This document shows, in pieces, positions 1-47,519 of a stretch of DNA of 47,519 nucleotides (positions are counted from its first letter, which is position 1; the number at the start of each line of letters is the position of its first letter). This stretch comes from an uncultured bacterium (GTDB taxonomy: Bacteria; Verrucomicrobiota; Kiritimatiellia; RFP12; UBA1067). The stretch spans positions 1-47,519 of the forward strand of contig CACYNF010000007.1 in NCBI GenBank assembly GCA_902775595.1, read 5' to 3'. The notes under the pieces were generated by a model. It saw only the letters and a list, made by a program, of their open reading frames with translations, was not told the origin of the DNA and made no database searches. The position numbers were made by a program, and so were the translations under genes.

Positions 1-41
1 GCTTCCGTCTTTTTCACTCGCCCTCGCGTTCGCTTCGGGTT

Positions 42-62
42 GGCTCGTGCACTGCACGAGCC
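42..62. repeat. 21-bp palindrome in the leading gap
   Basis: The first 215 bases hold no convincing gene. GGCTCGTGCA and TGCACGAGCC flank a single C, and the pairing extends one base further on each side (41-63). Outer arms CGCTT at 31-35 and AAGCG at 69-73 continue the symmetry after a five-base interruption. There is no T-run after it, so it is not an ordinary terminator for + strand transcription. It resembles the nested palindromes at the other end of the window. Confidence 0.6.
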
Positions 63-192
63 ACCGACAAGCGGCGGTTACGTCGCGTCGCATTGCGCCA
101 AAACACCCCCTCCGCTCCCGCGCGGCTAATCCGTCGCGATTTCGTCCGCACCGTGATCTCATTTCATCATTTCCTCGCTCTGCTGCGCACGA

Positions 193-206
193 ATTTTTGG
201 TAAACT
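193..206 (+). promoter_or_regulatory. Extended -10 promoter, near-leaderless
   Basis: ATTTTTGG followed by TAAACT at 201-206 is a degenerate copy of the T-run plus TGG plus -10 motif found across the window. Counting seven bases on from the -10 puts the transcription start near 213, three bases before the ATG at 216. No -35 element is evident. Confidence 0.5.
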
Positions 207-215
207 GTTCCTGAA

Positions 216-902
216 ATGAAAAAGCCGTTGCTAGTCAAAGCCGTTGGTTTGGGTTGTGTGACTGTTTTCTGTGTAGCTATTCTAATTATTGTCTTTGGCG
301 TTTCCATTTTGCCTTGCATTTTGCCTCACAATCCTATTTCACAGGAAGTAGGGAAGTGGAGGATGTTGTTATCTGTCCCTCGCCCGTTGAGCCGGCTCAT
401 GTGGGCAAATAATGGGGCTCGCGAATCAGGAAAGGAATGGATTGATCCGGCCTCCTGCTCTAATTCCACGCAGTTCGTGCAGATGTTGTGCGAGAAGTTT
501 AAAGACGATACGGGAGGGTACTCATGCGATTTTGGACCCTACGCTAATGTCTGGTGCGTCGCCGTGAATCCGCCTGAAGACGATTCTTTCCCTCTGATTT
601 TCACATGCAACATCGATCCGCGCGAACTCCTGTGTCCGCAGGATGAAGACCAGCCTTGGAAGCTGACTTGCCCGAAGACATGGGGCGGAACCTGCTTCAA
701 CTTCTGCGAAAATGCTGCGGTGATTGGCTGTGTTGGTGGCGCCCCGCATTTTCTGGAAGGCAAATATGCTCGGTCGAAGTTCATCTCTAGGGACGGCATC
801 CCCAAGCCTGGTCCCGACACCTACTTCCTGACCCCGACTGGCCGCGTTGACTTTGTTGAAAGGCAAGCACAGTCGGGGACAGGCACTGCGGAGCCGTTGT
901 AA
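216..902 (+). CDS. Cysteine-rich exported or membrane-anchored protein of unknown function
   Basis: I do not recognise this 228-residue protein. It starts with a short basic stretch (MKKPLLVK) and a long hydrophobic segment at about residues 9-36, so it is a signal-anchor or an uncleaved signal peptide with the rest outside the cytoplasm. The remaining part is unusually rich in cysteine and tryptophan, which suggests a disulfide-stabilised extracytoplasmic domain. A proline- and glycine-rich tail ends with FLTPTGRVDF and a Gly/Thr/Ser stretch. The ATG is chosen because the -10 element lies only 9 bases upstream, leaving no room for a Shine-Dalgarno site. Base composition is lower in GC than in its neighbours, especially the first half, which hints at recent acquisition. 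It stands alone, with repeat-filled gaps on both sides. Confidence 0.6.
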   Translation: MKKPLLVKAVGLGCVTVFCVAILIIVFGVSILPCILPHNPISQEVGKWRMLLSVPRPLSRLMWANNGARESGKEWIDPASCSNSTQFVQMLCEKFKDDTGGYSCDFGPYANVWCVAVNPPEDDSFPLIFTCNIDPRELLCPQDEDQPWKLTCPKTWGGTCFNFCENAAVIGCVGGAPHFLEGKYARSKFISRDGIPKPGPDTYFLTPTGRVDFVERQAQSGTGTAEPL

Positions 903-1353
903 AACACCTTTTGCGCGTTAGATGTCAGTTAGTATTTGTTGTAGTGGCTTGACGGGGTTTAACATGTGGTGAGGAAGCGGGGAGAGTGACCGAGCGCTGA
1001 GCGGAGTGACACGCGGGGATGCGGTTCGCGGATTGCGCCGACAGACGCGAGTGAGGCAAGGAGCCGGTATTCCGGCGACGCGGCATCACGACGCGGATGG
1101 CGAGCGAAAGGCGCGGGAGCATCGCCGTGTGGAACGGGGTAACCGCCGAACGAAGTGAGGGCCGAGCGTAGCGAGGGGATAGCCGAGGGCGAAGCCCGAG
1201 TGCCGAGCGAGGCCGAGGGCACTCCCCACGCGACGAACTCGACCAGAGGTGCCCCGACCGTGACCGCACGCTGGAAGGCAAACCAACACAGGGCATCGAC
1301 AAGTAGCCGAGCCCTCTAAGCTTTTGTGAACTTTGCGTTCTTTGCGGCTAAAA
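903..1353. repeat. Gap of degenerate GC-rich repeats, no gene seen
   Basis: This 451-base gap holds reading frames only because it is GC-rich; none has a start signal or a recognisable product. Much of it is made of variants of GAGCGNAGCGAGG and CCGAGGGC. Positions 1235-1294 match the far end of the window in inverted orientation (see the repeat entries). Positions 1323-1352 carry, on the minus strand, a short repeat of the form TTTTAGCCGCAAAGAACGCAAAG, related to elements before thiE and gmk. Confidence 0.6.
1235..1294 (-). repeat. Dispersed repeat copy 1 (uninterrupted)
   Basis: Read on the minus strand, this 60-base unit runs from GCCCTGTGTTGGTTTGCC through GTGCGGTCACGGTCGGGGC to ACCTCTGGTCGAGTTC. 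The same modules occur on the + strand at 47251-47292 and 47498-47516. The 19-base GTGCGGTCACGGTCGGGGC is identical in both places, and so is the 19-base GGCACCTCTGGTCGAGTTC. In this copy the modules are contiguous; in the other they are about 205 bases apart. Confidence 0.75.
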
Positions 1354-2484
1354 TCAGACCTTCTCCCAGCGGTTGCCGTTCTTGTTGGAGCGTAGCGCCG
1401 CCTCGACAAAGCGCATAGTCCGCACTCCTTCGTGCGCGCCCGGGAAGTCGTGCGGTTTGCGGTCCCTGACCGCGGCGCAGAACTCGCGGTAGATGTTCGC
1501 GAAGCCCTCGATGAAGCCCTCGTGGTGCCCAGCCGGTATGCGCGAGAGCGCCTTGCTCGCCGCCGAGAGATCGCCGATGTACGGGGCGTTCCTCTTGTAG
1601 ATGCGCTCGGGCGCGAAGGGGTACTTCACCGAGAGGTAGTTGTTCTCCTCCTGGTTCCAGTAGAGCGACGCCTTGTCGCCGTAGACCCTGAGCCGCACTC
1701 CGTTCTCCTCGCCGGTTGCGACCTTCGAGACGGTGAACATCGCCTTTGGCTGGGAAGACTTTGACCGCGCGCCAGAGCGAGTGAGCGAAGCGGAACGAAC
1801 GCCGGCGGGCGCACCCAGCCGCAGCAGCATCGACGCATCGTCGTCGAGGCGGTTTCCGGGCGCGAAGGACGAGAGGTCGGCGAGGACCTGGCGCACTTCA
1901 AGCCCCGTCACGTGCTCGATCAGGTGGAAGCCGTGGACGCCGATGTCCGCGACGACGCAGCTCGGTCCCGCCTTCTTCGGGTCCATCTTCCAGGCGTTGC
2001 GCTTGTCCAAGGGTTTCGAGAAGTCGATTTTCCTGAACGAGCCCTGGCTATACTCCAAGACGATCTTGTCGATTTTCCCGAGTTCGCCCCTCTTGATGAG
2101 GTCGCGCGCGAGCTTTACCATAGGGAAGCCCGAGTATGTGAAGGGAATGCCGAGGACGCGGCGCCTCCGCCGCGCGAGTCGCTCAAGCTCCGTCGCCTCG
2201 GCGAGCGTCATGGAGAGGGGCTTTTCGCAGAGGACGTCCATCCCCGCCTCGAGCGCGGCCTTGGTGATCTCGTAGTGCGAGCTGTTCGGCGTGCAGACGG
2301 CGAGGAAGTCGATCTTCCCCCTGCACCGGGCGATGAGGTCGCGCCAGTCGTCGGTGTGCGAGTAGCACCCGTCGACGAGATCCGCGAGGTCGTCCATCCT
2401 TATCGCCATGCGGTGAATCGGGCCTATGAACGACCCCTTTCCCCCGCCCACCATTGCGTATTTCAGGCGCTTTTCTTTGTCCAT
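1354..2484 (-). CDS. Gfo/Idh/MocA family NAD(P)-dependent oxidoreductase
   Basis: The 376-residue protein should oxidise or reduce a sugar, inositol or related polyol in the cytoplasm using NAD(P). The N-terminal Rossmann fold has the glycine-rich loop GGGKGSFIG (residues about 13-21). The family's catalytic-site motif EKP is at residues 87-89 within CEKPLSMTLAEA. A His-Glu pair near residues 338-340 and conserved GVHGFHLIEHVTGL follow in the C-terminal substrate domain. Compared with typical members, the segment between the first strands and TPNSSHY is about 25 residues short, with only YSHTDDWRDLIARC there, as if the region after strand two had been deleted in frame. The ATG follows a TATAAT by 7 bases, so the message should be leaderless. 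It is transcribed divergently from tig. The substrate cannot be told from sequence. Confidence 0.9.
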   Translation of the reverse strand: MDKEKRLKYAMVGGGKGSFIGPIHRMAIRMDDLADLVDGCYSHTDDWRDLIARCRGKIDFLAVCTPNSSHYEITKAALEAGMDVLCEKPLSMTLAEATELERLARRRRRVLGIPFTYSGFPMVKLARDLIKRGELGKIDKIVLEYSQGSFRKIDFSKPLDKRNAWKMDPKKAGPSCVVADIGVHGFHLIEHVTGLEVRQVLADLSSFAPGNRLDDDASMLLRLGAPAGVRSASLTRSGARSKSSQPKAMFTVSKVATGEENGVRLRVYGDKASLYWNQEENNYLSVKYPFAPERIYKRNAPYIGDLSAASKALSRIPAGHHEGFIEGFANIYREFCAAVRDRKPHDFPGAHEGVRTMRFVEAALRSNKNGNRWEKV

Positions 2485-2491
2485 GGAAGCG

Positions 2492-2500
2492 ATTATATCA
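2492..2500 (-). promoter_or_regulatory. Extended -10 promoter (TGATATAAT), leaderless
   Basis: On the minus strand TGATATAAT is preceded by a run of seven A residues. The predicted start point is one base before the ATG of the oxidoreductase at 2484, so there is no space for a ribosome-binding site. Confidence 0.65.
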
Positions 2501-2527
2501 TTTTTTTCACATTTCGGCGGGAAAATA

Positions 2528-2564
2528 TGATAAAATATTACTTCATTTTACCACTAGGAGGGAG
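2528..2564 (+). promoter_or_regulatory. tig promoter and Shine-Dalgarno site
   Basis: TGATAAAAT at 2528-2536 is an extended -10. The predicted transcript starts near 2543 and has a leader of about 35 bases that contains AGGAGGGAG at 2556-2564. The tig ATG at 2578 is 13 bases further on. This promoter is back to back with that of the minus-strand oxidoreductase, about 27 bases apart. Confidence 0.65.
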
Positions 2565-2577
2565 ATAGACTGTACAT

Positions 2578-3762
2578 ATGAAGACGAGCACGAAGAACGA
2601 ATACAAGTGCCAGGTGGAGCTTAAGGTCGAGCTGAACGCCGATGAAATGAAGGAGATCGTGAAGGACGTCGAAAGGGCGTTCGTGCGCGAGGCGCGGCTC
2701 CCCGGCTTCCGCCCGGGCAAGGTCCCGATCGAAATCATCCGCAAGCAGTTCGCCGACGGCCTCAAGCAGGAGACCGAGCACACGATGATCCGCAAGCACT
2801 ACCAGGACGCCGTCAAGGCCGAGAAGCTCGACGAGATCACGCTTGCCGATGTAAAGGACATATCGTTCACTGCCGACGGCGGCGTGTTCACGGCCGTTGT
2901 CGAGATAAAGCCGAAGTTCAAGGTTCCGACATACAAGGGGCTAAAAATTGCCGACAAGGACACGACGGTCTCGGACGAGGCCGTAAAGGAGCAGCTCGAG
3001 CGCCTGCGCGCCGCGTACGCGAAGTACGAGGACGCAAAGGAGGGCGATACGGTCGCCGACGGCGATTTCGTCCAGATCGACTACACCGGCACGGTCGACA
3101 AGAAGCCGATTCTCGAGATCGCGCCAGACGCCAAGGTCGTCGCGTCCGGCAAGGGCTTCTGGACCCAGGTCGAGGAAGGCCGATTCCTCCCCGAGATCCT
3201 CGACGCCGTCAAGGGCATGAAGCTCGGCGAGACGAAGGAGGACGTTAAGGCGAAGTTCGCGAAGGAAGGCGCCCCCGAGGGGCTCGCCGGCAAGAAGGCC
3301 GTCTACACCGTGACGCTCAAGTCGTTCCGCCGCCGCGTCCTCCCCACCGACGCCGAGTTCGCCGAGAAGGCGAAGGCCGAGTCCGTCGAGAAGCTTTCCG
3401 CGACCATCCGCGAGACGCTCGAGAAGCAGGCCGTCGAGGCGGAGGCCGCGCGCCGCGAGAACGAGGCCGTCGAGCTCCTTCTCAAGAAGGCCGATTTCGA
3501 TGTGCCGCAGAGCCAGGTCCGCCGCGCGATGGACGGCTACCTCCAGGAGCTCGCGCAGCGCGCGCAGTACTCCGGGCTCGACGCATCCTACTTCGAGAAG
3601 AACCGCGACAAGATCCTCAAGGACGCCGAGGAGGCCGCCACGAAGCAGGTCCGCCTCTGGTACGTGCTTGAAGCCATCGCCAAGGCCGAGAACATCGAGG
3701 CGAAGGACGAGGAGCGCGGCAAGAAGGTCATCGACTTCGTCCTCGCGAACGCGAAGAAGTGA
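2578..3762 (+). CDS. tig: Trigger factor, ribosome-associated chaperone
   Basis: The 394-residue protein binds the ribosome near the exit tunnel and shields nascent chains. The ribosome-docking signature GFRPGKVP lies at residues 41-48 of the N-terminal domain. It is followed by an FKBP-type peptidyl-prolyl isomerase domain beginning near residue 158 ([13 protein letters not shown]). A long helical C-terminal arm follows, rich in Glu, Lys and Ala, with [18 protein letters not shown] typical of the family. It is somewhat shorter than the usual 430-450 residues, mainly in the C-terminal arm. The start is set by a strong Shine-Dalgarno site. The clpP and clpX genes follow directly, the order also seen in E. 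coli, giving one protein-quality-control operon. Confidence 0.96.
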
Positions 3763-3767
3763 GCTCC

Positions 3768-4349
3768 ATGAAATCATACATGATTCCCTACGTCGTCGAG
3801 CAGACGGGCAAGGGCGAGCGGACGTACGACATCTACTCGCGCCTCCTCCTCGACAGGATCGTGTTCATCTCGGGCGAGGTGAACGACGAGATGGCCAACG
3901 CCGTCTGCGCGCAGCTCCTCTTCCTGCAGTCGCAGGATCCGAAGAAGGAGATTTCGGTCTACATCAACTCCCCGGGCGGCAGCGTCACGGCGGGGCTCGC
4001 GATTTACGACACGATGCAGTTCGTGAAGTGCCCGGTCGCGACCTACTGCATCGGCCAGGCCGCGTCGATGGGCGCGGTTCTGCTGACCGCCGGCGAGAAG
4101 GGGCGCCGTTTCGCGCTCCCGAACTCGCGCATAATGATCCACCAGCCCTGGGGCGGAGCCGAGGGCAAGGCCAGCGACATCGAGATCACGGCGAAGGAGA
4201 TACTTCGCCTCAAGGAGATCCTGAACGGAATCCTCGCGAAGCACTCCGGCAAGAAGATGGCCGACGTCGTGAAGGACACGGACCGCGACCACTTCATGTC
4301 GGCCGCAGAGGCCGTCGAGTGGGGTCTTGTCGACAAGGTCGTGGAATGA
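3768..4349 (+). CDS. clpP: ATP-dependent Clp protease proteolytic subunit
   Basis: ClpP forms the double-heptamer serine peptidase chamber that degrades proteins unfolded by ClpX or ClpA. With the ATG at 3768 it has 193 residues, the normal length. The catalytic triad is visible: Ser100 in GQAASMGAV, His125 in MIHQPWGG, and the Asp in DTDRDHF near residue 174. A GTG at 3759 overlapping the tig stop codon would add three residues. The ATG is preferred because [18 protein letters not shown] matches the family N terminus, and the ATG at 3780 remains possible. It lies 5 bases after tig, and its stop overlaps the clpX start (ATGA), so the two should be translationally coupled. Confidence 0.96.
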
Positions 4350-5560
4350 AAGAGCTGACCTGTTCCTTCTGCGGAAGAAGCTCCAAGGAGGTCGGGATGA
4401 TCCCTGGCCCCGAGGCGAACATCTGCGTCGACTGCGTGCGCCACGCCAACGAAATGGTGACGCGCCACGAAAAGAGCGCGAAGGACGTCCCGCCTCTTCC
4501 GCCAACGCCGACGCCGAGGGAGATCAAGTCGTTTCTCGACCAGTACGTCATCGGGCACGACGAGGTGAAGAAGGTCCTCGCCGTCGCGGTGCACAACCAC
4601 TACCGCCGCCTTGAGGCCGCCGAGTCCGGGAAGAAGGACGACGGCGTGGAAATCGAGAAGTCGAACATCCTCCTCATCGGGCCGACCGGAACGGGCAAGA
4701 CGCTTCTCGCGCGCACCCTCGCCAAGATGCTCGGCGTTCCGTTTGCCATCGGCGACGCGACCGTGCTCACGCAGGCGGGCTACGTTGGCGAAGACGTCGA
4801 GAATCTCGTGCGTTACCTTCTACAGAACGCAGACGGCAACGTCGAGCTTGCGAAGCGCGGCATAATCTACGTCGACGAAATAGACAAGATCGCGTCGAAG
4901 ACCGACAATGTCTCCATCACCCGCGACGTCTCGGGCGAGGGCGTGCAGCAGGCGCTTCTCAAGATCCTCGAAGGCACGATCTGCCGCATTCCTCCGAAGG
5001 GCGGCCGCAAGCACCCCGACCAGGAGTACATCGAGGTCGACACCTCCAACATCCTCTTCATCTGCGGCGGCGCTTTCGTCGGCCTGGACAAGATAGTCGG
5101 CGAGCGCACCGGAAAGCGCGCGATAGGGTTTGGCGCGAGCGTGGCGGACGGGAAAGACGGAACGGACGGGGCTTCAGGCAGCCCCGCACCCCAGCCCATG
5201 GATGTCAGACCTGAAGATTTGGTCAAGTTCGGGCTGATCCCCGAATTCACCGGCCGTCTTCCCGTCATCACCACGATGAAGGAGCTTTCCGAAGACGATC
5301 TCGTTCGCGTCCTCACCGAGCCGAAGAACTCGCTCGTCAAGCAGTACCAGAAGCTTCTTTCGATGGACGGCGTTTCGCTCTCGTTTGAAGCTGACGCCCT
5401 CAAGTCCCTTGCGAAGACTGCGCTTGAGCGCAAGACGGGCGCGCGCGGCCTAAGGGCAGAGATGGAGCGTCTCATGACCGACGTCATGTACGAAGCACCG
5501 GGCAATGCGAAGATGAAGAAAGTCGTCGTGACGAAGAAAATGGTCGAGGAGAGGAATTAG
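4346..5560 (+). CDS. clpX: ATP-dependent Clp protease ATPase subunit ClpX
   Basis: ClpX is the hexameric AAA+ unfoldase that feeds substrates into ClpP. The 404-residue protein opens with the zinc-binding domain (CSFC near residues 5-8, CVDC near 30-33). The AAA+ module has Walker A GPTGTGKT and Walker [11 protein letters not shown], the pore loop GYVGED, and sensor motifs including the conserved [15 protein letters not shown] 20-odd residue Gly/Asp/Ser/Pro-rich insert ([20 protein letters not shown]) sits after IGFGA, where most ClpX proteins have a short linker; it may alter adaptor binding, which is inference. The ATG overlaps the clpP stop codon by ATGA. Confidence 0.96.
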
Positions 5561-5561
5561 G

Positions 5562-5580
5562 GGTCAGGAGTCAGGGGTTA
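5562..5580 (+). repeat. Short dispersed repeat in the clpX-panD junction
   Basis: GGGTCAGGAGTCAGGGGTT is a direct repeat of GTCAGG units. It ends 7 bases before the panD start codon and provides the only Shine-Dalgarno-like purines there (AGGAG, AGGGG). Confidence 0.5.
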
Positions 5581-5587
5581 GTGATAG

Positions 5588-5923
5588 ATGTTACTTGAGA
5601 TACTAAAAGCGAAGTTGCACAGGATCCGCGTAACCGAGGCGTGCCTCGATTACGAGGGCTCGCTTACGCTCGACCCGGACGACATGGAAGCGGTCGGGAT
5701 CGTCCCCTACGAGAAGATTCTTGTCGCCGACGTCGAAAACGGAAAACGCTTCGAGACGTACGCCATAGCCGGGAGGCGCGGCAGCCATGTCTGCTGCCTA
5801 AACGGGGCCGCGGCGCACAAGGGGAAGGTCGGCGACCGGCTCATCGTAATGGCCTTCGCCCAGATGACGCCGGAGGAGGCCTCAGACTGGTCGCCGAGGG
5901 TGAAGTATTTTAGAGGAAGTTGA
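5588..5923 (+). CDS. panD: Aspartate 1-decarboxylase (pyruvoyl enzyme)
   Basis: PanD makes beta-alanine from L-aspartate for pantothenate and coenzyme A. The 111-residue proenzyme has normal length and strong family motifs: LLEILKAKLHRIRVT at the start, Gly24-Ser25 in YEGSLTLD where self-cleavage creates the pyruvoyl group, Tyr58-type active-site FETYAIAG, and CCLNGAAAHKGKVGD. The later steps of the same pathway are represented by coaC at 12417. It lies 27 bases after clpX and 25 bases before the antiporter gene, so it is probably in a run of cotranscribed genes. The start is the only ATG that gives the complete N terminus. Confidence 0.94.
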   Translation: MLLEILKAKLHRIRVTEACLDYEGSLTLDPDDMEAVGIVPYEKILVADVENGKRFETYAIAGRRGSHVCCLNGAAAHKGKVGDRLIVMAFAQMTPEEASDWSPRVKYFRGS

Positions 5924-5948
5924 AGAGTTGAAAGGACGACAGAAAGTA

Positions 5949-8273
5949 ATGAAGAAGGCGTGGTTGATCATTGCAGGCGTACTCTTTGCGACTTGTGCGT
6001 TCGCGGGCGAGGCTCTCCCCGCGTCGGCGGCCGACTGGCCGACGAAGCTCGGCATGACGCCGAAGATGCTTTTCCTCGTCCTCCAGATAGGCATCATCAT
6101 CTTCGCCGCTAAGATCGGCGGGTCGCTGGCGACAGCGCTTAAGCTTCCAAGCGTTCTTGGCGAACTTGGCGCCGGCATACTTATCGGTCCGTGGGCGCTC
6201 GGCGGCTTCCCGATTCCCGGTTTCGACGGCATGTTCCAATACGGCATCTTCTACGGCAAGGCCCTGCGCGCCCAGGCCGCCGCGGGCGGGAATCCCTTCG
6301 CCGCGACGCCGGAGCTCTACGGTATCTGCACCATCGCGTCTGTCGTTTTGCTGTTCCTCTCAGGGCTTGAGACGAACCTCAAGATGTTCCTCAAGTACGC
6401 GTTCGCGGGTTCGCTCGTCGGAGTGGGCGGCGTAATCTTCTCCTTCGTGTTCGGCGACCTGTGCGCGGTCTACGCGACGACTCTCCTCCCCGACGTGCTG
6501 GGCGGCATCGAGTGCCTTGCCGAGCTCGGCGAGCTCGTGAGGCGCGGCGAGCTCGTGAAGGCGATCCTCTCGCCTGCCGCGATGTTCATGGGAATCATGT
6601 CGACCGCGACTTCGGTCGGCATCACCGCGCGCATCCTCTCCGAGAAAAAGAAGATGGACTCCGAGGAGGGCGTCACGATCATGGCCGGCGCGGTCATCGA
6701 CGACGTCCTGGGCATTATCGTGCTCGCGATAGGCATGGGCATCATCGCCTCCCAGAAGCCGAACCCCGAGACGGGCGCGGTCGCCCCGCTCTCGTGGCTC
6801 TCCATCGGCGCGACGGCCCTGAAGGCGTTCGGCGTCTGGCTCGTCGGAACCGCCGTGGGCGTTGCCCTCGCGCGGCGCATCTCGTGGCTCCTCAAGCTCT
6901 TCAGGGCCCCCGGCGCGATCGCGACGCTGGCGTTCGGACTCGCCCTCGTCATCGCCGGCGCGTTCGAGGCGCTGGGCCTCACGCTCATCATCGGCGCGTA
7001 CGTGATGGGCCTCGCGCTCTCCCGCACCGACATCAAGCACCTCGTGCAGGAGAACCTCGCGACTCTCTACACGTTCCTCGTGCCGATCTTCTTCTGCGTG
7101 ATGGGCATGATGGTCGACGTCTCGGCGCTCTGTTCGAAGCCCGTCCTGATCTTCGGCGGAATCTACACCGCGCTCGCCGTCCTCGCGAAGGTGCTCGGCT
7201 GCGCGATCCCCTCGCTCTTCTGCGGCTTCAACGTCCTCGGCGCCTTGCGCGTCGGCGCGGGGATGATCCCGCGCGGCGAGGTCGCGCTCATCATCGCCGG
7301 CATCGGCCTTTCGCAGGGCTACCTCACCCAGGAGGTCTTCGGCATCGGCATCCTCATGACGCTCGTCACGACGGTCGTCGCGCCGCCTGCGCTCGTCGGG
7401 CTCTTCCACCCGAAGGCTAAGGGCGTGCGCCACCCGAAGGCCGACGCCGACGGCGGCCGCGAAGTCGTCTTCGAGCTCGAGACGCGCGAAGTCGCCGAGC
7501 TCGTCGTCAACCGACTTGTCGAGGAGTTCCGCAAGGAGGGCTTTTTCGTCACGCTACTCTCGCAGGCCGACCACATCTGGGAGATCGCGATGGACGACAT
7601 CGACATGTCGATCCGTCGCATCGGCAAGAAGATTCGCTTCACCTGCACGAAGGCCGAGGAGACGATGGTCATGACGGCGTGGATGGAAGTCGCTTCGCAG
7701 ATGAACGACCTCGCGCGCGCGATCGCCAAGCCCATCCGCAAGGAGGACCTTGGCAAGATGATTGCGAAGAGTGAGCCGGCGAAGCGCGGCCACGAAGGCG
7801 TCGGCCGCTATCTCCAGGGCTTCGTCATGCTGCCGAAGTTCCGCGCCGCGTCGAAGAAGGAGGCGATCCAGAAGATGGTAGCCGAGATCGCGGCCGCATG
7901 CCCGAACCACGTGAAGAACACGGCCGAGGCGGTGGAGGCCGTCCTGAAGCGCGAGGAGTCGATGTCCACGGGCCTCGACCACGGCATTGCGGTTCCCCAC
8001 GGCCGTTGCCCGAGCGTCCACGGCATAGCGGGCGCCGTCGCGATAGTCGACAACATGGGAACGGCCAACGGCTGCATACCGGACTACGAGACGATCGACA
8101 ACTCGCCGCTCAGGATAATCGTGCTGACGCTCGCGAACGACGAGGCCCAGTCGCCGTATCTCAAGTTGATGAGCTACATCTCGCGCGCTCTCCGCGCCGA
8201 CAACGGCTACGCTCGCCTCGCCGAGTGCCGGACGCCGGACGAGATGCGCCGGTTCTTCAGGAACATCAAGTAG
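5949..8273 (+). CDS. CPA2-type cation/proton antiporter fused to a PTS EIIA domain
   Basis: The 774-residue protein has a cleavable-looking signal peptide (residues 1-19, ending TCAFAG) followed by about twelve membrane segments of the Na+/H+ exchanger family (roughly residues 35-490), with SVLGELGAGILIGP and GAVIDDVLGIIVLA as hallmark motifs. A soluble linker of about 130 residues leads to a C-terminal domain (residues about 620-774) that matches phosphotransferase-system EIIA of the fructose/mannitol type. It has HGIAVPHGRCP with the phosphorylatable histidine at His684. The arrangement suggests cation transport controlled by phosphorylation from the PTS chain or by carbon status; the control is inference. 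A TTG at 5928 would extend the ORF, but the ATG begins the signal peptide. AAAGGA at 5930-5935 is a possible ribosome site within a short repeat. Confidence 0.88.
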   Translation: MKKAWLIIAGVLFATCAFAGEALPASAADWPTKLGMTPKMLFLVLQIGIIIFAAKIGGSLATALKLPSVLGELGAGILIGPWALGGFPIPGFDGMFQYGIFYGKALRAQAAAGGNPFAATPELYGICTIASVVLLFLSGLETNLKMFLKYAFAGSLVGVGGVIFSFVFGDLCAVYATTLLPDVLGGIECLAELGELVRRGELVKAILSPAAMFMGIMSTATSVGITARILSEKKKMDSEEGVTIMAGAVIDDVLGIIVLAIGMGIIASQKPNPETGAVAPLSWLSIGATALKAFGVWLVGTAVGVALARRISWLLKLFRAPGAIATLAFGLALVIAGAFEALGLTLIIGAYVMGLALSRTDIKHLVQENLATLYTFLVPIFFCVMGMMVDVSALCSKPVLIFGGIYTALAVLAKVLGCAIPSLFCGFNVLGALRVGAGMIPRGEVALIIAGIGLSQGYLTQEVFGIGILMTLVTTVVAPPALVGLFHPKAKGVRHPKADADGGREVVFELETREVAELVVNRLVEEFRKEGFFVTLLSQADHIWEIAMDDIDMSIRRIGKKIRFTCTKAEETMVMTAWMEVASQMNDLARAIAKPIRKEDLGKMIAKSEPAKRGHEGVGRYLQGFVMLPKFRAASKKEAIQKMVAEIAAACPNHVKNTAEAVEAVLKREESMSTGLDHGIAVPHGRCPSVHGIAGAVAIVDNMGTANGCIPDYETIDNSPLRIIVLTLANDEAQSPYLKLMSYISRALRADNGYARLAECRTPDEMRRFFRNIK

Positions 8274-8294
8274 GCGCTCCGCGTTCGCGCTCGC

Positions 8295-8323
8295 TTGCAA
8301 CATTGGCTCGTTTTTGGTAAAAT
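8295..8323 (+). promoter_or_regulatory. Promoter with -35 (TTGCAA) and extended -10 (TGGTAAAAT)
   Basis: TTGCAA at 8295-8300 and TAAAAT at 8318-8323 are 17 bases apart, and a T-run precedes TGG. The predicted start near 8330 leaves a leader of about 6 bases before the ATG at 8336. Confidence 0.65.
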
Positions 8324-8335
8324 CACCGCACTTAA

Positions 8336-9190
8336 ATGAAAGTGCTTTTCCTGTTCATCGACGGCGTGGGCTTACGCGACGCTGCTACGGACAACCCTGT
8401 CAATCCAGAGGTGTGTCCCGCCCTGTGCCGTCTTGTCTCGAAGCACGGGAAGCCAATCGACGCGCGCCTCGGGATTGACGGCCCGCCGCAGAGCGCGACG
8501 GGCCAGGCTACGATGTTCACCGGCGACAACTGCGCGGCGGCGATGGGCAAGCACTGCGAAGGATTCCCGGGGCCGAACCTCAGGAAGATCGTCGAGACGG
8601 GCAACCTCTTCCTCGAGCTTCGCAAGAGGGGGAAGAGCGTCTGCTTCTCCGACGCCTATCTCGTCGACTCCGCCGACGAGCTCGCGTCGCGCAGGTTCAA
8701 GTCGGTCACGACGGTGATGGCGCTCACCGCGCCCGAGACGATAAGAACAGTCGACGATCTCCTGAACGGACAGGCGGTGATGCAGGACCTCACGCGCGAG
8801 ACGATCCAGGACCGCTGGCCCGACATCGCCGTCATACCGCCGCAGCGCGCGGCCGAGCACCTCGCGGCGATCGCGCGCAGGAACGACTTCACGCTTTTCG
8901 AGTTCTTCCAGTCCGACGTCGCGGGGCACTCCATGGACTACGCGCGCGCATGCGCGGTGCTCAGGACGTACGACCGGTTCCTCGCCTCGCTCGTCCGGTT
9001 TGCCGAGGCGATGGGCGTGACCATAGTCCTGACATCGGACCACGGCAACGTCGAGAACATGTCCGAGAGGGGGCATACCCTGAACCCCGTTCCGTTCGTC
9101 GCCTTCGGCCCCAAGGAGGAATTCCTGCGGGAGCGCGTCTCGTCGCTCGTCGACGTGACGCCTGCGATACTTTCCGCTTTCGACACATAA
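8336..9190 (+). CDS. Alkaline-phosphatase-superfamily metalloenzyme (phosphoglycerate-mutase-like fold)
   Basis: The 284-residue protein belongs to the superfamily that includes cofactor-independent phosphoglycerate mutase, phosphopentomutase and alkaline phosphatase. Metal-binding and catalytic motifs are visible: FLFIDGVGLRD at the N terminus, the nucleophile Ser/Thr region QSATGQATMFTG at about residue 59, FFQSDVAGH, and LTSDHGNVENMSERGHT near the C terminus. It is much shorter than true phosphoglycerate mutase (about 510 residues) and lacks that enzyme's inserted domain. I therefore call only a phosphohydrolase or phosphomutase of unknown substrate. It has its own promoter and a near-leaderless start, and lies upstream of the sugar-kinase genes. 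Confidence 0.8.
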   Translation: MKVLFLFIDGVGLRDAATDNPVNPEVCPALCRLVSKHGKPIDARLGIDGPPQSATGQATMFTGDNCAAAMGKHCEGFPGPNLRKIVETGNLFLELRKRGKSVCFSDAYLVDSADELASRRFKSVTTVMALTAPETIRTVDDLLNGQAVMQDLTRETIQDRWPDIAVIPPQRAAEHLAAIARRNDFTLFEFFQSDVAGHSMDYARACAVLRTYDRFLASLVRFAEAMGVTIVLTSDHGNVENMSERGHTLNPVPFVAFGPKEEFLRERVSSLVDVTPAILSAFDT

Positions 9191-9221
9191 TAACAAAAAC
9201 AAAAAGCAAAGGAGAAAAACC

Positions 9222-10616
9222 ATGGCATGTTCATGCGGCAAGGCAAAGTGCAAGTGCGGATCGGAGTTCTGGGCCCCGATTATGGCGCTCGCCGAAATCG
9301 AAAGCGGGCTCGGCGCGAAGAACGACGTCGTTGCGGTCGCGTGGGAGCGCGAGGACGGGAAGGTCTACCGCTACGACCTTGAGATCCCGAGGCGCCTGAG
9401 CCCCGAGGCGACCAAGTTCGTCTCGCATGTCGTCGACCGCATCGCGAAGTTCATCGTGTGGGCCGCGGGCGGATGGAAGCTCTATCTCGCCGGTCCCGAC
9501 GCAGTCGTCCAGCCCGTCGCGAAGGCGTACACGAAGAAGGGCTCCAGGAAGTTCGACTACGAGTTCTTCTCCGACCTCTACGGGCGCCCCGTCGAGACGG
9601 TCGTCCTTCCGCTCAGGAAGATGCCCGTGCAGAAGGAGACGCTCACGAAGGTGAAGACGGTCGCCGACGGCTGCCGCATCGGCTTCGACCTCGGCGCGAG
9701 CGACTTCAAGATCTCCGCGCTCAACAAGGGCAAGGTCGTGTTCTCCAAGGAGTTCCCGTGGGATCCGCGGAACAACGCCGATCCCGAGTACCACTACTCG
9801 AAGCTCACCGAGGGCCTCAAGGCGGCCGCGGCGACCCTGCCGCGCGTCGACGCGATCGGCGGCTCCACGGCCGGCACGCTCGTCGGCAAGAAGATGGGCG
9901 TTGCCTCGCTCTTCCGCGCCATCAAGGGGAAGAACCCGTCCAAGTACCCGATTGCGCAGGACATGTTCTTCCGCGTCGAGAAGGACTGGGGCGTTCCCTT
10001 CGAGATCTACAACGACGGCGACGTCTCGGCTCTCGCCGGAATGATCACGATGGGCAAGAAGGGCATCCTCGGCGTCGCGATGGGTTCCTCCGAAGCCGTC
10101 GGCTTCATCGACAAGTCCGGAGCGCTCACGGGCCGCATCACCGAGCTCGCGTTCGCCCCCGTCGACTTCAACCCCAAGGCGCCCGCGGACGAGTGGTCCG
10201 GTGACGCCGGCGTCGGCTCGATGGCGTTCTCGCAGCAGGCCGTCAACTGGCTCGCCGAGAAGTACGGCTTCAAGTTCCCGAAGACGATGAAGCTCCCCGA
10301 GCGCCTCAAGGTCGTGCAGGCCGCGATGGAGAAGGGCGACTCCAAGGCGCTCAAGGTCTACGTGCAGATCGGCCGATTCCTCGCGCACGCGATTCCGTGG
10401 TACAAGGAGTTCTACGACTACTCGAGCATGATGCTGCTCGGCCGCGTCACGAGCGGGCTCGGCGGCGACGTCATCCTCGAGACGGCGCGCGCGATGCTCA
10501 AGGACATCTACCCGGCGACCGCCGAGGAGATCGAGCTCATCGTTCCCGACGAGCACTTCCGCCGCCTCGGCCAGTCCGTAGCGGCCGCGCAGATCCCCGT
10601 CATCAAGAAGCGCTGA
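9222..10616 (+). CDS. ROK/ASKHA-fold sugar kinase-like protein with a cysteine-rich N terminus
   Basis: The 464-residue protein has a sugar-kinase fold with FDLGASDFKISAL (phosphate-1 loop, near residue 152), NDGDVSALAG (catalytic-Asp region as in ROK kinases) and GVAMGSSEAVGFID. An N-terminal domain of about 140 residues precedes the kinase core and begins MACSCGKAKCKCGSEF, with four cysteines in the first twelve residues that could bind a metal. The usual ROK zinc motif CxCGxxGC is absent from the core. The start follows AAAGGAG at a good distance. It is directly upstream of a NahK-like kinase (14 bases) and rpe, so it probably phosphorylates a hexose or hexosamine in the same catabolic route; substrate unknown. 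Confidence 0.7.
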   Translation: MACSCGKAKCKCGSEFWAPIMALAEIESGLGAKNDVVAVAWEREDGKVYRYDLEIPRRLSPEATKFVSHVVDRIAKFIVWAAGGWKLYLAGPDAVVQPVAKAYTKKGSRKFDYEFFSDLYGRPVETVVLPLRKMPVQKETLTKVKTVADGCRIGFDLGASDFKISALNKGKVVFSKEFPWDPRNNADPEYHYSKLTEGLKAAAATLPRVDAIGGSTAGTLVGKKMGVASLFRAIKGKNPSKYPIAQDMFFRVEKDWGVPFEIYNDGDVSALAGMITMGKKGILGVAMGSSEAVGFIDKSGALTGRITELAFAPVDFNPKAPADEWSGDAGVGSMAFSQQAVNWLAEKYGFKFPKTMKLPERLKVVQAAMEKGDSKALKVYVQIGRFLAHAIPWYKEFYDYSSMMLLGRVTSGLGGDVILETARAMLKDIYPATAEEIELIVPDEHFRRLGQSVAAAQIPVIKKR

Positions 10617-10630
10617 AAGGTCTGCAGAAA

Positions 10631-11647
10631 ATGACTGACGAACAGAAGAAGGTTCTCGAGGCGTCCGGCATCGTTGACGCGACCGACGTGTCGCGCTACG
10701 GTTCCGGCCACATCAACGAGACGTACAAGGTCGAGACGGCGTCGGGCGCGCGCTACATACTGCAGCGCGTCAACACGACGATCTTCGACGTCGATCTCCT
10801 GAAGACGAACGTCGTCCGCGTGACGGAGTTCCTGAAGTCCAAGGGAGTGAAGTCGCTCGAGGTCGTCGGATACGACAACCCGTGGCGAATCTACAAGTTC
10901 CTCGAGGGCTACACGTCGCGCGACGTCGTCTCAGAGCCGCACCAGGCGTACGACGTCGGCCGCGCGTTCGCGAAGTTCCAGAACGACCTCGCCGACATCC
11001 CGCCGCCTCGGCTCGAGGACATCATCCCGAAGTTCCACGACACGCCGAACCGCCTGAAGCAGCTCGACGATGCCGCCGCGAAGGACGTGAAGGGCCGGCT
11101 TCAGTCGGTCGCCGCCGAGATGGCGTTCGTCGATTCGTGGCGCAGGAACGCGAGCCGCATCGTCGACCTCATGGCGTCGGGCGAAATCCCCGAGCGCGTG
11201 ACGCACAACGACACGAAGATCAACAACGTGATGATCGACGCGAAGGGCGAGGCGGTCGTGATCGACCTCGACACGACTATGCCCGGCTCCGCGCTCTTCG
11301 ACTTCGGCGACATGGTCAGGACTTCGACCGCCGCCGCCGCGGAGGACGAGGCGGACCTCTCGAAGGTGTTCGCGAAGCGCGAGTACTTCGAGGCGCTTGC
11401 GAAGGGCTACCTCGAGGGCGCGAAGTTCCTCAACGAAGCCGAGCGCGCGAACCTCGTGTTCTCCGGAAAGCTCGCGACGTTCGAGGTGGGAATCCGCTTC
11501 CTCGCCGACTACCTCGCGGGCGACGTGTACTTCCACACCAAGTACGACGACCACAACCTCGTCCGCGCGCGCAACCAGTTCCAGATGGTTCGCTCGCTCG
11601 AGGAGCAGACGGCCGACTTCGAGGCGATAGTGAAGGGGCTCTCTTGA
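10631..11647 (+). CDS. APH-fold kinase, N-acetylhexosamine 1-kinase (NahK)-like
   Basis: The 338-residue protein has the aminoglycoside-phosphotransferase fold. Its catalytic loop is THNDTKINNVMID (His192, Asn193, Asp194), followed by the metal-binding VIDLDTTMPG and FDFGDMVRT. HNDTK and IDLDT in this spacing are characteristic of the family that contains the anomeric N-acetylhexosamine 1-kinase of the lacto-N-biose/galacto-N-biose pathway. It would phosphorylate GlcNAc or GalNAc at C1 with ATP. ILQRVN near the N terminus is shared with the paralogue at 16668. The gene sits between a ROK-like kinase and rpe; its stop codon overlaps the rpe start. Other sugar or amino-alcohol substrates remain possible. 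Confidence 0.8.
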   Translation: MTDEQKKVLEASGIVDATDVSRYGSGHINETYKVETASGARYILQRVNTTIFDVDLLKTNVVRVTEFLKSKGVKSLEVVGYDNPWRIYKFLEGYTSRDVVSEPHQAYDVGRAFAKFQNDLADIPPPRLEDIIPKFHDTPNRLKQLDDAAAKDVKGRLQSVAAEMAFVDSWRRNASRIVDLMASGEIPERVTHNDTKINNVMIDAKGEAVVIDLDTTMPGSALFDFGDMVRTSTAAAAEDEADLSKVFAKREYFEALAKGYLEGAKFLNEAERANLVFSGKLATFEVGIRFLADYLAGDVYFHTKYDDHNLVRARNQFQMVRSLEEQTADFEAIVKGLS

Positions 11648-12306
11648 AGATAGAGATCCTTCCGTCGCTTCTTGCGGCAGACCTCGGACGCCTCGCCGAA
11701 GAGACGAGGCGCGCCGAGGCGTCTGGCGCAGACGCCTTGCACATCGACATCATGGATCCGCACTTCGTGCCCAACATGAGCTTCGGTCCGTCGATCGTCG
11801 ACTTCTGCAGGAAGACCTGCCCCGCGTTCTACCGCAACGTCCATCTCATGATGTCGCGCCCCGACCTCTACATCGAGAAGTTCGCCGCCGCCGGCGCGCA
11901 GACGCTCCAGATACACGTCGAGGCGGACTGCGATCTCCACGTCGAGCTTAAGCGCATCAGGGCGCTTGGCGTGAAGAGCGCGATCGTGCTGAACCCCGAG
12001 ACCGACGTCGAGATGCTGACGCCCTATCTTGGCGAGATCGACGAGGCGCTCGTGATGACGGTGCATCCCGGCTATGGCGGGCAGAAGTTCATCGCCGAGT
12101 GCCTTCCGAAGGTCACGTGGCTTAGGGGGCGCCGTCCAAGTCTCGACATCATGATCGACGGCGGCGGAAACGCCGAGACGATTCCGCTCGCGGCGAAGGC
12201 GGGCGCAAACCAGTTCGTCGCCGGCTCCTACCTCTTCGGCAAAACCGACATGCGCGCGGCGGTTGCCGACTTGAGAAAAGGTATCCAATCCGCTCTCCAA
12301 CTCTGA
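11644..12306 (+). CDS. rpe: Ribulose-phosphate 3-epimerase
   Basis: The enzyme interconverts ribulose 5-phosphate and xylulose 5-phosphate in the pentose phosphate pathway. The 220-residue TIM barrel has all family signatures: ILPSLLAADLGRLAEE, HIDIMDPHFVPNMSFGP with metal and catalytic residues, HLMMSRPD, MTVHPGYGGQKF and IDGGGN. The start is a TTG that overlaps the stop of the upstream kinase (TTGA), the only start that gives the family N terminus. The 3' end is unusual: the last codons and stop lie inside a 22-base repeat (12295-12316) that recurs just before coaC, so the C-terminal LQL is repeat-encoded. Confidence 0.95.
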   Translation: MKIEILPSLLAADLGRLAEETRRAEASGADALHIDIMDPHFVPNMSFGPSIVDFCRKTCPAFYRNVHLMMSRPDLYIEKFAAAGAQTLQIHVEADCDLHVELKRIRALGVKSAIVLNPETDVEMLTPYLGEIDEALVMTVHPGYGGQKFIAECLPKVTWLRGRRPSLDIMIDGGGNAETIPLAAKAGANQFVAGSYLFGKTDMRAAVADLRKGIQSALQL

Positions 12307-12316
12307 ACTCCAACTC
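12293..12316 (+). repeat. CTCCAACTCTGAACTCCAACTC repeat, copy 1
   Basis: A 22-base unit at 12295-12316 is repeated exactly at 12392-12413. This copy carries the rpe stop codon. A 15-base part recurs inside the fkp-like gene at 13481-13495. Confidence 0.8.
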
Positions 12317-12321
12317 AAACT

Positions 12322-12352
12322 CCTGCCTCTGCGTCTCTGCGCCTCTGCGTTA
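12322..12352 (-). repeat. Dispersed repeat of the AACGCAGAGGCGCAGAGACGCAGAG type
   Basis: On the minus strand a run of A/T precedes AACGCAGAGGCGCAGAGACG. I recall near-identical elements as dispersed repeats in many unrelated bacterial genomes. It lies between the two 22-base repeats in the rpe-coaC gap. Confidence 0.6.
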
Positions 12353-12391
12353 AAAAAAACTTCATAAAAGATCTCCCCCACCACTCTCCAA

Positions 12392-12413
12392 CTCCAACTC
12401 TGAACTCCAACTC
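12392..12413 (+). repeat. CTCCAACTCTGAACTCCAACTC repeat, copy 2
   Basis: An exact 22-base copy of 12295-12316, ending three bases before the coaC start codon. It occupies the place where a Shine-Dalgarno site would be expected, and none is seen. Confidence 0.8.
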
Positions 12414-12416
12414 TTA

Positions 12417-12947
12417 ATGAAACATCGAATTCTTCTCTGCGTCACCGGCTCGATCGCGGCCTACAAGGCGGCGGAGCTCGTGCGGCTTTTCGTCAAGAAC
12501 GGCGACGAAGTGCGCGTCGTCATGACTCCCGCGGCTTGCGAGTTCGTCTCGCCGCTCACCTTCCAGACGCTTTCCAGGAACCCCGTCTACGTCGAGGAAT
12601 TCAAGCGTCCGGCGGAGTGGCGTCCCGAGCACATATCGCTCGCCGACTGCGATCTCGCCGTTGTCGCCCCCGCGACTGCGAACACAATCGCCAAGCTGCG
12701 TTACGGCCTTGCCGACAACCTGCTCACATCGACACTGCTCGCGACGCGCGCGCCAATCGCAATCGCGCCGGCGATGAACGACGGCATGTGGGAAAACGCC
12801 GTCACGCGCGAGAACATCGACGCGCTCGAGAAGCGGGGCGTCAGGATTGTCGCGCCCGGATACGGCGAGCTCGCGTGCGGGACGAGCGGTCTCGGCCGCA
12901 TGGCCGAGCCGGACGAAATCTTCAAGGCCGTGGAGTCGATTTCGTGA
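12417..12947 (+). CDS. coaC: Phosphopantothenoylcysteine decarboxylase (CoaC only)
   Basis: This FMN-dependent enzyme decarboxylates 4'-phosphopantothenoylcysteine to 4'-phosphopantetheine on the way to coenzyme A. The 176-residue protein has LLCVTGSIAAYKAAEL for flavin binding, APATANTIAKLRYGLADNLLT, the substrate motif PAMNDGMW (family PxMNxxMW) and the catalytic cysteine in ELACGTSGLGRM. In most bacteria the protein is a CoaBC fusion of about 400 residues; here only the CoaC half exists and the next gene is not CoaB. The ligase must be encoded elsewhere or be a different form. The stop overlaps the start of the fkp-like gene. Confidence 0.93.
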   Translation: MKHRILLCVTGSIAAYKAAELVRLFVKNGDEVRVVMTPAACEFVSPLTFQTLSRNPVYVEEFKRPAEWRPEHISLADCDLAVVAPATANTIAKLRYGLADNLLTSTLLATRAPIAIAPAMNDGMWENAVTRENIDALEKRGVRIVAPGYGELACGTSGLGRMAEPDEIFKAVESIS

Positions 12948-15157
12948 AGTTCGACGTCCTTGTAGTAACTGCGTCAAATGAAGCCCAGGCGCGTGGATAC
13001 CGCGCCATGGTCGCGCCGCTCGTGGGCGCGCTTGCAGAAAAAATCCTCGTCGTTCCCGATCCTGGAGGCAAGCGCGTTGGTTCGCTCGGCAGCACAGTCG
13101 GCGTCCTGAAGAAGCTTGGAGACGTCTCGAAGAGCCGAGTGCTCGTCTGCCATTCCGGCGGCGACTCGAAGCGACTCCCCGCGTATGCCGCGATCGGCAA
13201 GGCGTTTGTCCCTGTGCCCGATAGCCGCGGCAGGACCGTTTCCCTCTTCGAGCGCATTGTCGCGAACATGGAACGGCTGAAGCTCCCGAAGGGCGGGGTC
13301 CTTGTAGTCTGCGGCGATGTCGCGCCCGAGTTTGATTTTGGTTCGTGCGATTTCTCGAAGGGCGGCGTCACGGGGGTTGCGTACTACGACTCGCCGGAAG
13401 AGGGTTCGCGCCACGGCGTCTATGTTCCTGAGAAGTTGGAGTCCAAAGTCGGAGTTGGAGAAAGGAACAATTCCACTCTCGAACTCCAACTCAAAACTCG
13501 AACTTCACATATTGGTAGGGACGCCTGTCCCCAGGCGTCCACGGACGGTTTGGAAAACCGTCCCTACCAAGTAAAAGCGTTTCTCCAGAAGCCGTCGCCT
13601 TCCGCCGCAAAATCGGCGGGCGCGGTGCGCCGCGGGAAGGTCGCCGTCGATACGGGAATTCTCTGGATCGACCCCGCGACAGCGAAGAAGATCGTCGCCG
13701 CCGGATGGAAGGTCGGCGACATCTACGACGAATTCGCGCACGAGCTTCTCGGCGGTTTCGCGCCTTTCCACGTGAATGTCGTTCCGCGCTGCTCGTTCTT
13801 CCACATCGGTTCGACGCGCGAGCTTCTTGCGCGGCTCGGGAAGGGGCGCGAGTGGGTCGAGGGCTGCGCGATCCCGCGCGGCGAAATGAAGCTCGGCGGA
13901 AGAAACGTCGTCACGTTCGTGCCGAGGGAGCTTGGCCCAATCGATCTTGCCGAGGGCGAGTGCCTTACGTGCCTTCCCGTCGGAGGGAAGTGGCTTCCGA
14001 TCCGCTATCGCGTGGAGGACGATTTCAAGTCCGACGGAAAGTGGGAGAAACTAAAGCTCGGGGAGATCATGAAGAGGGTCGACCACAAGAAGCTTCTTGC
14101 GCTTCGCAAAGCGGAGGACTGCATCACTGTGGAACTTCCGCTTCGCATCGACTTCGCGGGCGGCTGGAGCGACACTCCGCCGATATGCTACAAGATGGGC
14201 GGCGCGGTTTTCAATGCTGCCGTAACGCTGAACGGCGTGAAGCCGGTCAAGGTGCGCGTCCGGCGTCTCGCCGAGAGGGAGGTGCGCGTCGAAAGCGTCG
14301 ACCTCGGGAAGTCCGGCGTTCTAAAGTCGCTTGCCGAAATCCGCGCGCCGAAAGATCCGCACGACTGGTGCGCTCTCGTAAAGAGCGCGCTCACGGTGAC
14401 GAAGTTCGACTTCTCGCATGGCGGGCTCGACATCAAGATTTCCGCCGACGTCCCGAAGGGCAGCGGCATGGGCACGAGCTCGATTCTCGGCGCGGCGCTC
14501 GTCACTGCGCTTGAGCGCGTCGCGGGCCGCAGGCCGGAATGGAAGCGCGTCGCGTCGCTCACCCTCGCGCTTGAAAAGGAGATGGCGACCGGCGGCGGCT
14601 GGCAGGACCAGATCGGCGGCCTCGTTCCCGGCGCGCACCTTGTCGTGACAAAGCCCGGCAAAAGCCAGGATCCGCGCATGTCGCGCGTCTCGCCGCGCGC
14701 CGAGAAGGCGTTCTCGAAGTTTCTCGGGGACCGCGCGCTTCTATACTTCACCGGCCGCAAGCGCATGGCCCGGAACGTCCTCCGCGGCGTCCTCGCGTTC
14801 TTCGCGGAGAATCCCGACGACATCGCGTGTTCGATCGTGCGCCGGCTGAAGAGCGACGCGGAGCGCGCGTTCAAGGCCGTCGAGTCGTGCGACTGGGATT
14901 CGTTCTGCTCGGCTGTCAACGACTACTGGCTTTCCAAGAAGGCGCTCGACCCCGGAAGCACAAATCCGCTCGTCGAGCTGATCATCGCGCGAATGGCGCC
15001 GTGGATTTCCGCCGTGAGCCTGTGCGGCGCAGGCGGCGGCGGCTTCATGTTCGTCGTCGCGCGTTCGAAGGACGCGAAGGCGAAGATCAAGTCGGTTCTC
15101 GAGAAGCATCCGCCGATCAAGTCGGGGCGCTTCTTCGACTTCGAGATAGCCGAGTAG
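12944..15157 (+). CDS. fkp: Bifunctional fucokinase / fucose-1-phosphate guanylyltransferase-like (Fkp)
   Basis: Fkp enzymes turn L-fucose and GTP into GDP-fucose for surface glycans. The 737-residue protein has an N-terminal nucleotidyltransferase half, with CHSGGDSKRLPAYAAIGKAFVPVP near residue 70 and ASRHGVY-type and FLQKPS motifs. A left-handed helix region follows, then a C-terminal GHMP kinase (LPLRIDFAGGWSDTPPIC near residue 400, DVPKGSGMGTSSILGAAL near 500, and LCGAGGGGFMF). It is shorter than the roughly 950-residue Bacteroides enzyme. Residues about 163-209 are encoded by two palindromic repeats (13432-13506 and 13512-13570) kept in frame between SRHGVYVPEKL and VKAFLQKPS, where relatives have a short loop. 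The GTG start overlaps the coaC stop. The sugar could be another 6-deoxy or heptose sugar. Confidence 0.82.
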   Translation: MKFDVLVVTASNEAQARGYRAMVAPLVGALAEKILVVPDPGGKRVGSLGSTVGVLKKLGDVSKSRVLVCHSGGDSKRLPAYAAIGKAFVPVPDSRGRTVSLFERIVANMERLKLPKGGVLVVCGDVAPEFDFGSCDFSKGGVTGVAYYDSPEEGSRHGVYVPEKLESKVGVGERNNSTLELQLKTRTSHIGRDACPQASTDGLENRPYQVKAFLQKPSPSAAKSAGAVRRGKVAVDTGILWIDPATAKKIVAAGWKVGDIYDEFAHELLGGFAPFHVNVVPRCSFFHIGSTRELLARLGKGREWVEGCAIPRGEMKLGGRNVVTFVPRELGPIDLAEGECLTCLPVGGKWLPIRYRVEDDFKSDGKWEKLKLGEIMKRVDHKKLLALRKAEDCITVELPLRIDFAGGWSDTPPICYKMGGAVFNAAVTLNGVKPVKVRVRRLAEREVRVESVDLGKSGVLKSLAEIRAPKDPHDWCALVKSALTVTKFDFSHGGLDIKISADVPKGSGMGTSSILGAALVTALERVAGRRPEWKRVASLTLALEKEMATGGGWQDQIGGLVPGAHLVVTKPGKSQDPRMSRVSPRAEKAFSKFLGDRALLYFTGRKRMARNVLRGVLAFFAENPDDIACSIVRRLKSDAERAFKAVESCDWDSFCSAVNDYWLSKKALDPGSTNPLVELIIARMAPWISAVSLCGAGGGGFMFVVARSKDAKAKIKSVLEKHPPIKSGRFFDFEIAE
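13432..13506. repeat. Palindromic element A inside the fkp-like gene
   Basis: GAAGTT at 13432-13437 pairs with AACTTC at 13501-13506. Inside, GAGTTGGAG at 13452-13460 pairs with CTCCAACTC at 13484-13492. The right part shares GAACTCCAACTCAAA with the rpe-coaC intergenic repeats. The reading frame passes through uninterrupted. Confidence 0.75.
13512..13570. repeat. Palindromic element B inside the fkp-like gene (cloverleaf-like)
   Basis: A perfect 12-base outer stem, TTGGTAGGGACG at 13512-13523 with CGTCCCTACCAA at 13559-13570, encloses two hairpins: GGACGCCTG/CAGGCGTCC (13519-13527 with 13532-13540) and GGACGGTTT/AAACCGTCC (13543-13551 with 13555-13563). The whole 59 bases are translated as part of the host protein. 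Confidence 0.85.
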
Positions 15158-15163
15158 TTAACT

Positions 15164-15190
15164 GTGTAGAAAGTGTAGGACATGTAGAAG
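15164..15190 (+). repeat. GTGTAGAAAGTGTAGGACATGTAGAAG repeat, copy 1
   Basis: This 27-base element lies 24 bases before the start of the glycosyltransferase gene. A diverged copy on the opposite strand occurs at 18435-18462 in the gap before thiE. Both stand next to CACGGCT. Confidence 0.7.
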
Positions 15191-15214
15191 ATGCATGTTA
15201 TGCACGGCTGAAAA

Positions 15215-15955
15215 ATGAAGACGATAGTAGTAATACCGACATACGACGAGAAGGACAACGTCGCCCCGATGGCCGAGGCGGTGCTCGCGAGCTATGTCGA
15301 ACTCCTCTTCGTCGACGACAACTCTCCCGACGGAACGGGCGAGGTTCTTGACGCGCTCGCGGCGAAGGAGCCGCGCATCCATGTCCTGCACCGCGAGAAG
15401 AAGGAAGGTCTTGGCCGCGCATACGTCGCGGGCTTCGCGAAGGCGCTCGAACTCGGCGCGGAACTTGTCGTCCAGATGGACTGCGACTTCAGCCACGATC
15501 CGAAGGACGTCGCTCGCCTTGTCGAGGCCATCTCCACGCCGATTTCCTCCAGGCAATCAGGCAACTCCGACGACGAGAAAAAATTCCCAGACCTCGTCAT
15601 CGGCTCGCGGTATGTTCCCGGCGGCTCGACGCCGGGCTGGCCCTTCAAGCGCCGCCTCATTTCGCGCGCCGGCGGAATCTTCATCCGCACCGTCACCGGA
15701 ATGCCGGTCAGGGATCCGACCGGCGGCTTCAAGTGCTGGAGGAAGACGACGCTCGAGAAGATCGATTTCGCCACCGTTGCTTCGGCGGGGTATTCCTTCC
15801 AGTTGGAGATGAACCACAGGACGTGGAAGGCGGGGCTGTCCATAAAGGAGATTCCAATCGCCTTTACCGACCGCGTCGCCGGCTACTCCAAGATCACCGC
15901 CGGAATCGCGAGGGAATCCCTCAAGATCGCCTGGCGACTGCGGAGGTTTTTCTGA
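15215..15955 (+). CDS. Polyprenol-phosphate mannosyltransferase-like GT2 glycosyltransferase
   Basis: The 246-residue GT-A enzyme resembles dolichol-phosphate mannose synthase, which moves a sugar from a nucleotide donor to polyprenyl phosphate at the inner face of the membrane. Seen motifs are VVIPTYDEKDNV at the start, the DDNSPDGTG signature, QMDCDFSHDPKDV (the DxD metal site) and GSRYVPGGSTPGWP. PTGGFKCW and YSFQLEMNHRTWKAG follow. No C-terminal membrane helices are present, as in the soluble class. The start ATG has a GAAAA stretch but no strong Shine-Dalgarno site. The flanking genes (fkp-like, gmk) deal with GDP sugars or guanine nucleotides, consistent with a GDP-sugar donor; that link is inference. 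Confidence 0.88.
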   Translation: MKTIVVIPTYDEKDNVAPMAEAVLASYVELLFVDDNSPDGTGEVLDALAAKEPRIHVLHREKKEGLGRAYVAGFAKALELGAELVVQMDCDFSHDPKDVARLVEAISTPISSRQSGNSDDEKKFPDLVIGSRYVPGGSTPGWPFKRRLISRAGGIFIRTVTGMPVRDPTGGFKCWRKTTLEKIDFATVASAGYSFQLEMNHRTWKAGLSIKEIPIAFTDRVAGYSKITAGIARESLKIAWRLRRFF

Positions 15956-15959
15956 TTAT

Positions 15960-15985
15960 CTCACACAGGGACGCAAAGGCACAGG
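15960..15985 (+). repeat. CACACAGGGACGCAAAGGCACAGG dispersed repeat before gmk
   Basis: This element is related to those at 1323-1352 (minus) and 18494-18524. Its CACAGGG, four bases before the ATG, is the only ribosome-site-like sequence for gmk. Confidence 0.6.
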
Positions 15986-15990
15986 GTTTT

Positions 15991-16590
15991 ATGAAGACAA
16001 AGCCGCTTTTCATCGTGATGTCCGCGCCTTCCGGCTGCGGCAAGTCCACCCTCATCGACATGCTCCTCCAGGAGTACCACGACATCGTCTACTCGATCTC
16101 GTGCACGACGCGCGCGCCGCGCGGCGAGGAGGAGGACGGTCTCGACTACCACTTCAAGACGAAGGAGCGCTTCGAGGAGCTGATCCGCGAAAACGCGTTC
16201 ATCGAGTACGCCAAGGTGCACGACAACTACTACGGCACGCTTAAGGCCCCCATCGAGGAAGTCCTCGCCGAGGGCAACTCGATGATCCTCGACATCGACG
16301 TCCAGGGTGCCGCGAAGGTGCGCGACTACGTGCGCGCTCTCCCCAACAACGACCCGCTCAAGATCGGCTACGTCGACATCTTCCTTCTCCCGCCAGACAT
16401 GGAGGAGCTCCGCCGCCGCCTCGAAGGGCGCGGCACGGACTCGCAGGAGGTCATCGAAAAGCGCCTCGCAAACGCCGAAGGCGAGATCGCCCGCGCCGGC
16501 GAATACATGTTCAAGGTGACGAACGACGATCTCGGCCACGCCTTCAAGCGCCTCTGCGACCTTATCGACGCGCTCTCCGGCAGGATGTGA
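15991..16590 (+). CDS. gmk: Guanylate kinase
   Basis: The enzyme phosphorylates GMP to GDP with ATP. The 199-residue protein has the P-loop SAPSGCGKST near residues 11-20, the GMP-binding signature SISCTTRAPRGEEEDGLDYHF, and DIDVQGA. RRRLEGRGTDSQEVIEKRL follows in the lid and C-terminal region. The reading frame is open far upstream, but the ATG at 15991 begins the family N terminus and everything before it is the repeat at 15960-15985. It is 35 bases after the glycosyltransferase and is followed by a probable terminator. Confidence 0.95.
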   Translation: MKTKPLFIVMSAPSGCGKSTLIDMLLQEYHDIVYSISCTTRAPRGEEEDGLDYHFKTKERFEELIRENAFIEYAKVHDNYYGTLKAPIEEVLAEGNSMILDIDVQGAAKVRDYVRALPNNDPLKIGYVDIFLLPPDMEELRRRLEGRGTDSQEVIEKRLANAEGEIARAGEYMFKVTNDDLGHAFKRLCDLIDALSGRM

Positions 16591-16598
16591 CGCCATCT

Positions 16599-16618
16599 CC
16601 GCGCGCCGCGGGATTTTT
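16599..16618 (+). terminator. Short terminator after gmk merging into the next promoter
   Basis: CCGCG, a three-base loop CGC and CGCGG at 16599-16611 are followed by GATTTTT. The same T-run is the T-run of the TTTTTGGTATAAT promoter at 16614-16626, so terminator and promoter share bases. Confidence 0.5.
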
Positions 16619-16626
16619 GGTATAAT
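16614..16626 (+). promoter_or_regulatory. TTTTTGGTATAAT promoter
   Basis: A perfect example of the local promoter motif, with TATAAT at 16621-16626 and no visible -35. The predicted transcript starts near 16633 with a 35-base leader that contains GAAAGGAA before the ATG at 16668. Confidence 0.75.
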
Positions 16627-16667
16627 TTGCGGCCAAGGACAGAACAAGACCTGAAAGGAACCGCGAA

Positions 16668-17780
16668 ATGGAACTCTCGATCCTGATCAACAAGTTCAAC
16701 ATCAAGGGACGGCTCGTCTCGCTGCAGCCGTTTGGGAACGGCAACATCAACGATACGTTCCTCGCCATCTACCGCAACACGTTCACCGAGACGCAGGTGA
16801 TCCTCCAGCGCGTGAACAAGAACGTCTTCCCCAAGCCCGAGGTGATCATGGAGAACATGCACAACCTCACGCGCCACTGCCACGAGAAGCTCGAGGACGA
16901 CGCGCAGAAGGGGCGTGACGACCGCGTGTGGCAGATGCCGCGCATCATCAAGGCGAAGGATTCCAAGGATTTTGTCGTCGACGACAAGGGCGAGGTCTGG
17001 CGCGTCATCACGCGCATCATGTCGGCGCACGCGTTCGACGTCGCGCAGGGGCCCGAACACGCGATGGAGTGCGGTGCCGCGCTCGGCCACTTTCACTATC
17101 TCATCAGCGACATGGACCCGAAGGAGATCAAGGATCCGCTTCCCGGCTTCCACATCACGAGCGGCTACCTCAAGAAGTACGACCAGACGCTCAAGTCGAA
17201 GGAGGCGAAGGAGCTCCTGAAGTCCTCGATGGAGGCGAAGCGCCTCGCGAAGTTCATCGAGGAGCGCCGCGGCCTCGCGCTCTGCCTCGAGAAGGCGCAG
17301 AAGAAGGGCGAGCTCAAGAAGCGCATGTTCCACGGCGACCCGAAGGTCAACAACATCATGATCGACGACGTGACCGGCAAGGGCACGGCGATGATCGACC
17401 TCGACACCGTAAGCCCCGGTCTCATCCACCTCGACTTCGGCGACGCGCTTAGGTCAATCTGCAATCCCGCGGGCGAAGAGGAGACGAACCTCGCGAAGGT
17501 CGTGTTCGACGAGGACCTTGCGACGGCGTTCTGCAAGGGCTACATGCGCGAGGCGGGCTCGTTCCTCACCGACGCCGACCGCGCGTACCTGTACGACTCG
17601 ATACGGCTTCTTCCCTTCGAGCTCGGGCTCCGCTTCTTCCAGGACTATCTCGCCGGCAACGTCTACTTCAAGACGACGCAGCCGGAGCAGAACCTCAACC
17701 GCGCGCGCGTGCAGTTCCGCCTCTGCGAGTCCGTCGAGGCCCGCGAGCGCTCGATCCGCTCCGTCCTCAAGAAGCTGTGA
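16668..17780 (+). CDS. APH-fold kinase, NahK-like, second paralogue
   Basis: This 370-residue protein is a diverged relative of the kinase at 10631. It shares GNGNINDTF, ILQRVNKNVF, a catalytic loop HGDPKVNNIMID (His222, Asp224) in place of HNDTK, AMIDLDTVSPG, LDFGDALRS and a C-terminal DYLAGNVYFKT that parallels DYLAGDVYFHT. It has an extra acidic/basic segment near residues 80-110. The function is probably anomeric phosphorylation of a sugar, with a different preference from its paralogue. The gene has its own promoter and a Shine-Dalgarno site, and its stop codon overlaps the queE start, although queE belongs to an unrelated pathway. Confidence 0.78.
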   Translation: MELSILINKFNIKGRLVSLQPFGNGNINDTFLAIYRNTFTETQVILQRVNKNVFPKPEVIMENMHNLTRHCHEKLEDDAQKGRDDRVWQMPRIIKAKDSKDFVVDDKGEVWRVITRIMSAHAFDVAQGPEHAMECGAALGHFHYLISDMDPKEIKDPLPGFHITSGYLKKYDQTLKSKEAKELLKSSMEAKRLAKFIEERRGLALCLEKAQKKGELKKRMFHGDPKVNNIMIDDVTGKGTAMIDLDTVSPGLIHLDFGDALRSICNPAGEEETNLAKVVFDEDLATAFCKGYMREAGSFLTDADRAYLYDSIRLLPFELGLRFFQDYLAGNVYFKTTQPEQNLNRARVQFRLCESVEARERSIRSVLKKL

Positions 17781-18364
17781 CGTACGACCTCGTCGAGATC
17801 TTCGAGTCTCTTCAGGGCGAAGGCCGCAACATGGGGCGCCCATGCGTCTTCGTCCGCTTTGCCGGCTGCAATCTCGCGTGTCCGTGGTGCGACACTGATG
17901 TCGCAAAGCGCTTTTCCTCGTCGCTTGACGACCTTGTCGCGGAAATCGGACAGTATAAGCCAAAGAGCGTCGTCCTCACAGGCGGCGAACCGACGCTTGT
18001 AAAGGAGATGCCAGAACTTGTCGCGGCGCTAAGGGAGCGCGGCTACTGGATCGCGGTCGAGACGAACGGAACTGACGACGCGGACTGGCTTGGGTTCGTC
18101 GACTATGTCGCCTGCTCGCCAAAGGCCGAGTTCCCCGATCGTCTTGCGCTAACCCGCGCGGACGAAGTGCGTGTTGTCGCGTCTTCGGAGAAGATCGTCG
18201 ACTTCTGCCGCGATCTCCGCGGCAGAATTGCCGCGACTGACTACTACATTTCGCCGTGCGAGCGCGACGGAGAGATGGATTTTGCGACGGCAAAGGCCGT
18301 TCTCGCGCAACTCGACGGCTGGTCGCTTTCGGTGCAACTCCACAAGCTGCTTGGTTTTAGATGA
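17777..18364 (+). CDS. queE: 7-carboxy-7-deazaguanine synthase (radical SAM)
   Basis: QueE converts 6-carboxy-5,6,7,8-tetrahydropterin to 7-carboxy-7-deazaguanine in queuosine precursor synthesis. The 195-residue protein starts IFESLQGEGRNMGRPCVFVRFAGC, and the [4Fe-4S] cysteines are Cys31, Cys35 and Cys38 in CNLACPWC. TGGEPTL and VETNGT are SAM-binding motifs, and YISPCERDG and SVQLHKLLGFR match the family C terminus. The GTG start overlaps the previous stop (GTGA). No other queuosine gene is in the window. Confidence 0.94.
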   Translation: MTYDLVEIFESLQGEGRNMGRPCVFVRFAGCNLACPWCDTDVAKRFSSSLDDLVAEIGQYKPKSVVLTGGEPTLVKEMPELVAALRERGYWIAVETNGTDDADWLGFVDYVACSPKAEFPDRLALTRADEVRVVASSEKIVDFCRDLRGRIAATDYYISPCERDGEMDFATAKAVLAQLDGWSLSVQLHKLLGFR

Positions 18365-18414
18365 AGCTATCATATCTATGAGCCAGTTGCAAAACATCCA
18401 ATTTAACCATGCAG

Positions 18415-18462
18415 AACATGTAGAGCATGCAGAACTTCTACATGTTTCTACACGTTCTACAC
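18415..18462. repeat. Hairpin and repeat copy 2 (GTGTAGAA family, inverted)
   Basis: AACATGTAG at 18415-18423 and CTACATGTT at 18438-18446 form a 9-base stem. Positions 18435-18462, read on the minus strand, match the 27-base element at 15164-15190. The gap 18365-18534 holds no gene. Confidence 0.65.
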
Positions 18463-18493
18463 GGCTAATCATCTTTGGAAAGAGGGTTTCGCT

Positions 18494-18524
18494 TTTTTAG
18501 TCACAAAGGACACAAAGAGTACAG
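18494..18524 (+). repeat. TTTTAGTCACAAAGGACACAAAG dispersed repeat before thiE
   Basis: It is related to the elements at 1323-1352 (minus) and 15960-15985. It runs into ACAGGA, the likely ribosome-binding site of thiE eight bases before its ATG. Confidence 0.65.
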
Positions 18525-18534
18525 GATTGGCAAT

Positions 18535-19152
18535 ATGGAAGATTTTGGATTCTATCTCGTCATGACGAACCCCAAGGTCGGCTACGAACGCTGCTGCGAG
18601 GCGGCCGTCAAGGCGGGCGTCAGGATGGTGCAGCTCCGGATGAAGGACGTGCCGCGCGACGAGCTTCTCCAGATGGCGAAGCGGCTTGTCTGGATAACGC
18701 GCGGCAGCGGGACGGACCTCATCATAGACGACGACGCGTCGGTCGCCGAGGAGTCTGGCGCGGACGGCGTGCATGTCGGGCAGGGCGATATGCCGGTAGA
18801 GGAAGTGCGCGCGAAATACCCTGGCATCCGCATCGTCGGGCTTTCGACCCACAGTCTCGCGCAGGCGCTTGATTCCCTTCGCCACAATCCCGACTACATC
18901 GGCGTCGGGCCGGTGTTCAAGACTCCGACGAAGAAGATCCCCGACCCAGTCCTCGGCACGGAGCTCGCGGGCAAGATGATAGCATCGGTTCCTTATCCTG
19001 CCGTCGCTATCGGCGGCATAGACGCAGAGAACCTCAAGTCTGTTCTCGCCGCCGGAGCTCGCAACTGGGCGGTGGTGCGCGCGGTATGCGGTTCCGACGA
19101 CCCGTATTCGGCGATTCAGCATCTCCGCGACATAGCGCGGCATGGTTCGTGA
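18535..19152 (+). CDS. thiE: Thiamine-phosphate synthase
   Basis: ThiE couples the pyrimidine and thiazole phosphates into thiamine monophosphate. The 205-residue TIM barrel shows YLVMTNP, VRMVQLRMKD, LIIDDDASVAEESGADGVHVGQGDMP with the pyrophosphate and magnesium sites, VGLSTHS, DYIGVGPVFKTPTKK and VAIGGI. An open frame reaches back to 18475 through a repeat, but the ATG at 18535 with AGGA eight bases upstream is the credible start. No TPP riboswitch pattern was seen upstream. A ThiL-like protein is encoded at 28707 but in a lipid-type operon. Confidence 0.93.
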   Translation: MEDFGFYLVMTNPKVGYERCCEAAVKAGVRMVQLRMKDVPRDELLQMAKRLVWITRGSGTDLIIDDDASVAEESGADGVHVGQGDMPVEEVRAKYPGIRIVGLSTHSLAQALDSLRHNPDYIGVGPVFKTPTKKIPDPVLGTELAGKMIASVPYPAVAIGGIDAENLKSVLAAGARNWAVVRAVCGSDDPYSAIQHLRDIARHGS

Positions 19153-19235
19153 GGCGGCGTCCGAAGGCTCCTCCTCAGGGGCCCTCGGCGAATACGCCGT
19201 ATCCCTTCGCTCGGACCTTCGCTCCGCCGCCTCAC
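19149..19235. repeat. Large interrupted palindrome after thiE
   Basis: GTGAGGCGGCG at 19149-19159, which includes the thiE stop codon, pairs with CGCCGCCTCAC at 19225-19235, and GAAGG/CCTTC continue the stem inside. The 19153-19322 gap holds no gene. The loop contains TCCTCCTC and CCCTTCGCTCGG, like the GC-rich gap at 903-1353. Confidence 0.65.
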
Positions 19236-19280
19236 GCATTGCGCCTAAGATTTTTCATGGGGCGTCCACATTGGGGCAAT

Positions 19281-19317
19281 TTTTGATATAATATACCGAA
19301 ACATTCCACTTTAGGGG
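19281..19317 (+). promoter_or_regulatory. hisI promoter (TTTTGATATAAT) and ribosome site
   Basis: TATAAT at 19287-19292 preceded by TTTTGA predicts a start near 19299. AGGGGAA sits just before the ATG at 19323, giving a leader of about 24 bases. Confidence 0.7.
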
Positions 19318-19322
19318 AACAC

Positions 19323-19784
19323 ATGGGACAGCTCGAAGAATCGTCGGAACTAACACTTGATTTTACGAAGCTTGAAAAAGTCGGCAAGCAGGTCGCGGAC
19401 AGCCGCGCCGCCGCAGTTGAACACGACCCGGGGGTAATTCCCGTCGCCGTGCAGAACGCCGACACGAAGGAAGTCATCCTCGTCGCCTACACGAACGAAT
19501 ACGCCATGAAGGAGAGCTTCGCCAAGAGGAAGCTCATACTCTGGTCGACGAGCCGCAACAAGCTCTGGTTCAAGGGCGAGACGTCGGGCGAGACTTTCGA
19601 TCTCCTCGAGGCGTACGTCAACTGCGAGCAGAACTCGCTCCTCTACGTCGTTCGCCCCTGCCGCGGCGGAATCTGCCACACGAAGGACAAGGCGGGCGAG
19701 CCGAGGAACTGCTACTACAGGAAGATCGACTTCGACACGCTCAAGCTCTCGTTCGTCGATTCGTGCGGAAAAGAGACGGTTTAA
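19323..19784 (+). CDS. hisI: Phosphoribosyl-AMP cyclohydrolase
   Basis: The enzyme opens the purine ring of phosphoribosyl-AMP, the third step of histidine synthesis. The 153-residue protein shows IPVAVQNADTKEVILVAYTNEYAM, LWSTSRNKLWFKGETSG and the zinc-binding cysteines in AYVNCEQNSLLYVV, GICHT and NCYY. An N-terminal extension of about 40 residues precedes the core, and no HisE pyrophosphohydrolase domain is attached. No other his gene is nearby; it sits 16 bases upstream of oadG and is probably cotranscribed with the sodium pump. Confidence 0.93.
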   Translation: MGQLEESSELTLDFTKLEKVGKQVADSRAAAVEHDPGVIPVAVQNADTKEVILVAYTNEYAMKESFAKRKLILWSTSRNKLWFKGETSGETFDLLEAYVNCEQNSLLYVVRPCRGGICHTKDKAGEPRNCYYRKIDFDTLKLSFVDSCGKETV

Positions 19785-19800
19785 ACGGAAAGGTCAAAAA

Positions 19801-20022
19801 ATGGAAGTGCTCGGACAGGGTTTGGTTCTGATGATTGCCGGAATGGGCATCGTCTACTTCTTTCTCTCGATTCTCATCGTCGTCACAAAGGTCTCGATGA
19901 GCGGCATCGGAAGGTTCGATTCGATCTTCCCGAAGGAAACGCCGAAGAAGGCCCCTGCGGCAAAGGCGGCCTCGGATGACGCCGATATCGCGCTCGCGAT
20001 CGCGGTGGCGATGAATGGCTAA
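19801..20022 (+). CDS. oadG: Oxaloacetate decarboxylase gamma subunit (OadG family)
   Basis: The 73-residue protein has one membrane helix at residues about 6-28 (GLVLMIAGMGIVYFFLSILI), typical of the small gamma subunit that assembles the Na+-pumping decarboxylase. An acidic, alanine-rich cytoplasmic tail includes KAPAAKAA and ends AIAVAMNG, as in many OadG/MmdD proteins. AAAGG precedes the ATG. The position just before oadA and oadB supports the call; sequence alone is weak because the family is poorly conserved. Confidence 0.85.
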   Translation: MEVLGQGLVLMIAGMGIVYFFLSILIVVTKVSMSGIGRFDSIFPKETPKKAPAAKAASDDADIALAIAVAMNG

Positions 20023-20091
20023 GTATCGGAACGGACGTGGCCTCTGGCGGTCCCGAACCCCACCCATGGAATTTTGAAAGGTAACCTAATT

Positions 20092-21915
20092 ATGGCAAAG
20101 AAAAATGTAAAGTTCATGCTCACTGCGTTCCGCGACGGCTTCCAGTCCGTCATCGGCGCGCGCGTTCTCTCGAAAGACTTCCTCCCCTGCGTCGAGGAAG
20201 CGTACGCGGCAGGCGTCCGCTGGTTCGAGGCCGGCGGCGGCGCGAGGTTCCAGAGCTGCTACTTCTACTGCCAGGAAGACGCGTTCGACGTCATGGACAA
20301 GTTCCGCAAGGCCGCTCCCGAGGCCGACCTCCAGACGCTCTCGCGCGGCGTTAACGTCGTCGGGCTCGAGTCTCAGTCGAGCGACATGATCAAGCTCCAC
20401 GCGCAGATGTTCAAGAAGCACGGCATGTCGTCCATCCGCAACTTCGACGCCCTGAACGACGTCAACAACCTCAAGTGGTCCGGCCAGTGCATCCACGACG
20501 CGGGGCTCAACCACGAAGTCGTCGTTACGATGATGGGCCTTCCGCCCGGAATCGACAACAAGGGCACTCACACGCCAGAGTTCTACCGCGACCGCCTGAA
20601 GATGATCATGGACGCGGGGATTCCCTTCGACCGCGTGGCGTTCAAGGACGCGTCCGGCACTTCGACGCCCGCGACCGTCTACAACACGATGAAGCTCGCC
20701 CGCCAGCTTCTCGGCAAGGACATTCACATCCAGTTCCACAGCCACGAGACGGCCGGCAACGGCGTCGCGTGCTACCTCGCGGCTCTTCGCGGCGGCGCCG
20801 ACGGCCTTGACCTTTCGATGGCGCCTATGTCCGGCGGCACCTGCCAGCCCGACATCATCACGATGTGGCACTGCCTCGACGGCGATCCCGACTTCGGCTT
20901 CGACTTCGACATCAACAAGATCAAGAAGGCCGAGGACTCCTTCAAGAACGCGATGCAGAAGTACTTCCTCCCGCCGGAGGCTATGAGCGTCAACCCGCAG
21001 ATCGTGTGGAGCCCGATGCCGGGCGGCGCCTTGACGGCGAACACGCAGATGCTGCGCGACAACAACATGATGGACAAGTACGACGACATGATCGCGGAGA
21101 TGTACGACTGCGTCCGTCTCGGCGGCTTCGGCACGTCCGTCACGCCCGTCTCGCAGTTCTACGCGCAGCAGGCGATCCAGAACGTCATGTTCGGCAAGTT
21201 CAAGAAGTTCGCGCCCGGCTACGCCAAGATGGTGCTCGGCTACTTCGGGAAGACCCCCGTTCCGCCGGATCCCGAGATCGTCAAGAAGGCGAGCGAGTTC
21301 ATGGCGTCGAGCGACCTCAACAAGGCCTACAGCGAGCCGACGACCAAGACCGTCCTCGAGATGAACGACGCCGACCCGAAGAAAGGCGGCGCGGTCGCGA
21401 AGAAGATGCTCGAGGACGCGGGGCTTCCCATCACCGACGAGAACATCTTCATCGCCGCGTCCTGCAAGGAGAAGGGCATCCTCTTCCTCAAGGACCCCTC
21501 GAAGGCCCCGATGGGCTGCCGCTTCGCGGAAGAGGCCAAGCCCGCCGCCGCCAAGGGCGGCGCGGTCACCGTCACGATCAACGGCAAGGCCTACGGCGTC
21601 GAGATCAAGGGCGACGGCAAGGCGGTCGTCAACGGCAAGCCGGTCGACTTCAAGGCCGAGGCGGGCCTCAAGGCCGCCGCTCCGGCCGCTGCGGCCCCCG
21701 CGGGCGGACAGGAGGTCAAGGCCCCCGTTCCCGGCACGATTCTGCGCGTCACGGCGACGAACGGCTCGAAGGTCGCGAAGGGCGACGAGATCCTCGTCAT
21801 GGACGTCATGAAGATGGAGACTCCCGTCACCGCTCCGTGCGACGGCACGGTCACGGTCACGGTCGCGGCGACCGACAAGGTCGCGACGGGCGACACGCTT
21901 GCGGTGATCGGGTAA
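20092..21915 (+). CDS. oadA: Oxaloacetate decarboxylase alpha subunit, biotin-dependent
   Basis: OadA transfers the carboxyl group of oxaloacetate to biotin, which OadB then decarboxylates with export of Na+. The 607-residue protein has the carboxyltransferase TIM barrel (LTAFRDGFQSVIGARV at the N terminus, FKDASGTSTPATV, and HSHETAGNGVACYLAALRGGADGLD with metal ligands). The conserved carboxylase domain follows, then an Ala/Pro linker and a biotinyl domain with VMDVMKMET. The biotinylated lysine is Lys574. The ATG at 20092 is chosen over an upstream TTG because AAAGG lies 12 bases before it. Pyruvate or methylmalonyl-CoA carboxyltransferase relatives are less likely given the fused biotin domain and the OadB partner. 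Confidence 0.94.
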   Translation: MAKKNVKFMLTAFRDGFQSVIGARVLSKDFLPCVEEAYAAGVRWFEAGGGARFQSCYFYCQEDAFDVMDKFRKAAPEADLQTLSRGVNVVGLESQSSDMIKLHAQMFKKHGMSSIRNFDALNDVNNLKWSGQCIHDAGLNHEVVVTMMGLPPGIDNKGTHTPEFYRDRLKMIMDAGIPFDRVAFKDASGTSTPATVYNTMKLARQLLGKDIHIQFHSHETAGNGVACYLAALRGGADGLDLSMAPMSGGTCQPDIITMWHCLDGDPDFGFDFDINKIKKAEDSFKNAMQKYFLPPEAMSVNPQIVWSPMPGGALTANTQMLRDNNMMDKYDDMIAEMYDCVRLGGFGTSVTPVSQFYAQQAIQNVMFGKFKKFAPGYAKMVLGYFGKTPVPPDPEIVKKASEFMASSDLNKAYSEPTTKTVLEMNDADPKKGGAVAKKMLEDAGLPITDENIFIAASCKEKGILFLKDPSKAPMGCRFAEEAKPAAAKGGAVTVTINGKAYGVEIKGDGKAVVNGKPVDFKAEAGLKAAAPAAAAPAGGQEVKAPVPGTILRVTATNGSKVAKGDEILVMDVMKMETPVTAPCDGTVTVTVAATDKVATGDTLAVIG

Positions 21916-21921
21916 GGACAT

Positions 21922-21962
21922 GAGACGCTGGACGGGGGACGAGTTGGCTCGTCTCGCGTCTC
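21922..21962. promoter_or_regulatory. Nested hairpin between oadA and oadB
   Basis: GAGACGC at 21922-21928 pairs with GCGTCTC at 21956-21962, and GACGAG at 21938-21943 pairs with CTCGTC at 21948-21953. It lies in the 68-base intercistronic space without a T-run, so it may set relative expression or mRNA stability rather than end transcription. Confidence 0.5.
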
Positions 21963-21983
21963 GCGTCAAAGAAGGGCAAATCA

Positions 21984-23501
21984 ATGAAACGCTATCTTGC
22001 AGCACTGTTAATGGCCCTCTGCGCGTTCGGCGCGCAGGCGGCGGACGCGGACGTTCCTGCCGAGAAGCCCGCTTGGGAGACGACACTCGCCAAGGTCAAG
22101 GACATGTGGCCCGACACCGGCCTGTGCTCGTTCCTCAAGAAGGAGGCTCCCGCGTTCATCACGGGCAACTTCGACGAGGCGGCGCGTCCGGAGAGGAAGC
22201 CGCTGTCGGCCAACCGCAACGGATACTGGGACAAGGACCTCAACTGGCACGGCGGATACTTCGACGACGGCGGACGCTTCGTCGAGGGACACGCGGTCAA
22301 GGTGCTCGGCGGAATGCCATACGGCATCGGGCAGCTCATCATGATCCCGATCTGCCTCGTACTGCTCTATCTCGCCATCGTCAAGGGCTTCGAGCCGCTT
22401 CTTCTGCTGCCGATCGGCTTCGGCGGACTCCTCGCGAACTGCCCGCTCGCCGGCGTCACCGCGCCCGCGATGCTGCACGACGGCGTGATAACGTTCCTTC
22501 AGAGCGGCATTCCCGTCATGCAGGGCGGCATCGTCGAGCCCGGCGGATTCCTGTACTACTTCTTCCGCTTCGGCATTGACACGGGCGTGTTCCCGATCAT
22601 GATCTTCATGGGCGTCGGCGCGATGACCGACTTCGGCCCGCTGATCGCGAACCCCAAGGCCGCGCTCCTCGGCGGCGCCGCGCAGTTCGGCATCTTCTTC
22701 GCGCTCTTCGGCGCGCTTGGCCTCGCCGCGATATTCGGACAGGACTTCTTCGGCTGCGAGCCGATCAAGGCCGCCGCGTCCATCGGCATCATCGGCGGAG
22801 CCGACGGCCCGACGGCGATCTGGCTTACGAGCCGCCTCGCCCCGAACCTCCTCGGCGCGATCGCGGTCGCCGCGTACTCCTACATGGCGCTCGTCCCGAT
22901 CATCCAGCCGCCGATCATGAACGCTCTCACGACGAAGGAGGAGCGCCTCATCAGGATGCCGCAGCTCCGTCCCGTCAAGAAGATCGAGAAGATATGCTTC
23001 CCGCTCATCGTGCTCCTGCTCTGTGCGCTCCTGCTGCCGTCCGCCGTGCCGCTGATCGGTGCGCTGATGCTCGGCAACCTCGCGAAGGAGGTGGGCACGT
23101 CCGTCTCGCGCATCGCGGACACGATGTCGAACGCGCTCTGCAACATCGTCACGATCATGCTCGGACTCTCCGTCGGCTCTAAGCTCGCGTGCGAGAAGTT
23201 CCTCTCCGGGACGACGCTCGCGATCCTCGCGCTCGGCCTCTGCGCGTTCTGCGTCGGCACGGCGGCGGGAGTCCTCATGGCGAAGCTCATGAACGTCTTC
23301 TCGTCGAAGGACAACAAGATCAACCCGCTCATCGGCTCCGCGGGCGTCTCGGCCGTCCCGATGGCGGCGCGCGTCTCGAACAAGGTGTCGCTCGCGAACG
23401 ACCCGACGAACTTCGTTCTCATGCAGGCGATGGGCCCGAACGTCTCGGGAGTCATCGGCTCGGCCGTCGTGGCGGGCATTCTCTATACCCTCTGCCGCTG
23501 A
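21984..23501 (+). CDS. oadB: Na+-translocating decarboxylase beta subunit (OadB/GcdB)
   Basis: OadB decarboxylates carboxybiotin and pumps Na+ out of the cell. The 505-residue protein carries the conserved channel region [18 protein letters not shown] with the essential aspartate, [13 protein letters not shown], and the C-terminal [18 protein letters not shown] and [17 protein letters not shown]. Unlike typical members (about 375-430 residues), it starts with a signal peptide (residues 1-19, ending GAQAAD) and an approximately 100-residue, tryptophan- and glycine-containing extracytoplasmic segment before the first membrane helix. AAGGG precedes the ATG. A strong terminator follows. Confidence 0.93.
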
Positions 23502-23525
23502 GGAGGTCGTGTGCCCAAGGCAAGG

Positions 23526-23557
23526 CGTCCCTTCCTCGGAAGGGGCGTTTTTCTTTT
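23526..23557 (+). terminator. Intrinsic terminator after oadB
   Basis: CGTCCCTTCC and GGAAGGGGCG form a ten-base stem with one G-T pair around a two-base gap at 23536-23537, followed by TTTTTCTTTT at 23548-23557. It closes the hisI-oad transcription unit. Confidence 0.85.
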
Positions 23558-23615
23558 CCGCACGGCGCATCTGCGGCGGCCGCGGCTTGCGCCGGGGGCT
23601 GATGGCGCCGCCTTG

Positions 23616-23628
23616 TTTTTGGTATAAT
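23616..23628 (+). promoter_or_regulatory. TTTTTGGTATAAT promoter of the lipid-type operon
   Basis: TATAAT at 23623-23628 with TTTTTGG before it. The predicted transcript starts near 23635. A second -10-like TATATT at 23733-23738 lies 8 bases before the thioesterase ATG and could give a leaderless message from that gene alone. Confidence 0.7.
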
Positions 23629-23665
23629 GTGCAAATCGCAGACAACCTCAAGGCAAGGGGATGAA

Positions 23666-23731
23666 ATGAAGATTGGCGCAGGGAAGACGATCGGCGCGGC
23701 GATGTTCGCCGCGGGAGAAGCGGCGGTCTAA
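23666..23731 (+). CDS. Possible 21-residue leader peptide or gene remnant
   Basis: Downstream of a good promoter and AAGGGG, an ATG opens a 21-codon frame with a basic start, MKIGAGKT, and an alanine-rich hydrophobic end, then TAA. It looks like the start of a signal peptide cut short, or a short leader before the operon; its stop overlaps the second -10-like element. There is no similarity I can name. It could be untranslated. Confidence 0.3.
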   Translation: MKIGAGKTIGAAMFAAGEAAV

Positions 23732-23746
23732 GTATATTTTCGCGTC

Positions 23747-24478
23747 ATGAAAGCAACATACAGATTCAAGGTGAGGACATACGAGTGCGGACCCGACGGT
23801 CTCGCGACCCTGCCGACGATATGCAATTTCCTTCAGGAGGCCGCGAGCATGAACGCCGAGTCGCTCGGCTTCTCCAAGACAAACTTCGCCTCGGCGGGCG
23901 AAAACGTCTCCTGGGTCCTGACGCGCCTTGTCGTCAGGATGGACCGCTATCCGAAATGGGAGGACGAGGTCTCCGTCGCGACATTCCCGCGCGGAGGGCG
24001 CAAGATAGTCGCCTGGCGCGATTTCGAGCTGTTCAACTCCTCCGGCGCGAGGCTCGGCGCCGCCTCAAGCGAATGGATGCTCATCGACCTTGCGACGCGA
24101 AGGATAGTCGCGATTCCCGAGGCCGTGTTTGCCGCCGCAGACCCTGCCGACGTTCCGGTGCTCGGCGAAATGCCCTTCACGAAGTTCAAGTTTCCAGCTG
24201 CTCCAGATGCGCAGCCCCTCGCCTTTCGCGCGCAGAAATCGCACATCGACCTCAATGGCCACGTCAACAACGTCCATTACATCGAATGGATGCTCGAGCC
24301 GTGCGCCGACGCGCATCCGTCGGCGATGGAGGTCGTGTTCCGCTCCGAGACGCTTGCGGGCGACGATGTCCTTGTTGCGTGCGCGGCAGATGCGCCGCGG
24401 ACTTATCACCGCGTCTACTCGCCGGGCGGGCAGGATCACGTCGTGGCCTGGACGTCCGGCGCAGGAGGCGGTTGCTGA
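23747..24478 (+). CDS. Acyl-ACP thioesterase (FatA/FatB-like double hotdog)
   Basis: The 243-residue protein should release fatty acids from acyl-carrier protein. The N-terminal hotdog has TYRFKVRTYECGPDGLATLPTICNFLQEAAS and WVLTRLVVRMDRYPKWEDEV, typical of bacterial acyl-ACP thioesterases. The second hotdog begins near residue 160 with the active-site segment SHIDLNGHVNNVHYIEWM, which holds the catalytic Asp, Asn and His. Length is normal for the bacterial group. It is first in a ten-gene run with a serine palmitoyltransferase-like gene next, suggesting it shapes the acyl pool of that pathway; this role is inference. Confidence 0.88.
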   Translation: MKATYRFKVRTYECGPDGLATLPTICNFLQEAASMNAESLGFSKTNFASAGENVSWVLTRLVVRMDRYPKWEDEVSVATFPRGGRKIVAWRDFELFNSSGARLGAASSEWMLIDLATRRIVAIPEAVFAAADPADVPVLGEMPFTKFKFPAAPDAQPLAFRAQKSHIDLNGHVNNVHYIEWMLEPCADAHPSAMEVVFRSETLAGDDVLVACAADAPRTYHRVYSPGGQDHVVAWTSGAGGGC

Positions 24479-24508
24479 CGCTGTGGGCTTTAAAGTGATG
24501 GCTGGTGT

Positions 24509-25693
24509 ATGAATCATCTGTTTGATAAAGTGTTTGCCGACACTCGCGCGGAGGACGCGCGCAAGGCAGGAATCTATCCGTATTTCCACCGGCTTGAATC
24601 CCGGCAGGATGCAGTAGTCGTCATGGAGGGCAAGCGCCGCATCATGCTCGGCTCGAACAACTACCTTGGGCTCACGGCATGCCCGGAAGTCATGGAGGCT
24701 GCCGTCAAGGCGGTTGAGAAGTACGGAACGGGCTGCTCCGGCTCGCGCTTCCTCAACGGCACGCTCGACCTCCACCTCGAGCTTGAGCGCGAGCTCGCGG
24801 ACTTCGTCGGCAAGGAGGACGCGATCACGTTCGGCACCGGCTTCCAGACGAACCTCGGCGTCATAAGCGCGCTCGTAGGTCGCCACGACTATCTTGTCTG
24901 CGACGTCGACAACCATGCGAGCATCTATTCGGCCGCCCGCATGTGCCTCGGCAAGATGCTCCGCTTCAAGCACAACGACATGGCCGGTCTCGAGGCGCGG
25001 CTCGCCTCGGTTCCATCTGGCGCGGGCGCGCTTGTTGTGGTTGACGGCGTGTTCTCCGTTGACGGAGACATCGCCAACCTCCCAGACATCTGCGCTCTTG
25101 CGAAGAAGTACGGTGCCGCCGTGATGGTCGACGACGCGCACGGGCTTGGTGTCCTTGGCGATGGCGGACGCGGCACGGCGTCGCATTTCGGACTCGACGC
25201 GGACGTGGATATCGTCATGGGAACGTTCTCGAAGTCCCTCGCTTCGCTCGGCGGCTTTGCGGCCGGAAAGCGCGAGGTAATCGACTTCATGCGCCATTCG
25301 TCCTACCCGTTCGTGTTCTCCGCCTCGGTGCCTCCCGCGAGCGCGGCCGCAGCGCTCGCCGCGTTGAGATACCTGAAGCAACATCCGGAGCTGGTGGCGA
25401 AGCTGCGTTCGATATCCGAATACACGCGCACTGCGTTCGCATCGCGCGGACTTCCGGTGCTTGAGCCTGCCATGCGCCGCTTCACGCCGATAATACCGAT
25501 ACAGGCTGGCGGCACGTACGAGACTTGCGCAGCCGCAAGGAAGATGTTCGACGAAGGCGTGTTCGTGAATCCGTTCATTCCGCCTGCTACGCCCGAGGGC
25601 GCCGCTCTGATCCGCACCAGCGTTACCGCCGCGCACACGACCGGAATCATCGACGAAGCCGCGGATGTTATTGCAAGGGCGCTTAAGTGCTGA
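24509..25693 (+). CDS. spt: Alpha-oxoamine synthase, serine palmitoyltransferase-like
   Basis: These PLP enzymes condense an amino acid with an acyl thioester, releasing CO2; serine palmitoyltransferase starts sphingolipid synthesis. The 394-residue protein has LGSNNYLGL, YGTGCSGSRFLNGTLDLHLELE, VDDAHGLGVLGDGGRGT and the PLP lysine Lys242 in GTFSKSLASLGGF. The TFSKS-x-ASLGG form, and FSASVPPASAAAALAAL after it, match my memory of Bacteroides-type serine palmitoyltransferases rather than BioF or glycine C-acetyltransferase (GTLGKA). It begins 30 bases after the thioesterase, and the next gene overlaps its end by 7 bases. No biotin gene is nearby. The amino acid used cannot be read from sequence. 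Confidence 0.85.
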   Translation: MNHLFDKVFADTRAEDARKAGIYPYFHRLESRQDAVVVMEGKRRIMLGSNNYLGLTACPEVMEAAVKAVEKYGTGCSGSRFLNGTLDLHLELERELADFVGKEDAITFGTGFQTNLGVISALVGRHDYLVCDVDNHASIYSAARMCLGKMLRFKHNDMAGLEARLASVPSGAGALVVVDGVFSVDGDIANLPDICALAKKYGAAVMVDDAHGLGVLGDGGRGTASHFGLDADVDIVMGTFSKSLASLGGFAAGKREVIDFMRHSSYPFVFSASVPPASAAAALAALRYLKQHPELVAKLRSISEYTRTAFASRGLPVLEPAMRRFTPIIPIQAGGTYETCAAARKMFDEGVFVNPFIPPATPEGAALIRTSVTAAHTTGIIDEAADVIARALKC

Positions 25694-26616
25694 AGTTTCT
25701 CTACTACTACCTTCGCTCGATGCGGCTTTACTACGGATTCGTCACCGCGACGACCGTGCTGGCGGGGCTGTGCCTGGCGCATGGCACTTACAACGAACTT
25801 AAGTTGTCATGGACGCTAAACGACTTTCCGTGGACGTTGCGCGATGCGGGGCTTCTTGCGATGGGGTTCTTCGCCTGGGGATTCAACCAGATATTCAGCG
25901 ACTGGTGCGACAGGAAGGAGGACGCGATCAACGCGCCGCACCGTCCGATGGTGACTGGCGCACTCAGTCCGCTCCCGGCGTTTGCCGTTTCAGCCGCGGG
26001 GCTTGCCGCAATCGCGGTCGCCGGGTATCTGATGTCGCCTTGGACTCTTGCGTTCCTCGCGCTCGGCGGCGTTTTGAACATCGCGTATTCGCTCCTCAAG
26101 CGCGTGCCAGTGTTGAACTGCCTTGTCTATGCCTGCGCAATATCATGTTGCGCGCTTTTCGCCATAGCTGGCGCTGCGGGGCGCTGTCCGAATGCGCAGG
26201 AGCTGGAATTTGTTTGGGTTTGGATTGTGCCCGCTCATTTTCTGATGTGTCACAACAGCTATTTCAAAGACGTGGATGGCGACCGAGCGGCCGGAGTAAG
26301 GACGCTTCAGACGATCTGTCCGAGAGTCGCGCTGTTCGTTTCCGTATGCTGTCCATGCCTCGCCGTGCTGCGCATGAATTTCCTTTCGTGGTTCAATGTG
26401 GGTTGCTTCTTTCTTTCGGTCGTCATTATCGCGATTGTCATCGTGTTTCAGCGCCTTGTCTCGCATTATATGTTTCACCGTGCGACTTGCCTGAATTGTC
26501 AGTTGTGCGTTCTTATGCTGCGCTTGCATTTTATTGCGGCGACTTGGCTCTATGCCATCGTCTCCCTTGTCGCCATCCAGCTTCTCTTCCTCTGGTACAA
26601 CGATGAAAAGGAATGA
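25687..26616 (+). CDS. UbiA-family membrane prenyltransferase
   Basis: UbiA enzymes join a polyprenyl diphosphate to an aromatic or glycerol-phosphate acceptor inside the membrane. The 309-residue protein has about eight membrane segments. The first aspartate-rich motif is NQIFSDWCD (Asn67 to Asp75) followed by NAPHRPMVTGAL, and the second is FKDVDGDRAAGVRTL. Compared with the usual NDxxDxxxD, the second position is Gln and the fifth Ser, although Asp72 is adjacent, so metal binding may be altered. NAPHRP-x-x-x-G is reminiscent of the archaeal-type glycerol-lipid branch. The GTG start overlaps the preceding gene. The C-terminal third is unusually rich in cysteine. Acceptor unknown. Confidence 0.82.
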   Translation: MLKFLYYYLRSMRLYYGFVTATTVLAGLCLAHGTYNELKLSWTLNDFPWTLRDAGLLAMGFFAWGFNQIFSDWCDRKEDAINAPHRPMVTGALSPLPAFAVSAAGLAAIAVAGYLMSPWTLAFLALGGVLNIAYSLLKRVPVLNCLVYACAISCCALFAIAGAAGRCPNAQELEFVWVWIVPAHFLMCHNSYFKDVDGDRAAGVRTLQTICPRVALFVSVCCPCLAVLRMNFLSWFNVGCFFLSVVIIAIVIVFQRLVSHYMFHRATCLNCQLCVLMLRLHFIAATWLYAIVSLVAIQLLFLWYNDEKE

Positions 26617-27847
26617 GAACATAACGGGCTTTCGGAAGTTTCTCCTCTATGTCCGCATGTCGCTTGCATGCGCATGGCGGTATTGGCGTCATCCCGCCGC
26701 GCTCATGAAGGCATCGCAACTGACGCGCATTTTCTTCAAGCACAAGCTGAAGCGCCTTGCATCCGGCGAATACAAGCTCGACTTCTACCTGCCTCGCTAT
26801 CCGACGCAGGCGTTCTTCACTGCCCTTGAGGACAAGGTCATCTGCCGTCCGCCGCGCCCCGTAAGCGTCGTTCTCTCGATTTCAAAGGCGTGTGCGTACA
26901 AGTGCCCGCACTGCTACCAGCGCAAGGACGATCCGCACGAAATGCCACTGCCTGCACTCATTGAGAACGTCCGCAAGATGCGCGACTTCGGCATCGTCGC
27001 GTGGGCTGTCGAAGGCGGCGAACCGCTTCTTCGCTTTGAACGCCTTGAGGCGGTTCTCGCGGAAATCGCGGGACTTGAGGTGTGGGTCAATTCGACGGGA
27101 CACGGCGCGACGCCGGAGAAGATTCGCCGCCTAGCGGAACTGAAGGTGACGGGCATAATGTCGTCCATTCACTCCGTCGACGAGAAAGCGCACGATGCGT
27201 TTACGGGCGTTGTCGGATCTTGGCGGCGAGCGCTCGATTTCCTGCGCGACTGCCGTGCGGCGGGAATGCTTGTCGGGTTCAATACGGTGCTTTCCGACCG
27301 TGAGGTGGTTGACGGCGGAATCGACCGCATCATGGACCTTGCCGCGGAAAACAACTGCGACTACATCCAGCTTATCCATCCGAAGGCATGCGGCGCGTGG
27401 ATGGGCAAGGCGTTCGACAAGTCGCTGCATGCTGAAGCCGTCCGCGTCGCATCCGCCGCGCAGCGGCACTACAATTCCGCCAAGTCGCGCATTCCGACGA
27501 TTCTCACGGCGCAGGTCTACGAGGAGTCCGCGGAGATGCTCGGATGCTGCTGCGGCGGAATCGACCGCTTCTACGTAGGCGCGAACGGAGACGTCCAGCC
27601 CTGCGAGTTCGTGAACATCTCCTTCGGGAATCTCAACGAAGTGCCGTTCGAGACTGCGTATGCGCGGATGCGCAAGACGTTTGCCGTGCCGTGCGAGGAG
27701 TGGACGTGCGAGCGGCGCGCCGCCGAAATCGCCTCTAAGTCGGGCGATAAACTTCCTCTCCCTTGGACAGAGACGGAGAAGCTTGTCGCCGGATGGAAGG
27801 GCGGCACGCCGACGAAGGTTTACGACAAAATGGGAATCTACAGATGA
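26603..27847 (+). CDS. Radical SAM protein with SPASM-like C terminus
   Basis: The 414-residue protein has an N-terminal region of about 85 residues with a hydrophobic/basic amphipathic start. The radical SAM core follows, with cluster cysteines Cys97, Cys101 and Cys104 in CAYKCPHC, and EGGEPLL as the SAM-binding motif. Near the C terminus GCCCGGIDRFYVGANGDVQPCEFVNISFGNL looks like a SPASM or twitch auxiliary-cluster region, with further cysteines in CEEWTCERR. It may modify a lipid or prenyl intermediate, given the neighbours; peptide modification is an alternative, but no precursor peptide is seen. The ATG lies 14 bases inside the upstream gene and the end overlaps the next start by ATGA. 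Confidence 0.8.
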   Translation: MKRNENITGFRKFLLYVRMSLACAWRYWRHPAALMKASQLTRIFFKHKLKRLASGEYKLDFYLPRYPTQAFFTALEDKVICRPPRPVSVVLSISKACAYKCPHCYQRKDDPHEMPLPALIENVRKMRDFGIVAWAVEGGEPLLRFERLEAVLAEIAGLEVWVNSTGHGATPEKIRRLAELKVTGIMSSIHSVDEKAHDAFTGVVGSWRRALDFLRDCRAAGMLVGFNTVLSDREVVDGGIDRIMDLAAENNCDYIQLIHPKACGAWMGKAFDKSLHAEAVRVASAAQRHYNSAKSRIPTILTAQVYEESAEMLGCCCGGIDRFYVGANGDVQPCEFVNISFGNLNEVPFETAYARMRKTFAVPCEEWTCERRAAEIASKSGDKLPLPWTETEKLVAGWKGGTPTKVYDKMGIYR

Positions 27848-28725
27848 AACGATTTCTCGTTTTGGTCAATCCGCTTTCTCATGGTGGACGCTCCGTCCGC
27901 ATTTTGCCGCGCCTACGCACGCTTTTGCCTGAAGGCGATTTTGTTGCATTGAAGAACATTGAGGATGCGTCGCGTCTTGCGCGCGAGGCGAAGGGATATG
28001 AAGCAGTAGTCGCTTGTGGAGGCGACGGAACGATCAACGCCGTGGCTGGCGGAGTTCTGGAGAATTCGGACACGTCGCTCAAGTTCGGCGTCATCTACGC
28101 CGGCACGAGTCCAGATTTCTGCCGTGCGCATGGCATCCCAACCGATGCGGAACAGGCAATCGCCGTCTTGCGCAATGGCGAGGTGCGTAAGATTCCCGTA
28201 CTCACCGCGAATGGCGAACCGTTTTTCTGCTCGATGAATCTGGGGATGGGCGCGGCGGTTGCGGAATCTGCCAATTGGCTGCGCCCGAAGCTCGGCGATT
28301 TCCTTGGAACGCTCTGGGCTGTTCTGCGCGAAGTCGTGCGAGACAGACGATATGACCTCAAGGTGAACGGCGAGGAGATCTGCAATGTCGCCCATGCGCT
28401 GATCACGCGCATGTCGCGGATCGCGGGAGGACTCAAGGTGGCGCCCCCTCCGCTTGCCGACGACGAGTACGCGCTTTGGTTCGCAAGGGATGTAACGCGG
28501 TTCGGATGCTTGCGGATTGTCTGGAATCTGTATCGCGGCAAGCCCTGCGGGGAAATCCGAGTCCTTCGCGGCAAAACGGCCATCTCGTCCAGTGTGTCGG
28601 TCGCGCTTGAATACGACGGCGACCCTCATGGTTCGCTGCCGGTGTCGGTCGATTGGTTCCAAAACCGTCTGCGCCTTGTGGTGCCCCAGAATGAAGGAGA
28701 ATGCAGATGCAAGAACAGAAGCTGA
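27844..28725 (+). CDS. Diacylglycerol/sphingoid-base kinase family protein
   Basis: The 293-residue protein belongs to the family of diacylglycerol kinase DagK, YegS and sphingosine kinase. It begins FLVLVNPLSHGGRS, has the nucleotide-binding ACGGDGTINAVAGGVL near residues 56-71, and GTSPDFCRAHGIP, the family's G-T-x-x-D-F-x-R motif. SMNLGMGAAVAE follows in the second domain. It should phosphorylate a lipid hydroxyl at the inner membrane face. With a serine palmitoyltransferase-like gene in the same operon, a long-chain base or ceramide is a plausible substrate; that is inference. It overlaps the next gene by 19 bases. Confidence 0.82.
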   Translation: MKRFLVLVNPLSHGGRSVRILPRLRTLLPEGDFVALKNIEDASRLAREAKGYEAVVACGGDGTINAVAGGVLENSDTSLKFGVIYAGTSPDFCRAHGIPTDAEQAIAVLRNGEVRKIPVLTANGEPFFCSMNLGMGAAVAESANWLRPKLGDFLGTLWAVLREVVRDRRYDLKVNGEEICNVAHALITRMSRIAGGLKVAPPPLADDEYALWFARDVTRFGCLRIVWNLYRGKPCGEIRVLRGKTAISSSVSVALEYDGDPHGSLPVSVDWFQNRLRLVVPQNEGECRCKNRS

Positions 28726-29633
28726 TAGAAGTGTTTTCCCGCATTCACAGCACCCGGCCTTTTGGGGCAGACGCGGAGGTCGTTCCATTTGAAGGAACGA
28801 ATCTGCTCGTCTCGACGGATTCCTTTTCCGAGCGCGAGGACTTTCTGTTCGGCCTTGAACCGGAAGCCATGGGAAGGGTGATGGCGTATGGCGCGATTTC
28901 GGACATCCTCGCATGCGGGGCGAAGCCGGAGTTTCTTGTCCAGGTGTGGAACATAGACGACTCGCACGACGAACGCTTCTATGAGCGTGTCGCGCAGGGC
29001 GTCCAGCAGGTGGTGTCGCACTACGGAGCGAAAGTCATCGGCGGCGATATAGGCACGGCGAAGGAATGGTGCTGGACGGCGACTGTTTTCGCGTCATGCA
29101 AAACGCCAGTTTGCCGCGTTGCGTCGCAGCGCGTAGATTTCGATTTGTATGCGACGGGTCCGCTCGGTGCGGCGAACGCGGCTGTGTTTCTTGGTCACGC
29201 GATCCCCGAGCCGCAGCTTCGTGCGCCCGTGCCGAGTTCGGCGCTTTCCGCGACGGATACGAGCGGCGGGCTTTTCGACGCGCTGGAGAACTTCCGCCGC
29301 GTCAATAACGGGATGTGGCTTGAGCTGGATGTGGAGCGCGCTGTTTCGCCGGAAGTCGCGCGGGGGCTTCCGCCCGGCGTGGAGGAGGGCTGGGCGCTCG
29401 TCGGTGGAATCGGCGAATACGAGCTTCTGTTCGCCGTTCCCGCCGGAACGCCCGTCGCAGATGCCATGAAGATCGGACGCGGCGGATTCGCCGCGGAGGA
29501 TGCGTGCGATTTCCGCATCACGTACGGCGGGAAGGTCGGGCGCATGGTTTCGCCGCCGCCGGACTATCGCGCAATCCCGCGCGAGAACTGGCTTGCGGAA
29601 ACGGCGGCATACTGGACTTCGCTTTGGGCGTAG
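28707..29633 (+). CDS. AIR-synthase/ThiL-fold protein of unknown substrate
   Basis: The 308-residue protein has the PurM/ThiL fold, with FGADAEVVPFEGTNLLVSTDSFSEREDF at the N terminus, AYGAISDILACGAKPEFLVQV and VIGGDIGTAKEW, then the C-terminal half with DTSGGLFDALENF and GGIGEYELLFAV. In thiamine-monophosphate kinase the equivalent signatures are GDDAA, TTDMLVEGVHF and GGDTT. Here the first is GADAE, so one Asp that binds magnesium-ATP is missing. Together with its place among lipid genes, this argues for a different phosphorylation substrate. The ATG at 28707 is seven bases after AGGAG; the one at 28701 is too close. Confidence 0.72.
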   Translation: MQEQKLIEVFSRIHSTRPFGADAEVVPFEGTNLLVSTDSFSEREDFLFGLEPEAMGRVMAYGAISDILACGAKPEFLVQVWNIDDSHDERFYERVAQGVQQVVSHYGAKVIGGDIGTAKEWCWTATVFASCKTPVCRVASQRVDFDLYATGPLGAANAAVFLGHAIPEPQLRAPVPSSALSATDTSGGLFDALENFRRVNNGMWLELDVERAVSPEVARGLPPGVEEGWALVGGIGEYELLFAVPAGTPVADAMKIGRGGFAAEDACDFRITYGGKVGRMVSPPPDYRAIPRENWLAETAAYWTSLWA

Positions 29634-29636
29634 ATT

Positions 29637-30611
29637 ATGGAAACTGTTCTTATAACAGGTGCCGGCGGGTACATCGGGTCGAACGCCGCCGAATACTTCG
29701 CGAAAGCGGGGTATCGTGTCGTCGGCACGATCCATCGCCATGTCGCGGAGCGCTTGACGCAGCTTGGAATCAAGACGATAAGCGTCGATCTCGCTGACGC
29801 GGAGAATCTGCTGCGGCTCTTTGAGGAAAAGATCGACTATGTCGTCCACATCGCCGCGCGGGCGAGCGACGTCGGACGCGACGAATGGTTCCGCGAGGCG
29901 AACTACGAGGCAGTGAAGAATCTTGCGGCTGCGGCGATGGAACATGGCGTGAAGCGGTTTGTGTATCTTTCCACCGCGGACGTCTACGGGCTTCACGATT
30001 TCAGCGGCGAGAGCGAGGACAGGCTTGCCTTCGACGAAGCCGTGACAAACCCCTATCCAAAATACAAGATTCTCTCCGAGAAGTGGCTCGCGGCAAATCT
30101 GCCGCGCGAGCGCTTCAGCTGCGTGAGGCCGTGCGTCGTCTATGGGCGCGGCGACACTTCCATCACGCCGCGCACGGTCGCGTACCTGAAGAACTCGCCT
30201 CTTGTGTTCCATTTCGGAAAGTGGCGCGGACGCAACCGCTGGCCGCTCGCCCATGTGGAAAACGTCTGCCGCACTCTTCACGCCGCGATGGTGCTGCCGG
30301 AGGCTGGCGGGAAGGGCGTGACGGTCCTCGACTCGAAGCGGACGACATTGAGCGAATACTACCATGAGATTGCGCGGGAGTTCCTGGACGGGAAGCGCCT
30401 GCGCGAATGCAGCATTCCGATGTGGGCGGTCCGTCCTGTTGCGTGGCTTTCGACATTCTTTTCGCGCAACCGCAATCATCCGCTCTTCGATCCGACGCTC
30501 TATGCGCTCGACACTGTTGCGCACAACCTCGATTTCAGCAACGCGCGCATGCTCGACTGGTTCGACAAGATGGGAATGGAGGAATTCCGCCATGATGGAC
30601 ATAACGTATGA
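29637..30611 (+). CDS. NAD(P)-dependent epimerase/dehydratase-type extended SDR
   Basis: The 324-residue Rossmann-fold protein has GAGGYIGSN for NAD(P) binding, HIAARASDVG, the catalytic YLSTADVYG serine region, and YPKYK as the YxxxK pair. RPCVVYGRGD and PLAHVENVCRTLHAAM are typical of 3-beta-hydroxysteroid dehydrogenase and nucleotide-sugar epimerase relatives. Bacterial ceramide pathways use an enzyme of this family (CerR) to reduce the 3-keto group, so it is a candidate for that step here. A sugar epimerase is the main alternative. It starts 3 bases after the preceding gene and overlaps the next by 20 bases. Confidence 0.82.
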   Translation: METVLITGAGGYIGSNAAEYFAKAGYRVVGTIHRHVAERLTQLGIKTISVDLADAENLLRLFEEKIDYVVHIAARASDVGRDEWFREANYEAVKNLAAAAMEHGVKRFVYLSTADVYGLHDFSGESEDRLAFDEAVTNPYPKYKILSEKWLAANLPRERFSCVRPCVVYGRGDTSITPRTVAYLKNSPLVFHFGKWRGRNRWPLAHVENVCRTLHAAMVLPEAGGKGVTVLDSKRTTLSEYYHEIAREFLDGKRLRECSIPMWAVRPVAWLSTFFSRNRNHPLFDPTLYALDTVAHNLDFSNARMLDWFDKMGMEEFRHDGHNV

Positions 30612-31077
30612 ATGGATCGGCTGGATTCTGATTGCAATCGGAACCATCGGCTGCTTTCTCCCGGTGCTGCCGGGTCCGCCGATTGCATACGCGGCGCTTT
30701 TCCTCGCCCTTGCGCGAGGCGACCATTCGTCGCCAGGTGTCTCGACTTTTGTCGTCGCCGGCGTGGTGGTGGTGGTGGCGCTGGTGCTCGACTGGATAGT
30801 TCCGACGCTGGGGGCGAAGAAGTTCAACTGCTCGCGCCTCGGGATGCTCGGCTGCTTCATCGGAACGATCGTCGGGCTCTTCATCCTTCCGCTTGGCGTT
30901 GTCCTGGGTCCGTTCATCGGGGCGCTTGCGGGTGAACTGGTGTCGGGCAAGCCGTTCGGGCTGTCGCTAAAGGGGGCGTTCGGCGCGCTCCTTGGCTATG
31001 TGGGCGGCGTGCTGCTGAAGGTCGCCTGCTGCGGATTCATCGCATACCAGTTCTGGACGGCGGTCCACGGCGCGTAG
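30592..31077 (+). CDS. DUF456 small membrane protein
   Basis: The 161-residue protein has four to five hydrophobic helices, with the family features GTIGCFLPVLPGPPIAY near the N terminus and a glycine-rich repeat FIGTIVGLFILPLGVVLGPFIGALAGEL. The C terminus has KGAFGALLGYVGGVLLKVACCG. The function of DUF456 proteins is not known to me. GGAGGA lies eight bases before the ATG at 30592. It overlaps the upstream gene's end and is followed four bases later by the flippase-like gene. Confidence 0.8.
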   Translation: MMDITYEWIGWILIAIGTIGCFLPVLPGPPIAYAALFLALARGDHSSPGVSTFVVAGVVVVVALVLDWIVPTLGAKKFNCSRLGMLGCFIGTIVGLFILPLGVVLGPFIGALAGELVSGKPFGLSLKGAFGALLGYVGGVLLKVACCGFIAYQFWTAVHGA

Positions 31078-31081
31078 CAGA

Positions 31082-32428
31082 ATGGGCGGCAATATGCAGT
31101 CTGGCGCAGCGATAGAACCGAAGTTCAGCGTCGGGAGCGTTACGCGCTTCTACGTGCCGCTGCTGCTGCAGGGGTTCTCGCAGTCGCTCGCGTATCCGCT
31201 TGTCGCCGGAATCGTCACGCACGGGGAGTTTGGCGTCGACGCGCTCACGGCCTTCAGCCAGGGGCAGATGGTAATGTTCATGATCGGCGCGATAGGCGGA
31301 GGGCTTGTCACCACCGGGCTCGTCTTCGCGAAGACATGGATGGGCTATGTCGCCTTTAAGCGCCTCAACACGCTGATGATGTCCGCGCTTCTGGCAGTCC
31401 AATGCGTCGTCGCGCTGCCGCCGTTTTCGGGCTGGATATTCTCAGGGCTCTTCAACCTCCCGCCGGAACTTGCCCACATAGCGTCGCGCACGCTTCTCTT
31501 CGGCGTATTGATGAACGGGTTCTTTTTCCTCAGGAACGTCCCGATGGTCGTCCTCTTCGACAACCTCGAAAGCGCAAAGGCGAACTATGCGACGTTCCTT
31601 CGCCTTGCCGTGACTTTTGCCCTCGCCGTCGCATTCCCGAGGATGGGGCTTGTCGGGCCGTGGTGGGGGCTCGCGGCTCTGACGTTCGGAGTCGGCGTGG
31701 AGCTTGCCGCGACCTGGCTCTTTGCGCGGCCATATGTCGCGCGGCTCCCGAACAAGCCACGGGCCGAAGACGCGCGGTCGCTTCCGAGCATTCCCCGCCT
31801 TACCCTCGAGCAGTTCCGCTTCACTCTTCCGCTTTCGCTCGGCGGCTTTCTGCTGATGCTCTCGCCTGTCGCCATCGCCGCCTTCGTCGGAAGGACGGTC
31901 GATCCGAAGGACATGCTCGCCGTCCACTACGTCACAATCGGCGTCGCGAACCCAGTTGCCTTTGCCGCTCTCCGCATGCAGACGGTGGCGATCAAGTTTC
32001 CGCCCGAGTACGCCGGCGACAGGCGTCTTCTCTCGTATGCCGTCGTCGCGGGGCTTCTCCTTGGCGTCGTTCCACTCGTGTTCTCGACCCCGCTCGTCGG
32101 CGGCTGGTACTTTGGCACGTACCAGAACGTGCCGCCGCGCCTCGTCGCAACGGCGCGCCTGGCCATCGGGATCTATTCGTTCATCGCCGTCATACATGCG
32201 GTTCGCGCGCGCGTCGAGGGGCTCGCCGCGCTTGCGAAACGACCGAAGGCCATCATGGCCGGGCAGATCGCATACACGGCATCGCTCTTTACGGTCTGCT
32301 CCATCCTCCTTCCCCTCGGCGTCCCTGGATGGGCAATGGCCGTCACCGCAATTTTCGTCGCCCCAATCTGCGTCACCGCGACCATCTACGCGGTGCTTAT
32401 GGTAAAAAGGAGCAACACCTGTCCATGA
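31082..32428 (+). CDS. MATE/MOP-like polytopic exporter or flippase
   Basis: The 448-residue protein has about twelve membrane helices without a signal peptide. Features such as FYVPLLLQGFSQSLAYPLVAGIV, an internal FTLPLSLGGFLLMLSPVAIAAFVGR that resembles the start of the second half, and the overall size fit the multidrug/oligosaccharidyl-lipid/polysaccharide exporter superfamily. I could not assign it to a named family. Its place at the end of a lipid-type operon suggests movement of the lipid product across the membrane, which is inference. ATG 31094 is an alternative start. The stop overlaps the U32 gene start. Confidence 0.6.
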   Translation: MGGNMQSGAAIEPKFSVGSVTRFYVPLLLQGFSQSLAYPLVAGIVTHGEFGVDALTAFSQGQMVMFMIGAIGGGLVTTGLVFAKTWMGYVAFKRLNTLMMSALLAVQCVVALPPFSGWIFSGLFNLPPELAHIASRTLLFGVLMNGFFFLRNVPMVVLFDNLESAKANYATFLRLAVTFALAVAFPRMGLVGPWWGLAALTFGVGVELAATWLFARPYVARLPNKPRAEDARSLPSIPRLTLEQFRFTLPLSLGGFLLMLSPVAIAAFVGRTVDPKDMLAVHYVTIGVANPVAFAALRMQTVAIKFPPEYAGDRRLLSYAVVAGLLLGVVPLVFSTPLVGGWYFGTYQNVPPRLVATARLAIGIYSFIAVIHAVRARVEGLAALAKRPKAIMAGQIAYTASLFTVCSILLPLGVPGWAMAVTAIFVAPICVTATIYAVLMVKRSNTCP

Positions 32429-33669
32429 AACGTCCGGAGATTCTTGCCCCAGCCGGGGACTTCACATGCCTTCAGGCCGCGATCGACGCAGGCGCCGATG
32501 CCGTATACTTCGGGCTCGGCACCTTCAATATGCGCGCGCGGAGCGGTGTCAACTTCAGGGAATCCGACCTCCCCGAAATCGCGCGCCGCTGCGGGAAGGT
32601 TCGCCGCTACCTCACCCTCAACGCAATCATGTTCGAGGACGAGATGGAGGCGGTCGAGAAGACGATCGTCGCCGCGAAGCCGTATGTCGACGCCTTCATC
32701 GTATCGGACTGGGGCGTCGTCTCGCTCTGCAAGAAGCACGGCGCGACATTCCACGTCTCGACGCAGATGTCGACGTCGAATTCAGAAGCGGTGAAGTTCC
32801 TCGTCTCGCAGGGCGCGTCGCGCGTCGTTCTTGCGCGCGAATGCACGCTTGCCGAGGTGAAGCGCATCTGCGCGTCCTCGCCCGTGGAGATAGAGTGCTT
32901 CGTCCACGGAGCGCAGTGCGTCGCAGAGTCGGGCCGCTGCTTCATGAGCCACGACGTCTTCGGGAAGAGCGCCTGCCGCGGCGAGTGCGTCCAGCCGTGC
33001 CGCCGCCGCTTTCTCGTAAAGGCCGTAGACCTCTACGAAGACGCCGACGGAAAACCTGTCCACTCCGACGCGAAGGCGCAGTATATCGTCGAGCCGCACA
33101 CAGTCCTTTCCGCAAAGGATCTTTGCTCTTTAGGTTTCGTCGACAAGCTGATGGACGCCGGAATTGCCTCTTTCAAGATCGAGGGCCGCGCGCGCAACGC
33201 CAACTACGTGATGACGACGGTGCGCTGCTACCGCCGCGCAGTGGACGCGGTTCTCTCGGGAACTTATACGCCCGAGCTCGTCCGCGAGCTGACAGAGGAA
33301 GTGAAGACGGTGTTCCATCGCGAATTCGCGGATGGCCTTTATTTCGGTCGTCCCGGCGCGCACCAGTTCGCAGACAGCGAGGACTCCCTTGCTACGACGG
33401 TGAAGCGCCACGTCGGCATAGTCGTCGACTACTTCCTCAAGGCGGGGATTGCGCAAGTGAAGATTCAGGACCACTCGATCCGCCCTGGCGATGCTCTCCA
33501 GATACACGGGCCGACGACCGGCGTCGTCGAACTGACGCTCGGCGAGCTTCGCCGCGACGACGAGACGCCTGCCGTCGGCGAGAAGGGAACATGGGTCACA
33601 TTCAAGTGCCCGCGCTGCCGTGTCGGCGACAAGGTGTTCTTCGTCGAGCGCAGGACTTTTGTGGTATAA
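32425..33669 (+). CDS. U32 family peptidase-like RNA hydroxylation protein
   Basis: The 414-residue protein begins PEILAPAGDFTCLQAAIDAGADAVYFGLGTFNMRA, the mark of the U32 family. The cysteine cluster CFVHGAQCVAESGRC ... CRGECVQPCRRRF probably binds an iron-sulfur cluster. It ends with a beta-barrel domain (IVVDYFLKAG ... VGDKVFFVERR). Family members TrhP and RlhA add hydroxyl groups to tRNA uridine 34 or 23S rRNA; protease activity is doubtful. It is probably a passenger of the operon, since a role in lipid synthesis is not expected. Its stop codon lies inside the next promoter. Confidence 0.85.
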   Translation: MKRPEILAPAGDFTCLQAAIDAGADAVYFGLGTFNMRARSGVNFRESDLPEIARRCGKVRRYLTLNAIMFEDEMEAVEKTIVAAKPYVDAFIVSDWGVVSLCKKHGATFHVSTQMSTSNSEAVKFLVSQGASRVVLARECTLAEVKRICASSPVEIECFVHGAQCVAESGRCFMSHDVFGKSACRGECVQPCRRRFLVKAVDLYEDADGKPVHSDAKAQYIVEPHTVLSAKDLCSLGFVDKLMDAGIASFKIEGRARNANYVMTTVRCYRRAVDAVLSGTYTPELVRELTEEVKTVFHREFADGLYFGRPGAHQFADSEDSLATTVKRHVGIVVDYFLKAGIAQVKIQDHSIRPGDALQIHGPTTGVVELTLGELRRDDETPAVGEKGTWVTFKCPRCRVGDKVFFVERRTFVV

Positions 33670-33670
33670 T
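33662..33670 (+). promoter_or_regulatory. TGGTATAAT promoter overlapping the U32 stop codon
   Basis: TATAAT at 33665-33670 contains the TAA stop of the upstream gene. The predicted start near 33677 gives sppA a leader of about 94 bases. Confidence 0.65.
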
Positions 33671-33682
33671 AATACGCAATGT

Positions 33683-33715
33683 CGCGGGGACAGACCCCGC
33701 GGAAGCGCCTTTTTT
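33683..33715 (+). promoter_or_regulatory. Hairpin plus T-run in the sppA leader
   Basis: CGCGGGG and CCCCGCG pair around ACAGA at 33683-33701; GAAGCGCC and six T residues follow. It may act as an attenuator in the sppA leader or end read-through from the U32 gene. The GGGGACAGACCCC core looks like a dispersed palindromic repeat. Confidence 0.5.
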
Positions 33716-33770
33716 CAAGTGGTTTGAAGATGGGCGTGCCGTTGGAGCGACCTGGATGGAGGTGTCGGAG

Positions 33771-34838
33771 ATGGATTCAAACACGAAAACTGGGTGTATG
33801 GCCGGCTGTCTGCTGTCGGTGGCGATCTTCGTGGCCGCGATTCTGACGGTCATCACGCTTTTCGCGCTGGCCGTGAGGGGATGCGCCAGTCAGTCGTCAT
33901 GGGAGGAGGCGGATGCGGCTCTGCGGACCAATCCGCTCTTTGCGACCCCGCTCGACGAATCTCTGTTCAGGAAGGTTTGCTTGTCTGCGACAGACACCAC
34001 CGCGAGCGCGCAGGTTCTCAGAATCGACATCCACGGCGTGATCGACAATTCGCCGCGTCCGGCGTTCGCGCTCGGCGCCGAGAGGGACACAAGCGCCACA
34101 ACCGCGCTCCGCAAGATCCGCGCCGCCACCAAGGACGAGGATATCCAGGGGCTCTACCTCGACATCGACTCGCCAGGCGGCGGAGTGACAATCTCGGACG
34201 AGCTGCACGATGCGATACGCAGGTTCCGCGAATCGGACACCAATCGCTTCGTGTTCGTCCACATGGGTGACCTCTGCTGCTCCGGCGGATACTACATCGC
34301 CGCCCCGGCGACGAGGATCATGGCGCGCCCCACGACGATCACCGGGTCGATCGGAGTGATAATGAGCGGGGTCAACGCGTCCGAGCTCGCCAAGAAAATC
34401 GGCCTCGCGCCGGTAACGATCGCGTCCGGCGAGAACAAGTCGCTCCTGAATCCGCTGGAGCCGGTCAACCCGGAGCACGTGAAGATACTCGAGAAGCCCG
34501 TGAAGCAGATGTACGAGCGCTTCGTCGAGATAGTCGCGAAGGGGCGCGGGCTCGACGCGGACAAGGTGCGCGAAATCGCGGACGGGCGCATTCTCTCCGC
34601 GAACGACGCCCTCGAATGCGGACTCGTCGACGCGATTGGGCATGACGAGGACGCGCGGGCGGCGCTGAAGGAGCTCGCCGGCGGCGATGTGCGCATAATG
34701 GTCTACCGCAGCAAGACTGGCTTCTGGTCGATTTTCGAGGACTCGATCATGTTCGAGAGCTCGGACGACCTGATCCGCAAGCTGGAGTCGGCGGTAGACC
34801 GCGATGCCACCCCCCGCGCCGAGTACAGGTTCAGGTAA
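33771..34838 (+). CDS. sppA: Signal peptide peptidase SppA (S49 peptidase)
   Basis: SppA cleaves leftover signal peptides in the membrane. The 355-residue protein is anchored by a helix at residues about 10-34. The S49 fold has LYLDIDSPGGGV, the nucleophile Ser171 in GDLCCSGGYYIAAP, TTITGSIGVIM, and the general-base lysine Lys223 in ASGENKSLLNP. The 52-residue Ser-Lys spacing is normal for the short, single-domain form. GGAGG at 33758-33762 is eight bases from the ATG at 33771, which decides the start within a longer open frame. Confidence 0.92.
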   Translation: MDSNTKTGCMAGCLLSVAIFVAAILTVITLFALAVRGCASQSSWEEADAALRTNPLFATPLDESLFRKVCLSATDTTASAQVLRIDIHGVIDNSPRPAFALGAERDTSATTALRKIRAATKDEDIQGLYLDIDSPGGGVTISDELHDAIRRFRESDTNRFVFVHMGDLCCSGGYYIAAPATRIMARPTTITGSIGVIMSGVNASELAKKIGLAPVTIASGENKSLLNPLEPVNPEHVKILEKPVKQMYERFVEIVAKGRGLDADKVREIADGRILSANDALECGLVDAIGHDEDARAALKELAGGDVRIMVYRSKTGFWSIFEDSIMFESSDDLIRKLESAVDRDATPRAEYRFR

Positions 34839-34905
34839 TTGTCAGGCCGTGTTCACTTCCGGTTTTGCTAATTGTGGATTGCTCTTTTGGAAAACTGCGC
34901 GATGC

Positions 34906-34935
34906 TTGACTTTTAAGGATGGGCGGGTGTATAAT
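34906..34935 (+). promoter_or_regulatory. Consensus-like promoter with exactly leaderless start
   Basis: TTGACT at 34906-34911 and TATAAT at 34930-34935 are 18 bases apart. Counting seven bases from the -10 gives position 34942, the A of the start codon. No ribosome-binding site can exist. The 103-base gap upstream otherwise shows nothing. Confidence 0.7.
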
Positions 34936-34941
34936 CACGAT

Positions 34942-36666
34942 ATGAAAAAGATTATAATCTGCGCCGCCCTGTTCGGCGCCCTGTTCTCGGCGCGTGCCGA
35001 ACTCGAATGCGTTTCGCTCGACGGAACCTGGGACTTCACGTTCTCGCCGGGGGGTAGGCTTTCCGCTGCGACGAGCGACTTCAAGGCGACCGACAAGATG
35101 GTCGTTCCGGGGTGCTTCGACCTGATGCCTAAGTGGTACGCGCAGCGCGGCCTCGCGCACTATCGTCGCGCGTTCACGCTCGACAAGGCGGCCAAGGACG
35201 CGTGGCTCGTCGTGAAGGGCATGGGGCTTCAGGCGAAGTTCTTCATTGACGGACGAGAAGTCGCGGTGTCGAAGCTTCCCTATTCTACGCTCGAGATTCC
35301 GCTCGGTCCCCTCGCCGCTGGTGAACACACTCTCGTCGTTGCGCTCGACAACCGGCTCGACGGCTCGAAGGAGCTCGTCTTCAAGCCGAACTACGACTTC
35401 TTCCTCTCTGGCGGCTTCTACCACGGCGTGGAGCTCAAGCTCCAGCACGCGGCGGTGGAGCTCGACCGCGTGGTCGTCAGGACGCGCGACTACAAGACCG
35501 GCACGGTCGAGCTTGCGCTTGAGGCGAAGGGCGCTCTTCCCGCATCGCTCGACGCGACAGTTTCGTTTGATGGTGGCGCTGCGAAAACTGTCCGCTTTAC
35601 CGATGGGCGCGCACGCCTCGAAGTGCCGTCGTTCAAGCTGTGGAGTCCTGAGAGCCCGAACCTCCACCGCGTGACCGTCGCGGCTGGCGCGCTCGGTTCC
35701 GTCTCTGCGCGCTTTGGCATACGCGAGTTCGCCGCGCACGACAAGGCGCTTTGGCTCAACGGCAACAAGGTGTGGCTCAAAGGCGTCAATCGCCACGACT
35801 CAGATCCCGAGGACGGCTACGCGACTTCGCTTCCCACGATGCTCCGCGACGTCCAGCTCATAAAGTCCATCGGCTGCAACTACATCCGCGGCTCACACTA
35901 CACGCAGTGCGACGACTTTCTCTCGCTTTGCGACGAGGTGGGGCTTATGGTCTGGGAGGAGTCGCTCGGCTGGGGCAACTACGGCGAACTCGACGACCCC
36001 GGCTTCATGGCGGCGCAGGCGGAGCAGACGCGGCTTATGGTGAAGGAGTCGATCAACCATCCTTCCGTCGTGATCAACGGCTTCCTCAACGAGTTCGGGT
36101 CGAACATGAAAAGTGGAATTGCCATTGCCAACTTGCTTGTCGAGACGATCCGCGCTGAGGACACGGGGCATCTCGTGACATACGCGAGTTCTCACCCGAC
36201 TGACGGCATCTGCGCTTCGAACCTCGACTTCATCGCGTTCAACACGTATCCTGGCTGGCACCAGGATTCCGCGCGCGCGTCCACCCCAGAGTCGCTCAAC
36301 AAGACGATCAAGGACCGCTTCAACGCCTGCGTGAAGTACCTTCGTAAGACCTACGGCGATGACAAGCCGATCATCGTCGGCGAGACCGGGTGCTATTCGA
36401 TCTACGGCTGCCACGATCCGATGGCCGCGCAGTGGACGGAGGAATACCAGAGCGAATACCTCGACCACTGGCTGAAGATCGTGAAGGCATCGCCCGAGAT
36501 CGCCGGCTTTACAGTCTGGCAGTTCTGCGACGCGCGCACCTACTTCCGCGGCGGAAGCGACATTCGCCTGAAGCCGCTCGCGTTCAACCTCGCAGGGCTC
36601 TACGACCGCCACCGCAACGCAAAGATGGCGGCTGAAACCGTGAAGCGTCACTACACCGCGAAGTAG
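34942..36666 (+). CDS. Secreted GH2 beta-glycosidase (beta-glucuronidase/galactosidase type)
   Basis: The 574-residue protein has a signal peptide (residues 1-19, ending SARAE). The three GH2 domains follow: a jelly-roll N-terminal domain (LDGTWDFTF ... YRRAFTLD), an immunoglobulin-like domain, and a TIM barrel from about residue 270. The barrel begins with WLNGNKVWLKGVNRHDSDPEDG. The acid/base is Glu384 in NGFLNEFG and the nucleophile Glu481 in IIVGETGC. GFTVWQFCDARTYFRGG near the end resembles beta-glucuronidases more than LacZ, and the length is also that of a glucuronidase. With a CE15-like esterase next, uronic-acid-containing glycans are a plausible target. Exact specificity is not readable. 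Confidence 0.87.
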   Translation: MKKIIICAALFGALFSARAELECVSLDGTWDFTFSPGGRLSAATSDFKATDKMVVPGCFDLMPKWYAQRGLAHYRRAFTLDKAAKDAWLVVKGMGLQAKFFIDGREVAVSKLPYSTLEIPLGPLAAGEHTLVVALDNRLDGSKELVFKPNYDFFLSGGFYHGVELKLQHAAVELDRVVVRTRDYKTGTVELALEAKGALPASLDATVSFDGGAAKTVRFTDGRARLEVPSFKLWSPESPNLHRVTVAAGALGSVSARFGIREFAAHDKALWLNGNKVWLKGVNRHDSDPEDGYATSLPTMLRDVQLIKSIGCNYIRGSHYTQCDDFLSLCDEVGLMVWEESLGWGNYGELDDPGFMAAQAEQTRLMVKESINHPSVVINGFLNEFGSNMKSGIAIANLLVETIRAEDTGHLVTYASSHPTDGICASNLDFIAFNTYPGWHQDSARASTPESLNKTIKDRFNACVKYLRKTYGDDKPIIVGETGCYSIYGCHDPMAAQWTEEYQSEYLDHWLKIVKASPEIAGFTVWQFCDARTYFRGGSDIRLKPLAFNLAGLYDRHRNAKMAAETVKRHYTAK

Positions 36667-36708
36667 TGCGGAGCCGCGCGGGAGATTTGTAAATACCGCT
36701 TTTGCCAT

Positions 36709-36803
36709 AACATTAGAATTTAGGGCTGACCTGTTTTCTAATGTTTGGAAGGGTGGATGGGGGTTGTTGAGCGCGGCAACTGTCGGATTGTGATATGATC
36801 ATA
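36709..36803. promoter_or_regulatory. Possible regulatory region: inverted repeat and TATGATCATA palindrome
   Basis: In the 241-base gap, AACATTAGAA at 36709-36718 pairs with TTCTAATGTT at 36736-36745. TATGATCATA at 36794-36803 is a perfect palindrome overlapping a -10-like TGATATGAT at 36791-36799. They are candidates for an operator or terminator controlling the esterase and glycosidase genes downstream. Confidence 0.45.
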
Positions 36804-36863
36804 AGCCGTCATTTTCGGGGCGGTTGCGCTCGATGACTTCCGTGCGTCCGACACGGCAGATTA

Positions 36864-36900
36864 TGGTATAATTGTCGCCAATTAAGGCATGTTGGAGAGA
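36864..36900 (+). promoter_or_regulatory. TGGTATAAT promoter and ribosome site of the CE15-like gene
   Basis: TATAAT at 36867-36872 with TGG before it predicts a start near 36879. GGAGAGAG just before 36900 is a ribosome site for the ATG at 36908. CCGTG/CACGG (36840-36844 with 36852-36856) form a small stem immediately upstream. Confidence 0.7.
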
Positions 36901-36907
36901 GTTACGA

Positions 36908-38272
36908 ATGAACAAATTCACCGCAGTCGCATTCGCAGCGGCGTTCGCCGTTTCCTCTTTTGACGCATCGGCCCGTCCGCCGAACTACGACGAGTCGAAG
37001 GTCGCGCCGTATGCGCTTGAAGACCCGCTTGCTTTCGCAGACGGACGCAAGCTTTCCGGCCCTGAGGAATGGCCGGCGCGTCGGGCCGAGATACTTGGCA
37101 TTTTCGCCAAGGAGATGTACGGCATGGAGCCGCCTGCGCCCGAGGCGGTCGTGACGGAACTCGTCGAGGAAGGGCCGACGTTCGCGGGGCTCGGCATGCG
37201 CCGCCAGTACAGAATGTGGTTCAGGGTCGACAAGTCGGGGCCGTTCGTCGACTGGCTGCTCATCCTGCCCAATCGTCCCGAGGGCGATGACCCCGTGAAG
37301 AAAGACGGAAAGGTCGTCTGCGAGGGCATAGGCAAGGTTCCTGTCGTGCTTATGCTCAACTATCGCGGCAACCAGTCGGTTCTCGACGAAAGCGAGGTGA
37401 AGCTGCCGGAGGGCGAATGGCGCAAGCCGTCGAGCAAATTGTCGCCTGAGGAGTCAGAAAACGGGGCGATGCGCGATACCAGGGCGGGCTCCGTCATCCT
37501 TGCCGACTTTATTACGGCTCGTGGCTATGCGCTTGTCACGGCCTGCTATGCGCAGGTCTCGCCGGACGTGGAAGTCGGAAGAGGCAACCCCGAGGAGCTT
37601 GCTTACACGCGCATCTTCGAATTGTGGCCAAAGCGCGACGAAAGCCGCAACGACAACATCACGTCGCTTGGCGCGTGGGCATGGACGCTTTCGCGCGGCC
37701 TTGACCTCGCGGGGCGCATCCCCGAGATCGACGCATGGCGCAACGTCGTCACCGGCTCTTCGCGGCTTGCAAAGGCGGCGCTGCTCGCGGCGGCGCGTGA
37801 CGAGCGGTTTGCGGTCTGCGTAGTCAACCAGACGGGCGGCGGCGGCTGTCCGCTTGCCAAGCGCGACTTCGGCGAGAATGTCTCGACCGAGATGAGGGCG
37901 TTCCCGCACTGGTACTGCAGGGCATACGCGAAATACGCGGACAACGAGCAGTCGATGAAGTTCGACCAGCATCTGCTGATCGCGGCAGTTGCGCCGCGCG
38001 CGCTGCTCATAGAGGGCTTCAACTCGGGATGGTTCGACACGAAGGGCGAGTATCTTGCCGCAAGGGCCGCTTCTTCGGCGTGGGAGTTCCTTGGGCGGAA
38101 GGGCCTTCCCAAAGGCGAATTCCCGGCGAACTACGACACCTCCCTTGTCGGTGAGTCGCTTGGCTACGTTCGTCGCGGCGGCCAGCATGGAATTTCCGCG
38201 ATCGACTGGATATGGACGCTCGACTTCGCTGACCGTGCGTTTGCCTCCCGTCTGCAGAATAAGGAGAAATGA
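36908..38272 (+). CDS. Secreted alpha/beta hydrolase, glucuronoyl esterase (CE15)-like
   Basis: CE15 esterases split ester bonds between glucuronic acid of xylan and lignin alcohols. The 454-residue protein has a signal peptide (residues 1-22), WPARRAEILGIFAKEMYG, which is typical of the family N terminus, and PVVLMLNYRGNQ. The nucleophile motif is GSSRLAKAALLAAARDERF (Ser285, where the family has GCSRxGK), with VNQTGGGG after it and RALLIEGFN before the catalytic histidine His427 in GGQHG. The Gly-Lys of the nucleophile elbow is Ala-Lys here. An acetyl-xylan-esterase-like role is the alternative. The next gene starts 2 bases after the stop. Confidence 0.78.
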   Translation: MNKFTAVAFAAAFAVSSFDASARPPNYDESKVAPYALEDPLAFADGRKLSGPEEWPARRAEILGIFAKEMYGMEPPAPEAVVTELVEEGPTFAGLGMRRQYRMWFRVDKSGPFVDWLLILPNRPEGDDPVKKDGKVVCEGIGKVPVVLMLNYRGNQSVLDESEVKLPEGEWRKPSSKLSPEESENGAMRDTRAGSVILADFITARGYALVTACYAQVSPDVEVGRGNPEELAYTRIFELWPKRDESRNDNITSLGAWAWTLSRGLDLAGRIPEIDAWRNVVTGSSRLAKAALLAAARDERFAVCVVNQTGGGGCPLAKRDFGENVSTEMRAFPHWYCRAYAKYADNEQSMKFDQHLLIAAVAPRALLIEGFNSGWFDTKGEYLAARAASSAWEFLGRKGLPKGEFPANYDTSLVGESLGYVRRGGQHGISAIDWIWTLDFADRAFASRLQNKEK

Positions 38273-38273
38273 C

Positions 38274-41200
38274 ATGAGGAGGGTTCGGGTGCTCTGCGGA
38301 GCGCTTGTTGCATGTGCGGCGTTTGAGCTGATGGGGCAGGCGGCCCCTGCGTCGCCGAAGCTCGGCGAGACCGAGCCGTCGCTCATGATGCCCGAGAACG
38401 CGTCGTTCGAAATCGGCGCGGACGGCAACTTCCTCGTGGATGGGAAGCCGCGCTTTCTCATCGGCAACCTCTACTACGGCGGTTTTGGAGCCGACACCCT
38501 TGCAAAAGGCCCCGGCTACGGCGATGAGTACGCCTGGATATACGAGAGTGCGCCTGACCGAGCATATCTCCAGCGGCTTGGGTTCGACACTTCCGGCGGA
38601 GAGGTCTCGCCGTCGTGGCTCGCGAAATACCGCAGCCCGAGGCGCTACTACCAGGCGAGGGGCGGCGTCGACTGGAGCGTGGCGGAAGGCCTGTGGCATT
38701 CGGGGCTTCCGATGGTAGTGGACTTCACGTGCGCGACATGGTCGCACGGCGGGATGAAGTACGAGAAGGGGATGAAGCCCGACGAATGTGCGTTCGTTAA
38801 GGACTGCCACTTCCTCTACTACAGTCTCATTACGCCCGAGGGCCGCGACCTCTGGCGCGACTTCTGGCGCTCTGGCGCGGAGGAGCTCAAGGCGCACGGC
38901 GCGAAGCCGTATGTCTACGAGCTCTTCAACGAGCCGAGCTACAACGACAAGTCTCCCGCCGCGCGCGGCGCATTTGCCGCGTTCCTGTCGAAGACTTGGA
39001 AGGGCGATGCAGCCGCGATGGACAGGGCGTGGCGGACTTCGTACGGCTCGTTCGACGCGGCCGCGGCGTTCAAGTCGCCGGAAGAGGCCGCGGGCCTCTT
39101 TGCCGCGTGGCACAAGTTCCGCGAGGAGTGCTTCATGTCCGGCGTCAAACTCGGCATCGAGACGATACGCGAGGTCGACCCCTCGGCGCGCTTCTGCTTC
39201 CAGCCGATGTCGCGCATCCGCAACATCGTCGAGACCGCCGCCGCGTATGGCCTCTGCGAGGTGACGATGATGCCGACCGGCGGCGGCAGCCTCTATGCCG
39301 ACATCGCTCTGCGCGCCCTCTCGGACGGCAAGCCCATGATCGACGGCGAGACGTACCTCGGCCGCACGCGCACGAGCCACCGCGCGAGGCTGCTGACGCA
39401 GTGGGCGCGCGGGCTCAACGCGAGCTACTACTTCAAGTGGGAGCGCCGCCTGAGGGAGGTCGACATGAAAAATCCGGCCGAGAGCCTGAAGCGCCTCGGC
39501 GAGAGGTTCCCGTGGCTCGGTCTCAACCCGGCGTTCGTTCCGCCCGAGGAGCTTGTCGGGATAATGAACGCGAAGCGCGACATCTTCGCGATGCAGGACC
39601 TCTTCGCGCCGCGCCTGCGCGGCCTTGGGGAGCAGAAGCGCGTGGCAACGCTTTTCTCGATGCCTACGTACCGTCTGCCGCAGACTTCCTCGCGCAAATG
39701 CGAGGCCTTCGCCGAGACATGCGCGAATGCGCTTGCCGTTGACGCCCACATTCCGCTCGACGCCGTGTTCGAGGAGCAGCTCAGGTCTGGGCGCCTCGAC
39801 CGCTATCGCATTCTCGTCGCGGCAGGAGTAGATGCCGTGTACGACGAGACGCCCGCCCGGCTCGAGTCGTGGGTCAAGGCCGGCGGCACGCTCGTCCTCG
39901 CGCAGGAGGCCCTTGGCCTCGACGAGTGGGGCGGCGAGCGCGGCGCATCTGCCGCGGCGTTTCCCGGCGTCTCGCTCGGTGAGTACGCGGCGGGCGACGT
40001 GGCGAAGTTCTCGTTCGGCGGCGCTGAATACGAAGCGGTGCCGTACCGTCTCGCAAAATTCTCCCCAGACGCCGGATGGCAGACTCTCGCGGCGCTTCCC
40101 GGCGGCCACGCCGCGGTTGCGCGGCGTAAGGTTGGCAAAGGCGCAGTCTACTACGTCGGCGTGAGATTCCCGAAGCGCGGCGACGAGGGGCGGCTCATCG
40201 CCTCCATCGCCGCGGCGTGCGGCGTGCGGCCTATCTGCCGTACGCTCGACTACGCGTCCGATTCGCCGGTTGACGGAATCGAAGTACATGCCGCGCGCCT
40301 CCCGAACGGCGACACCGGTTTCGTGGTCTTCAACACCACTCTGGCGCCGAAGGCAATCCGGTTCGTTCCGGGCGAGGAATTTCGGTCGGATGCACTCGTC
40401 GACGTCTCGCGCCGCACGGTGCTCGGGCGCGGCGAATCCGCCGCGTGCGTTCTTCTGCTTCCGTCGTCCGATCCTGGTTTCGCGCAGGGCCTTGCGCCGA
40501 TCGTCCTGCGCGGCGCGGGGAGCGAGAAGCGCATCGCCGAGGCGCTTGCGGACGCTCCCGCCGCATGGAATGCGCAGAAGGAGGACGGCTTCGCGCACGA
40601 GTCGTACGAGTCCGCTTTCGCGCGCATAGACGACTTCCTGCACGATGTCCCCGACTCGATCGTCAGCCCGTTCGTCGTCTATCCGACGGACATCCGCATG
40701 GTTGACCTCCGCGAGTTCGCAAACTTCGCGCTTGGGGACATCGTGAAGAATCCTCCGTGGGGCGGCAGTGACTGCGCGGGCGTTCCGTTCGACTTCATCC
40801 GTCCGGACCAGAACGCTGGCCGCTCCTGCATTGTGCTTAAGTCCGCGAAGCATCCTGGTTTGGCGAAGTCGGTGTCCGGCATTCCCGTGAATCTGCGCGC
40901 GAAGGCGCTCTACTTCCTTCACGCGGGCGACGGCGTGCGGCAGGGCGATTCGATAGTCTACACGATCCGCTATTCGGACGGGTCATCCGACAAGTTCACC
41001 GCAAGGGCGTTCACCGACTTCGGCGACCTCGCGGTTGACAAGATGCCGCTGCCAATGCCGGAGTCCGTCGACTGCGCTCCGGGTTTCGTCGACAGCAGCC
41101 GGCGCGGGCTCTGGACCGGGAAGTGGACGAATCCGCGTCCCGAGAAGATAATCGCCTCGGTCGATGCCGCGAGCGCCGGGGACTTTACGCCCGTTGTCGC

Positions 41201-42194
41201 GGCGATCACCGCCGAGCTGTCGTCCGACTGCTGCGGCGCCGCGGGCTACGCATCCGTTCCTAGGACTCATGCGTGGGGCGGCGTGAAGACTGCGGCGAAC
41301 GCCGACGGGTCGGTGGAGATCGACTTCGGCGATTCGCGCGGCTGGCCGGGCGCGAACATCGAATGGCCCTCCGCGCCCGAAGTCCCGGAGAAGGTCGGGG
41401 CGGGGGATGTGGTGTACGACCTTGCGAAGGACGGGGCGGTCGATCTCGAGTTCGACGTGACGACTGACGGCGCGCCTGTTCCGTCGATGCAGGTGCGGAT
41501 TGGCAAGGGAAAGTACCGAGTGCTGTCCCCGTTCCTGCGCAAGACCGGCGAAGGCCGGTGGCGCGCGGCGGTTCCGCTTGAATTCGCCGATGGGGGCGAG
41601 CCCGTGTCCATCGGCTTCCAGCGCCGCGGCGAAGGTGCCGCGGGAACGGCGAGCAAATTGCGCGTCGGGCCGTTCCGCATTGCCTGGCGTACGGAAAGGG
41701 ACGCGCGGCTCGAACTTCGCCGGTTTGTTCCCGAGGCGACGGACGGAGCGCGGCACATCTGCCGCGACGGGGGAATCGAGCTCGCCGTCGCCGACAACGA
41801 CCGCCACTGGGCATCGCTTCAGATGCGGCTTGCGGAGAAGCTTCCGGCGGCCGACGTGGCGAAATGGGGCGATCTCGTGTTCGAGGTGAATTCCGGACGC
41901 ACTACGCTTGGACGTCCCGGCTCGGGCCGCCAGCGGCTCAGGGTTGAGGCCGTGTTCGAGGATGCGGACGGGAAGGAGCTGCGCCAGTGCTTCGACAAGC
42001 CGAACGTGGAGGGAGGCAGGATAGACGACGACCCGTGGACTTGGCAGAGGGCGAGCGTTCCGCTTTCCTCGTCCATTCCGGAGGGCGCCGCGGTTCTCCA
42101 GCGTCTCGTACTGCGCCTCGCCGACATGCCGCGCGACGGACGCGCCGGAGTGGTCTTTCGCAGCTTCCGTTTCGAGCCTAAGGCAGGTCGATGA
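38274..42194 (+). CDS. Very large secreted GH42-like putative glycoside hydrolase
   Basis: This 1306-residue protein has a signal peptide (residues 1-24). Residues about 40-430 look like a clan GH-A TIM barrel: an Asn-Glu pair (Asn219-Glu220 in YELFNEPSY) as acid/base and Glu359 in MIDGETYLG as candidate nucleophile, 139 residues apart, as in GH42. A segment near 500-560 (YRILVAAGVD ... LESWVKAGGTLVLAQEALG) resembles the GH42 trimerisation/glutaminase-like domain. The last 600 residues contain at least two beta-rich regions of unknown type (a jelly-roll-like part near 790-920 and another near 1060-1300), likely carbohydrate binding. AAGGAG precedes the ATG. It may define an uncharacterised family; function is inferred from fold motifs only. 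Confidence 0.65.
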   Translation: MRRVRVLCGALVACAAFELMGQAAPASPKLGETEPSLMMPENASFEIGADGNFLVDGKPRFLIGNLYYGGFGADTLAKGPGYGDEYAWIYESAPDRAYLQRLGFDTSGGEVSPSWLAKYRSPRRYYQARGGVDWSVAEGLWHSGLPMVVDFTCATWSHGGMKYEKGMKPDECAFVKDCHFLYYSLITPEGRDLWRDFWRSGAEELKAHGAKPYVYELFNEPSYNDKSPAARGAFAAFLSKTWKGDAAAMDRAWRTSYGSFDAAAAFKSPEEAAGLFAAWHKFREECFMSGVKLGIETIREVDPSARFCFQPMSRIRNIVETAAAYGLCEVTMMPTGGGSLYADIALRALSDGKPMIDGETYLGRTRTSHRARLLTQWARGLNASYYFKWERRLREVDMKNPAESLKRLGERFPWLGLNPAFVPPEELVGIMNAKRDIFAMQDLFAPRLRGLGEQKRVATLFSMPTYRLPQTSSRKCEAFAETCANALAVDAHIPLDAVFEEQLRSGRLDRYRILVAAGVDAVYDETPARLESWVKAGGTLVLAQEALGLDEWGGERGASAAAFPGVSLGEYAAGDVAKFSFGGAEYEAVPYRLAKFSPDAGWQTLAALPGGHAAVARRKVGKGAVYYVGVRFPKRGDEGRLIASIAAACGVRPICRTLDYASDSPVDGIEVHAARLPNGDTGFVVFNTTLAPKAIRFVPGEEFRSDALVDVSRRTVLGRGESAACVLLLPSSDPGFAQGLAPIVLRGAGSEKRIAEALADAPAAWNAQKEDGFAHESYESAFARIDDFLHDVPDSIVSPFVVYPTDIRMVDLREFANFALGDIVKNPPWGGSDCAGVPFDFIRPDQNAGRSCIVLKSAKHPGLAKSVSGIPVNLRAKALYFLHAGDGVRQGDSIVYTIRYSDGSSDKFTARAFTDFGDLAVDKMPLPMPESVDCAPGFVDSSRRGLWTGKWTNPRPEKIIASVDAASAGDFTPVVAAITAELSSDCCGAAGYASVPRTHAWGGVKTAANADGSVEIDFGDSRGWPGANIEWPSAPEVPEKVGAGDVVYDLAKDGAVDLEFDVTTDGAPVPSMQVRIGKGKYRVLSPFLRKTGEGRWRAAVPLEFADGGEPVSIGFQRRGEGAAGTASKLRVGPFRIAWRTERDARLELRRFVPEATDGARHICRDGGIELAVADNDRHWASLQMRLAEKLPAADVAKWGDLVFEVNSGRTTLGRPGSGRQRLRVEAVFEDADGKELRQCFDKPNVEGGRIDDDPWTWQRASVPLSSSIPEGAAVLQRLVLRLADMPRDGRAGVVFRSFRFEPKAGR

Positions 42195-42669
42195 CCTTCT
42201 TCGCGGGCTTTACGCCGGGGAGCGTCGAGTTGTTCTCCTTCTTGAGCCGCGAAATCAGCGACGTCACGGCAGTGGACCACTTCGCGGCGTGCGGCGGGTT
42301 GTAGCGCTTTCCGAACGCGACGATGTCTCCCTTGTAGTGCTTGCGGATCGTTCCCGCCGCCCAGTAGCCCTGTACGTAGAACGATTTGACGCCGTCGCGG
42401 TAGCGGTGCGCCTTGTGCCCGGAATTCATCGGCCCGCCCACTCCGAACTCGAGCCCTGGGCGGCCGTTCTCGTGGCGGCGGATCGCCGCGAGGAGCCACG
42501 TCGCCTCCTCGTCAAGATCGTAGTTGACGGCGATCTGGCGAATCATCTTCCACTCCGAGGCCGGGATGAGCGGCTTTTTCGGCGCCTGCGCGGGCGTCTT
42601 CGAGGTGTCGGCACCGAGCGCCGCGAGGGCGGCGAAAAGCGCCAAGCCGGTATAGAGGAAGAATTTCAC
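42178..42669 (-). CDS. Small exported lysozyme-like (lytic transglycosylase-fold) protein
   Basis: The 163-residue protein begins with a GTG start and a signal peptide (VKFFLYTGLALFAALAALGAD). The mature part has ATWLLAAIRRHENGRPGLEFGVGG, in which the Glu of HENG sits where the catalytic glutamate of lysozyme-like domains lies, then a Tyr- and Trp-containing region (YVQGYWAAGTIRKHY). It may act on peptidoglycan, but the full family pattern is not clear. The GTG is chosen because the TATAAT of the minus strand ends 7 bases upstream, giving a leaderless transcript; the open frame further upstream runs through the opposite gene's promoter. Its 3' end overlaps the large glycosidase by 17 bases, tail to tail. 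Confidence 0.7.
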   Translation of the reverse strand: MKFFLYTGLALFAALAALGADTSKTPAQAPKKPLIPASEWKMIRQIAVNYDLDEEATWLLAAIRRHENGRPGLEFGVGGPMNSGHKAHRYRDGVKSFYVQGYWAAGTIRKHYKGDIVAFGKRYNPPHAAKWSTAVTSLISRLKKENNSTLPGVKPAKKVIDLP

Positions 42670-42676
42670 GCCCCAA

Positions 42677-42699
42677 ATTATACCAAAAAGTGGTATAAT
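42677..42699. promoter_or_regulatory. Face-to-face divergent promoter palindrome
   Basis: ATTATACCA (minus-strand TGGTATAAT, 42677-42685) and TGGTATAAT (42691-42699) are separated by five bases. Each is an extended -10, one for the minus-strand lysozyme-like gene and one for the thioredoxin-fold genes. Two polymerases could not bind at once. Confidence 0.8.
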
Positions 42700-42709
42700 A
42701 GTTTGAAAC

Positions 42710-43675
42710 ATGGGGGGAAAAAGAATGGCCCTAGTGGTGAAAAAGGAAAAGGCTCTGGATTTGCGTGTCGGGAAAATGAAATTTGCGATGTGCTCATTCG
42801 CGGCGGCATTCTTCGCCGCGGCGTCGCTGGCCGCGCCCGAGGTAAAGCCCGTCGAGTGGGAGAACGTCGACCCGGCGCACCATCTCGCCGGGCGCATGGC
42901 GTCGGCGGGCTATCTGCGCGGCAAGGTCGTGTGCCTAGACTACCGTGATTTCGGCGACAAGAGCGGAGCAGCCGCCATGCGACGCATGGAGGAGGTGTGG
43001 CAGACGTTCAAGATGAAGCCGTTCGTGCTCATAGGCAGCCACCGCGGCGCTGCGGGCGCCGAGAAGATCAAGCGCATCGCCGATGGGCTCAAGCTCACGT
43101 TCCCCATCTACAGGGAGGCCGACATCGTCCGCACCGAGGAGCAGAAGAAGACCGATCCCGAGCACATCGGCTTTATGTACATCATCGGCGGCACGGGGCG
43201 GATTCTCTACTGCGGCACCGATGACCGCCGCGCGGCGGGCGTCATAGCGAGCGCGCTTATCTCAATGCGCAGCCCGACGACGGCTAAGCAGTGGAAGCAC
43301 TATATCGACTACGACATCAATTTCCTTCCCGGGAAGGCGCTTCTCGGGATCGAGGAGTTCCGCAAGTCGTTCCCGAAGGAGGCCGCCGCATACGACGAGG
43401 TCTGGGAGAAGTTCAGCGCGGATTCCGACATAAAGCGCGTCTCGAAGCTCGAGCGTCTCGCCCATATGGCGAAGGACTACGACCTCAAGGACCCCAACGC
43501 GAAGAAGCTCAGCGCGGAGAAGATAGAGCTGGCGATCGAGAAGGCCTCGGACCTCAAGAAGAGCGAAAATCCGCTCGTCGCGCAGGAGGCCAAGAACTGC
43601 ATAGCCGATCTTACATGGACGCTGGCCGTCTTGAAGCCGGCCGGCGAAGACTCTACGACACAAGGAGGGAAATAA
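42710..43675 (+). CDS. Exported thioredoxin-fold protein lacking CXXC, first of a pair
   Basis: The protein is up to 321 residues long. Three in-frame starts are possible: 42710 (near-leaderless), 42725 (after GGGGGGAAAAAG) and 42777, which begins a neat signal peptide MKFAMCSFAAAFFAAASLAA. The mature part has a thioredoxin-like start, YLRGKVVCLDYRDFGDKSG, in which the redox CXXC is replaced by DFGDKS, so it is not an oxidoreductase of the usual type. FMYIIGGTGRILYCGTDD is the equivalent of the cis-proline strand. The C-terminal 120 residues are helical and Lys/Glu-rich. It ends one base into the start of its paralogue. Function unknown. Confidence 0.7.
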   Translation: MGGKRMALVVKKEKALDLRVGKMKFAMCSFAAAFFAAASLAAPEVKPVEWENVDPAHHLAGRMASAGYLRGKVVCLDYRDFGDKSGAAAMRRMEEVWQTFKMKPFVLIGSHRGAAGAEKIKRIADGLKLTFPIYREADIVRTEEQKKTDPEHIGFMYIIGGTGRILYCGTDDRRAAGVIASALISMRSPTTAKQWKHYIDYDINFLPGKALLGIEEFRKSFPKEAAAYDEVWEKFSADSDIKRVSKLERLAHMAKDYDLKDPNAKKLSAEKIELAIEKASDLKKSENPLVAQEAKNCIADLTWTLAVLKPAGEDSTTQGGK

Positions 43676-44520
43676 TGACGAAAAAGACAATCATCGCCGC
43701 TGCGTGCGTCGTCGCCGCGTTTTTCGCTAACGGCGCGGCGAAGTGGAAGAACCTCGACGACAAGTTCCATGTGTCGGGGCCGAAGCTGACAGAGGCCGAT
43801 CTGCTCGGCAAGGCCGTCCTCGTGTACTACTGGGACGCTTCCGAGGAGGCGAGCGTCAAGTACCTTCCCGAGGTCGAGAAGGTGTGGAACTCGTTCAAGA
43901 CGAAGAAGTTCCAGGTCGTAGGCAACTACGTCGGCACGAAGAACGACGAGAAGGTCAAGGAGCTCGTCCAGAAGAACAAGGTGACGTTTCCCGTCTACTA
44001 CAACTTCAGCCTCGATCCCGATCCGAAGGTAGGCTTCCAGAAGGCGCCGTTCTTCAACGTCGTAAGCCACAGGGGCGTCAGCGTCCTCGGCAAGGCCGGC
44101 GTCAAGGAGGCGATTGAGGCCGCGGTGGATGCGATGAGCGCCATCGGGATGCCGGTATCTCTCTGCGGCGACGTGGAGTTCAAGAAGTTCAAGGGAATGG
44201 CCGGCCAGCTCAAGCTCGGCAAGAACCTCACAAACATATTGAAGACGCTCGAGAAGAAGAAGGCGGACAAGGATCCAAACGTGTCAAGCGAGGCGTCCGA
44301 GATCATTTCGGCCGTGGAAAGCGCGAAGGACGACATAAAGGCGGACATCGAGCTGTACTGCGAGGCGGATCCCGCCGAGGCGATCAAGCTCATACAGCTA
44401 TTCACGAAGACCTGGCCGAAGGACGACGCGTGCCAGGGGTTCAAGGAGAAGATGCCAGAGCTGAAGGAAAAGGCGAAGGAGAAGGCCAAGGCGGACAAGG
44501 AGAAGGCAAAGGCCAAATAA
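43675..44520 (+). CDS. Exported thioredoxin-fold protein lacking CXXC, second of a pair
   Basis: The 281-residue protein has a signal peptide (residues 1-21, ending NGAA) and a thioredoxin-like core. KAVLVYYWDASEEASVKYLPEVEKVWNSF replaces the CXXC with ASEEAS, and FFNVVSHRGVSVLGKAG follows at the cis-proline strand. The C-terminal half is helical, with a very Lys/Ala/Glu-rich end (KEKAKEKAKADKEKAKAK). It parallels the upstream gene in layout, so the two probably arose by duplication and may form a heteromer in the periplasm; that is inference. AAGGAGGG lies six bases before the ATG, which overlaps the previous stop (TAATG). Confidence 0.75.
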   Translation: MTKKTIIAAACVVAAFFANGAAKWKNLDDKFHVSGPKLTEADLLGKAVLVYYWDASEEASVKYLPEVEKVWNSFKTKKFQVVGNYVGTKNDEKVKELVQKNKVTFPVYYNFSLDPDPKVGFQKAPFFNVVSHRGVSVLGKAGVKEAIEAAVDAMSAIGMPVSLCGDVEFKKFKGMAGQLKLGKNLTNILKTLEKKKADKDPNVSSEASEIISAVESAKDDIKADIELYCEADPAEAIKLIQLFTKTWPKDDACQGFKEKMPELKEKAKEKAKADKEKAKAK

Positions 44521-44523
44521 TAG

Positions 44524-46185
44524 ATGACCATGAACACTGAATTCGAGAACATCACCCAGATACTCGAGCGCAACGCAGCGGAATGGCCGAGCGATGTCGC
44601 TTTGGTGGAGATCGACACGCCGGACGACGGCCGGCACAAGACCTGGAAGGAGGCGGAGCTCGTCGAGTCCGTTCCGGACAGGACATACCGCGCCGACATG
44701 ACGTGGCGCGACTTCGACGAGAAGGCGAACAGGTTCGCCAACTTCCTCCTCTCGCGCGGATACAAGCGAGGCGACAAGATCGCGATCTTGCTGATGAACT
44801 GCCTCGAGTGGCTTCCGATCTACTTCGGCGTCCTCAAGGCGGGCTGCATGGCCGTGCCGCTCAATTTCCGCTATACGGCGGACGAGATCAAGTACTGCCT
44901 CGAGCTTTCCGACGCGGGCGCACTGGTGTTCGGCCCCGAGTTCACCGGTCGCATCGAGCAGATCGTGGACCGCATCGCGCAGGTCAGGACGCGGCTCTAC
45001 GTCGGCAAGGATTGTCCGACTTTCGCTGAGCCGTACCGTGCGCTGATAGACTACTGCTCGTCGCGCTCGCCATCCCTCAAGATGACGCAGGACGACGCCG
45101 CCGCGATATATTTTTCGAGCGGCACGACCGGTTTCCCCAAGGCGATTGTGCTCCAGCACAGGTGCCTGCTGCACTCGTGCCGCGCCGAGCAGGCGCACCA
45201 CGGACAGACGAAGGACGACACGTTTCTGTGCATTCCGCCGCTCTACCACACGGGCGCGAAGATGCACTGGTTCGGCTCCTTCCTCGTCGGCGGGCGGGCC
45301 GTTCTTCTCAAGGGCGTGAGGCCGGAGTGGATCCTCCGCGCCATCAGCGAGGAGCACTGCACGATCGTGTGGCTGCTCGTTCCGTGGGCGCAGGACATCC
45401 TCGACGCAATCGAGCGCGGCGACGTGAAGTTGGAAGACTACAAGCTGGACCAGTGGCGGCTTATGCACATCGGCGCTCAGCCGGTCCCGCCAGCCCTCAT
45501 CAAGAGGTGGAAGACCGTCTTCCCGCACCACGACTACGACACCAACTACGGGCTTTCCGAGTCGACCGGCCCTGGTGCCGTCCATCTCGGCATCGAGAAC
45601 ATCGACCACGTCGGCGCGATTGGCGTCGCGGGCTTCGGGTGGGAGACCAAGATCGTCGGGTCCGACGGCATTACGCCGGTGAAGCCGGGCGAAGTAGGCG
45701 AACTCGCGCTCAAGGGCCCGGGCGTCATGAAGGAGTACTACCACAACCCCGAGGCGACTGCCGAGATAATGAAGGAGCCGGGGTGGCTCCTCACAGGCGA
45801 CATGGCCGAGGAGCGCGATGGCTTCATCTACCTCGTAGACCGCGCGAAGGACGTCATCATCACGGGCGGCGAGAACCTGTACCCCGTGCAGATCGAGGAC
45901 TTCGTCCGCGCGAACCCCAAGGTCAAGGACGTCGCGGTCATCGGGCTTCCCGACGCGCGCCTCGGCGAAATCGCCGCGGCGATCGTGTCCGTCAAGGAGG
46001 GGATGACGCTCACCGAACAGGAGTTCAACGACTTCTGCCTCGACCTCCCGCGCTACAAGCGTCCGCGCAAGGTAATCTTCGCGGAAGTGCCGCGCAACCC
46101 GACGGGCAAGATCGAAAAGCCGAAGCTCCGCAAGATGTACGGAGCCGCCGGACTCGTCGCCCAGCAGAACGGCATCACGGCCTGA
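44524..46185 (+). CDS. AMP-binding acyl-CoA/acyl-acid ligase
   Basis: The 553-residue adenylate-forming enzyme activates a carboxylic acid, probably a fatty acid, with ATP and CoA. Seen motifs are the ATP loop IYFSSGTTGFPKA near residue 195, TNYGLSEST, and the hinge region LTGDMAEERDGFIYLVDRAKDVIITGGENLYP. The catalytic lysine is in NPTGKIEKPKLR near the C terminus. The length is that of medium or long-chain acyl-CoA ligases. It begins 3 bases after the thioredoxin-like gene with ATG 44524 or 44530, and lpxC follows 26 bases after its stop, which suggests envelope-lipid work. Substrate chain length is unknown. Confidence 0.88.
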   Translation: MTMNTEFENITQILERNAAEWPSDVALVEIDTPDDGRHKTWKEAELVESVPDRTYRADMTWRDFDEKANRFANFLLSRGYKRGDKIAILLMNCLEWLPIYFGVLKAGCMAVPLNFRYTADEIKYCLELSDAGALVFGPEFTGRIEQIVDRIAQVRTRLYVGKDCPTFAEPYRALIDYCSSRSPSLKMTQDDAAAIYFSSGTTGFPKAIVLQHRCLLHSCRAEQAHHGQTKDDTFLCIPPLYHTGAKMHWFGSFLVGGRAVLLKGVRPEWILRAISEEHCTIVWLLVPWAQDILDAIERGDVKLEDYKLDQWRLMHIGAQPVPPALIKRWKTVFPHHDYDTNYGLSESTGPGAVHLGIENIDHVGAIGVAGFGWETKIVGSDGITPVKPGEVGELALKGPGVMKEYYHNPEATAEIMKEPGWLLTGDMAEERDGFIYLVDRAKDVIITGGENLYPVQIEDFVRANPKVKDVAVIGLPDARLGEIAAAIVSVKEGMTLTEQEFNDFCLDLPRYKRPRKVIFAEVPRNPTGKIEKPKLRKMYGAAGLVAQQNGITA

Positions 46186-46211
46186 GGCCGCACCAAAGCG
46201 AGGCAACCTAC

Positions 46212-47240
46212 ATGGACCTACCTTCCTACCGAATCGGAAAGACAGTGTTCGGCTCGTCCGCGTCCATTGCGGCGGCCTACGAGCGCTTCCGCGTCCAGAC
46301 GATAGACGAAACGCGTCTCGCCCAGGATCGCTCGTCGCCTTTCCCCGCAAAGCGACAGACGCTTCTCGGCGAAGCGCCTGTCGCGGGCATCGGCACCTTC
46401 AAGGGCAGCGAAAAGCAGACGCTCACCTTCGCGCCGCCGAACAAGCCGGGCTGGTGGATTCGCCGCATGGACCTCCCCGAGCAGCTGGACACCGCGGTGG
46501 ACGTGGCGAACCTCTGGACGAGTGCGCAGAACCTCGTGCTAAGGTCGGGCTCCGAGCACAACTACCTCCGCATGGTCGAGCATATCATCGCGCTCAAGGT
46601 CGGGCTTGGCGTAGACGACGTCCTGCTCAAGGTCAACTCCGGCGATCCGCCGCTCTTCGAGCAGTCGTCGCTGCCTCTCATCAAGGCGATGGAGCACGCG
46701 AAGATCGCGGAGACCGACGAAGACGCGACCTATGTCACGGTCAAGGAGCCGGTCGCCTTTGGCGGCGGCCGCGGTGATTTTCTCCTGTTCCTCCCCGCGG
46801 AAAACGGCGAGAGGAACCTTCGCATCGACTGCGGCATTTCGTGGAACACCGTGATAGGCGACCAGAGGATTCTCTTCGACGTCACGCCCGAGACGTTCCG
46901 CTACGCGGCTCTCGCAAGGACAAATGCGACGCGCCGCCAGTACATCCTCGCGAAGACCGTGGGCAAGCTCTTCGCCGCGACGCGCAACTGGGGCTACAAC
47001 GACAGGAACATCCTGATACACGGCAAGCGCAGGTTCTACACCGAGCCGCGCTTCCCTGTCGGCGACAAGTTCCTCGAGCCTGTCTGGCATCGTGCGACCC
47101 TCGACCTCATGGCGGCCATCGCGCTTATCGGCGGCTCCGACAGGTTTGTCGGGACAGTCGTCTCCTATCGCGCCGGCCACACGCTCGACTGCGACGCGAT
47201 CCGCGCGCTCAGGCGCAACGACCTCCTGGCGTCCGTGTAA
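46212..47240 (+). CDS. lpxC: UDP-3-O-acyl-N-acetylglucosamine deacetylase (LpxC) family, divergent
   Basis: LpxC is the zinc enzyme of the committed step of lipid A synthesis. The 342-residue protein has an N-terminal extension of about 48 residues, then KRQTLLGEAPVAGIGTFKGS and WWIRRMDLP as in the family. Glu123-His124 in MVEHIIALK is the general base and first zinc ligand, and His323 in YRAGHTLD matches the C-terminal histidine. The second zinc site is unusual: E. coli has HKMLDAIGDL, with His and Asp four apart. Here HRATLDLMAAIAL (His293, Asp298) has one extra residue and Ala in place of the conserved second Asp. It could be a functional variant or a paralogue with another substrate. GAGG precedes the ATG. 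Confidence 0.82.
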   Translation: MDLPSYRIGKTVFGSSASIAAAYERFRVQTIDETRLAQDRSSPFPAKRQTLLGEAPVAGIGTFKGSEKQTLTFAPPNKPGWWIRRMDLPEQLDTAVDVANLWTSAQNLVLRSGSEHNYLRMVEHIIALKVGLGVDDVLLKVNSGDPPLFEQSSLPLIKAMEHAKIAETDEDATYVTVKEPVAFGGGRGDFLLFLPAENGERNLRIDCGISWNTVIGDQRILFDVTPETFRYAALARTNATRRQYILAKTVGKLFAATRNWGYNDRNILIHGKRRFYTEPRFPVGDKFLEPVWHRATLDLMAAIALIGGSDRFVGTVVSYRAGHTLDCDAIRALRRNDLLASV

Positions 47241-47250
47241 CGGCTATAGT

Positions 47251-47519
47251 GCTGTGCTGGTTTGCCTTTCCATGTGCGGTCACGGTCGGGGCAACCGTGC
47301 TCCCTGTGCTGTGCTGGTTTGCCTGACATCGTGCGGCTTGCTTCGCCGCAACGGTGCTCGCCCGCGAGAAATGGCCGATTCGCGCGTCCTTGCGACCGCT
47401 CGACATATACATATATGTCTTCGGGTCGCAGTCCTGCGCGACTCGTCTCATTTTCGCGGGTTCCGCCCCGCTGGCGGCGGCGAAGCAAGCCGCGCATGGC
47501 ACCTCTGGTCGAGTTCGGC
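47251..47519 (+). repeat. Dispersed repeat copy 2 interrupted by a large palindrome
   Basis: After lpxC no gene is seen to the window end. GCTGTGCTGGTTTGCCT occurs at 47251-47267 and again at 47308-47324, a 57-base tandem unit whose second copy is diverged. The 19-base GTGCGGTCACGGTCGGGGC (47274-47292) and GGCACCTCTGGTCGAGTTC (47498-47516) are adjacent in the copy at 1235-1294 but here about 205 bases apart. Confidence 0.75.
47333..47493. repeat. 161-base nested palindrome
   Basis: A perfect 17-base outer stem pairs 47333-47349 with 47477-47493 (GCGGCTTGCTTCGCCGC). Further inward are CCCGCGAGAAATG with CATTTTCGCGGG (47361-47373 with 47449-47460, one mismatch) and TGCGACC with GGTCGCA (47391-47397 with 47424-47430). 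At the centre is the AT-rich GACATATA-CA-TATATGTC (47402-47419). No T-run follows the outer stem, and the structure far exceeds an ordinary terminator. Confidence 0.85.

Follow-up and report, generated by a model that had tools for sequence, protein, structure and literature searches.

A candidate PTS-switched NapA-like antiporter: a predicted Na+/H+ exchanger joined to a type-2 EIIA domain in an uncultured Kiritimatiellia bacterium

Why should an ion antiporter carry a domain of the phosphotransferase system (PTS)? This question is raised by a single gene in a stretch of 47,519 nucleotides (the window; contig C7) from an uncultured bacterium of the Kiritimatiellia, the draft genome of which comprises 3.15 Mb and is 86% complete. 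A first-pass annotation, made from the letters of the DNA, had read this gene as a CPA2 transporter with a signal peptide and about twelve helices followed by a type-2 EIIA domain. The reading favoured here, to which we assign a probability of roughly 0.7, is that of a NapA-type electrogenic Na+/H+ antiporter the activity of which would be set by a built-in PTS switch.

Antiporter and type-2 EIIA domain indeed lie in one open frame of 774 codons ending in a TAG stop (Table 1), with matches to Pfam Na_H_Exchanger (PF00999; residues 53-482, E 1.9e-43, far above the cut-off) and PTS_EIIA_2 (PF00359; residues 631-772, E 1.2e-18, 67.9 bits versus a cut-off of 27). Since the fusion is found in dozens of independently assembled genomes, it is no assembly chimaera. 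An AlphaFold2 model based on an 80-row alignment (best 80 of 133 matches) has a mean pLDDT of 86 and a pTM of 0.69, the placement of the domains relative to each other thus being uncertain in this model. A manual count on the model gives 13 membrane helices in place of about twelve, as many as NapA has. The signal peptide is probable, a hydrophobic N-terminus and a first model helix at residues 2-14 being its whole basis. With the N-terminus taken to be outside and the N-terminal stretch left out of the count, 17 lysine and arginine residues fall into inside loops versus 6 into outside loops, and the C-terminus is therefore assigned to the cytosol, which would put the EIIA domain where HPr could reach it. 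The earlier reading had overlooked a third part, namely a separately folded domain at about residues 504-593 (MID) between antiporter and EIIA.

Table 1. Coordinates of the fusion gene and its features in the window
Feature	Position	Strand	Basis
Antiporter-MID-EIIA fusion gene, 774 aa	5949..8273	+	Open frame; PF00999 and PF00359; AlphaFold2 mean pLDDT 86
Probable signal peptide, residues 1-20	5949..6008	+	Hydrophobic N-terminus, model helix 2-14; boundary is a guess
13-helix membrane domain, NapA fold, residues 36-485	6054..7403	+	Model helices; NapA structure and sequence matches
ATSV, residues 220-223 of the unwound helix, motif positions 1-4 (ion selectivity)	6606..6617	+	CPA motif (available part of PMC6181914) and NapA alignment
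Asp251-Asp252, predicted ion/proton-binding pair, motif positions 6-7	6699..6704	+	Aligned to the NapA DD
Lys414, motif position 8	7188..7190	+	Aligned to the NapA Lys
MID, residues 504-593, b-a-b-b-b-b-a	7458..7727	+	Solo fold; fused and two-gene forms
Type-2 EIIA domain, residues 618-772	7800..8264	+	PF00359 631-772; start from model; PtsN structures by sequence
His684, codon CAC, predicted phospho-acceptor	7998..8000	+	Within GIAVPHG; alignment column

With respect to the membrane domain, the closest solved relative by sequence is NapA of Thermus thermophilus (4bwz, E 1.4e-35), and NapA is also the best structural match in a Foldseek search (5bz2; E 1.2e-18, TM 0.87 normalised by target length). 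KefC matches less well than NapA (E 3.2e-10 versus 1.2e-18; TM normalised by query 0.41 versus 0.45; identity 18% versus 32%), this comparison being made by E-value and query-normalised TM, as the target-normalised TM penalises the longer KefC chain. The domain accordingly belongs to CPA2 with a NapA-like Na_H_Exchanger fold, in agreement with the family named in the first-pass annotation; the NCBIfam CPA2 model TIGR00932 gives 113.5 bits and stays under its cut-off of 238.3. Alignments with the solved NapA chains, which are 385-394 residues long, stay inside residues 45-485 of the fusion protein, NapA having neither MID nor EIIA.

According to the available part of PMC6181914, an eight-position motif discriminates between CPA types, where two aspartates at positions 6-7 together with a lysine at position 8 denote electrogenic exchange, and Kef-type K+ transporters of the CPA2 family have LSST in the unwound helix with the threonine at position 4. 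Positions 1-4 of the fusion protein were assigned by hand from this motif in combination with the NapA alignment, and position 5, counted in the sequence, is Gly247. In the 80 alignment rows (best 80 of 133), the four residues of ATSV are kept in 78, 78, 79 and 79 rows, respectively, Asp251 in 78, Asp252 in 79 and Lys414 in all 80. The Kef-type LSST with its threonine at position 4 is absent, its place being taken by ATSV with valine in 79 of these best 80 of 133 rows, and the CPA1 signature of YcgO, a glutamate at position 5 and an arginine at position 8, is likewise absent, with Gly247 and Lys414 in these positions. Fold and ATSV-DD-K are common to the fusion protein and NapA, the lysine of which aligned to Lys414 we take to be K305. 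From these residues electrogenic Na+/H+ exchange is predicted, as in NapA and unlike the K+-selective Kef proteins; selectivity rules of this kind, read from sequence, fall short of proof.

The same positions bear on an alternative according to which EIIA acts like PtsN, by protein contact only, on a K+/H+ exchanger, the fusion thus being a PtsN-YcgO system for potassium in cis. It would be in line with the PtsN targets TrkA, KdpD and YcgO, which are potassium systems throughout (PMC13104625, as far as available), and with PtsN being nearest to the EIIA domain among solved structures by sequence. However, YcgO is a CPA1 protein and the fusion a CPA2 protein with glycine at position 5 and lysine at position 8, and ATSV-DD corresponds to NapA and not to the LSST of Kef proteins as given in the accessible text of PMC6181914. 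The better structural match to NapA than to KefC points in the same direction, and potassium exchange is therefore regarded as quite improbable.

The EIIA domain is assigned to the type-2 class from its sequence, PF00359 scoring above its cut-off and the active-site histidine being in place. This histidine, retained as the first-pass annotation had claimed, is His684 in GIAVPHG, which by counting along the alignment corresponds to position 73 in the IIA-Ntr structure 1a6j of E. coli, presumably the phosphorylation site of that protein. The available parts of PMC6282199 and PMC11808508 yielded no passage on H73. A loss of the histidine in orthologues is not seen, as in the 80-row alignment (best 80 of 133) all 73 rows possessing the column have histidine, across six phyla. 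The remaining seven rows comprise three which stop before the EIIA domain, these being matches that reach the end of the available DNA, and four two-gene forms in which the separate EIIA retains the PH motif. The nearest solved structures by sequence are PtsN proteins (1a6j, 3urr, 4gqx and 2a0j), but because the NCBIfam PtsN equivalog model TIGR01419 gives 47.6 bits, below its cut-off of 138.7, the domain is no PtsN by this test.

A functionless relic might be suspected from the conservation of the EIIA domain, which is below that of the membrane part (the most frequent residue of a column has an average share of 0.57 versus 0.72; best 80 of 133). Drift, however, would not leave His684, Arg668 and Glu669 each invariant across phyla in all 73 rows that possess the column (best 80 of 133), and there is hardly any reason to favour a relic.

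MID, when folded alone, reaches a pLDDT of about 95 across most of its first 90 residues, and it is found in fused and two-gene antiporters alike. A Pfam scan of 47 members gave no consistent family but scattered weak matches, the strongest of which (E 0.0008) comes from one member; in a search of the MID sequence profile against the PDB, Pcc1 scored E 0.0014 with no stretch passing alone and all others had E-values of at least 0.29, and Foldseek returned no structure at E 0.001 or better. Of the many candidates for its identity offered by VIA-align 2, among them phosphoglucomutase, METTL16, KA1 domains and BamC, none was accepted, since these unrelated folds are tied at Z 8 to 9.7; the tie is taken to reflect a widespread alpha/beta arrangement, and MID is left unnamed. 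It is likely to be the transducer between EIIA and the antiporter.

As regards its distribution, relatives of the fusion protein were found in six phyla (best 80 of 133), the search for the 79 loci of the alignment having been seeded with window-protein peptides, of which one lies inside EIIA. In a phylum sample of 145 genomes with a completeness of at least 85, a MID+EIIA profile finds the fused protein in at least 32 genomes. A MID-only profile gives a complete list of 46 matches in 43 of the 145 genomes, of which 35 lie in long frames fused to EIIA, all of them also among the listed MID+EIIA matches, and 11 in frames of 547-615 residues. An EIIA gene is situated directly upstream on the same strand in eight of these 11 and not in three. 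EIIA is therefore found in the same protein or the adjoining gene for 43 of the 46 MID antiporters, a count in which antiporters without EIIA may be under-detected since the MID profile was built from loci with EIIA fused or adjacent. Because three of the 46 have no adjacent EIIA, the antiporter can exist without a linked switch; among the matches listed, at least two of the three genomes concerned have a strong stand-alone EIIA elsewhere, either on another contig (G038) or at a distance of about 9 kb on the contig of the antiporter itself (G056).

The two-gene form was also found in Fermentibacteria, Eisenbacteria and Aminicenantes, the distinct two-gene loci amounting to 11 (L081, L082, L086 and eight from the phylum survey), with L085 and L095 belonging to one genome that is counted once. 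Fusion in one lineage and adjacency in another is a classical sign of physical interaction. As MID remains with the antiporter in both forms, and as 43 of the 46 have a linked EIIA, the EIIA domain is read as a switch. In a tree of 62 antiporter-MID sequences taken from the 80-row alignment (quick method with SH-aLRT only, unrooted, rows more than 80% identical to a kept row or shorter than 480 residues having been dropped), fused and unfused forms are separated by one branch with a support of 100, and a single fusion or fission therefore suffices. In view of this single change on the tree, repeated independent fusion was rejected as evidence.

Upstream of the EIIA gene there is a fructose-1,6-bisphosphatase-like gene in L082 from Eisenbacteria (by Pfam) and in L081 from Fermentibacteria (by eye), and such a neighbour of the EIIA-antiporter pair would fit a carbon-flux signal. 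Among 32 stand-alone EIIA loci, picked for a strong EIIA match, eight have an intact MID antiporter adjacent, one has a remnant (L098) and 23 have neither, from which it follows that stand-alone EIIA of a similar kind has other partners. The profile of the fusion EIIA scores equally well at loci of either kind, giving 141 to 163 bits (best per locus) where an intact antiporter is lacking (24 loci) versus 151 to 166 bits at the antiporter-adjacent ones. In L098 (2966-3870) an intact EIIA gene is followed by the antiporter remnant, the first 103 aligned residues of which are spread across three frames; since EIIA is intact and the antiporter only fragmentary, EIIA has outlived its neighbour. Paired, divergent stand-alone EIIA genes occur in L103 (3283-4442) and L113 (3101-4263), an antiporter being absent from the stretch fetched in either case.

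Whether the genome holds the proteins of a PTS relay had been raised in the first-pass annotation, and an absence of EI and HPr is not borne out: hprK, HPr and EI, as identified by Pfam, are adjacent in a row on contig C6, with lptB-like and hpf-like genes (named by eye) upstream. The HPr protein contains the motifs MHVRPAG and GKSIM, which we take to be the customary His and Ser sites. A permease with PF02378 (EIIC) was not found in the 86%-complete genome, a negative result that covers PF02378 alone; the PTS here therefore looks regulatory. The EIIA domains of the genome are located on four separate contigs, none of them stand-alone inside the hprK-HPr-EI cluster, and besides the fusion there are three further EIIA_2 proteins, all with the active-site histidine but with differing attachments. 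Several EIIA proteins in a genome without a PF02378 permease suggest that the relay is not only regulatory but also has multiple outputs, of which the antiporter would be one.

The first of these further proteins (L089; G000:C148, 2494-6273) is a stand-alone EIIA with YGIAIPHG, behind the gene of which come an Hpt gene and a gene for a histidine kinase/receiver protein with a long N-terminal part that is amino-acid-permease-like by eye and without a Pfam match; it is possible that the PTS meets a two-component phosphorelay at this locus. In the second (L090; G000:C55, 5685-6836), EIIA with FPHVRG comes after a C4 zinc ribbon scoring just under the Pfam cut-off, and similar FPHVRG EIIAs adjoin stand-alone EIIAs in L099, L107 and L109. 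The third (L088; G000:C12, 5616-6443, minus strand) has LH replacing PH, with the histidine in place by profile alignment, and the unassigned part ahead of its EIIA domain is, by eye, similar to a small DNA-binding domain.

These three proteins also matter for the view that the EIIA domain of the fusion is no switch but acts, tethered to the membrane, as a buffer or donor of phosphate, which it would receive from HPr and hand on, or else as a sensor reporting the state of the antiporter to the relay, as with their active-site histidines they could share a phosphate pool with it. Tandem EIIA domains after MID, both with the PH motif, in L125 (795-3545) and L126 (818-3619) could be read in the same way. 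Such a role is nevertheless considered unlikely, given that no EIIC was found with PF02378 as a phosphate recipient and that MID stays on the antiporter when EIIA is separate, as would fit an effector domain.

In the phylum sample, HPr and EI are present in 43 of the 43 genomes with the MID module, in contrast to the PF02378 permease with 2 of 43; the 41 genomes without PF02378 include the source genome. Co-occurrence with EI was rejected as functional evidence because it is uninformative against a background of 144 EI-containing genomes out of 145. The more distant loci stem from 29 genomes, all of which have EI (one of them, L085, having been counted already), compared to 7 of 14 well-known control genomes taken as a yardstick.

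The nearest relatives of the window protein, six in number with 90-92% protein identity (among the best 80 of 133), include Kiritimatiellae (L009) and Lentisphaerae (L011), and the RUG isolate names amongst them presumably point to the rumen. The source bacterium is probably from an animal gut. The window neighbours clpX and panD both adjoin the antiporter in six of the 79 loci (L008-L011, L019 and L039; best 80 of 133), a neighbourhood that was rejected as evidence since only close relatives at 90-92% identity share both genes. Downstream genes recurring in loci from Kiritimatiellae are mnmE-like or dnaA/dnaN-like by eye. In the window, positions 9222-10616 encode a 464-residue protein with a cysteine-rich start and no Pfam match, which has a metalloenzyme-superfamily gene on one side and an APH-family kinase on the other; upstream of the antiporter, relatives of this gene are found either directly (L023 and L046) or about 1 kb away (L016, L022 and L041).

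At the level of sequence, therefore, a three-part protein with intact transport residues and an intact EIIA histidine is encoded together with genes for EI, HPr and HPr kinase. In the PTS-switched antiporter proposed here, phosphate would be passed from PEP via EI and HPr to His684, and EIIA, in its unphosphorylated or its phosphorylated state, would dock on MID and thereby change the antiporter. Phosphorylation might in this way set cation/proton flux with carbon supply as the signal, as we infer in common with the first-pass annotation. Somewhat more probable than the reverse, by analogy with PtsN and YcgO, seems a direction in which unphosphorylated EIIA inhibits the antiporter and phosphorylation, at high PEP and low glycolytic flux, releases it. 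HPr kinase could add a second signal, phosphorylation of HPr at serine slowing the transfer of phosphate to EIIA.

In E. coli, the K+/H+ antiporter YcgO is bound and inhibited by PtsN in the unphosphorylated state, control being exerted via the cytosolic C-terminal region of the antiporter; the physiological reason for the inhibition is stated to be unclear (available part of PMC11808508). This system has in common with the fusion a type-2 EIIA and a cation/proton antiporter, control having been shown for PtsN and being conjectural here, but it consists of two proteins with a CPA1 antiporter for K+ carrying putative RCK and CorC domains, in contrast to one CPA2 protein with MID and with Na+ as the predicted ion. 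A further parallel is provided by streptococci and lactobacilli, the secondary transporter LacS of which has an EIIA-like domain fused to it that is phosphorylated by HPr; a 2023 review, in the portion accessible to us, calls LacS the sole example of regulation by direct phosphorylation among bacterial transporters (PMC10710835). The fusion of a secondary transporter with EIIA is shared, as judged here from sequence; in LacS, however, the transporter carries sugar and the fused domain is EIIA-Glc-like, whereas the present protein is a cation antiporter, not expected to have a sugar substrate, with an EIIA of type 2 (Fru/Ntr). PTS proteins including EIIA-Ntr but no PTS permease are described for Brucella (PMC2937029) and for PTS-Ntr (PMC13104625), in either case in the text at hand. 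With these regulatory systems the source genome shares the presence of EIIA and the lack of a permease (PF02378 in our case), but its hprK-HPr-EI cluster does not include a stand-alone EIIA gene.

A possible studied relative is BB0447 of Borrelia, which is considered an antiporter or proton/cation exchanger (parts of PMC4985143 and PMC5626856); the available text of the former does not contain the term PTS, and that of PMC5333916 does not mention BB0447. An antiporter is likewise not mentioned in the accessible parts of PMC3162934 and PMC2405797. In the literature searched, which mostly excludes subscription journals, neither a paper nor an experiment on EIIA joined to a cation antiporter was found. 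Such fusions are presumably catalogued as a domain architecture in protein databases, and the existence of the fusion is therefore probably already known, its reading being new. In fact, the antiporter and EIIA halves are each known, and what is new is their combination with MID, a CPA2 antiporter of the Na+ type and a permease-less PTS.

With EIIA and antiporter in one polypeptide or gene pair, a link between PEP and ion balance becomes testable with one purified protein, and genomes with EI and HPr but without PF02378 (41 of 43 module genomes) would gain a concrete output of the relay. For a gut bacterium it may be conjectured that sodium/proton circuits are matched to fermentative flux in this way. 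More tentatively, and with somewhat less than even confidence, the Na+/H+ antiporter might be a main output of a permease-less PTS across several phyla, the PEP level directly setting the sodium and proton circuits of the membrane via MID as a dedicated receptor domain for EIIA. Next to LacS this would be a second bacterial transporter under the control of direct phosphorylation, and the first such ion antiporter.

Follow-up and report, generated by a model that had tools for sequence, protein, structure and literature searches.

Palindromic DNA that is translated within proteins has been described before. The Rickettsia palindromic elements (RPEs; Ogata et al.) form several palindrome families that lie in frame inside unrelated conserved genes, where enzyme function is tolerated, as in the case of gmk (PMC10969869, PMC2229807). 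The GTAG REPs are GTAG-tagged hairpins that also occur as head-to-head dimers, and RAYT genes are flanked by GTAG repeats (Di Nocera et al. 2013, PMC3733652). The same study places GTAG REPs in frame in Opitutus terrae genes, uvrA genes included, and gives Rickettsia RPE-4 and RPE-6 as CGTC-tagged. PARCELs, also translated palindromic DNA, consist of tandem arrays of 25-residue amphipathic repeats, many of them in membrane-targeted proteins (PMC2996958). Translated palindromes and intragenic REPs in several phyla are thus known already, and the locus described below adds a further host group: PMC3733652 makes no mention of Kiritimatiellae, and no report of translated palindromes in that group was found in the open-licence literature searched. 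What is new here is the host group, the range of core enzymes affected, the turnover among unrelated families at the same loops and a rule that links orientation to hydropathy.

The stretch of DNA analysed here (the window, 47,519 nucleotides) corresponds to contig 7 of a genome (G000) of 3.15 Mb and 86% completeness, a rumen Kiritimatiellae MAG. Its nearest named relatives are all rumen Kiritimatiellae MAGs as well: RUG673 (G035), RUG10640 (G030), RUG12612 (G051), RUG14632 (G046) and RUG14463 (G002). The window carries an fkp-like gene (Pfam matches PF07959, E 2e-27, PF00288 and PF08544; top Foldseek match FKP 9iit, E 7e-55) that contains two palindromes, termed A and B. We consider it highly probable that these are two unrelated mobile palindromes sitting in frame in a tolerant loop of Fkp, where they would be translated as a near-neutral addition. 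The relevant features are the following.

12944 to 15157, plus strand: fkp-like gene, bifunctional L-fucokinase/GDP-fucose pyrophosphorylase; 2214-base open frame with a GTG start at 12944 and a TAG stop ending at 15157.
13432 to 13506, plus strand: element A, 75-base imperfect palindrome, conceptually translated as KLESKVGVGERNNSTLELQLKTRT; fold z -4.8; absent from the G035 ortholog.
13512 to 13570, plus strand: element B, 59-base palindrome built of two GTAG-tagged hairpins head to head, conceptually translated as IGRDACPQASTDGLENRPYQ; fold z -8.6; GTAG REP anatomy as in PMC3733652.
13515 to 13540, plus strand: first REP unit of B, GTAG tag (13515-13518) and hairpin GGACGCCTGTCCCCAGGCGTCC; layout shared with RAYT-flanking repeats.
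13543 to 13567, minus strand: second REP unit of B, inverted relative to the first, with hairpin GGACGGTTTGGAAAACCGTCC and CTAC at 13564-13567 (GTAG on the minus strand).
12381 to 12412, plus strand: fragment (one arm) of A in the rpe-coaC gap, 87.5% identical over 32 bases to A positions 42-73.
12326 to 12355, plus strand: fragment of an F-family repeat (CGCAGAGACGCAGAG type) in the same gap, found by self-BLAST of 448 kb of the genome.

An initial annotation of this DNA had seen A and B side by side within a continuous 2214-base frame, had stated that SRHGVYVPEKL and VKAFLQKPS, which the repeats separate, are nearly adjacent in relatives, and had noticed part of A again in the rpe-coaC gap; all three observations are borne out. 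The frame is open throughout 12944-15157, and the insert is a 139-base segment, A then B, between SRHGVYVP and V(K/R)AFLQKPS, flanks that are close together in the other orthologs. The empty site that the annotation proposed to look for exists in G035, whose Fkp is 99% identical on both sides while a short linker (DNA GTGCCCGAGAATGGCCGTAGGCTGTCGGCGGTGCGCGCG) replaces the insert. The segment is also missing from G046, G002 and G008, as well as from distant orthologs in Planctomycetes and other phyla. Fkp measures 736 residues with the insert and 697 in the empty relative, a net gain of 39 residues rather than 47, the difference reflecting the replacement of a few original loop residues.

Two other relatives, G030 and G051, share the insert at 88-90% DNA identity. 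The G030 copy is entire, and that of G051 has lost 51 bases of A in frame, while a further deletion next to the insert removes the invariant LQKP motif. Every genome concerned is a fragmented MAG, so that an assembler might be suspected of having stitched repeats into genes. Such misassembly is scarcely credible, however, given that the insert recurs at the same junctions in the separate assemblies RUG10640 and RUG12612 despite this divergence, that orthologous insertions with identical junctions recur across G000, G035 and G030, and that the inserts keep frame. Between G000 and G030 the insert differs at 4 of 139 bases (97.1% identity) compared with 88.4% identity for the whole gene, and so the tract may have been recently shared; a few flanking bases are common to these two genomes and absent from G035. 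To judge from these alignments, G035 may have lost the insert, or the tract may have recombined between lineages. No target-site duplication is evident by eye in the empty and filled sites compared, where the replaced flanking bases limit resolution. As a side observation, in the RUG12612 gene (L168) the LQKP motif is gone directly downstream of B, and the pyrophosphorylase half may be inactive.

In orthologs, the loop at this position varies naturally and reaches up to about 20 residues, as would be expected of a native low-complexity loop that evolves fast and turned palindromic through chance or slippage. The probability of such an origin is close to nil, since both sequences, of 59 and 75 bases, turn up again throughout the genus in unrelated genes and in intergenic gaps, and B does so across the order. 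The annotation's claim that the segments are mobile repeats rather than protein-derived sequence is upheld by the same recurrence.

Element B has the anatomy of a GTAG REP. Its 12-base outer stem is perfect (TTGGTAGGGACG/CGTCCCTACCAA) and encloses two inner hairpins within 59 bases, just as first annotated, and none of 200 shuffled sequences folds as stably when modelled as single-stranded DNA (z -8.6). The two short stem-loops form a head-to-head dimer, with terminal GTAG tags that lie outside the stem and are conserved in most B copies. The family is dispersed and multi-copy, occurring in 10 of the order's 33 genera (17 of 162 genomes) and, within the genus, in 4 of 58 genomes. On these sequence features B appears to be a GTAG REP head-to-head dimer with the structural marks of a RAYT-mobilised repeat.

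A candidate mobilising enzyme is encoded in the same genome. This RAYT relative of 166 amino acids (L335:1477-1977, where L335 is G000:C5:46593-49898) has the HUH motif MPDHFHLIL and matches the RAYT profile with E 5.8e-20, its 72.8 bits falling below the NCBIfam curated cut-off of 80. About a dozen GTAG hairpins flank the gene on both sides, one of them 96% identical to half of B, the others mostly of a sister GTAG type rather than B itself. Similar RAYT loci with flanking GTAG repeats are found in G096 and G097. In two other genera, repeats of the GTAGGGACG type border the RAYT loci. Most likely, B was moved by the RAYT of its own genome, which would act as a single-strand tyrosine transposase.

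Several further features of such loci were recorded. The GTAG REP units on both sides of the L335 gene are arrayed with a period of about 44 bases, giving a REPtron-like locus. RAYT-like proteins at L272, L275, L277, L285, L288 and L278 have two profile-matching stretches with about 50 residues between them. At L282:1963-3021 (G051:C21), the frame upstream of a Y1 transposase-like ORF crosses repeated SRRQDGGSPSQGGTNWERRRLAGDI units, probably another translated repeat array.

Element A is a second hairpin class, distinct from B. It too is more stable as single-stranded DNA than all 200 shuffled sequences (z -4.8), and its family is multi-copy, with matches in 29 of 58 genomes of the genus. It carries neither a GTAG nor a CGTC tag; its termini are AGTTGGAG and either CTCCAACT or CTCGAACT. 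No RAYT gene was found beside A, and the RAYT/Y1_Tnp loci examined contain no full A copy, only one 21-base match. The rpe-coaC gap that holds an arm of A (window 12301-12420) is made up of assorted pieces of A-type and CGCAGAG-type repeats, and the rpe stop codon apparently lies inside an A-like arm (CTCTGAACTCCAACTC).

The known systems resemble A and B in different respects. Like B, the O. terrae GTAG REPs combine a GTAG hairpin, head-to-head dimers, in-frame copies in uvrA among other genes, and RAYT genes with GTAG repeats, and their host belongs to the same superphylum (PVC) as the genome studied here. Unlike them, homologous loops are here filled by unrelated families, and the non-GTAG class A behaves likewise. 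The RPEs of Rickettsia, which the initial annotation offered as a parallel, do match in mode of action: several palindrome families of similar size are translated in frame inside unrelated conserved genes. They do not match in membership, as their host is of a different phylum and the described tags set them apart (RPE-4 and RPE-6 end in CGTC, whereas B ends in GTAG), and in contrast to the RPE case RAYT relatives are encoded in the present genome and A is used in every one of its three frames. PARCELs are tandem 25-residue amphipathic arrays, whereas A and B are single dispersed inserts, mostly in cytosolic enzymes.

Whether the repeat-encoded residues loop out, a question raised with the first annotation, was examined with an AlphaFold2 model of the insert-bearing Fkp built on a 22-sequence alignment. 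Mean pLDDT is 84, and the sole stretch below 50 is residues 165-201, linking the strands at 157-161 and 207-214; the low values within the insert are partly forced, as one other aligned sequence carries it. The annotation had predicted a surface loop of about 47 repeat-encoded residues at 163-209. Its placement agrees with the disordered stretch between two core strands, and its size exceeds the net gain. According to the model, the mature enzyme would carry the insert as an unstructured extra loop of about 39-47 residues. The idea that A is a portable beta-hairpin fold, suggested by the resemblance of the KLESKVGVGERNNSTLELQLKTRT frame to a strand-turn-strand unit, was dropped, because three frames are used and the modelled insert has no strands.

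Further copies, whose existence had been named as a check on the annotation, are present inside and outside genes and in frame in many unrelated enzymes. The window's genome yields 15 matches to A and 15 to B, some of which are weak, partial, or a single copy matched on both strands. We inspected 60 copy loci, scoring their flanks with a codon model trained on the window, and most copies are in frame with coding flanks on both sides. Hosts of in-frame copies recognised by Pfam include glutamate synthase GltB (three A sites), CTP synthase, CarA, UvrA, Era, RsmB, HrpB, a TlyA-like methyltransferase, threonine synthase, AroD-AroE (DHquinase-shikimate dehydrogenase), PBP2, GlcNAc epimerase, lactonase and alpha-L-fucosidase, and domains align on both sides of the inserts. 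One could suppose that fkp and these other hosts are decaying pseudogenes whose inserts mark loss of function, and the G051 fkp without LQKP beside its insert fits that picture. This is very improbable as a general account, because frames stay open for hundreds of codons, coding bias and domains continue on both sides, and hosts include core genes such as CTP synthase, for which most of the genus's genomes show just one strong match.

The window's genome has 11 full-length copies of B, of which 10 by our count are in frame within genes, whereas the REPs of PMC3733652 are mostly intergenic. Coding density is 91%, genome-wide counts combine searches with 448 kb of sampled contigs, and we estimate a genic share of about 70% among survivors if insertions that break the frame or add a stop are lost and all others are tolerated. 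In this small sample, the genic share of B gives no sign that in-frame insertions are purged. Across a large sample taken from the genome's biggest contigs, long perfect palindromes within genes are few and not dramatically in excess, which indicates a load of tens of A and B copies per genome, not hundreds.

These data are consistent with a simple course of events. Palindromes would insert widely across the genus; copies that cause a frameshift, introduce a stop codon or upset the fold would be lost, and in-frame insertions in tolerant surface loops would persist as near-neutral additions. In Fkp, A and B would have inserted next to each other and in frame, within the loop that joins two core strands.

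The orientation of the copies is informative in this respect. On one strand, element A occurs in each of the three reading frames (14, 13 and 10 in-frame rows), and its single antisense in-frame row is a short frame without Pfam support. Among distinct Pfam-supported gene sites, 18 carry A in sense and none in antisense (by our count; chance about 1e-5). Stop codons lack the power to explain this bias, since open antisense frames are nearly as frequent as sense ones (84 versus 97 instances). Hydropathy separates the strands clearly: the stop-free frames of A have a mean GRAVY of -1.06 in sense and +0.02 in antisense (Mann-Whitney p 1e-29, a value that overstates independence because the copies are related). 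The bias fits selection for soluble loop peptides. B, which is hydrophilic on both strands (GRAVY -0.91 and -1.04), is used on both strands and is read solely in stop-free frames. Retention of A only on the strand that encodes hydrophilic peptides, and of B on both, thus offers a neutrality test for translated selfish DNA. A leading-strand or mRNA-structure cause was also considered and set aside: antisense RNA of A folds somewhat better on average (-36.3 versus -33.4 kcal/mol), so that RNA structure may contribute, but hydropathy distinguishes the strands far more clearly.

On several occasions, one loop is occupied by different palindromes in different species. The Era loop holds A fragments in G000 and B in G035, with flanks about 98% identical. 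The UvrA loop holds B in G000 and G035, A in G055 and F in G051, and a second N-terminal loop of UvrA is occupied by A in two species and, in G000, by a repeat of the GGAGTCAGGAG type; GltB likewise has a loop filled by different palindromes in different species. CTP synthase loops were compared in about 30 species, with families C, E, F and K named by us from sequence inspection (F and K may be related). The empty form of loop 2, found in nine species, has 10 residues (AKLYGQAEIS-like), and filled forms carry F (CGCAGAG-type), K (CACAAAGA-type), C (ACAGGATT-type) or mosaics, which in G046 and G051 have a K-type left end, an F-type right end and another repeat, the third, lodged within. In loop 1 the occupant is A, C, F, K or, in G021, a further palindrome; in other species this loop is short. 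Together the two loops accommodate at least five palindrome families, or nothing.

Refilling of the same loops by different families across species, and the higher identity of the fkp insert than of the gene between G000 and G030 (in a tract that may be recently shared), could mean that the loops are beneficial exchangeable modules, with hairpin insertion diversifying protein surfaces, for example against phages or for regulation. We regard this as improbable. The hosts are unrelated cytosolic housekeeping enzymes without a functional theme, all three A frames are used, and relatives manage without inserts. Moreover, two of the four G000-G030 insert differences change an amino acid by our reading, and the G051 insert adjoins the LQKP-removing deletion, which suggests damage.

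We favour near-neutral insertion into tolerant loops, and simple structural tolerance accounts for most of the data. A more speculative proposal, to which we give a minor chance, is that new elements target or replace existing hairpins, so that one insertion becomes a landing pad; the mosaics in CTP synthase loop 2 fit this reading, under which the lineage would possess a system of its own that continually swaps protein loops.

REPs were named as extragenic, yet here one REP family occurs in frame in core enzymes, together with four or more other hairpin families. Consequently, loops of CTP synthase, UvrA and glutamate synthase vary by tens of residues between closely related species of this large uncultured rumen genus. 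The inserts amount to a natural insertion-tolerance screen of essential proteins, and they advise caution, as loop-length differences in MAG proteins can reflect mobile DNA and not adaptation.

Two minor observations concern CTP synthase. Loop 1 in G024 (L373) contains an in-frame GTAGGGGCAGGACTCCGGCCTGCCC, a GTAG-tagged hairpin that differs in sequence from B. Matches with one internal TAA occur at G030:C11:18569-20323, G046:C28:13190-14701 and G035:C25:3898-4386.
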